A stretch of 43,941 nt of DNA from the NCBI GenBank assembly GCA_022842905.1, contig JALHOS010000012.1:1-43941 (forward strand). Direction: 5' to 3'. Position 1 is the stretch's first letter; each line of letters starts with the position of its first letter. The translations under genes and the position numbers were made by a program. Positions 1 to 43,941 of this stretch are shown piece by piece. This DNA is from Myxococcaceae bacterium (GTDB lineage: Bacteria; Myxococcota; Myxococcia; Myxococcales; Myxococcaceae). Under the pieces are notes generated by a model. That model saw nothing but the letters and a program-made list of their open reading frames with translations. It ran no database searches and was not told where the DNA came from.

Positions 1-136
1 CGAGGAGGCGAAGAAGAACAGGTCGAAGAAGTAGCTGCACGACGGGCTCGTCGGCCGCGGCTCAACTCACCGCGGTCGACGGTCCAGATTTCTGCGGATC
101 TGTGCGACCGCCTACAGGTTGCGCGACTGGTCAAGT
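1..136. other. left edge, no assignable gene
   Basis: Nothing in this stretch can be assigned to a gene with confidence. On the + strand an open frame enters from outside and ends at a TAG at 32-34. It encodes a short Lys/Glu-rich tail (EEAKKNRSKK), which could be the C-terminus of a gene lying to the left. On the - strand an equally open frame leaves the window, so the direction is undecided. Confidence 0.3.
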
Positions 137-496
137 TCAGTCGACAACTGGGACGGTGAGGATCGAACTCATTCCACCGCTACTGACAGCCACCTCCACT
201 CCACTACCGCACTTCGGAGCATTCGGGCTGCAGCTGAGGCTTACCCGCAGAACGCGGGGCCAGGGCCACTGATACATAGCCCCGTCTACGAGCGACCCCG
301 TCGACGAGCGCACTTCGCACAGGCCCGGAGTTCCTTCACCAAAGAACTCAAGCAGCAACTCGACGCTCCCCCCGTCGCGCGAAAGCGACTGTCCCGGAGC
401 GATGGAGAGTGCCAACTTGGGCTGCATCTGGGCAGGCCGGCCGCACGTCAGCAGAGACAAAGCAATGCAAGCACTCACGAACGCAGATGAGTTCAT
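137..496 (-). CDS. small putative lipoprotein at the end of the M16 operon
   Basis: A 119-residue protein of unknown function. The N-terminus is a short hydrophobic segment ending in a lipobox-like LLTC, so it is probably a lipoprotein with Cys near residue 18. The mature part is small, probably beta-rich, and holds a few more cysteines that could form disulfides. The start at 496 was chosen because its ATG overlaps the TGA of the upstream M16 gene (ATGA), the same coupling seen elsewhere in this operon. A longer frame to 580 would run 28 residues into that gene and has no signal-like start. It is the last of four co-directional genes. The function can only be guessed from its partners (envelope, peptidase-associated). 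Confidence 0.6.
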   Translation of the reverse strand: MNSSAFVSACIALSLLTCGRPAQMQPKLALSIAPGQSLSRDGGSVELLLEFFGEGTPGLCEVRSSTGSLVDGAMYQWPWPRVLRVSLSCSPNAPKCGSGVEVAVSSGGMSSILTVPVVD

Positions 497-1683
497 CGGC
501 GCTCCTTCCCGCTCAACACGTAGAGCGGCGCTGCCTCCCACTCGCCCTCCGTGCTGGGCGCATCCAAAGCGCTGAGCCAATTCTCCGCATGCCCATAGAA
601 CTCGGCACGCGACGACCAGGCGGCCAATGTCGCGAGTTCATCAGCAAGTTCGTTCGTCGCGCCCAACATGGACGCAGAATAGCGCAGGCGCCTCGCCACG
701 CTCTGTCGCTCCGCAGGCAACACAGACAATGGAGTCTTCCAGATCTGTACGAGTTCCTTTTTGAGGCTCTCGGCGCGACCAAGCGTAGGCGCGACACCAA
801 TCGTCGCTACGACAGCGTAGCCCCCCATCGGAAAACACCGAGTTCGAAGATCGACGCCGGGCACGCGAATCTCCCGGGCCTGACGAATCGCGAGTATCGC
901 GGCCGCTGACCGGCACAGCGAGATGGCGCTGAGCGGGAGCGGTCGCGCAGTGGCCACGACGAGCGGCGACACCAAGTTCACGCGCCGGTCGAGTTCCGTC
1001 CTAAGGTCTCTGGGCGATCGCCTGGCGCCCGCAAGATCGGGTGTCGGAACACCAGTGAACGTTCGCCGAACTACCCCGACGACGTCATTCAGCGACACAG
1101 GCCCGACGACGACGAGCGCGAGCTGCGGAGGCGCGTAGCGCTCCCGGTAGAACGACCCCACGTCGGACAGCGTCAGGTCCTCACGACTGGCCGCGGTGCC
1201 CACGACTGGCGCGACGTCGCCGAAAAGCCCAGCCTCAATCAGCGCCTGCTGCCAGGCGCCGAGGTAGACCTGCTCTCGCATGACGACCGAGCGCTGATTC
1301 GCAAGCTGGTCCGCCGTGAACCGACCTTCGCTCACGGCCCACAAGAGTTCTCCGAGCCCTTGTTGACAGTCCTCGGCTCGCGTCAACATCGTGAAGACGG
1401 TCGAATCTCGCGACGTCTCGCCATTGAAGACGCCGTGTCCGGACCTCAGTGTGTCTCTTCCGGCTGGTCCAGCGAGGACGAGGTGTTCGACGATGTGCGC
1501 GAGGCCTCCGCGCCCAAACGGGTCTCGATCACTTCCCGCACGCACGACGAATCGCGCTGCGCAGGTGGGAGCCTCGACTCGAGCCACGAGCACGTCCATG
1601 CCGTCGAGCATCGTCTCGCCAGCGACCGGCTCGAGACCCGGGGTCGCGCCCAACGACAACCACAAGGCGATCTCAATCATCAT
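493..1683 (-). CDS. M16 family zinc metallopeptidase (active-type subunit)
   Basis: A 396-residue M16 (pitrilysin/processing-peptidase-like) protein. The inverted zinc motif HIVEH is at about residues 63-67, inside a typical GRGGLAHIVEHLVLAG context. A candidate third ligand, a Glu in VVMREQ, lies about 70 residues later, which fits the family's HxxEH...E arrangement. A hydrophobic N-terminus (MMIEIALWLSLG) suggests export. M16B enzymes work as a catalytic and a non-catalytic subunit enclosing a peptide, and the upstream gene supplies the likely partner. The ATG at 1683 (or 1680) was chosen over a frame from 1776 because it overlaps the upstream stop by only 11 nt and has GGAGG upstream at 1696-1700. 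The natural substrate is unknown. Confidence 0.85.
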   Translation of the reverse strand: MMIEIALWLSLGATPGLEPVAGETMLDGMDVLVARVEAPTCAARFVVRAGSDRDPFGRGGLAHIVEHLVLAGPAGRDTLRSGHGVFNGETSRDSTVFTMLTRAEDCQQGLGELLWAVSEGRFTADQLANQRSVVMREQVYLGAWQQALIEAGLFGDVAPVVGTAASREDLTLSDVGSFYRERYAPPQLALVVVGPVSLNDVVGVVRRTFTGVPTPDLAGARRSPRDLRTELDRRVNLVSPLVVATARPLPLSAISLCRSAAAILAIRQAREIRVPGVDLRTRCFPMGGYAVVATIGVAPTLGRAESLKKELVQIWKTPLSVLPAERQSVARRLRYSASMLGATNELADELATLAAWSSRAEFYGHAENWLSALDAPSTEGEWEAAPLYVLSGKERR

Positions 1684-2872
1684 AAGGTCCAATCGCCTCC
1701 TTGGGCCCGAAACGAAAGGCAAAACGACGCCGGTCGTTGACAAGCATTGAATCGGACCTTTGTTGGTACTCGTCAAGAGGAAACTCCCCCACCAGCTTCA
1801 AGACGTCAGGACTGTACCATCCTGGATCTACTGCTCCTTGCCGGAGTTCCGCGAGTAGCTGCTCGGGCTGCTCCGCGATCAACTGAAGTCGTGCTCCGAC
1901 GCGTCGGCGTGCGGAAGCAAGCATTGGCTCAGTCACCACACGCCCATACAGCCCCCTCAACAGGTCACTGAGCAAGGTCTCGACTTCGGCGCCCGATTCA
2001 TCGAAGGCGGGAACCAAGAGGAGGAGCGTCGTCATTGAAGGCCGCACGAGCAGTCGAGCATCGATCGCATAGGCGAAACCGCGATCGCGAAGCGCCCAAA
2101 TCAATGCGTCAGCGGCAAGCTCCCGGTAGAGGACAAGCGTCACCGCATCGCGCTGGGACAGCCCCCCAAACAACGTGCCGACGACATGAAGATCGACGGG
2201 CGCCCACGTGCTCCACCGCACATTCTGCGCGGGAGGCCGGATGACGTGCTTCGCTTTCGCGCCGCCTACGAGACCCCGCGTCGCGGAAGCGACCGCTCCG
2301 AGGTTGCCGCCACCCGCGACGACGATCCTGGCATTCGCAGGAACGAAGTACTTGAGCGCGTGCTCCTCGACAGAAGAGGCCTGCCACCGCACCGCCCCCC
2401 CGAGCGGCTCGCCGAACAGTTTCGGCCGCAGGAAGTCCAGGATAGCCTCCGCTTCGCTCGGCGCGATCGCGGGCCGCCAGGGCCCCGTCGTATCTTCGAC
2501 AACCGGCGCACCAACGGGCCGGCTCTTGAGCACGGCTCGTAGGAAGGCAGGCGCCAACGAAGAGAGTTCGTCAGAGGGACACAAGAGCCAGATATGCGCG
2601 CTGTCCGCGGACGAAACACCGCCGACAGACGCCCCAACCGCGTCGACGTTGGCGCGCCATCCACTGGGCCACGAGAGGTTGCTGTAGAGGAGCGTTCTCA
2701 GCGCGTGTGACGTTAGCGTTGTGTCTTCTCGCGTTGGAACGTCGAAGCTCACCAGGACGAAGGCCGTACGTGCCTTGGTACCGATCAAGTGCACTTCCGG
2801 ACCCCCAGCCTGAGTGGGCACACCTCGGTACTCCACGGCAAGAACAGCTGCGGCCACCAGCCAAGCGCTCAT
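1673..2872 (-). CDS. M16 peptidase-like protein lacking the zinc motif (probable partner subunit)
   Basis: A 399-residue protein with a signal-like N-terminus (MSAWLVAAAVLAVEY). It has the M16 fold pattern, including the ALRDRGFAYAIDA segment typical of the second M16 domain. No HxxEH motif is visible where the catalytic subunit has it. In known M16B heterodimers (PqqL-like and mitochondrial processing peptidase-like) the non-catalytic subunit shapes the substrate chamber. The gene overlaps its upstream neighbour by ATGA and its downstream catalytic partner by 11 nt, so the products are probably made in step. Pairing is inferred from context and family knowledge, not demonstrated by the sequence alone. 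Confidence 0.75.
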   Translation of the reverse strand: MSAWLVAAAVLAVEYRGVPTQAGGPEVHLIGTKARTAFVLVSFDVPTREDTTLTSHALRTLLYSNLSWPSGWRANVDAVGASVGGVSSADSAHIWLLCPSDELSSLAPAFLRAVLKSRPVGAPVVEDTTGPWRPAIAPSEAEAILDFLRPKLFGEPLGGAVRWQASSVEEHALKYFVPANARIVVAGGGNLGAVASATRGLVGGAKAKHVIRPPAQNVRWSTWAPVDLHVVGTLFGGLSQRDAVTLVLYRELAADALIWALRDRGFAYAIDARLLVRPSMTTLLLLVPAFDESGAEVETLLSDLLRGLYGRVVTEPMLASARRRVGARLQLIAEQPEQLLAELRQGAVDPGWYSPDVLKLVGEFPLDEYQQRSDSMLVNDRRRFAFRFGPKEAIGPYDD

Positions 2873-4623
2873 TGCCCCACCTCCAATGGAACACCTCGAA
2901 GCTTGGCACGCTCGATCGCCAAAGACAGCAGCGCCTCAACGCCTGCGTCGCGCACCGACAATTCTTGCAACAGCAGCAGCCGTGCGCGCCAACTTGGCAC
3001 GCTGTATCCACTGTACAGCTGATGCTCCGCCGCGGGACCGACGAGCTTGGCGCTATCGAGCACGGAAAAACTCCGGCGCAGCACTGGCTCCTGCCAGGCT
3101 CTGATCTCCTTCGCCGAAGAGTCGTACTCGACCCATCGACCATGTGGGAGGCCGCCATCGTAGTCACCGAGCGTCGCAAGCACCCCGTTCTCATGAAAGC
3201 GGCTGAAGGTACCGTGCTTCGTTCCATTCACAACCGAGAAGACCTCCGCCTCGCCTCCGTCCGGTCTCAGGACCCTCATCTGTCCACTCAACTCTCCCTG
3301 AACGTAGGGCTCGACTCGAAGGGACCGGCCCTGCGACTCGACGATCCAGTCGCCATGGCGCCTGCACGCCGTCAGAGCGCCAGTTGCGCGCTCGTGTCCA
3401 AGGAAGACCGTGCCGCGTCCAGTGCAGTTCGCATCGAGCGAACCCCGAAAGACCACGCGCTTTCCATTGAACCCGACGACAGGAACCCCGACGCTCGGCC
3501 CCGCTCCCATGCACGTCTCGAGCGCATCGGCCCCGGCCGCGGGGAACTCGCCGTGTTCGAGCCGGCGTCTCCCGACAGACGTGCGCCGCGGGCATCGCGT
3601 TCCGTCGGCCAACACTTGACCTGGGTCGTTCTCGGGTTCAGCCGTGAGCGCCCAGGGAGCGGCAGCGAGCAACCCGCAGCCCACGGCGGCTGCGAGTCTC
3701 AGTCGGAGGAGGGCCGGAGTGGGCGCCGACCATTCCGACCCGAGTAGCCGCAAGTCCACGGCCGACGCGACCAGTGGGAAGTAGACGGCGACCCAACCTG
3801 CGCTCAGGACCCCCAACGCCAGCGCACCGAGCGTCAGCGCCCACATCGGCCAAGCGAGTCCCAGCTGAGGCGCCAGTTTCAGAGCCAGCTGACTGGTTGG
3901 CATCAACCACGATGCAGCAACTGCCAGATGGAAGCCCACCGTCAAGCGCGTCGAAGTGAGCTCAGGGCCCAGTTTCGTCTTCACCGAACGCCACGTTCGA
4001 ACCGGCGCAAGCAATGCGTTGACCACAAGTATGGCCGCGCTCGCGGGCGTCGATGCCACGTTCGCGATTCGCAGCCAGAGGGTGAATAGAAGTGTGCAGA
4101 GGCCATGAAAGACGACGACCTCCACGCGAGCGGAGAGCTGTGTTCGGACTGACCAGGCGACAGCGTCGATGAATGAGCTCAGAATGGCCCAAACACCTGC
4201 AGCACTCGTCAGTCCGGCCGTCAACCGAAGCGCCAGTGTCGCAACAGGGAGCAGGCCGCCGCCGTCATCCGAACCATCGGCGGCCGTCAGGTCAGCGCGC
4301 TCTGCCGGCTCCACTTGGGCTGGCACTGCGCGCGGTGGCGGGGGCGGTGGCGACGCGGATCGTTGATCAGCCGCGACAGGGGTCGTCACCCGCACCGGTT
4401 TCGCGGCCTGCGGCGCCGAGCTGTCTTCGGACACACCACCGCCGGAAGGAGGAGATCCCCGCTCGAGCTCGATTGGCTGGTTGGCCTCATCGTGAATCGC
4501 CACACCGTCAATCTCATTGCCCAGCCCACACTTGGGGCACTTCGCCGACACCTTCATCTTCGGAATGCGGTCCAGCGCTACCGACTGAGCGTAGCCACAT
4601 CCAACACATCGTATCTCGATCAC
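2869..4623 (-). CDS. zinc-ribbon, multi-pass membrane, MORN-like repeat protein
   Basis: A 584-residue protein heading the M16 operon. Near residue 6 a CxxC zinc-ribbon half (CVGCG) pairs with CPKCG about 20 residues later. A Pro/Ala-rich linker follows, including a run of prolines. Next come about five hydrophobic segments compatible with membrane helices. The C-terminal half contains MORN-like strands (for example GTKHGTFSRFHENGVLATLG and GGLPHGRWVEYDSS). The start is a GTG at 4621-4623: it lies directly before the zinc ribbon and has GGGAGGG six nt upstream, whereas the ATG at 4671 adds 16 poorly fitting residues with no better site. The architecture suggests a membrane-anchored scaffold or sensor for the downstream peptidases. 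The function is unknown. Confidence 0.75.
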   Translation of the reverse strand: MIEIRCVGCGYAQSVALDRIPKMKVSAKCPKCGLGNEIDGVAIHDEANQPIELERGSPPSGGGVSEDSSAPQAAKPVRVTTPVAADQRSASPPPPPPRAVPAQVEPAERADLTAADGSDDGGGLLPVATLALRLTAGLTSAAGVWAILSSFIDAVAWSVRTQLSARVEVVVFHGLCTLLFTLWLRIANVASTPASAAILVVNALLAPVRTWRSVKTKLGPELTSTRLTVGFHLAVAASWLMPTSQLALKLAPQLGLAWPMWALTLGALALGVLSAGWVAVYFPLVASAVDLRLLGSEWSAPTPALLRLRLAAAVGCGLLAAAPWALTAEPENDPGQVLADGTRCPRRTSVGRRRLEHGEFPAAGADALETCMGAGPSVGVPVVGFNGKRVVFRGSLDANCTGRGTVFLGHERATGALTACRRHGDWIVESQGRSLRVEPYVQGELSGQMRVLRPDGGEAEVFSVVNGTKHGTFSRFHENGVLATLGDYDGGLPHGRWVEYDSSAKEIRAWQEPVLRRSFSVLDSAKLVGPAAEHQLYSGYSVPSWRARLLLLQELSVRDAGVEALLSLAIERAKLRGVPLEVGQ

Positions 4624-5052
4624 GAAGCCCTCCCGATGCGTCACGTTAGCACGCCCCCTTCCACCCCCCACTCACAAATGCCCGCAGCACTCGCTACTTC
4701 TGTCCGAGCGTGGCTGCAAAAGTCCCTCGGCGCAGCGTCAGAGACGCACCAGGCGATTGCGCCACCCACGATCGCGCTTGTGTTGTCGAGATGGCCGCCT
4801 GCGCAGTGTGGCCCTCCCCCAACGAGAGGCGTGCTCGCCGCGTACTGCCTTCGCGCGCGGCAGGTGCACCTTGGGTCCCTGGTTCGCCGCCGGCAGCCGC
4901 CGGCCTCGCGGAGTAGTCCTCGCCACCTGTCTGAACAGGCGCGAACGCCGTCTCGGGTCAGCCGAACGGAAGAGCACCACCTGCCAGCCCGTCGAGCACG
5001 GACGGGACCTCTCTGCCCCCGTTCGCCGCGCGCAGCGCACGACGTCTCCCCC
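4624..5052. other. 429-bp intergenic region upstream of the M16 operon
   Basis: No credible gene was found. The reading frames present are arginine-rich or lack start signals, which is typical of GC-rich shadow frames. The region must hold the promoter of the 4623-137 operon and the 3' end of the RDD gene transcript. No -35/-10 pair could be assigned with confidence. Confidence 0.5.
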
Positions 5053-5772
5053 TCACCGAGCGAACAGGACGAACGCCGTCGCCATCACCGCGATCTCCGC
5101 GGCAAAGCCGATGATCAGGGCCACGGCGACGAGCCCTCCCGAAGCCGCGACGGTCGGAGCCACGCTGCCTCGCCGCACGACGACGGTGTCGGCCCAGACG
5201 TCGCCGTGGCGCTGCTGCAGCGGGCTGCCGTCCATTGCGCCCTTGCCGATGAGCCCGAAGAAGAGCGCGTCGACGAAGTAGCCCAGCTCGCGCACGAAAG
5301 CGGCCTTCCAGCTCGGCCGACGCCCGTCGGCGCTCACCACGCGCAGGCCGAGCAGCAGCTTGCCGATGCTGACGCCCGCCAGGCGCACCGAGAACGTCGC
5401 CCCCGCCAGGTGCGCCGAGAAGCCGACGACCATCGACAGGGCGAAGGGCATGTCGAAGCGCGTCGCCCAGCCGGGCTGCGCCGCGCCCGTCTGCTCCAGC
5501 ACCACGAGGACGATCGCCGACACGAGACCAGCGCCGAGGCCCAACACCTGGCTGAAGACGAGCTCGACGAGCCGCCCACCCGCCCGGAGACCGAAGCCGA
5601 CCGCGTGCTCGGGCTGGGGTGGCAGCGGCCCTGCCTTCGCTTCGCACTCCGCGCAGACACCGGCGCGCAGACAGTCGCCACAGCGGAACGTGCCGCAGCG
5701 CGCGCACGGCGTCGCCGGACGCTCGGCGTGCTGCACACAGCGCGGACTGGTCAACCCCACCGGCTCGTCCAT
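5053..5772 (-). CDS. RDD family membrane protein with N-terminal cysteine/histidine finger
   Basis: A 239-residue integral membrane protein. Residues about 12-43 hold CVQH, CARC, CGDC and CAEC, a B-box-like zinc-binding arrangement. The rest is an RDD domain: a first helix beginning GGRLVELV, the family segment SIGKLLLGLRVVSADG, then WKAAFVRELGYFVDALFF, and the closing QQRHGDVWADTVVV. A last hydrophobic helix (GLVAVALIIGFAAEIAVMATAFVLF) ends the protein. RDD proteins are membrane proteins often linked to transport or ion homeostasis. The role here is unknown. The start is supported by a strong GAGGGGGG site just upstream. It is divergent from the TolB/FlgO-like gene. Confidence 0.85.
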   Translation of the reverse strand: MDEPVGLTSPRCVQHAERPATPCARCGTFRCGDCLRAGVCAECEAKAGPLPPQPEHAVGFGLRAGGRLVELVFSQVLGLGAGLVSAIVLVVLEQTGAAQPGWATRFDMPFALSMVVGFSAHLAGATFSVRLAGVSIGKLLLGLRVVSADGRRPSWKAAFVRELGYFVDALFFGLIGKGAMDGSPLQQRHGDVWADTVVVRRGSVAPTVAASGGLVAVALIIGFAAEIAVMATAFVLFAR

Positions 5773-5798
5773 GGGCCCCCCTCAGCTCGAACGACGCG

Positions 5799-6719
5799 AT
5801 GCTGCCACAGCTCGGGACCGAGGCGGGCTCAGGCTTACGGCTCGAGCGGGCAACCTTCCAAGCCACTTCCCACGGCCAGCTGCGCGTGGCGTCGGCACCG
5901 AGCGCCTGCTATCGACCTGGCGCTTTGTTCCTGCTCGCCACCCTGACCCTGTCCTTGGCCGGCGCCGCCCCGGAGCGCGTCGTCGTGCCCGAAGTGTCCG
6001 TCACGGACCCATCGCTGCGACCGCTCGCCGTGCAGACCCAGGAACGCCTGGCGACCGAACTCCAGCGCCTCGAGCGCTTCGAGGTCTTGACGAGCGGCGA
6101 CGTCGCCCAGCTTCTTGGCCTCGAGCGGCAGCGGCAGCTGCTCGGCTGCGACGAAGCGGCAGGCTCCTGTCTGGCCGAGCTGTCCAACGCCCTCGGCGCG
6201 CCATGGCTGGCGACCGGCAGCCTGAGCGGGACAGCGGCGCGGGTGCGCTTCGACTTCAAGTTCGTCTCCGTGGCCACCAGCCGCGTCGTCGTGCGCGAAG
6301 GTGGAGACGTTCGGCCCGAAGAGCTGCCGGCGCTGGTGACCCAGGTCGTCCGCGCGGTGGCCGCGAGCTTCAGCACGTCGGAGCGGGCCAAGGCCGGCGA
6401 GCCCTCCGTCGCGGGCCCGGTCGTGACGATCGCGCTGGGCGGCGCCGCGCTCGCCGGAGGTGTGGTGGGGCTGATCTTGCTGCACGCCGAGCGCGACCGC
6501 TTCCAAGCGAACGTGAGCAGCATGACGGCCGTGGCGATCGCCTCGTTCAACGAGCGGTTCGCCGCTTTCCGCGCGCTCTGGATTGGCCTGACGGCCGCCG
6601 GAGCGCTGGCCGCGGCGGGTGGTGCGCTGTGGCTCGCGCTGACCCCCAAGCCCGTCGGGCGCACGGCCTGGTGGCTCAGCCCAGCTGCGGGCGGAGTCGC
6701 GCTGAACGCGCAGTTCTGA
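5799..6719 (+). CDS. exported TolB/FlgO-like protein with two C-terminal membrane segments
   Basis: About 306 residues. After a hydrophobic export segment (ALFLLATLTLSLAGA) comes an alpha/beta domain with RFEVLTSGDVAQLLGLERQ, CLAELSNALGAPWLATGSL and a beta-rich RVRFDFKFVSVATSRVVVREGG. This layout is seen in TolB-N/FlgO/CsgG-like periplasmic proteins of myxobacteria. Two hydrophobic helices follow (VVTIALGGAALAGGVVGLILL and LWIGLTAAGALAAAGGALWLAL). The start is uncertain. The ATG at 5799 puts 40 residues before the hydrophobic segment, while a GTG at 5886 or TTG at 5925 would give a cleaner signal peptide; none has a good ribosome site. The stop lies 3 nt from the stop of the convergent MopE-like gene. 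Confidence 0.65.
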   Translation: MLPQLGTEAGSGLRLERATFQATSHGQLRVASAPSACYRPGALFLLATLTLSLAGAAPERVVVPEVSVTDPSLRPLAVQTQERLATELQRLERFEVLTSGDVAQLLGLERQRQLLGCDEAAGSCLAELSNALGAPWLATGSLSGTAARVRFDFKFVSVATSRVVVREGGDVRPEELPALVTQVVRAVAASFSTSERAKAGEPSVAGPVVTIALGGAALAGGVVGLILLHAERDRFQANVSSMTAVAIASFNERFAAFRALWIGLTAAGALAAAGGALWLALTPKPVGRTAWWLSPAAGGVALNAQF

Positions 6720-6726
6720 CTTTCAG
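6716..6726. other. back-to-back stop codons of a convergent pair (TGA-CTT-TCA)
   Basis: The + gene stops at TGA 6717-6719 and the - gene at 6723-6725, with three bases between them. The dyad CTGA/TCAG spans both stops, and a second weak dyad GCAGT (6710-6714)/ACTGC (6731-6735) surrounds it. It may act as a weak bidirectional terminator, but there is no T tract. Confidence 0.4.
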
Positions 6727-9131
6727 GGGCACTGCGAGAAGGTGCACGGATCGCACAGCGCGTCGATGCGGAGCGACGACCCCTCGCAGCCAATCGGCCC
6801 GCCGCACCCTTGGGTCATGGCACAGCTGAAGCTGCTGGTGCCCGCGCCGTCGTTGGTCGTGATGCTGTAGGGGCCGCCGCCAGAGAAGTAGGTGATGGAG
6901 CAGCCCCGGACCTTGTAGCCGGCCGGACAGCTCCCGCTGAATGGCGTCGTGTAAGGGTTCGCCTGCCCGCATCCGAGGCAGCAGCAGTGGCCGTTGGAGT
7001 TCCCCGGAATCCGCACGGTGCCGCAGTTGAGGTTCACGACGTTGTTGAGGTCACCGCAGTCGGCCCCGGCCCCGTTGCAGCTGAACGCGTCACGAATGGT
7101 GATGCCCAGGAAGGTCGAAGAGTACAGCGGGCCCGAGCCGCCCACGCAGGCGCTGAAGGACGACCCCGCGCAGTACCCGTCGGAGTCCGCGTCATTTCGC
7201 ACGTTGACGAGTTTGTAGCGATCGTTCCGGCCGTCGTCACAGTCGTCCCCGGACGAGCAGCTGGTGCGCCAGCCGGGGTCCGGCGAGTTCCCGGCGCATT
7301 GATTCGTCGCACTGCCGGTACAGTACGTATCGCCGTCGGAGTCGCGCCTGACGCTCAGGGTCTGGAACCGCGCGGCGTCACCGTCGTTGCAGTCATCGCT
7401 GCCGACGCAGCCGCTGGGCAGGCGCCGCCCCGCGTTGGGGGAAGCCCCAGAGCACTCGTTCAGCGCCGCGCCGACACACCGCGTGTCGCCGTCTGCGTCA
7501 GCGCGCACCGAGAGCAGCTGGTAGCGCACTGGGTCCCCGTCGTTGCAGTCGTCCGACGCGGCGCAGGTGGTCGCCAGCCGAGTCCCTGGGTTCGGCCCCG
7601 CGCCTACACACGCGACGTTGGACGCGCCGACGCACCGCGTGTCGCCGTCCGCGTCGCTGCGGACCGTCAGCCGCTGGTAGCGCGCCGCGCTGGTGTCGTC
7701 ACAGTCGTCCGCCGCGTTGCATGCCGTGGCCAGCCGCGCGCCCGTGTTGGGGACGGCGCCGGAGCACTCGCTGCGCGTCGCGTTGACGCAGCGCCCGTCG
7801 CTGTCGGCGTCGGTGCGCACGGAGAGCAACTGAAAGCGCGCGGAGTTCGAGTCGTCGCAGTCGCCCAGCGCTCCGCCGTCGAGCGCGGCGGTGGGGGCCA
7901 CGTAGCCTGCGGGGCAGTTCCCGAAGGACGGCCGCCCCACGTCTGGGCAGAGCATGACGGTGCCTGCGTCGCGCGCGGCGTACCGGTCGCCGTCGGCGTC
8001 CGACAGGCAGGACACGAAGGTCCCCTCGTCGGTGGTCCCGTCGCAGTCGTCGTCGACGCCGTTGCACACCTCCGTCCCCGCGTCCGCAGGCACCGCGTCG
8101 CACGACGGCTGGCCCTGCTGGCACGTCAGCGTGCCCTGCCGCCGACACGCGCCGGTGCCGGACTGGCAGGAGCCACCCAGCGTCACGCAGCGGCTCCCGC
8201 AGACGGTCTGGCCTCCGGGGCAGTTGCAGCTCCCCGTACAGAGCTGGCCCTCGACGGCCGCGCAGAGCGAGCCGCCGTCCGTCGGCGCGTTGTCGACGAC
8301 GGTGTCGCAGTCGTCGTCCATGCCGTTGCACAGCTCGGCGCTGCCTTGCACCGAGCAGCTGCCCCACTCCGAGCCGCCGACCGTCATCTGGCAGGTCTGC
8401 GTTCCGCGGGAGCCACAGCACGGCTGCGTCGAGCCGACCGCTGGACAGCTGCAGCCTTCATTCTGGGTGCCGTTACAGTTCTCGTCCCGCTGCTGCGCGT
8501 CGCACAGCTCGCTGGCCCCGGGGTTGATGTTCCGGCCCAGCCCAGCCGTGTCGTTGCAGTCGTCGTTCGAGGGCGCGGTGCCCGCAGGCGCGTTGCACGC
8601 CTGCCGCGGCTCACCGACTGAGGCGCCGAAGCCGTCGCCGTCCTGGTCGGGGTAGAACGTGCGCAGCACGCCTTCGTCCGTCATGCCGTCACAGTCGTCG
8701 TCGCGGCCGTTGCATGCCTCCTCCGTCGGCTCGACGGCCTCGGGGCAGGCCGCTTCCCAGGCCCCGGCGATGCAGCGCTGGGTCCCCTTCCGGCAGACGC
8801 CGACCATGTCCTTGTCCACCGGGCCGCACGGGCGCGTCTCGCCCGCGCCGCAGTCACCGCGCTGGCACTGGTAACAACCATCACCCGCGGTCGTGTTGCC
8901 GTCGTCGCAGCCTTCACCTGGATCGACGCGGCCGTTGCCGCAGCCGACGGTGTCTGCCGCGACGCAGCGGCACACCTGGCGGCCGTCTTCTTGGCCCACG
9001 CTCGGCACCAGCGGGTCCGGACAGGCTCCGGAGGCCGAGCAGAGGCCGTTCTGCAGCGCGACGCCGTCGTTACACGTGGCGAGCACCGCTGCCGAGACGA
9101 CGACGAGACCCCACGAGCGAAAGCCGAGCAT
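6723..9131 (-). CDS. MopE-like cysteine-rich, Asp-rich repeat lipoprotein
   Basis: An 802-residue secreted protein. The N-terminus has a hydrophobic run and a lipobox (VLATC, Cys20). Residues about 63-89 (CGNGRVDPGEGCDDGNT...) match the Myxococcus cysteine-rich repeat (DUF4215-type). Metal-binding motifs of the MopE type (CNGxDDDCDG) follow near residues 140, 268 and 356, plus a DQDGDG stretch. From about residue 424 comes a block of five ~52-residue repeats, then a unique Cys-rich C-terminus. Known MopE-like proteins are surface or secreted metal-binding proteins. A calcium- or metal-bound surface role here is inference. The start at 9131 was chosen for its signal peptide; the open frame continues to 9551 without signal-like sequence. 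Confidence 0.85.
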   Translation of the reverse strand: MLGFRSWGLVVVSAAVLATCNDGVALQNGLCSASGACPDPLVPSVGQEDGRQVCRCVAADTVGCGNGRVDPGEGCDDGNTTAGDGCYQCQRGDCGAGETRPCGPVDKDMVGVCRKGTQRCIAGAWEAACPEAVEPTEEACNGRDDDCDGMTDEGVLRTFYPDQDGDGFGASVGEPRQACNAPAGTAPSNDDCNDTAGLGRNINPGASELCDAQQRDENCNGTQNEGCSCPAVGSTQPCCGSRGTQTCQMTVGGSEWGSCSVQGSAELCNGMDDDCDTVVDNAPTDGGSLCAAVEGQLCTGSCNCPGGQTVCGSRCVTLGGSCQSGTGACRRQGTLTCQQGQPSCDAVPADAGTEVCNGVDDDCDGTTDEGTFVSCLSDADGDRYAARDAGTVMLCPDVGRPSFGNCPAGYVAPTAALDGGALGDCDDSNSARFQLLSVRTDADSDGRCVNATRSECSGAVPNTGARLATACNAADDCDDTSAARYQRLTVRSDADGDTRCVGASNVACVGAGPNPGTRLATTCAASDDCNDGDPVRYQLLSVRADADGDTRCVGAALNECSGASPNAGRRLPSGCVGSDDCNDGDAARFQTLSVRRDSDGDTYCTGSATNQCAGNSPDPGWRTSCSSGDDCDDGRNDRYKLVNVRNDADSDGYCAGSSFSACVGGSGPLYSSTFLGITIRDAFSCNGAGADCGDLNNVVNLNCGTVRIPGNSNGHCCCLGCGQANPYTTPFSGSCPAGYKVRGCSITYFSGGGPYSITTNDGAGTSSFSCAMTQGCGGPIGCEGSSLRIDALCDPCTFSQCP
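7094..7864 (-). repeat. five ~156-bp in-frame tandem repeats in the MopE-like gene
   Basis: Each unit encodes about 52 residues: DCxD, then ARxQxLSVRxDADxDxRC, then a short Cys-containing turn and NxGxRLxxxC. Unit starts at residues 424, 476, 528, 580 and 630 give periods of 52, 52, 52 and 50. The last unit diverges after DADSDGYC. The units differ enough that the array looks old rather than recently expanded. Confidence 0.8.
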
Positions 9132-9222
9132 GACGGACGGCTCTAGCGGAGGCGGACTCCGCGGGACAAGGGCCCTCGCCCTGCCGACGCTCGACCGCAG
9201 CAGCGCCAACGCCTCGCTCTGG

Positions 9223-9765
9223 TCACCGGCACCCGACGAGGCGCGCGACGTCGTAGCGGCGCTGCACGGTGCGCACGGGCCGGGTGCTGAGGAACACCGG
9301 CAGCCGCGGCCCGGGCGGTAGCCGCTCGAGACAGTCGCCCGCGGGTTCTTCGATCGTGGCGGTGACCTGTCCGACCAGCTCGACGCGGAGCAGCTCGCCG
9401 GATCGCTTCCGTGCGTAGACGACGGTGGCCTCGCCGCTGGAGCCGCGCTGCTGCCAGTCGATGGTGACTGGACCCGTCGCCGAGACGAGCGCGCCGGTCT
9501 TGGCGAAGGCGCGGCGCGCGGGCACGTCCACCACCGCGGAGGTGCCGTCACAGAGCGCCAGCGTGAGTGGCGGCGCGTCGTCGCCGCAGGACTCGAAGCC
9601 CAGCGGGGTCGGGCTGCAGCTCAGCGGCGCGGCGTCTTCCTCGGCGAGGACCTGATCGAGCGCCGCGGTGAAGCTGCGGGCGTTCTGCTCCTTGGCCGCG
9701 GCCAACCGCGCGTGGGCACAGCCGAGGCCCAGCCAGAGCGTTCCCCACAGAGCGAAGCGGAGCAT
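9223..9765 (-). CDS. hypothetical lipoprotein
   Basis: A 180-residue protein of unknown function. The N-terminus MLRFALWGTLWLGLGCAHA is a signal peptide with a lipobox ending GLGC, so the mature protein should start at Cys16 and sit in a membrane. Two further Cys pairs (PLSCSP/FESCGD and LALCDG/GDCLER) could form disulfides. The rest looks like a beta-rich domain with no family I recognise. It lies between the barrel-candidate gene upstream (85-bp gap) and the MopE-like gene downstream (91-bp gap), all on the - strand, so they may share transcription. The start at 9765 is set by the signal peptide; a long upstream extension of this frame is an artefact of GC-rich overlap. Confidence 0.65.
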   Translation of the reverse strand: MLRFALWGTLWLGLGCAHARLAAAKEQNARSFTAALDQVLAEEDAAPLSCSPTPLGFESCGDDAPPLTLALCDGTSAVVDVPARRAFAKTGALVSATGPVTIDWQQRGSSGEATVVYARKRSGELLRVELVGQVTATIEEPAGDCLERLPPGPRLPVFLSTRPVRTVQRRYDVARLVGCR

Positions 9766-9850
9766 GCGCGCACCGTCCGCCGAGCCGGGCCGAGCGTCAA
9801 GCACACCTCGCGTGGATCCGGAGCGCTGGCGAACTCGCCCAACTCCCGCT

Positions 9851-11425
9851 CTAGAAAAGCTCCCAGCGCACGCCGAGCGCGAGCCGGTCGTTGCGATCGA
9901 AGTAGCCGAACGGCGACAGCGGCGGTCCGGCGAACAGCTCGCCTGCAAGCCAGATCGAGAGCCGCTCGACGGGCCGGTACGACACTTTGGGCGCCAGGGC
10001 GAAGCTGCGCTGAATGAGTTCCACCCCACCGCGCAGCGACAGCTCGAGCTTGGAGTCGAACAGCCGGTACCCGACGGTGGCCATGACGAGGTGCATCCAC
10101 GCGATTCGCTCGACGCCGCGGGACGTGCCGGGCTCGAGCAGCGCGATCTGCGCGTTGGGGGCGACCCCAAACACGGCCAGCCCCACGTAGCTGACGGCGT
10201 AGAGCAGCGGCGAGTCTTCGGCCTGCGACGCGCCGAGCACCCAGCTCAGCGAGCTGTGGTCCAGTGGGCCGCCGGTGATGTCCATGAACGTCTGCCGCGG
10301 AGACACCGTCACGTCGACGTCGGCCTGCACCGGCCCGATGAGCCACGACGCTTCGAGCGAGAACAGGTGCGTGCGCGCGTAGGTGCCCTCGAAGAGCGCC
10401 TCGCCGGCCTGGAGCCGGTTGCCGACGGACGCGGCGAGGGCGGCGTCGACGGGCTTGCCGTCGGACTGCGCGCGCAAGAGCCGGGAAAGCTCGGGGTCGA
10501 GCTTCACTCGCGGGAGCTTCTCGTTCATCCACACCCAGCTGGCGCCGAGCTTGAGCTTGCCCGTGCTGCGCAACCGCAGCGCGACGTCACCCAAGAACGC
10601 GGGCGGGCGGGCCGTCTCGAGGAAGCGCTCTTGGCCGAAATCCTCGACGGACGGCTCGACGCGGCGGTTGTCCAGCGCGTTGCCGAGCGCGGGCTGCACC
10701 AGGCTCTCGTCCTGGCCGAAGAGAAAGAAGCGGTGCGGAGTGAAGAAGGGGACGTACGCGGCCAGCCACTCGACTGGGCCCAGTTCCCCTTGAGCGCGCA
10801 CGGCGAAGACCGGCAGCAGCGCGTCGTCGGGCTCGACCGAGAGGACTGACTCGCGCAGGTCTCGCGGGTTGAGCGCGTCGGCGCCGGCGAACCCCGCGTT
10901 GGCGCCGAGGGCCACGCGCTGGTTACCGACGCGAAGGTCGACGTGCGGCGTGTAGAGATCGACGAAGGCGTCACCCAACAGCGGTTCGAAGAAGGCCTTG
11001 GTGCGGCCGAAGTCGCGCGTCGCCGCGGCCCGAGCTTGGGCGCGGGCCTCGAGCATGACGCGCACCCGCTCGGACACCTTCACGTCCGCGGCGATTCGGG
11101 CGCGCAGCCGCCCTTCGAGAATGTTCTCGGCCAGCGCGACGCCGGGCGGTGAATCGAAGCCCAGGTCCACCGCGCCTTCCGCCTGGACGAAGCCGGACAG
11201 GCGAACGTCGAGCTGGGACGACGGCGCAGTGAAGCGCTCGAGCTCGGGGAGCGCTCCTCCATCGCTCGACGGCGCCACCACCTCCTCGAAGGACTCGAGG
11301 CCGCCGAAGGGCTCGAGCGCGGGGCCGGCGTCAACTCCAGCGTCCAGGTCGCCCGCGTCGGTGGGCTGAGCGAGGAGCGCGGCGGCGAGGAGCGGGAGGA
11401 CGGACATGAGCGGCGCCGACTGCAT
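9851..11425 (-). CDS. putative outer-membrane beta-barrel protein
   Basis: A 524-residue exported protein. A signal peptide (SVLPLLAAALLAQ) is followed by an Asp/Ala/Gly-rich spacer. A long region of alternating hydrophobic strands follows, starting LDVRLSGFVQAEGAVDLGF, with tyrosines and aromatics at strand ends and a final LALGVRWELF. A C-terminal aromatic (F) after alternating residues is the usual signature of an outer-membrane barrel. The pattern resembles DUF1302-like or porin-type proteins often found beside LolA-like sorting proteins and RND exporters; no exporter gene is present here. The ATG at 11407 (MSVLPLL) is an equally good start. The gene directly upstream encodes a LolA-like protein, which supports an envelope role. 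Confidence 0.7.
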   Translation of the reverse strand: MQSAPLMSVLPLLAAALLAQPTDAGDLDAGVDAGPALEPFGGLESFEEVVAPSSDGGALPELERFTAPSSQLDVRLSGFVQAEGAVDLGFDSPPGVALAENILEGRLRARIAADVKVSERVRVMLEARAQARAAATRDFGRTKAFFEPLLGDAFVDLYTPHVDLRVGNQRVALGANAGFAGADALNPRDLRESVLSVEPDDALLPVFAVRAQGELGPVEWLAAYVPFFTPHRFFLFGQDESLVQPALGNALDNRRVEPSVEDFGQERFLETARPPAFLGDVALRLRSTGKLKLGASWVWMNEKLPRVKLDPELSRLLRAQSDGKPVDAALAASVGNRLQAGEALFEGTYARTHLFSLEASWLIGPVQADVDVTVSPRQTFMDITGGPLDHSSLSWVLGASQAEDSPLLYAVSYVGLAVFGVAPNAQIALLEPGTSRGVERIAWMHLVMATVGYRLFDSKLELSLRGGVELIQRSFALAPKVSYRPVERLSIWLAGELFAGPPLSPFGYFDRNDRLALGVRWELF

Positions 11426-11462
11426 AGCGCGGCTCAGAGGAGAATCACCTCCGCGGACGCGC

Positions 11463-12227
11463 CTACCCGCGCTCCAGCGCCCGCTCGGTGAACTCCTCTT
11501 CCCCCAGCGTCGACTCTTCGAGCTTGAGCACCGTCAGCGTCGTCTTCGACCCCGTCTTCACGTTCTCCATGGTCGACTCGGCGGCGATCGCCCGGTCCTT
11601 GAACGCCTTGAGTTTCACCGTCCGGTACTTCTTGTACGGCTGGCCTTCTTTGTCGGCGTAGTCCACGCGCAGCGGCACGAACGTCTGCGTGTCGACCCAC
11701 AGCGCGACCTTGCCGTACGGCGAGTCGGCCTGGCCTTGGCCTTCGAGCACGTAGCAGTCGCGTCCGTCGACCTTCTCGGTGCCCTTGAGGCTCACGCCGT
11801 CGTCACTCGCGCCGGTGCTGACGATGTCGGCGTACGAGAAGTCGGTGTCCATGAACGCCTTGCCGCGGTCGGCCTTCGCCACCTTGCGTACGCGCTTGAG
11901 CTTGGGGAGGTACAGGCTGACGTCGTCACCCTCGCCAGGCTTCCCTTCCACCGTCAGCACGGCCACGCCCGCGACGCCGACCGGCGCCGAGAAGCGCGCC
12001 AGCGCGTGCTGCTTGCCGTTGATGGAGCGCGCCGTGGTCATCAGCAGCTGCTCCTTGGCCTTGTCACCGACGGCGGTGACGAGCTTGAGCTCGGCCCTGA
12101 GCCCTACGAGGTTGAGCGCGCCACGCTCCTTCGCCTTCTGGAGGACTTCCTTGGCCGTGGGGCCGTCGGCGAAGGCCGCCGAAGCGCAGAGGGCACTGAC
12201 GAGGACGAAGAGCGAACGAAGGGGCAT
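11463..12227 (-). CDS. outer membrane lipoprotein-sorting protein (LolA-like fold)
   Basis: A 254-residue periplasmic protein. A signal peptide (MPLRSLFVLVSALCASAAFA) is followed by a LolA-like half-barrel pattern, with KQHALARFSAPVGVAGVAVLTVEG, VSLYLPKLKRVRKVA, DTDFSYADIVST and DYADKEGQPYKKYRTVKL. These are hallmarks of the LolA-like 'outer membrane lipoprotein-sorting protein' family, usually coupled to RND-type exporters and barrels rather than to LolCDE. The barrel candidate lies 37 bp downstream on the same strand, so the two are probably co-transcribed and functionally linked. The start at 12227 was preferred to 12248 because it opens the signal peptide. The cargo is unknown. Confidence 0.8.
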   Translation of the reverse strand: MPLRSLFVLVSALCASAAFADGPTAKEVLQKAKERGALNLVGLRAELKLVTAVGDKAKEQLLMTTARSINGKQHALARFSAPVGVAGVAVLTVEGKPGEGDDVSLYLPKLKRVRKVAKADRGKAFMDTDFSYADIVSTGASDDGVSLKGTEKVDGRDCYVLEGQGQADSPYGKVALWVDTQTFVPLRVDYADKEGQPYKKYRTVKLKAFKDRAIAAESTMENVKTGSKTTLTVLKLEESTLGEEEFTERALERG

Positions 12228-12276
12228 GGCGGGTGAGGTCCTTACCACCGCCTGACGTGGGCAGCCCGCCGGCTCT

Positions 12277-13371
<1,095 letters not shown>

Positions 13372-13382
13372 GGACCGGGACA

Positions 13383-13658
13383 ATGCCTGAACAGGACGAA
13401 AAGGTGAGCGACGGGAAGCGGCGATCGTCCCTGGGGCGCGCGCTCGGCCTGTCCGTCGTCATGGCGTGCTTCGGCGCCGGCGTCCTGCTGTCCGCGCTGG
13501 CCTTCCAGTCCACCCACGTCGACTGCTCCGCCCTGTCCACCGAAGAGTGCACCTTCACCCGCCAGACCGGCGCCGAGGTCGCCCGGCTTCAGTGGCTCTC
13601 GGCCTTGGGCGCGCTGCTCGTCGGCGGCGGGGCGCTGGTGTGGCTGCGCGAGCGCTGA
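13383..13658 (+). CDS. small two-helix membrane protein
   Basis: A 91-residue protein of unknown function. A short basic N-terminus (SDGKRRSSLGRA) is followed by a hydrophobic helix (LGLSVVMACFGAGVLLSALAF). A 30-residue loop with two cysteines (DCSALSTEECTF) follows, and then a second helix (LQWLSALGALLVGGGALVWL). The Cys pair probably faces the periplasm. It is divergent from the glycosyltransferase gene, 11 bp away, and lies 88 bp upstream of the ligase gene, so it could be transcribed with either promoter region. Confidence 0.6.
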   Translation: MPEQDEKVSDGKRRSSLGRALGLSVVMACFGAGVLLSALAFQSTHVDCSALSTEECTFTRQTGAEVARLQWLSALGALLVGGGALVWLRER

Positions 13659-13746
13659 AAGCCGCTTCTTTTCACCCGAGCCGCGTGGCACCGTGCGCGG
13701 CCGTCTTCCCGGTCCGTCACGCGCCACCCCCGCACAAGGCCTCGCC

Positions 13747-15309
13747 ATGTCGCTCGACCCCTTTGCGCTGCCCGAAGCCCTCAACCTCACCGACTTCTTC
13801 CTGTACCGCACCGCCAAGGAGCGCCCCAACGCGCCGGCGATCTTCTTCGAAGAGCAGACCGTCACCTACGCGCAGCTCGTCGAGCAGGTGGAGCGCGCCA
13901 GCGCCGTGTTCAGAGGCCTGGGTCTCGAGCCCGAGCAGCGTGTGCTGCTCATGCTGCCCGACGTGCCCCAGTTCGCGTCGGCGTGGTTCGCCACGGTGAA
14001 GATCGGCGGCACGGTCAGCGCCGTGAACCCCGGCCTCAAGCCCGAGGAGGTCGAGTACTACCTCAACTACACCCGCGCGAAGCTCACCGTCACCGACGCG
14101 GAGACCGCCGCCACCATCGACGCGCTGCGCCCCAAGCTGCCGCACCTGCGCCACGTGCTCGTCGTCGGCGGCTCGCCGGGCCGGCACCTGTCCTACGACG
14201 CCGAGCTCAACCGCACCGCGCCGGACCCCACCTTCTTCCCCACCCACCGCGACGACGTCTGCGTGTGGCTGTACACGTCAGGCTCCACGGGGTTCCCCAA
14301 GGCCGCCGTGCACAAGCAGCACGACTTCGTCTTCAACGCGCTCACCTTCGCGACCGACGTGCTCCAGTACCGCCCCACCGACGTCTGCCTGTCCGTCCCC
14401 CGCCTCGCCTTCGGCTACGCGCTGGGCACCAACCTGCTCTTCCCCCTCATGGCTGGCGGCGCGACGGCGCTGTTCAAGGAGAAGCCCACGCCCGAGAAGC
14501 TCTTCGCGATGGTGCAGAAGCACCGGCCCACGCTGCTGACCGCCGTGCCCACGTCTCTGAACGGCCTGCTCAACGCGCCGGGGCTGGCGGACGCCGACCT
14601 GAGCAGCCTGCGGCTCACCGTGAGCGCGGGTGAAGCGCTGCCCGCAGAGCTGTACCAGCGCTGGAAGCAGCGCACCGGCGTGGAGATCCTCGACGGCATC
14701 GGGTCCGCGGAGATGTTCCACATCTTCATCACCAACCGGCTGGGCGACGTGAAGCTGGGCAGCCTCGGCAAGGTGGTGCGCGGCTACGAGGCGAAGATCT
14801 GCGACGACGCCGGCCGAGAGCTGCCGCGGGGCGACGTCGGCACGTTGTGGATCCGCGGCGACTCCATGGCGCTCGAGTACTGGCAGAACCACGAGAAGTC
14901 GAAGAGCACCTTCCGCGGCGACTGGTGTGTGTCGGCCGACAAGTTCCAGCAGGACGACGACGGCTACTTCTATTTCTGCGGCCGCGGCGACGACATGCTC
15001 AAGGTCGGCGGGAAGTGGCTCTCGCCGGTCGAAGTCGAGAACGTGCTCCTCCAGCACCCGGCCGTGCGCGAAGCCGCCGTCGTGGGCTTCAAGGACAAGG
15101 ACGGCCTGGACAAGCCCAAGGCCTTCGTCGCGCTGCACCCAGGCCACGCCGCGTCGGACTCACTCGCCGAGGCGCTGCAGGCGCACGTCCGCGGCAAGCT
15201 CGAGCCGTACAAGGCCCCGAGGCAGGTCCGCTTCGTGGCCGCCCTGCCACGCTCGGATCGCGGCAAGGTACTCAAGACCGCGCTCCGCGACGACGAGGGC
15301 GCCGCGTCG
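13747..15309 (+). CDS. benzoate-CoA ligase family protein
   Basis: About 521 residues, full length for the family. It adenylates an aromatic or related carboxylate and transfers it to CoA. The AMP-binding P-loop TSGSTGFPK is at about 177-185. The benzoate-ligase-type segment DGIGSAEMFHIFITNR comes next, then the hinge region YFYFCGRGDDMLKVGGKWLSP, and the C-terminal catalytic Lys in RSDRGKVLK (about 507). The overall pattern fits the BCL/4-hydroxybenzoate-CoA ligase group better than acetyl-CoA synthetases. The start at 13747 (MSLDPFALPEAL) matches family N-termini; the frame could extend to a GTG at 13693. The stop codon (15310-15312) overlaps the creatininase ATG by one base, so translation is probably coupled. 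The true substrate is untested. Confidence 0.85.
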
Positions 15310-15311
15310 TG

Positions 15312-16058
15312 ATGTTCGACGCCGCCACCCTGCCGTGGCCCCGCATCGACGCGCTCGCCAAGGCCGGCGCGATCGCCCTGCTGCCCGTCGGGTCGACCGA
15401 AGCCCACGGCCCCCACCTGCCGCTCAACGTCGACGTGGTGCTGGCCCAGGAAGTCTGCAAGCGCAGCAGCGCGAAGCTGGGCGTCGACACCGTCGTCTTC
15501 CCGCCGCTGACCTACTCGCTGACCGACTTCGCGGCGCCCTTCGCTGGCACCGTGAGCTTGAGCGCACAGACGGCCAAGGACCTCCTCGTCGGCGTGCTCC
15601 GGGGCATCGCCCGCGGCGGCTTCACCCAGCTGGCCGTCGTCAACCACCACCTGGAGCCCGCCCACTTCGCGCTGGTCCACGCGGCTGCGAAGGAAGCGAA
15701 TGCGAGCGGGGCCTTTCGCGTGGTGGTGCCGGATCACCGCCGCAAGCCCACCGGCCCGCTGCTGGGCGACGAGTTCATGCACGGCGGCAGCCACGCCGGC
15801 TGGTACGAGACGGCGCTCATGCTCGCCGCGGCCCCGCAGCTCGTCGACGACGCGGCGCGCCTGGCGCTGCCCGACAACCCGGTCGACTTGCCCGCCGTCA
15901 TCAAGGGTGGCGCCACCGACTTTCACCAATGCGGAGGGCCGCTCGCGTACTTCGGCAGCCCCGCGCGGGCGACCGCCGCCGACGGAGAACGGCTGTTCGA
16001 AGTGCTGGTGGAAGCCACCGTGCAGGCCCTTCAAACCGGCTTCCGAGCCACGCCGTAG
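15312..16058 (+). CDS. creatininase family amidohydrolase
   Basis: A 248-residue member of the creatininase (creatinine amidohydrolase/MftE-like) fold. The metal-binding start of the family is present as LLPVGSTEAHGPHLPLNVD (Glu30, His32, Asp41). The later metal and active-site region reads VVNHHLEPAH, and GSHAGWYETALM supplies the conserved His and Glu. Members hydrolyse cyclic amides or C-terminal peptides. Here it follows the CoA ligase with a one-base stop/start overlap (TGATG), so it should act with that enzyme. The usual NGHGGN motif is replaced by NHHLEPAH, which may reflect a different substrate. A LysR gene follows on the same strand. Confidence 0.8.
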   Translation: MFDAATLPWPRIDALAKAGAIALLPVGSTEAHGPHLPLNVDVVLAQEVCKRSSAKLGVDTVVFPPLTYSLTDFAAPFAGTVSLSAQTAKDLLVGVLRGIARGGFTQLAVVNHHLEPAHFALVHAAAKEANASGAFRVVVPDHRRKPTGPLLGDEFMHGGSHAGWYETALMLAAAPQLVDDAARLALPDNPVDLPAVIKGGATDFHQCGGPLAYFGSPARATAADGERLFEVLVEATVQALQTGFRATP

Positions 16059-16068
16059 CGGAACGCTT

Positions 16069-16087
16069 TGCTTGCAGGTTCCAAGCA
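16069..16087. promoter_or_regulatory. candidate LysR-type operator (T-N11-A dyad)
   Basis: The dyad TGCTTG-CAGGTTC-CAAGCA is a perfect 6-bp inverted repeat with a 7-bp spacer, and it contains the T-N11-A core (T16072, A16084) expected of LysR-type sites. It lies 40 bp upstream of the LysR start codon, where autoregulation is usual. It was found by eye only; binding is not shown. Confidence 0.5.
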
Positions 16088-16127
16088 GCGTCACTAATCA
16101 ACGCCACCTTCAGAACGAGGGTCCCTG

Positions 16128-17018
16128 ATGCAGCTCGAATCACTTCGCATGTTCGTCGACGTCGTGGAGACGGGGAGCTTCTCGCGCGCCGCGCAGCTCA
16201 ACCACGTCACCCAGTCCGCCGTGAGCCAGCAGATTCGAGCGCTCGAGACGCGCTACGAGCAGCGGCTGCTCTCCCGCAGCGCGCGGCAGGTGACGGCCAC
16301 GCCGGCGGGCGAACGGCTGTTCCGTGGGTGCAAGGAGATCCTCGCCCGCTTCGCGGAGGTGGAGCAGGAGATCCGCGAGCAGGCCAGCGAGGTGTCCGGC
16401 AGCTGCACGGTGTCGAGCATCTACTCGGTGGGGCTGCATGAGCTGCACGCCATTCAGCGGCAGATGCTCAAGGAACACCCCAAGGTGAACCTGCGCCTCA
16501 ACTACCGGCGGTCGGATCAGGTCTACGACGACGTGATTCTGGGCGCCGCGGACCTCGGCCTGGTGGCGTACCCGCAGCCGCGCGCGGGCGTCGACATCAT
16601 CCCGTTCCGCGACGACAAGCTGGCCGTCATCGTCGCGCCGGGGCACCCACTGGCGAGCAAGGCCAAGATCCCCATGGCCGCGCTGGTGCAGCTCCCCTTC
16701 ATCGCCTTCGACCGTGAAGCGCCGTCGCGCAAGGGCATCGACAAGCTGTTCCGCGACAAGGGCCTCGAGCTGACCCCCGCGATGGAAATGGACAACGTCG
16801 AGACCATCAAGCGCGCGGTGGAGCTGGGCCTGGGCGTGTCGGTGCTGCCGCAGCCCAGCGTGCAGCATGAGATCGCGACCGGAACGCTCGTGGCCAAGCC
16901 CTTCGCGGAAGGCACCTTCACGCGGCCCATTGGCATCCTCGTGCGCAAGGGCAAGTACCTGTCCCGCGCCTCGCAGTCGCTGCTCGACGGCTTCAAGAAG
17001 GCGTCACACGACGACTGA
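16128..17018 (+). CDS. LysR family transcriptional regulator
   Basis: A 296-residue full-length regulator. The N-terminal winged helix-turn-helix covers about residues 1-60 (MQLESLRMFVDVVETGSFSR, then AAQLNHVTQSAVSQQIRALE). A linker helix follows and then a two-lobed co-inducer domain (STYSV-like SSIYSVGLHELHAIQ, GAADLGLVAYPQPR, AVELGLGVSVLPQPS). LysR proteins usually regulate neighbours and themselves in response to a small molecule; an aromatic acid or CoA pathway intermediate is a plausible effector given the ligase and creatininase genes just upstream. GAGGG seven bases before the ATG supports the start. A candidate operator lies at 16069-16087. The stop is 3 nt from the stop of the convergent gene. 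Confidence 0.9.
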   Translation: MQLESLRMFVDVVETGSFSRAAQLNHVTQSAVSQQIRALETRYEQRLLSRSARQVTATPAGERLFRGCKEILARFAEVEQEIREQASEVSGSCTVSSIYSVGLHELHAIQRQMLKEHPKVNLRLNYRRSDQVYDDVILGAADLGLVAYPQPRAGVDIIPFRDDKLAVIVAPGHPLASKAKIPMAALVQLPFIAFDREAPSRKGIDKLFRDKGLELTPAMEMDNVETIKRAVELGLGVSVLPQPSVQHEIATGTLVAKPFAEGTFTRPIGILVRKGKYLSRASQSLLDGFKKASHDD

Positions 17019-17024
17019 GCGTCA
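17016..17024. other. back-to-back stop codons of a convergent pair (TGA-GCG-TCA)
   Basis: The LysR gene stops at 17016-17018 and the opposite gene at 17022-17024, with three bases between. No terminator hairpin with a T tract is seen, so both transcripts must run into the other gene or end within it. Confidence 0.6.
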
Positions 17025-18467
17025 CGGCGGATCCGAAGGCTCTCGCTCCTGCGCCTCGCGCTGCAGCTCGAGGAGCTGGCGGCGCAGCTCGAACAGCCGC
17101 CACTCCGCGTCGCCGGCCTCGCCGAAGGGGCCCGGCTGGCACTCGCAGCTCTGCTTGCCGGTCTGCAGATCTTCCACGAACCCGCAGACGCCCAGGCAGC
17201 CGGGCAGCGGCCCCTCTTCGTACAAGCTCAACCGAACGTCCGACGCCGTCCGCAGCGCCTGCGCGCACTCCGGCATCTGCTCGGCGAGGCCGGTCCACGG
17301 GAACTGGTGCGCGGCGCTGCGCCCGCGCCCTCCGGGCGAGAAGCTCATGCCGACCCGACACCGCGGCGACGCGCCGGGCAGCTCCAAGTGCACGCGGACC
17401 CCACGCTCGAGCGGCCGCCACAGCGTGAGCGCCGCGTAGAGCCCCGCATCGGTCGTCGGCGCTCGGACCAGCTCGAAGCACGCCTCTTCCCTCGCCTCTT
17501 CCCCGCCGCGTCGGCACCGGTGCCGCTCGCCGCTGCTGAACACCTGCGGCCGCTCCAGCACGAGCACGCCGGCCTTCACGTCGACGCTGACGTCCCACTG
17601 GCCCAGCACGTCGGCGCCGAGGAGCCCCACCGCGCCGTGGCCGTCGCCAGCGACGCCTTTGAGCGCGCCAGGCCCCACGCCGACCTGCGGCGCGAGCTCG
17701 AGCGCTTCGTACGGGTAACCGGGGATCGACGACAGCGCCGCGGGCACCGCCAGCCCCGCCGGCAACGTGAGCCCGTCGAGCAGCCCCGCCCCGCGCTTCA
17801 AGCCCGCGCGCTCGGCCGCGGCGTCGAGCAACAGGCTGTGCCGCTCATGGAGCGCGACGACGAAGGGCTCGGTGAGCTGCGCCGCGCCCTGGCGCACTCG
17901 CACCGCCACCAGCGGCCAGTCGCGCTTGGGCTCGAGCGTCAGCTCCAGCACCTGGGCGTCGAGCCCGCGCGCCGCTACCGCCGCCAGCCACGCGGCCTTG
18001 GGCTGGCTCGGGCGCACGCGCAGCGTTCGGTTCGAAAGGTCGAGCTGCAGCGCCCCGTCACCCAGCACGTCGCGGCCGACCCAGACGACACAGCTGTCGG
18101 CTTCGAGCAGCGCGCCCTCGAACGGCGCCAACCGCAAGCCCCCGACCGTCAGCCCGGCAACTCGCGTCAGCGGCGTGAGCTGCGCCGCGGTGAAGGGCGC
18201 CTGCAGGTTCGCGCGACCACCGCCGATGAGCGGCGTCTCGAAGCACCCTGTCGTCACGCGGGCCAAGGGCGACGACAGATCGAAGCGGACCTCCGCGGGC
18301 CGTCCGGCGATCGACCCTTCCACCGCGAAGACGACCTCCGGCGTGCGCACCAGCGGCGCGGACAGCCCGAGCAACGTCTCCTGCGCCGGAGCGGCGGGCG
18401 CGCGATGACACGCCAGGCCCAAGAGCCACACGACGAGCGCCAGCCTCGAACCTCCACCGCTGGCCAT
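17022..18467 (-). CDS. exported protein with two degenerate aspartyl-protease-like domains
   Basis: A 481-residue exported protein (signal RLALVVWLLGLAC, possibly a lipoprotein with an imperfect lipobox). It holds two tandem retropepsin-like halves. The first has PAEVRFDLSSPLARVT and closes with VWVGRDVLGDGALQLDLSNRTLRV. The second closes with the family hallmark GLLGADVLGQWDVSVDVKAG. The catalytic D-T/S-G is DLSS in the first and absent in the second (FVVALHERHSLLLD), so protease activity is doubtful. A Cys-rich C-terminal part (CRVGMSF, CLGVCGF, CECQPG) and a coiled-coil-like, Gln/Glu-rich tail follow. The start at 18467 was chosen because it opens the signal sequence; the TTG at 18497 adds ten residues. 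The lolA gene lies upstream on the same strand. Confidence 0.6.
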   Translation of the reverse strand: MASGGGSRLALVVWLLGLACHRAPAAPAQETLLGLSAPLVRTPEVVFAVEGSIAGRPAEVRFDLSSPLARVTTGCFETPLIGGGRANLQAPFTAAQLTPLTRVAGLTVGGLRLAPFEGALLEADSCVVWVGRDVLGDGALQLDLSNRTLRVRPSQPKAAWLAAVAARGLDAQVLELTLEPKRDWPLVAVRVRQGAAQLTEPFVVALHERHSLLLDAAAERAGLKRGAGLLDGLTLPAGLAVPAALSSIPGYPYEALELAPQVGVGPGALKGVAGDGHGAVGLLGADVLGQWDVSVDVKAGVLVLERPQVFSSGERHRCRRGGEEAREEACFELVRAPTTDAGLYAALTLWRPLERGVRVHLELPGASPRCRVGMSFSPGGRGRSAAHQFPWTGLAEQMPECAQALRTASDVRLSLYEEGPLPGCLGVCGFVEDLQTGKQSCECQPGPFGEAGDAEWRLFELRRQLLELQREAQEREPSDPP

Positions 18468-18504
18468 CGCTTCTTTGCCCCCTCGTGTCCCGTGCAACGT
18501 CGCG

Positions 18505-19320
18505 TCAGTTCACGCCGCCGTCGCCGCTCGCGGCCGTCGTCGGCGTCGGCGCGCCCTTCATGAAGTCCTGCACCTGCGTGCCCGGTGGCGGCGTCAGCTT
18601 GAAGAACGCTTCGCCCACGCCCGTGTTCGTCACCAGGCTCTTGTAGGTGATGGTGTTGGTGCTGCCGTCGGGGTCGACCACCACGCTCTTGATGACCCGC
18701 GCGGTCGCCGGATCGAGCTCGAGCAAGAGCTTCTGGAAGCGCGGATCGACCTTGAGCGGCACCAGCTCCAGCTGCGTGCCAGTGCACGCGGCGCAGGCCT
18801 TCTGGGTGATGGTGAACTCCTTGGCCAGGTTGCCCTGTCCCCACAGGAACGTGACGGACGCGGACAGCTGGTTGGTGGACATGGGCGCGCGGGTGAGCGT
18901 CTTCGCGTCGGGGTCGTGCAGGTACACGCGGTCGCCGGCGAGCACGAGCGTGCGGACGGTGGGCTTGAGGTACTCCCAGCGCATGAGCGCCGCCTTCTTG
19001 TAGGTGAGCTTCCCCGACGCCACCTGCTTCCGCTTGAACGTCTTGAAGAAGTACTCCTGTTCGAACTCCGCGCTGAAGTCCTGCATCGTCTCGTAGGTCG
19101 CCTGCATGCGCTCGACGAGGGCTTTGACTTCGGGCGTCATCGGCGGCGCGGCCGGAAGCCCCGCGTCGACGGTGAGCCCAGCGTCGACGGCGATCGTCGG
19201 AGCCACCCCACCGTCAGCGACGGCGCGGACCGTGAGCCTGGGCGGCTTCGTCTTGGCCAGCAGGGCCGACGTCGGCGGCGACACCCACAGCGCGCCGAGC
19301 AACGCGAGGATCGATTTCAT
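18505..19320 (-). CDS. lolA: outer membrane lipoprotein carrier protein LolA
   Basis: A 271-residue periplasmic chaperone that ferries lipoproteins from LolCDE to the outer membrane. A short signal peptide (MKSILALLGALWVSPPTSA) is followed by an unusual Asp/Ala/Gly/Val-rich spacer of about 40 residues. The LolA domain comes next: ERMQATYETMQDFSAEFEQ, KTFKRKQVASGKLTYKKAAL with MRWEYLKP, LAGDRVYLHDPDAKTLTRAP, and TITYKSLVTNTGVGEAFFKL. The C-terminus is Gly/Thr/Asp-rich. The spacer makes it longer than typical LolA (about 200 residues). It fits the lipoprotein-rich content of the window. The next gene, the degenerate aspartyl-protease-like protein, starts 37 bp downstream and may be co-transcribed. 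Confidence 0.85.
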   Translation of the reverse strand: MKSILALLGALWVSPPTSALLAKTKPPRLTVRAVADGGVAPTIAVDAGLTVDAGLPAAPPMTPEVKALVERMQATYETMQDFSAEFEQEYFFKTFKRKQVASGKLTYKKAALMRWEYLKPTVRTLVLAGDRVYLHDPDAKTLTRAPMSTNQLSASVTFLWGQGNLAKEFTITQKACAACTGTQLELVPLKVDPRFQKLLLELDPATARVIKSVVVDPDGSTNTITYKSLVTNTGVGEAFFKLTPPPGTQVQDFMKGAPTPTTAASGDGGVN

Positions 19321-19379
19321 AGGCGTTTGGGGCTCCTACACCATGGACGAGGCCGAGGCTGGCCAACTTCAAACGGCCG

Positions 19380-20063
19380 TCAGACCAGCCGCTTGCCCGC
19401 CCCGTACAGCCGGCCCCGCTGCTTGACCGACAGCTCGTACCAGCGCGTGCGCAGCGCGTTCTTCTCGGGCTCGATCAAGTCGCCCATGGCCCCCAGCTTC
19501 GCCAGCCGCCAGGCCGTCACCTGCGTCAGCGTCGCGCTGCACGCCGCGGAGATGTTGAGGCTCTGCGTGAAGCCGAGCATGGGAATGACGAAGGTCCCGT
19601 CCGCGTGGGCGAGCACGTCGTCGGACACGCCGAAGCGCTCGTTGCCGAACACCAGCGCCGTCTTCTGATCGAACGCCAACGTGTAGACGCTCTGCGCGCC
19701 TTCCTTGAGCGCGCTGGCCAGCACCCGGTAGCCCCGCGCCTTGAGCGCCGCCGCGCAGCTCGGAAAGTCCCGGTGCACGGTGATGTCGAGCCACTTGTCG
19801 CAGCCCTGCGTCACCTTGGCGTTGGGGCTCCACGGGTAGTCCGCGTTCTTGATGACGTGGACTTCCTGCACGCCCATGGACTCACAGGTGCGGAGCACCG
19901 CGGCCATGTTGAAGGTGTCCTCGAGCTTGTCGAGCACGACGGTGATGGTCCGCGTGCGCTGCGAGAGCACCTGCTCGATGCGCTCCTTGCGCGGAGGAAG
20001 CAGCAGCGACTCGGGCGGAGGGGCCTGGCTCGCCGCTTCGTACTTGGGTCCTCCGCCGCCCAT
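19380..20063 (-). CDS. TrmH/SpoU family RNA 2'-O-methyltransferase
   Basis: A 227-residue SPOUT methyltransferase, probably acting on tRNA (Gm18-type) or rRNA. The family motifs are visible in order: DKLEDTFNMAAVLRTCESMG (motif 1), ALVFGNERFGVSDDVLAHAD (motif 2) and FVIPMLGFTQSLNISAACS (motif 3, the knot). The ATG at 20063 was chosen because an almost perfect Shine-Dalgarno GGGAGGTGA at 20068-20076 ends 4 nt before it. A longer GTG start at 20072 would lie inside that site. It is the last gene of the rplU-rpmA-obg run, 23 bp after obg. The exact target nucleotide cannot be told from sequence. Confidence 0.85.
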   Translation of the reverse strand: MGGGGPKYEAASQAPPPESLLLPPRKERIEQVLSQRTRTITVVLDKLEDTFNMAAVLRTCESMGVQEVHVIKNADYPWSPNAKVTQGCDKWLDITVHRDFPSCAAALKARGYRVLASALKEGAQSVYTLAFDQKTALVFGNERFGVSDDVLAHADGTFVIPMLGFTQSLNISAACSATLTQVTAWRLAKLGAMGDLIEPEKNALRTRWYELSVKQRGRLYGAGKRLV

Positions 20064-20086
20064 GGCCGTCACCTCCCGTAAACTCG

Positions 20087-21328
<1,242 letters not shown>

Positions 21329-21389
21329 TCATCGGCGCGACGCTTTCGAAGAGAGCCAGGACGCGAAGGGCGTCTGGCCCCGCGGCGCT

Positions 21390-21656
21390 TTAGGCCTTCT
21401 GCTCGACCGGGTAGACCGAGACCTTCTTGCGGTCCTTGCCCAGCCGCTCGAACTTCACCTGGCCGTCGACCGTCGAATAGAGCGTGAAGTCGCGGCCCAG
21501 CTTGACGTTCGTGCCCGGGTGCACCTTCGTGCCGACCTGCCGAACGATGATGGTGCCCGCCGTCACGAACTCGCCGCCGAAGGCCTTGGTCCCACGGTAC
21601 TTCGGGCCCGAGTCACGTCCGTTGCGCGAACTGCCTTGTCCTTTTTTGTGTGCCAT
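21390..21656 (-). CDS. rpmA: 50S ribosomal protein L27
   Basis: An 88-residue large-subunit protein whose N-terminal tail reaches the peptidyl-transferase centre. It opens [20 protein letters not shown], so it is the short form without the processed N-terminal extension found in Firmicutes. The conserved [19 protein letters not shown] and [16 protein letters not shown] follow. GAGGG sits just upstream of the ATG. It lies 15 bp after rplU, and co-transcription is normal for this pair. Confidence 0.97.
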
Positions 21657-21671
21657 GGCGCCCTCGAGGCT

Positions 21672-21995
21672 TCAGCCGGTGATGGAGGTGATCTTCACTT
21701 CAGTGAACTGCTGCCGGTGACCGCGGCGCCGCGTCCAGCCTTCCTTTTCCTTCCGGAAGTGCAGCACGTGGCGCGCCTTCGCCTGGCGCAGGACGGTGCC
21801 CTTGACTGACGCGCCGCTGACCATGGGCTTGCCCACCTTGGGGCTCGCGGTCCCGCCGATCATCAGCACGTCGTCGAACTTCACCTCGGCGCCCGAGTCG
21901 CCGGTGATCTTCTCAATACGCAGCACGTCACCCTGCGCCACGCGGTACTGCTTGCCGCCGGTGCGAATGACCGCGTAGGTCGTCTGCTCAGCCAT
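21672..21995 (-). CDS. rplU: 50S ribosomal protein L21
   Basis: A 107-residue large-subunit protein that binds 23S rRNA. It has the family pattern [46 protein letters not shown] and the final [12 protein letters not shown]. The ATG at 21995 ([10 protein letters not shown]) was chosen over an upstream start at 22025: it fits the family length and has GAGGA eight bases upstream. It is the first gene of the rplU-rpmA-obg-trmH-like run, and is divergent from the DUF4920 gene. A small hairpin lies in its leader (22033-22053). Confidence 0.97.
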
Positions 21996-22032
21996 CGTCG
22001 TATTCCTCGCGTGATACCGAACCAAAAAGGAC

Positions 22033-22053
22033 GGCCCTGATATGCGAAGGGCC
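22033..22053 (-). promoter_or_regulatory. small hairpin in the rplU leader
   Basis: A 6-bp perfect inverted repeat GGCCCT/AGGGCC with a 9-base AT-rich loop, 38-58 bp before the rplU start. Ribosomal-protein operons often carry leader structures used for autoregulation. Whether this one is transcribed or bound by L21 or L27 is unknown. Confidence 0.35.
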
Positions 22054-22178
22054 AGGCTCGGTCAACAGCGCTGCATGCCAACGGATCAGAACGGCCGCGT
22101 CGGCGAATACCCGGCACCTCCACCCGTCTTGATGGGCGCCGTTGCAGTCGAACTCGCCTCTTTGCTACGGGCCGCCCC

Positions 22179-22679
22179 ATGAACGCACTCCTCGCTGCAC
22201 TCGTCCTCGCCGGTACCCCCGCTGCCGCCCCCGCCGCCAAGCCCGCGGAAGCCAAACCCGCAGACGCCGCCAAGCCGGCCGAAGCGAAGGCGGGCGACGT
22301 GCTGCTCCGGGGTGAGAAGCTCAAGGGGCTGCCCGCGGTCGAGCTGACCCGCATTACGGGTGCGCCGGCGGAGTTCGACGGCAAGACGGTGTGCGTGGAA
22401 GGCACCGTGCGCCAGGCCTGCCAGAAGAAGGGCTGCTGGATGGAGCTGTCGACGGCGGACAACACCACCGGCGTGCGCGTCACGTTCAAGGACTACGGCT
22501 TCTTCGTGCCCATGGACTCCGCGGGCAAGAAGGTGAAGCTCGAGGGCGTGGTGAAGGTCGCCGAGCTGAGCGAAGCGAAGGCCAAGCACTACGAGGCCGA
22601 GGGCGCCAAGGTCGCCAAGGACAAGGACGGCAAGTACAAGGAAGTGCAGCTGGTCGCGTCCGGCCTCGAGCTGCGCTGA
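22179..22679 (+). CDS. DUF4920 domain protein, exported
   Basis: A 166-residue periplasmic protein. A short hydrophobic start (MNALLAALVLAGTPAA) is followed by an Ala/Lys/Pro/Glu-rich low-complexity spacer of about 35 residues. A DUF4920 domain comes next, recognisable by GKTVCVEGTVRQACQKKGCWMEL and RVTFKDYGFFVPMD. The domain is an OB-fold-like barrel with the conserved C-x5-GCWM motif. Its function is not established in the family; a metal- or redox-related role for the Cys pair is a guess. It is divergent from rplU and sits 3 bp upstream of the PD-(D/E)XK-like gene, which probably shares its transcript. Confidence 0.85.
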   Translation: MNALLAALVLAGTPAAAPAAKPAEAKPADAAKPAEAKAGDVLLRGEKLKGLPAVELTRITGAPAEFDGKTVCVEGTVRQACQKKGCWMELSTADNTTGVRVTFKDYGFFVPMDSAGKKVKLEGVVKVAELSEAKAKHYEAEGAKVAKDKDGKYKEVQLVASGLELR

Positions 22680-22682
22680 CGG

Positions 22683-23243
22683 GTGACGCGGCACTACTCC
22701 ATGCGCGGCGTGCAGGGCGCGGCGGATCGCGCCGTGGCGCTGACGCGTGAGTACGTGGCCACCCTCGCGCCAGACGGCCTCCTCCATGACGTGCAGGCAG
22801 ATCCCCGCTTTCAGCACCGCGGGGTGGATCTGCTCTGGGACCAGCCGGGGAAGGCGCCGCTGGGCGTCGAGGTCAAGGGCGACCGATCGGGTCACCGCCG
22901 GGGCAACTTCTTCTTCGAGCTGGTCAGCAACGCCGAGCGCGACACGCCGGGCTGCTTCCTCTACTCGGAAGCCGACTTCCTCTCGTACGTGTTCCTCGAC
23001 GTGCGGGAAGTCAACTGGCTGCCGCTCAAGCAGGTGCGCGACTGGTTCCTGCCGCGCGCCAAGAGCTACCCGCTCAAGACGGCGAAGACGCGGACCGGCG
23101 CGCTCGTCTACACGACCGTCGGCGCGATCGTGCCCGTGAAGGAGGTTCGGCTGGCGCTCGGCGAGGCGCTCACCCGCTGGAGGCCGCCAACGCCGGCCCC
23201 TACGTCGCCAGCGCCGCCAGATCCCGCGCTCCCACCGCCTTGA
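22683..23243 (+). CDS. PD-(D/E)XK nuclease-like protein
   Basis: A 186-residue protein with no family I can name. The core reads GVDLLWDQPGKAPLGVEVKGDR: Asp49 and then Glu63-Val-Lys65, matching the D-(x)n-E-x-K signature of PD-(D/E)XK nuclease folds. A helix-rich part follows, and then SYVFLDVREVNWLPLKQVRDW. The C-terminus is a Pro/Ala-rich tail. The start is a GTG at 22683, 3 bp after the DUF4920 stop; an ATG at 22701 is the alternative. Enzyme activity is inference from a short motif only. The operon partner, an exported DUF4920 protein, gives no clue to the role. Confidence 0.55.
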   Translation: MTRHYSMRGVQGAADRAVALTREYVATLAPDGLLHDVQADPRFQHRGVDLLWDQPGKAPLGVEVKGDRSGHRRGNFFFELVSNAERDTPGCFLYSEADFLSYVFLDVREVNWLPLKQVRDWFLPRAKSYPLKTAKTRTGALVYTTVGAIVPVKEVRLALGEALTRWRPPTPAPTSPAPPDPALPPP

Positions 23244-23295
23244 GCACCGTCCAAGCTTTGCGCCAGGCCCACAGCCCGTGGTTTTAAGTCACCCT

Positions 23296-23982
23296 ATGCC
23301 TCCGACCGAGCCCAGCGCCGACCACGTCGACGAACTGAAGCAGCGCCTCTGCGCCGTGGAGGACGAGCTGCGCGAGGGTCGCCGCCGACGCCGGCGCGCC
23401 CTGGTCGCCGTGGCACTCTTGGTCGGCATCGCCGCGCCGCTGAGCTGGGCGGCGGACGGCAACTGCCCCAACGGGCTCCCGTTCTGCTTCGCGGCCGACG
23501 CGCCGGCGCGGGCCAGCGACGTGAACCACAACTTCGCGCAGCTCAAGGAGTGGCTCGAAGCGAAAGTCGGCTCGACCGCGAGCTCCAACCTCACCGCCGG
23601 GGCCGTGAGCGCCAGCAGCCTGACGGTCTCGGGCAGCACGACGCTGGGCTCGACGACGGCGAGCGGCGCGACGGTCACCGGCAACGCCACCGTCAACGGA
23701 ACGCTGAGCCTGGGCGCGTCGGGCGTCGCTTCGTTCAGGGCCATGTCGTGGTGCGACTGCGAGCTGGAGAACCAGCTGTCTGACCGCGGCAACGGGAACG
23801 TGATCACCGCGCAGGTCCCCTACCAGTTCATCTTCGAAGGCAGCTCGGGCGCGGGCGTCTTCGAGTGCCGCGGTGGACGATTCCTGGTCGGCATCGAAAA
23901 GACGAGCGCGGGCTGCACCACGAGCGTCGGCTGCCTCGAGCAGTACAAGTGCTGCCGGCCGTGCAACCTGCGCGCGCAGTAG
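23296..23982 (+). CDS. membrane-anchored protein with beta-solenoid-like Ser/Thr/Gly repeats and Cys-rich end
   Basis: A 228-residue protein. An acidic/basic N-terminal segment with a run of arginines precedes one hydrophobic helix (RALVAVALLVGIAAPLSWAA), so it is a signal anchor or long signal peptide. An NCPNGLPFC motif and a short coiled-coil segment come next. A stretch of short repeats of the type ASSLTVSGSTTLGSTTASGA and VTGNATVNGTLSLGASG follows, resembling beta-roll or phage-tail-fibre stems. The C-terminus is Cys-rich (WCDCELENQL, GCLEQYKCCRPC). A surface or appendage role is possible; no named family was recognised. The ATG at 23296 was preferred over a GTG at 23278. Confidence 0.55.
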   Translation: MPPTEPSADHVDELKQRLCAVEDELREGRRRRRRALVAVALLVGIAAPLSWAADGNCPNGLPFCFAADAPARASDVNHNFAQLKEWLEAKVGSTASSNLTAGAVSASSLTVSGSTTLGSTTASGATVTGNATVNGTLSLGASGVASFRAMSWCDCELENQLSDRGNGNVITAQVPYQFIFEGSSGAGVFECRGGRFLVGIEKTSAGCTTSVGCLEQYKCCRPCNLRAQ

Positions 23983-24086
23983 GGCGGCGCTCGCTCGACC
24001 TTCGCCAGTTCGGGGTGCGGCGCGGCAGCCCGCGCGGGGCGACATTCCTCGTGCGCGCTGCGGCGCCCTTGAGTGTGCTGCTTCGA

Positions 24087-25076
24087 ATGTGGCGAAACGC
24101 ACTTCCCTCGCTTGCGGCTCTGATCCTGCTGCTGCTGACCAACTGCGCTGCCATGCGCGCAGACGCGGCTCGCCGCGAGGCGCTCAAGGCGAGCTTGGAC
24201 CAGGTCGTGTGGAACGCATCGCCCCAGGCGGTGCTCGCCCAGGCGAGCGCGCAGTTGGTTGAAGAGGGCTACTCGGTCCAGCAGGTGGCGGCGCTCACGC
24301 TGGACACGCAGCCTGTCGAGCGCGGCGACGCCACGGTGCACGTCGTCGTGAGCGTCGTGCCTGTCGGGAACGGCAGCCGCCTGGTGGCCGTGCGTCACCG
24401 ACAGCGTTGGGAGCAGTCCCAGAGCGGCGGCACGCTGGTGACGTCACATGAACGCGACCACGAGCTCGAGCTTGCGATTCTGAAGCGCACCGATCTCGCG
24501 CGCGCGACGGCGATTGACCGCGAAGCGCGGCGGCGAGCGGAGGCCGCGGCCGAGCCCGAAGCTGCGGCGAGCGACCCGGAGCCCGAGCCGACACGGGCCC
24601 AAGCTCCACAGCCTGCTGCGGCGCCAACGCCCAAGGAGGACACCGCCTGGCTCGCGCGGCGGGGCGGCGTCTTCGGTGGCCCGTTCCTGGGCGCGGGTCT
24701 CGCGCAGGAGGTGGGCGGATTCCTGGGTTACGGCGCTGGGCGGCTGGGCGTCTTCGCAGCCGCCGTCTTCGACTGGCACACCTTCGACTTCTTCGATCGT
24801 TGGCTCTTCGCCGGCGGGCTCGTCGGGCTCCGCGTGGACGTGCTGCCCGTCTGGAGCGTCAGCCTCGCCGCGCGGCTGACCTTCCCGCTCCAGCCGCGCA
24901 GTCGGTCTTCCCCCCCGGCGCCAGACGTCGCAGCCGGCATCGAGGTCGTCCCAGTGCAGTTCAACCTGGGGTCCGACCGTCGGCACGAGCTGTCCCTCGC
25001 CGTTCCCATCGTCTTCCACCGCTTGTTCGTCCCCGTGCCCGTGATGCTCCGTGATGCCCTGCGGCTCGGCCGCTGA
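24087..25076 (+). CDS. large hypothetical lipoprotein with C-terminal barrel-like region
   Basis: A 329-residue exported protein. A lipoprotein signal (LAALILLLLTNC) is followed by an alpha/beta domain (VLAQASAQLVEEGYSVQQVA, TVHVVVSVVPVGNGSRLVAVR). A Glu/Ala/Pro-rich linker comes next, and then a glycine- and aromatic-rich C-terminal part (GGPFLGAGLAQEVGGFLGYG, LFAGGLVGLRVDVLPVWSVS, LSLAVPIVFHRLFVPVPVM) that reads like membrane-barrel strands. The ATG at 24087 was chosen because it opens the signal peptide; the frame runs further upstream without signal sequence. It is transcribed in the same direction as the preceding gene, after a 104-bp gap. The function is unknown. Confidence 0.6.
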   Translation: MWRNALPSLAALILLLLTNCAAMRADAARREALKASLDQVVWNASPQAVLAQASAQLVEEGYSVQQVAALTLDTQPVERGDATVHVVVSVVPVGNGSRLVAVRHRQRWEQSQSGGTLVTSHERDHELELAILKRTDLARATAIDREARRRAEAAAEPEAAASDPEPEPTRAQAPQPAAAPTPKEDTAWLARRGGVFGGPFLGAGLAQEVGGFLGYGAGRLGVFAAAVFDWHTFDFFDRWLFAGGLVGLRVDVLPVWSVSLAARLTFPLQPRSRSSPPAPDVAAGIEVVPVQFNLGSDRRHELSLAVPIVFHRLFVPVPVMLRDALRLGR

Positions 25077-25238
25077 CGGCGCGGCGAGCGGGCGCGGCAC
25101 CGGACCGCCAGATCCACCGCCGGGCCGCGGCGCCGGCGCAGCCCGTAGCACCCGGTAGCGACCGCACCGCCGTTTGGCTAGCCACCTCCCCGCACGAACC
25201 GTGCAGGTCGGCGCGCCTCTGTTACCCTGCCGCTCCGC

Positions 25239-25577
25239 ATGGCGTCCAAGCCCCGCACCGGTGGAGACGAAGGCGACGGCCAGATCGCCACCGCCACCAA
25301 GAAGAAGGAGCAGCTCAAGAAGCCCCCGCTCTACCGGGTGCTCTTCCACAACGACAACTACACGACGATGGAGTTCGTCGTGGAGGTGCTGCGCACCATC
25401 TTCATGAAGTCCGAGAGTGACGCGGTGGCGGTCATGCTCAGCGTGCACCTCAACGGCGTCGGCGTGGCCGGGGTGTACACCCGCGAAGTCGCCGAGACGA
25501 AGCTCAGCAAGACCCACGCGCTCGCCCGTGAGCGCGAGTACCCGCTCAAGCTGTCCATGGAACCCGAGGAGCCCTGA
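25239..25577 (+). CDS. clpS: ATP-dependent Clp protease adaptor ClpS
   Basis: A 112-residue adaptor that delivers N-degron substrates to ClpA. A flexible, charged N-terminus is followed by the ClpS fold: PPLYRVLFHNDNYTTMEFVV (the substrate-pocket NDxYTTMxFV signature), then VAVMLSVHLNGVGVAGVYTR and the helix AETKLSKTHALARER. The clpA gene starts 5 bp after its stop, so the two form the usual operon and are made together. The 162-bp region upstream holds the promoter, but no -35/-10 pair could be assigned. Confidence 0.95.
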   Translation: MASKPRTGGDEGDGQIATATKKKEQLKKPPLYRVLFHNDNYTTMEFVVEVLRTIFMKSESDAVAVMLSVHLNGVGVAGVYTREVAETKLSKTHALAREREYPLKLSMEPEEP

Positions 25578-25582
25578 ACCGC

Positions 25583-27865
<2,283 letters not shown>

Positions 27866-27947
27866 GCGCCGAGCCGGCCGCCCGTTGCACCGAAGGTCCG
27901 CCTCCACTATTCGGGCTCGCTGCGGCGGGCCGGAGCGTTGGAGCGGC

Positions 27948-30900
27948 ATGAAGATCCACACCCGGTTGACCTGCGCGTGCGCGCTCTTCGCGACTCTCTT
28001 GGGCTGCGTCGGAGGCGCCAACCTCCAGCTCGTCGAAGAAGGCCCGTCAGGCCCCCGGCGCGGGCCCGCGTTGTCGATCACCTTCGGCGCGACCGTGTTG
28101 GGCCGCCGGTCGAGCCCGGTCACGGTGTTCCTCGAGAACGCGGGGGCGACCCCGCTGACGGTGCGCGGCTCGAGCCTCGAGGACGAAGCGTCGGGCGCCG
28201 ACTTCAGCGTGGAGACGCAGCTGCCCGTCACCCTCGCGCCGTCGGCGCGGCAGCCCGTCACCCTCACCTTCCACCCACGCTACGTGGAAGGACCGGACCG
28301 CGAGCTCGTCGCGCAGGTGCACTTCGACGTCGCGCGTGGGCCTGCGCGGACGCTGACCCTCCGCGGCACCGGCCTCGGCCATGACTGCGCCGTGCCGGCC
28401 ACGGTCGACTTCAGCGGACTCGAGGTCGGCGCGTCGAGCACTCGGACCCTCGAGCTGGCGAATGACACCGACGAGGCGACCGAGCTCGAGCTGGTCGAGC
28501 TCTCACCCGAAGGTCCCTCGGCCTCGTTCACGAGCATCAGCGCGCTGCCGGCGCGCATTCCGGTGCCAGCGCGCGGGGTCGGCACGGCGACGATCCGCTT
28601 CGCGCCCGTCGAGTCAGGCACGTCCACAAGCAGGCTCGTGGTGCGCCGAAGCGCCGGCTGCCCAACGCAGATCGTTCGGCTGACCGGCGACGGCGTCTTC
28701 CCCTGCGTGGGGTGGGCAGCGCAACCGTCGGACGACCCGGTCAGCCAGTCCACGTTGACGTTCGCCCCGCTCGAGCCAGGCGCGCGCGCGACCGGCGCGA
28801 TCCACTTCCACAACCGCTGCGCGCGCGACGTCCGCCTCACCGAGCTGCGGCTGCTTGGCCCGGCCTTCACCCTGGGCGTCGACGCGGGGGCGCCCTTCGT
28901 CGTGCCGGCGCAGCGACGGCGCGACGACGCGGGCGTGCTGGTGCCCGAGCAGGCCGTCCTGCCCGTCAGCTTCGCGCCGCTCACGATCGGCGCCGTCCGC
29001 ACGCAGCTCTCCGCGCGCACCGACCTGGCCGGCCAGTCCGGGCTGGTCATTCCCGTCAGCGGCACGGGCGCGCTCGCCCCGCGCCTCGAGCTGTCGCCTG
29101 AGCGGCTCGACTTCGGCCTGGTACCGGTGGCCCCGACCGACGGCGGAAGCCCGACCGCGGCGCTGACGCTGCGGGTGCGCAATGTCGGCTCTGGCACCAA
29201 CCTCCTGAGCCGTCCTCTCGAGGTCACCCTCTTCGCGGACGCGGGCGCCGGCACTCGCGACGACGAGCTGTGTCTGGGTGATCAGCCACAGCCGGGCCAG
29301 CCGTGTCCCCAGACGCTCGCCGGCCAGCCCTTGGTCAGCCGGAGCCTGGCGAGAGGAGAGGAGCTCGCCGTCCCCGTGCGGCTGACGCCGCGCAGCGCTG
29401 GCGCCAAGGCGTGGAGTATTCACGTGTCGAGCAACGACCCGCGCCGCCCGACCGCTCAGCTCGACGTGCGCGCCGAGGCGCTCGAAGCACCTGACTGCCG
29501 GTACGCCGCAGGGCCGCCGCTCGACTTCGGCGCGGTCGCAGCACCCAAGCGCCGTGAGCTGGCCTTCGAGCTGCGCAACCTGGGCACGGCCCCGTGCCGC
29601 TTCAGCGGGCTGCGCGTGCCCGGCGCGGCGGCAGACTGGCTTGGCGTGGGCCTCGACGCTGGCGCGGTGCTCGAAGTCGCCCCGTCCCAGTCAGCGCTCG
29701 TCCCCGTGACGCTGACGCCGCCGTTGACGCCGCGCGCGCCGGGGCTTCAGGGGAGCGTCGACTTCAACGTGCTGACCGCGACCGCGCCCGTCGCGACACT
29801 GCCGGTCACGGCTCAGGCGCAGCGCACCTGCCTGGCGCTGCTGGTCGACGACCTGGACTTCGGCGCGACCTCCGTCGGCTGCGCGGCCGAGCGCACCGTG
29901 CAGCTGGCGAACCTGTGCGCGGGCGCGCTGTCCCTGTCGAGCGCGCGCTTCACGCTGAACGCGCCCGCGGGCGTCGACGGCGGCGTTCCGTTCGAGCTGG
30001 CTGGAGGCGACACGACGAGCGCGCTGCCGCCGTACGCGCTCCGCCCGCTGACGCTGCGCTACCGCCCAGCGAGTGACGGCGCCCACCGCGGCGCCTTCGC
30101 CGTCCGTGCGCAGGCCGGCGGCGCGATGCAGACCCAGCTCGTGCTGCTGCGGGGTACGGCGAACGCGAGCCGCGAGCAAGAGGACCGCTTCGTCCAGCCG
30201 CGGCTCACCCCCGCCGACGTGCTGCTGATCGTCGATAACTCCAGCGGCACCGCCGTGATCCAGACGCGGCTCGGCGAGCGCTGGCACACGTTCTCTCGCT
30301 ACGCAGACCTGACCCAGCTCGACCTGCAGCTCGGCGTCACCACGACGGACGACGAGCTGACGGGGGAGCGCGGCCGGCTCCGGCGGACGCCCGGCGGCGT
30401 GGCCGTGATCAGTCAGCGCACCAGCTTGAACGCGGACTTGTTCAGCGCGCTGGTCAACGCCGGAGAGCTCGGGTCCGCCGCGGAGCGGTGCCTGAGCCCC
30501 GCGGTGCAGGCGCTGACCTCGGCCGTGACGGAAGACCCGACCGGCAACGGGGCGCTGCTGCGAGACGAGGCGAGTCTGGGCGTCGTGGCGTTCACCGACG
30601 AGGCGGAGCAGTCGCCGCTCCCCGTGGCGCACTACGTCGCGCAGCTACTGAACGTGAAGGGGCGCCGCACCAACGCGTTCAGCTACAGCACGTTCGGGCC
30701 GTTCGACTTCGACGGTGGGTGCATCTCCATCGTCGACCTCGACCAGCCGCCAGCCGGTCGGCATTCCATGGCGGTCAGCGCGCTGCACGGCGTCCGAGAG
30801 GACGTGTGCGCCGTCGCGGACGGGCTGCCTTCCGGCGACGCCGCGCTCGAACGTGCAGGTCGCCTCGCCGCTGGGTGGAGAGACAGGATCCTGCTGACCA

Positions 30901-31073
30901 GCCGCCCCGCGCCCGGCGTCACGCCGACCGTGAGCGTCGACGGCCAGAGCGTTCCTGGCGGGTCAGCGTGGGCGTACGACGCGGTGTCCAACGCCGTCCT
31001 CTTCAGCCCGAGCGCCGTCCCCGCGCCGGGCCAGGTGGTCCAGCTTCGCTACGCGACTGCTTGCCTGCCCTGA
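27948..31073 (+). CDS. large lipoprotein with choice-of-anchor-D-like repeats and degenerate vWA-like domain (paralogue A)
   Basis: A 1041-residue exported lipoprotein (signal CALFATLLGC). The body is a series of Ig-like, choice-of-anchor-D/ASH-type beta domains, recognisable from repeats of the kind FGxxxxGxxxxxxxxLxNxxxxxxxL with xxAPxxxGxxxxxL strands. From about residue 755 a von Willebrand A-like domain follows (ADVLLIVDNSSGTAVIQTRL). The MIDAS motif DxSxS is only partly kept here (D763-N-S-S-G), so metal binding is doubtful. The C-terminus (SRPAPGVTPTVSVDGQSVPG, RYATACLP) is nearly the same as that of paralogue B at 34736. The start at 27948 opens the signal peptide. It lies 82 bp after clpA; its role is probably in the envelope, unknown in detail. 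Confidence 0.75.
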   Translation: MKIHTRLTCACALFATLLGCVGGANLQLVEEGPSGPRRGPALSITFGATVLGRRSSPVTVFLENAGATPLTVRGSSLEDEASGADFSVETQLPVTLAPSARQPVTLTFHPRYVEGPDRELVAQVHFDVARGPARTLTLRGTGLGHDCAVPATVDFSGLEVGASSTRTLELANDTDEATELELVELSPEGPSASFTSISALPARIPVPARGVGTATIRFAPVESGTSTSRLVVRRSAGCPTQIVRLTGDGVFPCVGWAAQPSDDPVSQSTLTFAPLEPGARATGAIHFHNRCARDVRLTELRLLGPAFTLGVDAGAPFVVPAQRRRDDAGVLVPEQAVLPVSFAPLTIGAVRTQLSARTDLAGQSGLVIPVSGTGALAPRLELSPERLDFGLVPVAPTDGGSPTAALTLRVRNVGSGTNLLSRPLEVTLFADAGAGTRDDELCLGDQPQPGQPCPQTLAGQPLVSRSLARGEELAVPVRLTPRSAGAKAWSIHVSSNDPRRPTAQLDVRAEALEAPDCRYAAGPPLDFGAVAAPKRRELAFELRNLGTAPCRFSGLRVPGAAADWLGVGLDAGAVLEVAPSQSALVPVTLTPPLTPRAPGLQGSVDFNVLTATAPVATLPVTAQAQRTCLALLVDDLDFGATSVGCAAERTVQLANLCAGALSLSSARFTLNAPAGVDGGVPFELAGGDTTSALPPYALRPLTLRYRPASDGAHRGAFAVRAQAGGAMQTQLVLLRGTANASREQEDRFVQPRLTPADVLLIVDNSSGTAVIQTRLGERWHTFSRYADLTQLDLQLGVTTTDDELTGERGRLRRTPGGVAVISQRTSLNADLFSALVNAGELGSAAERCLSPAVQALTSAVTEDPTGNGALLRDEASLGVVAFTDEAEQSPLPVAHYVAQLLNVKGRRTNAFSYSTFGPFDFDGGCISIVDLDQPPAGRHSMAVSALHGVREDVCAVADGLPSGDAALERAGRLAAGWRDRILLTSRPAPGVTPTVSVDGQSVPGGSAWAYDAVSNAVLFSPSAVPAPGQVVQLRYATACLP

Positions 31074-31195
31074 GCCCGACGACGCGGGCGGTCTGCATCG
31101 CCGAAGGCGACGGTGACGAAGGAGTCCCGTTGTCTCGCGGTGCGCTTGCTGCGAACTCGGCTCGGCGTCTGTGACAGGTCAAGGCGCGCGATGAA

Positions 31196-31222
31196 GCAGG
31201 GCCGGCGAGGACTCGGCCCTGC
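31196..31222 (+). terminator. perfect GC hairpin downstream of paralogue A
   Basis: A 9-bp perfect inverted repeat GCAGGGCCG/CGGCCCTGC with a 9-base loop, 122 bp after the stop of the large lipoprotein gene and just before the clpA remnant. There is no T tract. It may end the clpSA-lipoprotein transcript. Confidence 0.4.
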
Positions 31223-31237
31223 GCCGTCGCCGAGCGG

Positions 31238-31278
31238 CCCGGACGGACCGCTGAGCTCACTTTCGTGACCGCCGAGGC
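31238..31278 (+). pseudogene. remnant of the clpA 3' end (copy 2 of the 20-bp repeat)
   Basis: The first 20 bp are identical to clpA 27820-27839, and the following bases (ACTTTCGTGACCGCCGAGGC) match the clpA sequence for SFVTAEA with substitutions and a small deletion. It has no start and cannot encode protein alone. It is best explained as debris from a duplication of the clpA tail together with the lipoprotein gene. Confidence 0.6.
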
Positions 31279-31369
31279 CTCCGCGCCGCCAGCGACGTGG
31301 CGCCGGCCAGCGCCAACTGCTGCGCCCGCACAGAAGGCACCGAGCGGGCAGCCCCCGTGCCCCGCGGCG

Positions 31370-32620
31370 TCAGGCGACGCGCTTGCCGGCCGCGAACCGC
31401 CATTCTTGGCCGCCGATGACCAACGTAAAGCCGTCAACGTGGTCGAGTAGCTCCCCCGTGACCGACCTGCCCAATGAGTCGACCCCGAACCGTGCACTTC
31501 GGTTGAACACGTACGACTGCCCGCCAACCTCGGCGCGAATCACACCACTCCGGAGGATCTCCACGCTCGAGCCCGCACCGTCTTCGAACAAGCCAACGTG
31601 CCTACGGAACGGATCCGGATCCCGCCAGCCGTCCAGCCACCAGTGTGGTGCTTCGCCACCCACGCCCCACTCGATGTCGCGGCGGCCGAGCAGTTCGCCG
31701 TTGGTGGTGAACTCGGCCCCCGCGTAGTCCCGCAGCGGCAGCACGATTGGATCAGGCAACGCGGGGATCGTCACCGAGTACTGTTCGATGCGCCGGCCTT
31801 GCCGCCACACTTCCATGAAGGTGGCGCCGTCGCGCGGGTACGGGAAGCTCTCCCCGGTCTGCGGATCGATGAACTTCACCGTGCAGTCCGCTGGGGCCTG
31901 GAAGTCGATGCTCGTGTACCGCTCCAACGTCGGCCAGAGCTCGTGGTTGCGGGTGACGAGCACGGCTGAACTCACGACGTTGAGGCGAACGACGCTGGCT
32001 GCCGGCAGCAGCGGCGTCGCCGTCCTCCCCAGCGGGCCCACTTCGACCACGCGGCGAGGCGCCACGGCTTGCTTGTTCTGCCACTCGATGATCTGCCGAC
32101 GAGCGTCGTTGGCGAGCTCGAGTTCCCGCGCCGTCAGGCCGTCGCGATCCGGGTGCACGGCGATGGCGTCGAGGTCCGCCAAGGACACGGTGGCCGGGTT
32201 TCCGTCGGAGTCCGCGAGGACCTGCAGGCGCGGCCACAGATCGGCCAGGCCGCGGAGCTCGCTCGCTGGAATCGGCCGCGCGCGGTCGACCGGGCTTCGA
32301 AGGACGGTCTCGCTGACGCTGAAGCCAACGGGCGGCGGGACGGTGACCTGAGGGACGACTGTCCCACTCCACTCCAGGACGTCGATGGTCTGCTGATGAA
32401 CGCTCCGCTCCAGAGGGCTCAGGAGCCGCACGAACTTCGGATTCGTCAGCTCGCTGACGGTCACGAAGGTGTCCGCCGGTGCATTCGCCAAGACACCGTC
32501 TGCGCGCTTGGCAAGGGCACTCTGCTCGGGGCGCTCGAAGTCGCGGACGGCGCGCTTGGCGTAGTACAGCTTCGTGGGATCCGGACCCAAGACGAGGCCG
32601 GCGCGGGGCGTGAGGGGCAT
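31370..32620 (-). CDS. unknown protein with EF-hand-like segment, beside the S1C protease
   Basis: A 416-residue protein of no family I recognise. It has no signal peptide. The N-terminal third is mixed; residues about 135-165 (VLADSDGNPATVSL, then AVHPDRDGLTARELE) resemble a degenerate EF-hand/calcium-binding pair. The rest is beta-rich, with CTVKFIDPQTGESFPYPRDG, YSVTIPALPDPIVLPLRDYA and a final VIGGQEWRFAAGKR. The ATG at 32620 was chosen over the TTG at 32632 because GGAG lies seven bases upstream of it. It is transcribed on the opposite strand to its large neighbours and in line with the protease gene 238 bp upstream. It may be a protease partner or substrate, which is inference. Confidence 0.6.
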   Translation of the reverse strand: MPLTPRAGLVLGPDPTKLYYAKRAVRDFERPEQSALAKRADGVLANAPADTFVTVSELTNPKFVRLLSPLERSVHQQTIDVLEWSGTVVPQVTVPPPVGFSVSETVLRSPVDRARPIPASELRGLADLWPRLQVLADSDGNPATVSLADLDAIAVHPDRDGLTARELELANDARRQIIEWQNKQAVAPRRVVEVGPLGRTATPLLPAASVVRLNVVSSAVLVTRNHELWPTLERYTSIDFQAPADCTVKFIDPQTGESFPYPRDGATFMEVWRQGRRIEQYSVTIPALPDPIVLPLRDYAGAEFTTNGELLGRRDIEWGVGGEAPHWWLDGWRDPDPFRRHVGLFEDGAGSSVEILRSGVIRAEVGGQSYVFNRSARFGVDSLGRSVTGELLDHVDGFTLVIGGQEWRFAAGKRVA

Positions 32621-32857
32621 GGACGACTCCAAGGGAGCGAGGACGGTCTGCGCTCCATTGTCGAACGGCTACCGCAGCGCGTTACCGCTCCGCGTGGCAA
32701 CTGCGGCAACAAGGCTCACGTGCGCGCGCAGCGCTCGGTAAAGCGCGTTGGCGATTCGCGTGGTCTCAGCGGTTGGGACGGCCTCCGAGGCAAGTACGCG
32801 GACGGCGCCGGGCGCGAATATGTGGGCGTGCCTTCGTCAGGACGACAGCGCACGGCT

Positions 32858-34291
32858 CTATCGAACCTTGAGTGGCTTACGCGCGGGGCGAGCCGGGGGC
32901 GCTGGGGCTACTGCTGCACCTTTGCCCTCTGGAGGCTTGATCCCATTGCTCGGCGCTTGGCTGGACGGGAACGCCGGAAGCGCCACGCGCACCGCATCCA
33001 GGTCCTTCATCGAGGCGCGGTCGCCGACCCCCTCCGCCATGGCAATGCCCTCGTCGCACGCCGCGCGGTGCCCGAGCCTGCACGCCTTCTTGAGGTAGAG
33101 GAAGCGCTCGCCGCCCTCGACGGACATCGCGAGCTTGAAGCAGGCCGCACCGTCAACCTCACAGCCGTCGATGGTAGGGGCGCCGGCGTCCACCGGGGCG
33201 AACGCGGGCTGCGTCTTCTTGACCGTGAGGGTGGCACCGTCCCCCGTTTCGCAGACCCCCGACCGTGTAACGAGCCTGGGCTCTCCGGCTTCCGCGACCA
33301 CCCAGGCCAGCGTGGCTCGAACGTCGCCCGTCTCCTCGAAAGCGACGAACACGAACGGGTCGTCGCGCGCCGCGCCACGAAACAGCGCAACCTGCGAACT
33401 GCGCCGGAGGTCCTTGAGAACGTACGGCTGCTCGCTGCGGCCCTGCGCAACGACAGGCCGAGTGGTGTTGACGCCGGTCATCAGCAGTCGTCCCTTCGTG
33501 GGGGAGGACTCCAAGAGTTCGACGCCCTCGGAGAAGAGTCCCCAGCGCGCCTCCTCTGCGAGCTGGCACAAAAGGGCTTCGGGGCGATTGGAGACCGTGA
33601 ACTCCGAGACGACTCCGCCGTCGCCTTGCCCGAAGCCCTCGAGCAAGTCCTGCACCCACTCCGTCGGGTGCGCGAAGTTCAGGCTCTGCCCGTCGGTCCG
33701 GGTCTTCGTCGTGATGCCAACCAACCGTCCGCGTGTGTCGAAGAGCCCACCGCCGCTCGAGCCCGGAGAGATGGCGGCGGAAGTCTGAACGATGGAGCCG
33801 TCGGGCTCCTTGCGCAGCGCGGAGACCAGCCCCTCCGTCAGGGACTGCTCGTAGCCCCGCGGGTTGCCGATCGCGAAGACGCGGTCCCCGACTGAGAGTT
33901 CGGCGGACGGCCGCAACAGAACGCGCGAAGCCTTCAGGCCAGGCACTGACAGCACTGCCAGGTCCCGGCTCGGCTTGCTGGTGATCTTGACCGCAGCGAC
34001 GAGAGGCCCTTCCTTCGTCACGACGCTGATCCGCTCCGAGCCCGAGATGACGTGCAGGTTCGTCACCACCAACTCCGGCCCGACGACGACGCCACTGCCC
34101 TGGCTGACGCCCTTCGGCGTGGCGGCGGTGATCATCACGACCGCACCGGAGACGCGGGAGAAGACGACCGCCGGTGACTCTGCTTCCACGTCCTTCGGCT
34201 CGGCGGCGATCGCGACTGTCGACACAGACAGCCCGCCCACCATCGCGGCGACGCCGACAGGCCCCAGCGACCACACTCGTAGCTTCTCCAC
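32858..34291 (-). CDS. membrane-anchored or exported S1C-type serine protease with Sel1-like C-terminus
   Basis: A 477-residue trypsin-like protease of the DegP/HtrA type without PDZ domains. After a short signal-anchor (MEKLRVWSLGPVGVAAMVGG) the catalytic triad is visible: His in VVTNLHVISG, Asp in PSRDLAVLSV and Ser in AISPGSSGGGLFDTRGR. The middle region has no clear family. The C-terminal part (CEVDGAACFKLAM, FLYLKKACRLGHRAACDEG) looks like Cys-paired Sel1-like helices, followed by a Pro/Ala-rich tail. The start is a GTG at 34289-34291, chosen because AGGAG lies just upstream and the product opens with a sensible signal. It lies in the same direction as the unknown gene at 31370. Confidence 0.75.
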   Translation of the reverse strand: MEKLRVWSLGPVGVAAMVGGLSVSTVAIAAEPKDVEAESPAVVFSRVSGAVVMITAATPKGVSQGSGVVVGPELVVTNLHVISGSERISVVTKEGPLVAAVKITSKPSRDLAVLSVPGLKASRVLLRPSAELSVGDRVFAIGNPRGYEQSLTEGLVSALRKEPDGSIVQTSAAISPGSSGGGLFDTRGRLVGITTKTRTDGQSLNFAHPTEWVQDLLEGFGQGDGGVVSEFTVSNRPEALLCQLAEEARWGLFSEGVELLESSPTKGRLLMTGVNTTRPVVAQGRSEQPYVLKDLRRSSQVALFRGAARDDPFVFVAFEETGDVRATLAWVVAEAGEPRLVTRSGVCETGDGATLTVKKTQPAFAPVDAGAPTIDGCEVDGAACFKLAMSVEGGERFLYLKKACRLGHRAACDEGIAMAEGVGDRASMKDLDAVRVALPAFPSSQAPSNGIKPPEGKGAAVAPAPPARPARKPLKVR

Positions 34292-34735
34292 GATCTCTCC
34301 TGGCTCCGCGCCCTCTGGCGCCTGTTCCGGTGCGCCGACCTCCACGCGCACGGGGCACGTCTTCCCACCTCAACTGGCGCCCGTCCACGGAGGCCGTCGA
34401 GCAGCCAGCCGAGGCTCGGCCGCTGCTGCCATGCTCGCCGTTGGAACGCGCCCCGCCGTAGGACGGCACGGCCGCATCGAGCGAACGTGGAGACAGAGCT
34501 CTCGCGCGAACCCAAGCGGGCGGTCTTACCGGTCCGATTCGCGACGCTCACAAAGCACGAGGTCCCACCCACTCCTCCGCGCGCACGCCGGGCCGTCCCG
34601 TCAGCGCCTCACCTCGAGCCGTCGCCCGCCCCGTCCCCGCCAGTCCATGGCCCGCCCAGCGCTGCCCTGTCCCCCAAGGGCGACCTCCTGTAGAAGACCC
34701 TCGCGGGCCGGCCGCGACGTCGAACGGGGACTTCA
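34292..34735. other. 444-bp intergenic region between divergent genes
   Basis: No gene could be supported; the open frames are arginine- or proline-rich shadows without start signals. It must carry the promoters of the protease gene (-) and of large lipoprotein B (+). GGGGA lies just before the lipoprotein ATG at 34736. No promoter motif was convincing. Confidence 0.5.
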
Positions 34736-37700
34736 ATGCTCCGCACGCACCCGACTTCTCGCTTCGCTGGCGTGCTCGCGCTCTCCGCTCTGCTCTTCGG
34801 GTGCCGCCCGCAGCCGCCGGGCCCAAGTCAGCTCGTCCTCCTGATCCCAGGCTCCACCGCCTGGCAGCCCTGGACCGGCGCCCCCGTGGACCTGCCCCCG
34901 GCCTACGGCGGGCGCGAGACGACGCTCGAGCTTCGCCTCAAGGCCGAGGGGCCCACGCCGGTGAGCGTGACGCAGGTGGCGCTGGAGGACACGAGCGACG
35001 CCGCCGCCTTCTCGCTCGAGCTCACCACGCCCCTGTCGCTGGCGCCGGGAGAGACCGCCTCGGCCCTGCTGCGCTTCCACCCGCCGTACGTCGTCGGCCC
35101 GGACACGGCGCACGCTGCGACGCTGCACCTCTTGGGGCCAGAGCTGGACCAAAGCGTGCGGCTGCGCAGCACCGCGCGCGGCCATGACTGCACGCTCCCG
35201 GACACGCTCGACTTCGGCACGTGCACGCTGGGCCAGGCGCTCGAGCGGAGCCTCGAGCTGGTGAACGACACGGACGAGGCGACGACCACGGACGTCGAGG
35301 CGCTGGCCGCGCCGTTCTCCATCGCCGGCGGTGCGGGCCAACTGACGCTCCAAGCGGGTGAGCGCCGCAACCTGACGTTGAGGTACTCACCTTCGCAGGC
35401 CGCACACGACGCTCAGACGCTCTTCGTGACGCGTACGCTCGGCTGTCCGCGCACGGCTGTTCGGCTGGCCGCCACGAGCTTGAACGGCTGCGTCAGCTTC
35501 ACCGCTCGCTCCGCAAACGATGCCGGCGCCTCATTCTTGGACTTCGGCTTCGTGCCGCCGGGCAGCACCGCGGACCGAGAGATCGCGTTCCTCAACGGCT
35601 GCAGCCGCCAGGTCACGCTCAGCGATCTGCAGTTGACCGACGCCGCATTCAAGCTGCTCCGCCCCGACGCCGGGAGCTCCCTCGTTCTCCCCCCTGCCAC
35701 CCAGCGCGCCGTCGACGGCGGCCTGCTGGCCTCGGAGGCGCGGGTCCTGGTGCGCTTCACCCCCCTCTCGCTCGGCACGCGCAGCGCCCAGCTCCGCGCG
35801 AAGACGGAGCTGCTCAACCAAGCGACGATCGCCGTCGCGATGAGGGGCACCGGAGGCCATGGCCCTCGACTGGAGCTCACCCCGGCACCGCTGGACTTTG
35901 GAGCCGTGCCCTCAATCGCCGGCGCGGCGCGCGCGGTTTCGGCCGAGCTTGCGCTGACGGCACACAACACCGGCTTCCCCAGCCCGTCCGCGACGCCGCT
36001 CCGCCTCACCTCGGTGTCCGTCACCGCCGGAGCCAACTCGTCGCCCACGGAGCTGTGCGTCGGCGACTTCGACGCGGTCGGCCAGCGGTGCACGAACGAC
36101 GTCGGGGGCCTTCCGCTCTCGAGCCTCGTGATCCGGCCCGGCGAGCGCGCCGACCTGCCGATCCAGGTCACCCCCACGAGCACCGGCGCCAAGCGCTGGA
36201 CCGTGATCGTCACGTCGAACGACGCGACCCAGCCCGTGCAGTCGGTGGACGTCGCCGCCACGGTCATCACACCGCCGCCGTGCACCTACGCCGCGAGCCC
36301 CGAGGTGGCCTTCGGCACACTCGCGCCGCCGAAGCACGCCACGCTGCCGGTGACGCTCCACAACACCGGCGCGGTGCCCTGCACGTTCTCGGGCTTCCGC
36401 TTCACCGGCGAGCTCGGCCCGAACCTCCGCGTCGCGCTCGGGCTCGACGGCGGCACCGTCCTCACGCTTCCCCCAGGAGACAAGGCGCAGCTCCCGCTGA
36501 CGCTGTTCCCGCCCGACACGCTGGACGGCGGCCTGATCTTCGCGCGGCTCCAGTTCAACGCGCTGAGCGCGTCGGAGCCCATCGGCCGGGTCGCCCTGTC
36601 TGCGCAGCCCGAGCAGGACTGCCTCAACCTCACCATGGACGACGTCGACTACGGCGCGGTGCCGCTGGGCTGTGCCAGCGCCGACCGGGCGTTCCGCGTC
36701 TACAACCGGTGCCCGCTCTCCATGCTCATCACGGACGCCGGCTTCACGACCAACGAGCCGAGCGGCGACGGCGGCGTGCCCTTTCACCTCGCGCCCTCCA
36801 GCGCCCTCGTCGGCGCGCTGGGCCCGAACCAGGCCAAGACCTTCACGATTCGCTTCCGCCCGCCCGGCCCTGGCCTGCACCTGGGCGCCTTCAGCCTGAC
36901 CGGACTCCAGCGGGGCATTACGACGACCACGGTCGGTGCGCTGCGCGGGACCGGAAGCGCCAGCGGCGAGCAGGAAGACGTGTTCGTGCAGCCCAAGGGC
37001 CACGTCGCCGACGTCCTGCTGCTCATCGACTCGTCCGGATCCCCCGCCGAGGAGATCGCGGGCCTTGGGCAGGCCCGCGGCGCCTTCTTCGAGTACGCCA
37101 CCCAGAATGGAGTCGACTTCCACGTGGGCGTCACGACGGTCGACGACGACCTCGGGGGAGAGCGGGGCCAGCTGCTGGAAGCCCCGTCCGCCCTCAGGTA
37201 CCTGACGGGCGCCACCGCGAACTTCGCTGCACAGTTCGACGCGCTCATTCAGGTCGGAGGCAACGGCTCGGCAACCGAGACCGCGCTCTCGCCGGCGCTC
37301 AGGGCGCTCACGCCGCCACTGACGCTGCGCTGGCAGCCGAACGCTGGCTTCCTCCGAGAGGAATCGGTGCTGGGGCTCGTCGTGTTGACGGACGAGCTGG
37401 AGCAAGCGCCCCTGCCGAACGCGTACTACGTGGAGCAGTTGCTGGACCTCAGAGGCCCTCGGCGAGCAAACCAGTTCAGCTACAGCGTCTTCGGGCCCTT
37501 CGTGGCACACCAACCGTGCATCTTCGTTGGCGACAGCGACGATCCTTCGACCGGCCGACACTCACTCGCGGTCGCGGCCATGAACGGCCTGCGTGAGAAC
37601 GTGTGCGATCTCAGCGGACCGCCTGCCGGGGCGGTTGGCCCCGTCCGCCGCATCGGCGCGCAGGCGTTAGGTCGCCGTTCGCGCGTGCTGTTGAGTAGCC

Positions 37701-37873
37701 GCCCCGCGCCGGGCGTCACGCCGGCCGTGTCGGTCGACGGCGTGTCGGTGCCCGCCGGCGGCCCCGCTTGGAGCTACGACGCCGTGGCCAACGCCGTCGT
37801 CTTCGCTGACGGGTACGTTCCGGAGCCAGCCAGCACGGTGCGGATTCGCTACGCCACCGCCTGCTTGCCGTGA
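34736..37873 (+). CDS. large lipoprotein with choice-of-anchor-D-like repeats and vWA-like domain (paralogue B)
   Basis: A 1045-residue exported lipoprotein (signal LALSALLFGC). It is a full-length paralogue of the protein at 27948. Shared landmarks are GHDCTLPDTLDFG with LVNDTDEAT, the FGxVPxxG-type strands, the vWA-like DVLLLIDSSGSPAEEIAGLG, GVTTVDDDLGGERGQLLEAP, VLTDELEQAPLPNAYYVEQL and the closing RYATACLP. Here the MIDAS-like motif is canonical (D765-S-S-G-S), unlike in paralogue A. Its stop codon overlaps a dyad that also covers the stop of the convergent gene. A surface or adhesion role is a guess. Confidence 0.75.
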   Translation: MLRTHPTSRFAGVLALSALLFGCRPQPPGPSQLVLLIPGSTAWQPWTGAPVDLPPAYGGRETTLELRLKAEGPTPVSVTQVALEDTSDAAAFSLELTTPLSLAPGETASALLRFHPPYVVGPDTAHAATLHLLGPELDQSVRLRSTARGHDCTLPDTLDFGTCTLGQALERSLELVNDTDEATTTDVEALAAPFSIAGGAGQLTLQAGERRNLTLRYSPSQAAHDAQTLFVTRTLGCPRTAVRLAATSLNGCVSFTARSANDAGASFLDFGFVPPGSTADREIAFLNGCSRQVTLSDLQLTDAAFKLLRPDAGSSLVLPPATQRAVDGGLLASEARVLVRFTPLSLGTRSAQLRAKTELLNQATIAVAMRGTGGHGPRLELTPAPLDFGAVPSIAGAARAVSAELALTAHNTGFPSPSATPLRLTSVSVTAGANSSPTELCVGDFDAVGQRCTNDVGGLPLSSLVIRPGERADLPIQVTPTSTGAKRWTVIVTSNDATQPVQSVDVAATVITPPPCTYAASPEVAFGTLAPPKHATLPVTLHNTGAVPCTFSGFRFTGELGPNLRVALGLDGGTVLTLPPGDKAQLPLTLFPPDTLDGGLIFARLQFNALSASEPIGRVALSAQPEQDCLNLTMDDVDYGAVPLGCASADRAFRVYNRCPLSMLITDAGFTTNEPSGDGGVPFHLAPSSALVGALGPNQAKTFTIRFRPPGPGLHLGAFSLTGLQRGITTTTVGALRGTGSASGEQEDVFVQPKGHVADVLLLIDSSGSPAEEIAGLGQARGAFFEYATQNGVDFHVGVTTVDDDLGGERGQLLEAPSALRYLTGATANFAAQFDALIQVGGNGSATETALSPALRALTPPLTLRWQPNAGFLREESVLGLVVLTDELEQAPLPNAYYVEQLLDLRGPRRANQFSYSVFGPFVAHQPCIFVGDSDDPSTGRHSLAVAAMNGLRENVCDLSGPPAGAVGPVRRIGAQALGRRSRVLLSSRPAPGVTPAVSVDGVSVPAGGPAWSYDAVANAVVFADGYVPEPASTVRIRYATACLP

Positions 37874-37892
37874 CCTCCGAGGACCTCACGGC
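37867..37892. terminator. dyad covering both stop codons of a convergent pair
   Basis: A 7-bp perfect inverted repeat GCCGTGA/TCACGGC with a 12-base loop. The left arm includes the TGA of large lipoprotein B (37871-37873) and the right arm includes the TGA of the opposite gene (37886-37888). This symmetry suggests a bidirectional terminator shared by the two genes. There is no T tract. Confidence 0.5.
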
Positions 37893-38416
37893 GGCGCGCA
37901 GTACCCAAAGTTCAAGATCTGAATCTTGCACCGGTACCCCTCGGCCTGCCGGCACTCGGTGTCCCGCATGCACGACCGGCCGCAGAACATGGCGCTGCGA
38001 GTTACGGGCTGACCAAACAACGTCCCCGTCGCGGGATCCGACACGCAGGACCCGGCGCCGCAGCCCGCATCATCCGCGGTGCACGGCCGCGAGCACATAC
38101 CGTTCGGGAAGTTGAGCGGAGGAATCGTCCCCAGCCCCGCCACCATCTTCAGACAGTTCGCGTCGCGCAGCTCGGTGCAGTCCGCGTCGCGCTGACACGC
38201 GGAGCCGATCTTCCCGTCGGTGCCGCTGCCTCCACTCCCGCCGCTGCCTCCGTCCGCGCCCACGCCCGCGTCGAGCGGCGAATAGAGCAGCCCGCCGTCC
38301 TCGAGCAGCACGAAGTCGCCCACGCGCTGGCCAGCATCGACACCTGAGTCGGGGCTCCCGAAGAGCCCGCCGCAGGCGGCACACAAGACCAGCGTGAGAA
38401 TCGGAGCGCGAGGCAT
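37886..38416 (-). CDS. small cysteine-rich lipoprotein
   Basis: A 176-residue exported protein. The signal ILTLVLCAACGG has a lipobox (LCAAC). A Gly/Ser/Asp-rich low-complexity stretch (GADGGSGGSGGSGTDG) separates it from a Cys-rich C-terminal region with about twelve cysteines (ACQRDADCTELRDANCLK, CSRPCTADDAGCGAGSC, CGRSCMRDTECRQ), of the type common in myxobacterial secreted proteins. It lies 20 bp downstream of fabI on the same strand, so it is probably co-transcribed. The function is unknown. Confidence 0.65.
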   Translation of the reverse strand: MPRAPILTLVLCAACGGLFGSPDSGVDAGQRVGDFVLLEDGGLLYSPLDAGVGADGGSGGSGGSGTDGKIGSACQRDADCTELRDANCLKMVAGLGTIPPLNFPNGMCSRPCTADDAGCGAGSCVSDPATGTLFGQPVTRSAMFCGRSCMRDTECRQAEGYRCKIQILNFGYCAPP

Positions 38417-38436
38417 GGGCCTGCTGCTTACCCGAC

Positions 38437-39255
38437 TCAGCCGATCGTCATCACCTCGTCCGGAGACGGCGGTACCGGCTCGGCGCCCATGGCGTGGTAC
38501 CCACCGTCGACGCGAATGAGCTCGCCAGTCGTCGACGGCATCCAGTCGGACAACATCACGCAGGCCGTCCGCGCGACCGCGTCAGTGCCCTTCCCGTCCC
38601 GCGCGTCCCAGCCCAGCGGCGCCTGCCGGCCCCACTTGTTCTCCAGGTGCTTGAAGCCGGGAATGCCTTTCGCGGCGATCGTGGCGATGGGCCCCGCCGC
38701 CAGCGCGTTGACGCGAATGCCCTGGGGACCCAAGTCCCGCGCGATGTAGCGCACCGACGCCTCGAGCCCGGCCTTGCACACGCCCATCCAGTCGTAGAGC
38801 GGCCAGGCGGTGGTGCTGTTGTCGAAGTCCAACGTGACGATGCTGCCGCCCTTGTCCATGAGCGGGGCCAGGCACGCGGACAGCTCCTTCAAGCTGAACG
38901 TGGAGATGCGGAAGGCCTGCATCACGCTCTCCCACGGCGTGGACATGAACTTGCCGCCCAGGGCGTCTTCCGGCGCGTAGCCGATCGCGTGGAGCACACC
39001 GTCCAGCCGGCCCCAGCGCTTCTTCACCTCGTCGGCGAGCTTGGGGAAGTGGGTGGCGTCGGACACGTCGAGTTCGAGCACGTCCGGCGCGGGGCTGAGC
39101 TTCTTCGCGGTGCGCTGGGTCAGCGACATGGGCCGCCCGAAGCTGGTCAGGAGAATCTCCGCGCCCTGAGCCTGCGCCAGCGCAGCCACGGAGAAGGCGA
39201 TCGACTGCGGGGTCAGGACCCCCGTGATGAGCAGCTTCTTTCCTTGGAGGAGCAT
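38437..39255 (-). CDS. fabI: enoyl-[acyl-carrier-protein] reductase, InhA-like FabI
   Basis: A 272-residue SDR enzyme that reduces enoyl-ACP with NADH in the last step of fatty-acid elongation. The cofactor segment is LLITGVLTPQSIAFSVA. The catalytic Tyr154 and Lys161 are in PLYDWMGVCK, the YxxxxxxK spacing of the family. GPIATIAA and LSDWMPSTTGELIRVDGG follow. The wording around the active site resembles mycobacterial InhA more than E. coli FabI. The start at 39255 fits the first strand (LLQGKKLLITG); the frame runs further upstream as a shadow of the opposite gene. A perfect 12-bp palindrome lies between this gene and its divergent neighbour. Confidence 0.92.
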   Translation of the reverse strand: MLLQGKKLLITGVLTPQSIAFSVAALAQAQGAEILLTSFGRPMSLTQRTAKKLSPAPDVLELDVSDATHFPKLADEVKKRWGRLDGVLHAIGYAPEDALGGKFMSTPWESVMQAFRISTFSLKELSACLAPLMDKGGSIVTLDFDNSTTAWPLYDWMGVCKAGLEASVRYIARDLGPQGIRVNALAAGPIATIAAKGIPGFKHLENKWGRQAPLGWDARDGKGTDAVARTACVMLSDWMPSTTGELIRVDGGYHAMGAEPVPPSPDEVMTIG

Positions 39256-39265
39256 GGCCCGCGCG

Positions 39266-39277
39266 CTTAGCGCTAAG
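39266..39277. promoter_or_regulatory. perfect 12-bp palindrome in the fabI/MBL intergenic space
   Basis: CTTAGCGCTAAG is a perfect palindrome in the 30-bp gap between fabI (-) and the MBL-like gene (+). Its AT-containing ends stand out in GC-rich DNA. A shared operator, for example of a fatty-acid-responsive regulator, is possible but unproven. Confidence 0.45.
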
Positions 39278-39285
39278 AGGCCGCC

Positions 39286-39990
39286 ATGGCCAAGCCCAAC
39301 CGCCCGTGGACCGTCACGCCCCACACGCCGCTCCAGAAGCTCGACGACAACCTCTGGGCCGTCGAGAGCCTGGTGCCCGGCATGAAGGTCAAGCGGCGCA
39401 TGACGATCGTCAGGCTCACCGACGGGAGCCTGGTCTTCTACCACGCGGTCCCGCTCGACGAGCCCACGCTCGCCCAGGTGCTTTCCTTCGGCAAACCCAA
39501 AGCGCTCGTCGTCGGCTACGCGAACCACGGCGTCGACGCGCACGCGTTCGCGCAGAAGCTCGGCATCGGCATCTACGGGCCGGCGAAGAACCTGCCCGCC
39601 CTCAAGAAGCGCTGGCCGGACCTCGGCGGCACGCTGGAGGACCTGCCCAAGGACCCCAGCTGCGTGTTCGAACAGCTCGACGGGACGAAGACCGGCGAGC
39701 CGGTGCAGATCGTCCGCAGCGGCGACCGCGTGAGCTTGGTCTGGTGCGACGCGTTCAGCGCCACGTCCGACGCCGAGACGCCATTCCTGTTCCGGCTCAT
39801 GGGCTTCGGCGGCGGGCCCCGCGTCATCAAGCCCTTCACGCTGTTCTTCGTGAACGACAAGCCGGCCTTCAAGGCGCACTTGGATCGGCTGGCGAAAACG
39901 AAAGGCCTGGTCCGGCTCGTCCCCTGCCACGGGGCGGTCGTCGATCAGGACGCGGCGGGCGTGCTCACGAAGTCCGCGGCCGGGGTCTAA
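39286..39990 (+). CDS. metallo-beta-lactamase-fold-like protein (DUF4336-type)
   Basis: A 234-residue protein. The layout is that of MBL-like/DUF4336 proteins: RRMTIVRLTDGSLVFYHAVP, a KALVVGYANHGVDAHAF segment with His-x4-His-like residues, FVNDKPAFKAHLDRLAK and a final RLVPCHGAVV with a His. The canonical HxHxDH motif is not present, so catalysis is doubtful. It is divergent from fabI, 30 bp away, so the pair may be co-regulated. Its role is unknown; a lipid-related function is only suggested by the neighbour. The stop is 3 nt from the stop of the convergent outer-membrane-protein gene. Confidence 0.65.
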   Translation: MAKPNRPWTVTPHTPLQKLDDNLWAVESLVPGMKVKRRMTIVRLTDGSLVFYHAVPLDEPTLAQVLSFGKPKALVVGYANHGVDAHAFAQKLGIGIYGPAKNLPALKKRWPDLGGTLEDLPKDPSCVFEQLDGTKTGEPVQIVRSGDRVSLVWCDAFSATSDAETPFLFRLMGFGGGPRVIKPFTLFFVNDKPAFKAHLDRLAKTKGLVRLVPCHGAVVDQDAAGVLTKSAAGV

Positions 39991-39996
39991 GCGTCA
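39988..39996. other. back-to-back stop codons of a convergent pair (TAA-GCG-TCA)
   Basis: The MBL-like gene stops at TAA 39988-39990 and the opposite gene at 39994-39996, again with three bases between them. This is the third such pair in the window. Confidence 0.6.
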
Positions 39997-40809
39997 GTCG
40001 CCCGCGCGCAGGGTGATGGTGAAGCCGAAGTGCAGGTAGTGCCCGCCGCTGCCTTGGTTCAGCGTCACCGTCGCGCCGGGCTGAGAGCGGTTGTAGTAGT
40101 CGCGGTAGAGCTTATCGAAGAGGAAGTGGTGGGCCTTGAAGAACAGGCCCAGCCCGAAGTACCGCACGAAGAAGTAGTCGACGAAGAGCGACGTCTGCAG
40201 CACGGCGCCGTCCATGCCGCGGACCTCTCCGGCGATGCCGTAGCCCGCCCCGAACAACAGGCTCACGTCGATGGGAATGGGCCGGTGGTCCTTGTTCATG
40301 AACGCCAGCTCCAGCGGGTGCCAGGCCAACGAGCCGGTCAAAAAGCCCGCGCCGCCGACGCTCTTGCTGGTCAGGTCCCAGCCCGTGGCGGTCAGGTCCA
40401 CCGAGAGCGTGACGTGCCCGAGAATGTTGTAGCCAATGCGCAGCTGGAGCGCGTGCGTGTCCTGGGTCTGGCTGATGAAGCCGTCGGCGTCCTCGAGGCT
40501 GGACTGCATGCGCAGCAGCGCCCGGTTCATGGCCCACACGCCGTAGCCGTACTGAATCTGGAAGAGCAGGCCGCCCTTGCTGAACTTGGGCCAGTCGGCC
40601 TCGGGCCCGGGCTTGTGCGCGGGGGCCTTCGCTTCGGGCATGGGCGGAGGGGTCAGCCCGGCTTCGGGTGGCGGCGGAGGCGGCGGCGGCACGTCTGACG
40701 GCTCGTTCGACTGGCCGAACGCGCTCAGGCCGACGAGCAGGCCCGCCAGCATTCCGGCGTAACGAATCGTGGTGCGCCCAGAGGTCAGCGAATAAAAGGT
40801 CTCGACCAT
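39994..40809 (-). CDS. putative outer-membrane beta-barrel protein
   Basis: A 271-residue exported protein. After a long signal-like N-terminus (RYAGMLAGLLVGLSAFG) comes a Pro-rich segment. Barrel-like strands follow: GGLLFQIQYGYGVWAMN, THALQLRIGYNILGHVTLSV, VSLLFGAGYGIAGEV, LFVDYFFVRYFGLGLFFKAH and a final YLHFGFTITLRAGD, with many aromatic residues at strand ends. The start at 40809 lies inside the CCATGG that also holds the sucA start. An alternative ATG at 40752 gives a shorter signal and leaves a normal intergenic space. The function is unknown; a small porin or channel is possible. Confidence 0.65.
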   Translation of the reverse strand: MVETFYSLTSGRTTIRYAGMLAGLLVGLSAFGQSNEPSDVPPPPPPPPEAGLTPPPMPEAKAPAHKPGPEADWPKFSKGGLLFQIQYGYGVWAMNRALLRMQSSLEDADGFISQTQDTHALQLRIGYNILGHVTLSVDLTATGWDLTSKSVGGAGFLTGSLAWHPLELAFMNKDHRPIPIDVSLLFGAGYGIAGEVRGMDGAVLQTSLFVDYFFVRYFGLGLFFKAHHFLFDKLYRDYYNRSQPGATVTLNQGSGGHYLHFGFTITLRAGD

Positions 40810-40810
40810 G
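40807..40810. other. overlapping divergent start codons (CCATGG)
   Basis: The sucA ATG (40808-40810, +) and the opposite ATG (40809-40807, -) share bases in CATG. Both have plausible Shine-Dalgarno-like sequences (AAAGGT before sucA; GGGAAAG before the other, within sucA). If both starts are real, each promoter and leader lies in the other gene's coding region. Confidence 0.5.
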
Positions 40811-43618
40811 GCTTTCCCGTCCGAATCGTTCCTCACCGGCGCGAATATCGACTTCATCGAGGCCCTGTACGCCCGGTACCTCGAGGACCCCTCTGCCCTG
40901 GACCCGAGCTGGCGCCAGTACTTCGCTTCCCTGGAGCGGAGCGGACGGCCTCTTATCATCGACGGGCTGCGGCTGCCTCCTCCGCCGAAGACCAATGGTA
41001 CGGCGGGCCCGTCGACGGCGTACGCGCTCCAGTCGAAGGTCGACCAGACCGTCACCGCGTTTCGCATGCGCGGGCACCTGCTCGCCAAGCTCGATCCGCT
41101 CGGGCAGCCCCGCGCGCCGCTGGACCACGTCGCCGACCTGGGCCTGGTGTCCAACGCCCACTTCAGCGACGCCGAGCTGGACACGCTGGTGGACCCACAA
41201 GGCACCTTCGACGAGAAGCAGGTGCCGCTGCGCCGCGTGCTGGAGCGGCTGCGCAACACGTACTGCCGCAGCATCGGCGTGGAGTTCGGGCAGATCTACA
41301 ACTCCGAGCGCCGCCGCTGGCTCATGCGCCGCATGGAGCACAGCGAGAACAAGCCGCCGTTCACCCAGGCCGAGCAGCGGCGGATCCTCCAGAAGCTGAC
41401 CGACGCGGAGACGTTCGAAGCGACGATCCACACCAAGTTCCAAGGCCAGAAGCGCTTCTCGGCCGAAGGGGGCGAGGTGCAGCTCGCCATGATCGACGCC
41501 TTCCTCGAGCTGGGCGGCGGCCTGGGCGTCAAGGAAGTGGTGTTCGGCATGGCGCACCGCGGCCGGCTCAACGTGCTGGCCAACGTCATGGGCAAGTCGG
41601 CGGACGAGATCTTCAGCGAGATCGCCGGGCCGGCGGACCCGACCAAGTACCTGAACCGCGGCGACGTGAAGTACCACATGGGCTACTCGTCGGACCGGCG
41701 CACGCAGTCGGGCGAGTCGATTCACCTGACCATGGCGTTCAACCCGTCGCACCTGGGCTTCGTGCACCCGGTGGTCGAAGGCCGCGTGCGCGCCAAGCAG
41801 GACCGCGCCGGCGGAGGCACCGCGGCCAAACACGCGATCGTCCCCTTCGTCATTCACGGCGACGCGGCCTTCGCGGGCCAAGGCCTCGTCGCGGAGACGC
41901 TGAACCTGTCGGGACTGTCCGCGTACGACACCGGCGGCACGGTCAACTTGGTCATCAACAACCAGATTGGCTACACGACCGAAGCGCACCAGGGCCGCAC
42001 GCCGATCTACTGCACGGGCCAGGCGCAGCTGCTCGACATTCCGATCTTCCACGTCAACGGCGACGATCCCGAAGCCTGCGTGCACGTCATGCGGCTGGCG
42101 ACCGAGTACCGCCAGGCCTTCCACACCGACGTGGTGATCGACCTGGTCTGCTACCGCAAGTACGGCCACAACGAAGGTGACGAGCCGCGCTTCACCCAAC
42201 CGAAGATGTACGAGCTCATCAGCTCGCAGAAGACGGTGCGCGGGCTCTACGCCGACGCGCTGGTCCAGCAGCAGCGACTGTCTGCCAGCGACGCGGCGGC
42301 CATGCTCGACGAGTCGACCAAGCGCTTCGGCGACCTCCACGCCAAGGCCAAGGCGTCGAGCCAGGTGAAGGACCCGAGCCACTTGCAGGGCGTGTGGAGC
42401 AAGTTCACCGGCGGCGCCGACAAGGACGTCGCCCAGCCCGAGACCGGCGTCGCGAAGGACCGGCTGGCGCGCCTGCTCACGCCGCTCGCGCAGGTGCCCG
42501 AAGGCTTCACCCTGCACCCCAACGTGCTCAAGGGAGTCGTGCTGAAGCGCCAGGCCATGCTCGACGGCTCGGTCAACGTCGACTGGGGCACCGCCGAGTC
42601 GCTGGCCTACGCCACGCTGCTCGAAGACGGGTTTCGGCTGCGCGTCACCGGCCAGGACACCGAGCGCGGCACCTTCGCGCACCGCCAGTCGGTGCTGCAC
42701 TGCCAGAAGACCGGCAAGACGGCCTTCCCGCTGGGCGACGTGCGGCCGGGCTTGGCGATGATCGAGAACAGCCCGCTGAGCGAAATGGCCTGCATGGCGT
42801 TCGAGTACGGCTACTCGCTGGACTACCCCGACGCGCTGGTGGCCTGGGAAGCGCAGTTCGGTGACTTCGCCAACAACGCGCAGGTCATGATCGACCAGTT
42901 CCTCGCTTCGTCCGAAGACAAGTGGAAGCGCATGACGGGGCTGACGCTGCTGCTGCCCCACGGCTACGAAGGCGCGGGCCCCGAGCACAGCAGCGCGCGG
43001 CTCGAGCGCTTCTTGGAGCTGTGCGCGGAAGACAACATGCAGGTCTGCTACCCGACGAGCGCGGCGCAGATCTTCCACCTGCTGCGTCGGCAGGCCGTGC
43101 GCCCGCTGCGCAAGCCGCTGGTGGTGATGACGCCGAAGTCGCTGCTGCGCCTGGAAGACGCGACGAGCCCCTGGGCCGACTTCACCCAAGGCCGCTTCCG
43201 GCGCCTGATCGAAGAAGGCAACCCCGAGGTGCGGCTGCCGCTGGTGAAGCGCCTGTTGCTGTGCAGCGGCAAGGTGTTCTTCGACCTGAAGAAGGCGCGC
43301 GACGAGAAGAAGGACTTCACCACGGCGATCGCCCGGCTCGAGCAGCTCTACCCGCTGCCGGAGGCCGAGCTGTCCCACCTGCTGCGCAGCCTGCCTGGGC
43401 TGACCGACGTGGTCTGGGTGCAGGAAGAGCCGCGCAACGCCGGTGCCTGGCGCTACATGCTCGAGCCGCTGCTCAGCCTCACGCAGAACCACGCGCAGCG
43501 CCCCAAACTGAGCTACGCCGGTCGCCCCGAGAGCGCGAGCCCCGCCACCGGATTCTTGTCCACACACCAGTACGAGCAGAAGCTGCTCGTCGAAGAAGCC
43601 CTGACGAAGAGGTCATAA
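40808..43618 (+). CDS. sucA: 2-oxoglutarate dehydrogenase E1 component
   Basis: A 936-residue thiamine-diphosphate enzyme that decarboxylates 2-oxoglutarate in the TCA cycle and passes the succinyl group to SucB. The N-terminus (FIEALYARYLEDPSALDPSW) is the E2-binding type. Substrate and cofactor motifs are present: FRMRGHLLAKLDPLG, GMAHRGRLNVLANVMGK, and the ThDP fold GDAAFAGQGLVAETLNLSG with NLVINNQIG. The C-terminal transketolase-like half has HRQSVLHCQ, EFGYGYS-like AFEYGYSLDYPDAL and GAWRYM. The length fits the family. An AAAGGT lies upstream of the ATG. The sucB gene starts 5 bp after the stop. Confidence 0.96.
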   Translation: MAFPSESFLTGANIDFIEALYARYLEDPSALDPSWRQYFASLERSGRPLIIDGLRLPPPPKTNGTAGPSTAYALQSKVDQTVTAFRMRGHLLAKLDPLGQPRAPLDHVADLGLVSNAHFSDAELDTLVDPQGTFDEKQVPLRRVLERLRNTYCRSIGVEFGQIYNSERRRWLMRRMEHSENKPPFTQAEQRRILQKLTDAETFEATIHTKFQGQKRFSAEGGEVQLAMIDAFLELGGGLGVKEVVFGMAHRGRLNVLANVMGKSADEIFSEIAGPADPTKYLNRGDVKYHMGYSSDRRTQSGESIHLTMAFNPSHLGFVHPVVEGRVRAKQDRAGGGTAAKHAIVPFVIHGDAAFAGQGLVAETLNLSGLSAYDTGGTVNLVINNQIGYTTEAHQGRTPIYCTGQAQLLDIPIFHVNGDDPEACVHVMRLATEYRQAFHTDVVIDLVCYRKYGHNEGDEPRFTQPKMYELISSQKTVRGLYADALVQQQRLSASDAAAMLDESTKRFGDLHAKAKASSQVKDPSHLQGVWSKFTGGADKDVAQPETGVAKDRLARLLTPLAQVPEGFTLHPNVLKGVVLKRQAMLDGSVNVDWGTAESLAYATLLEDGFRLRVTGQDTERGTFAHRQSVLHCQKTGKTAFPLGDVRPGLAMIENSPLSEMACMAFEYGYSLDYPDALVAWEAQFGDFANNAQVMIDQFLASSEDKWKRMTGLTLLLPHGYEGAGPEHSSARLERFLELCAEDNMQVCYPTSAAQIFHLLRRQAVRPLRKPLVVMTPKSLLRLEDATSPWADFTQGRFRRLIEEGNPEVRLPLVKRLLLCSGKVFFDLKKARDEKKDFTTAIARLEQLYPLPEAELSHLLRSLPGLTDVVWVQEEPRNAGAWRYMLEPLLSLTQNHAQRPKLSYAGRPESASPATGFLSTHQYEQKLLVEEALTKRS

Positions 43619-43623
43619 AGCCC

Positions 43624-43941
43624 ATGTCCGTCGAGATCCGAGTGCCCACGCTGGGTGAGTCGATCACCGAAGCGGTGGTCGGGAAGTTCCACAAGAAGGC
43701 CGGCGACGCCGTGGCGGTCGACGAGCCGATCGCCGTGCTCGAGACGGACAAGGTCACGATCGACGTGCAGGCGCCCAGCGCGGGCGTCATCGAGAAGCTG
43801 CTGTTCCAAGAAGGCGCCAAGGTGAAGATCGGCGATCTGCTCGGCAGCATCGACGAGTCGAAGGCCGGCGCGGCGAAGGCGGCCGTGGTGCAGGCGGCCG
43901 TGGTGCAGGCTCCGGCGGCCGCGGCGCAAGCCGCCCCCGCT
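43624..43941 (+). CDS. sucB: dihydrolipoyllysine-residue succinyltransferase (E2), 5' end only
   Basis: The first 106 residues of the 2-oxoglutarate dehydrogenase E2 subunit; the rest lies beyond the window. The lipoyl domain is complete: VEIRVPTLGESITEAVVG, then the lipoyl-lysine motif VLETDKVTIDV and PSAGVIEKLLFQEGAKVKIG. An Ala/Val/Gln-rich linker follows, containing a perfect 15-bp tandem duplication. It follows sucA by 5 bp and is in the same operon; co-translation keeps the complex in proportion. Confidence 0.95.
   Translation, partial: MSVEIRVPTLGESITEAVVGKFHKKAGDAVAVDEPIAVLETDKVTIDVQAPSAGVIEKLLFQEGAKVKIGDLLGSIDESKAGAAKAAVVQAAVVQAPAAAAQAAPA
43879..43908 (+). repeat. two tandem 15-bp units in the sucB linker
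   Basis: GCGGCCGTGGTGCAG occurs twice back to back, encoding AVVQA twice in the flexible Ala-rich linker after the lipoyl domain. Linker length often varies by such small duplications. Confidence 0.8.

Follow-up and report, generated by a model that had tools for sequence, protein, structure and literature searches.

What does a pair of M16 peptidases share with the membrane protein encoded directly upstream in the same operon, and which part of that protein ties the three together? This question is raised by a locus at one end of contig JALHOS010000012.1 (assembly GCA_022842905.1) from a member of the Myxococcaceae. In the following, the complete stretch of 43,941 nucleotides that was analysed is termed the window.

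Organization of the operon

Base 1 of the window is the start of the contig, and close to it four genes, termed A, B, C and D, are arranged in this order on the minus strand (Table 1). The four open reading frames and their overlaps of 4, 11 and 4 nucleotides had been reported in the initial annotation and were confirmed at the same positions. The start of gene A may alternatively lie at an in-frame GTG at position 4671. Gene C begins with ATGATG, and use of the second ATG as start would shorten its overlap with B to 8 nucleotides, while the junction between C and D is ATGA. On the plus strand, bases 2-34 translate to EEAKKNRSKK followed by a stop codon and resemble the end of a converging gene; D is therefore probably the last gene of the operon.

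Upstream of the operon and on the same strand, an RDD-family membrane protein is encoded (positions 5053-5772, minus strand; Pfam RDD, E = 1e-11) that has an N-terminal Cys-rich, B-box-like stretch. Positions 6723-9551 (minus strand) encode a large, putatively secreted protein in which DDDCDG-type Asp/Cys repeats are numerous. The GC content amounts to 0.643 for the operon (window 1-4600) and to 0.698 for the rest of the window. Foreign base composition was rejected as a general argument, since the related loci described below do not show a trend towards lower GC.

Table 1. Positions of the genes, gene junctions and protein parts treated in this work. Positions without a locus designation refer to the window.
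Feature	Position	Strand	Remarks
Gene A (membrane anchor protein, 584 aa)	2869..4623	-	GTG start at 4623; zinc ribbon (CxxC..CxxC) at the N-terminus, then Pro-rich linker, several TM segments, MORN sheet and the tail at the C-terminus
MORN-like beta-sheet part of A	3043..3606	-	invariant Cys pair C344, C371 just past the last TM segment
C-terminal tail of A (about 50-56 aa)	2872..3042	-	GxTxxWWxxRL...RAxxxG; window version GYSVPSWRARL...IERAKLRG
A/B junction, ATGA, 4 nt	2869..2872	-	stop of A and start of B; kept in 8/8 co-directional loci
Gene B (M16B pseudo-subunit, 399 aa)	1673..2872	-	no HxxEH; invariant R262/Y268
B/C overlap, 11 nt	1673..1683	-	ATGATGATTGA
Gene C (M16B catalytic subunit, 396 aa)	493..1683	-	H63-x-x-E66-H67 and E137
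Gene D (small lipoprotein, 119 aa)	137..496	-	lipobox-like LLTCG; overlaps C by 4 nt; not conserved at other module loci
Gene N	L030:5060-5689 (-); L025:11281-12054 (+); L029:11666-12298 (+); L113		
Retron-type reverse transcriptase	L024:212-1732 (+); L028:4012-5436 (+); L100:5928-7433 (+)		PADLOC RT_XIII, E = 7e-158 for the L024 copy
Degenerate locus (genome G183)	L098:6972-8641		tail lipoprotein and single M16 gene
Remnant (genome G048)	L100:7447-8338		tail fragment and part of C

The M16 pair

Among the products of the four window genes, C alone passes the Pfam cut-offs (Peptidase_M16, E = 3e-8; M16_C, E = 6e-6). It carries the zinc-binding motif as HIVEH and matches solved M16B and MPP-beta chains in a phmmer search of the PDB. 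Residues H63, E66 and H67 of this motif and E137, the third ligand further downstream, are invariant in 10/10 aligned C proteins, the exception being the degenerate copy at locus L098, and the same ten proteins share two invariant cysteines. A two-domain M16 fold is predicted for C from its sequence, with a divergent C-terminal half. B and D from the window lack Pfam matches; orthologues of B match Pfam M16_C. NCBIfam adds nothing but weak matches for the window proteins. HxxEH is found in none of the B proteins, and R262/Y268 are invariant in 11/11 of them. A structural model of B (mean pLDDT 78, pTM 0.80) most closely resembles the M16B protein 3ami from Sphingomonas (Foldseek E = 4e-18, TM 0.66) and TTHA1265. 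The proposal that the operon encodes one inactive and one active M16 member thus agrees with the motif content of B and C.

In the heteromeric peptidase PttP1/PttP2 the R/Y pair and HxxEH belong to different subunits, and mutation of either motif leads to reduced or lost activity; Sph2681/Sph2682 exhibit the same division between their subunits (PMC8960859). B and C bear this signature of a bacterial M16B heterodimer, and both heterodimer formation and peptidase activity are predicted. Orthologues of B and C start with signal-peptide-like sequences, and those of window B and C are short and weak.

Exchangeable and constant parts of protein A

The features by which protein A had originally been described are faint in the window protein itself. 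Its N-terminal CxxC...CxxC stretch matches Pfam Zn_ribbon_4 with an E value of 0.0076 and its MORN_2 region scores E = 0.055, both below the cut-off. MORN_2 reaches E = 2e-10 in one orthologue, and MORN scores above the curated cut-off in A from L026 (40.1 vs 29.6 bits). In addition, a MORN sheet is present in the model of the C-terminal domain of A, and MORN1 crystal structures are its best matches in the PDB. MORN repeats are modules for protein-protein interaction (PMC7725318).

An alignment of full-length A proteins, with TM segments and topology assigned from hydropathy and charge and not by a trained predictor, revealed different front parts. An N-terminal zinc ribbon and several TM segments are present in A from the window, L024, L026, L028 and L032. 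The proteins from L025, L029 and L030 have TM segments and an internal TFIIB-type ribbon, which scores above the Pfam cut-off in L025, and in L022 and L023 a TPR-like N-terminus with one TM segment takes the place of the zinc ribbon. The N-terminal zinc ribbon is hence not conserved across A proteins. The MORN part is likewise not common to all members: A from L031 comprises only one TM segment, a Pro-rich linker and the tail, and the tail-bearing protein at L098 is a small lipoprotein, neither of them with MORN. Since both parts are swapped or absent in some members, zinc ribbon and MORN were rejected as defining features of the partner. What stands of the zinc-ribbon/MORN membrane partner put forward in the initial annotation is the coupling of a membrane protein to the M16 pair. 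Nor did this protein prove to belong to a well-known, unrelated family; A fits no known family, and no Pfam family spans its whole length.

The constant element of A is its C-terminal tail, in which G, W, R, R-A and G are invariant and for which neither window A nor its orthologues yielded a match to a Pfam family. The tail is predicted to fold into a two-helix hairpin (helices 203-217 and 221-236 of the modelled domain), preceded by a linker that is predicted to be disordered or flexible (pLDDT 32-63). The A protein from L031 was recognised by the tail profile alone (E = 2.5e-8), and the end of its tail coincides exactly with the start of B.

Synteny and co-occurrence of the tail with B

A search for B in 145 genomes of the order returned 12 genomes, including that of the window. 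Of the 11 others, 10 have a detectable homologue of A immediately adjacent to B; C is present in 9 of these 10 too, the contig of L023 ending inside B. In the eleventh relative, L031, the direct search revealed C, and the tail profile revealed A. Conserved synteny in Myxococcota relatives, which the initial annotation had named as a check, indeed exists: the order A-B-C and the ATGA overlap between A and B recur, though A is only 19-26% identical. The arrangement of these three genes, in the following referred to as the module, varies in its junctions. B and C do not overlap in L028, L029 and L030, and A is divergent from B-C in L024, L026, L027, L028 and L032, with a gap of 59 bp in L024.

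The tail profile identified 13 of the 145 genomes at E ≤2e-17 plus a remnant in G048. Extension to 195 Myxococcota genomes added G160 and G183 from other families; both were located by the tail alone, and in both the tail directly precedes M16 genes. B and C come after the tail in G160, where the A/B junction is again ATGA. The B profile singles out 13 members in the same 195 genomes (324-618 bits), all other M16 proteins scoring at most 98 bits, and a gene for the tail adjoins B in 13/13 of these genomes. Tails occur without B in three genomes, namely G097 (contig edge), G048 (remnant) and G183 (degenerate locus). The tail and the B subfamily co-occur one-to-one. A scan of 84,980 species genomes with B, which relies on short patterns that divergent members would escape, gave four matches, all from Myxococcota genomes already found.

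At the degenerate locus of G183 the gene for the tail lipoprotein overlaps by GTGA with the single M16 gene behind it; B is absent, and DMTAH replaces HxxEH. The remnant in G048 consists of a tail fragment and the C-terminal half of C, which suggests that the module was lost in that genome.

Gene D, gene N and the mobility of the module

The four-gene unit that had been proposed is reduced by these comparisons to a conserved core of three genes, A, B and C. Gene D does not have a counterpart at the other module loci; its matches are weak (E = 4.5e-5 at best) and correspond to parts of open reading frames of about 800 codons in several genomes of another genus. D was therefore rejected as a member of the module.

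The flanking genes of the module in Myxococcus are adjacent in relatives lacking it. The empty site in L143 (1486|1498) corresponds to 5003|10417 in L030 and delimits a sharp 5.4-kb cassette composed of the module and a divergent gene, N, for a secreted Cys-containing protein of about 209 residues. N lies beside the module in L030, L025 and L029, i.e. in Myxococcus and a sister genus, and was otherwise detected with confidence only in G044, where the module is located at another place. All four confident carriers among the 145 genomes also possess the module; the majority of module loci, that of the window among them, lack N. The module is a mobile gene set, present sporadically (13/145 genomes of the order) and restricted to some myxobacteria in the data examined. 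Three genomes of a single genus carry a retron-type reverse transcriptase gene adjacent to the module or to what remains of it; this neighbour is not conserved. PADLOC did not yield a match for A, B, C or N, and a conserved substrate gene was not found near the module.

A proposed membrane-tethered M16B peptidase

As the best explanation we propose, with a probability of roughly 0.6, that the locus encodes a heterodimeric M16B zinc peptidase of the periplasm that is tethered to the membrane by docking onto the tail of A. C would supply the catalytic zinc site, and B, as a pseudo-subunit, would form the other half of the clamshell and contribute the substrate-binding R/Y pair. A would be the dedicated membrane partner, with an exchangeable cytoplasmic N-terminal part (a zinc ribbon here, TPR in others) and a C-terminal part in the periplasm, from which the hairpin on its flexible linker would reach B/C. 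In this way A would keep the peptidase on the inner membrane and might possibly couple it to a cytoplasmic signal. B and C are probably exported: the signal-peptide-like starts of their orthologues, the position of the last TM segment of A before MORN part and tail, and the invariant cysteine pairs of both A and C, which fit an oxidising compartment, all point to the periplasmic side. From the genetic evidence we infer contact of the tail with B/C, since the tail, unlike all other parts of A, persists in every member, once even beside an M16 gene devoid of the zinc motif. Points against this reading are the weak N-terminal starts of B and C in the window, the B/C junctions that lack an overlap in L028, L029 and L030, and the absence of a conserved substrate gene near the module. 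The role in peptide processing initially envisaged is plausible by analogy with the M16B family.

The retention of the tail on a small lipoprotein at L098, beside an M16 gene that is the only one there and carries DMTAH, also speaks against the tail as a mere substrate. A hairpin following a disordered linker could plausibly be cut by an M16 peptidase, and genes for proteases and their substrates are often coupled, such that the pair might cut the tail or the flexible linker and thereby release or mature the periplasmic MORN domain of A. In L031, however, no domain beyond TM segment, linker and tail would be available for release, and we consider this reading rather unlikely. That the genes merely became neighbours by chance, a common M16 pair having come to lie behind an unrelated membrane protein, might be put forward in view of the 13 M16_C matches in the genome of the window. 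Such chance adjacency is extremely improbable and was rejected on the basis of synteny and of the co-occurrence of tail and B: gene order and ATGA overlaps are conserved, and the one-to-one association persists across unrelated genomic contexts.

Other alternatives concern the targets of the peptidase. The YwqK antitoxin family is among the MORN_2 proteins. This link, the sporadic occurrence (13/145), the clean presence or absence of the 5.4-kb cassette including N in Myxococcus and the remnant in G048 would suit an accessory cassette for competition or immunity, in which an anchored peptidase destroys periplasmic peptide toxins or signals and N acts as partner, toxin or immunity factor. On the other hand, PADLOC did not recognise any of the four proteins, N is missing from most module loci including the window, and a recurring toxin or phage context is lacking, the retron being an unconserved neighbour in some genomes of one genus; we therefore judge this interpretation unlikely. 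A speculative and distinctly unlikely idea sees in the module a mobile system of the periplasm: an exchangeable sensor in the cytoplasm, connected through the membrane anchor and its conserved hairpin for docking, would hold an M16B peptidase that destroys or processes peptides from rivals, prey or kin, with N as a partner in Myxococcus. Several well-studied bacterial pairs with R/Y and HxxEH subunits process or degrade peptides, and B/C could accordingly mature a secreted, RiPP-like peptide in the manner of AlbE/AlbF, PqqF/G or PttP1/PttP2, its precursor being encoded elsewhere or in a small open reading frame that was missed. Genes for a precursor, a radical SAM enzyme or a lanthionine synthetase were, however, not noticed beside the module, and B/C appear to be exported, whereas the AlbE/F and Ptt pairs are cytoplasmic, rendering this explanation very unlikely.

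The tethered peptidase that we favour bears on a family in which no function is known for most of the bacterial M16B pairs. The M16B subfamily described here is matched one-to-one by a partner that is anchored in the membrane or by a lipid and carries a short, unnamed candidate docking element, which suggests that a dedicated adaptor can fix M16B peptidases at the membrane. The clean presence or absence of the module among Myxococcus species provides natural knock-outs for a search for the substrate.

Comparison with known systems

A search of the literature on M16 peptidase operons in Myxococcus, and on MORN in combination with periplasmic M16 metallopeptidases, returned nothing, and a search of an M16 review did not reveal a tail-bearing membrane partner of an M16B pair. 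FusC and PqqL are also periplasmic M16 peptidases. In contrast to B/C with their two chains of about 400 residues and a membrane anchor, they are single chains of about 900 residues tied to iron acquisition, and a TonB-type gene was not noticed beside the module. MORN proteins of the MORN_2/YwqK type resemble A in the MORN sheet of its putative periplasmic part; the sheet is, however, missing from the L031 and L098 members, and the tail is foreign to MORN families. The subtilosin operon with AlbE/AlbF likewise combines a pseudo-subunit and an HxxEH subunit with membrane proteins and differs from the module in its radical SAM enzyme and precursor gene and in that A lacks a whole-length Pfam family. 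With the heteromeric peptidases Sph2681/Sph2682 (3amj/3ami), TTHA1264/TTHA1265 (7v4y) and PttP1/PttP2, B/C share the division into HxxEH and R/Y subunits; they differ from these peptidases as a separate, divergent subfamily that always occurs with a membrane- or lipid-anchored tail protein. By sequence criteria, B/C would therefore belong to the known heteromeric kind of M16B peptidase, and the new part is the dedicated, tail-bearing partner.
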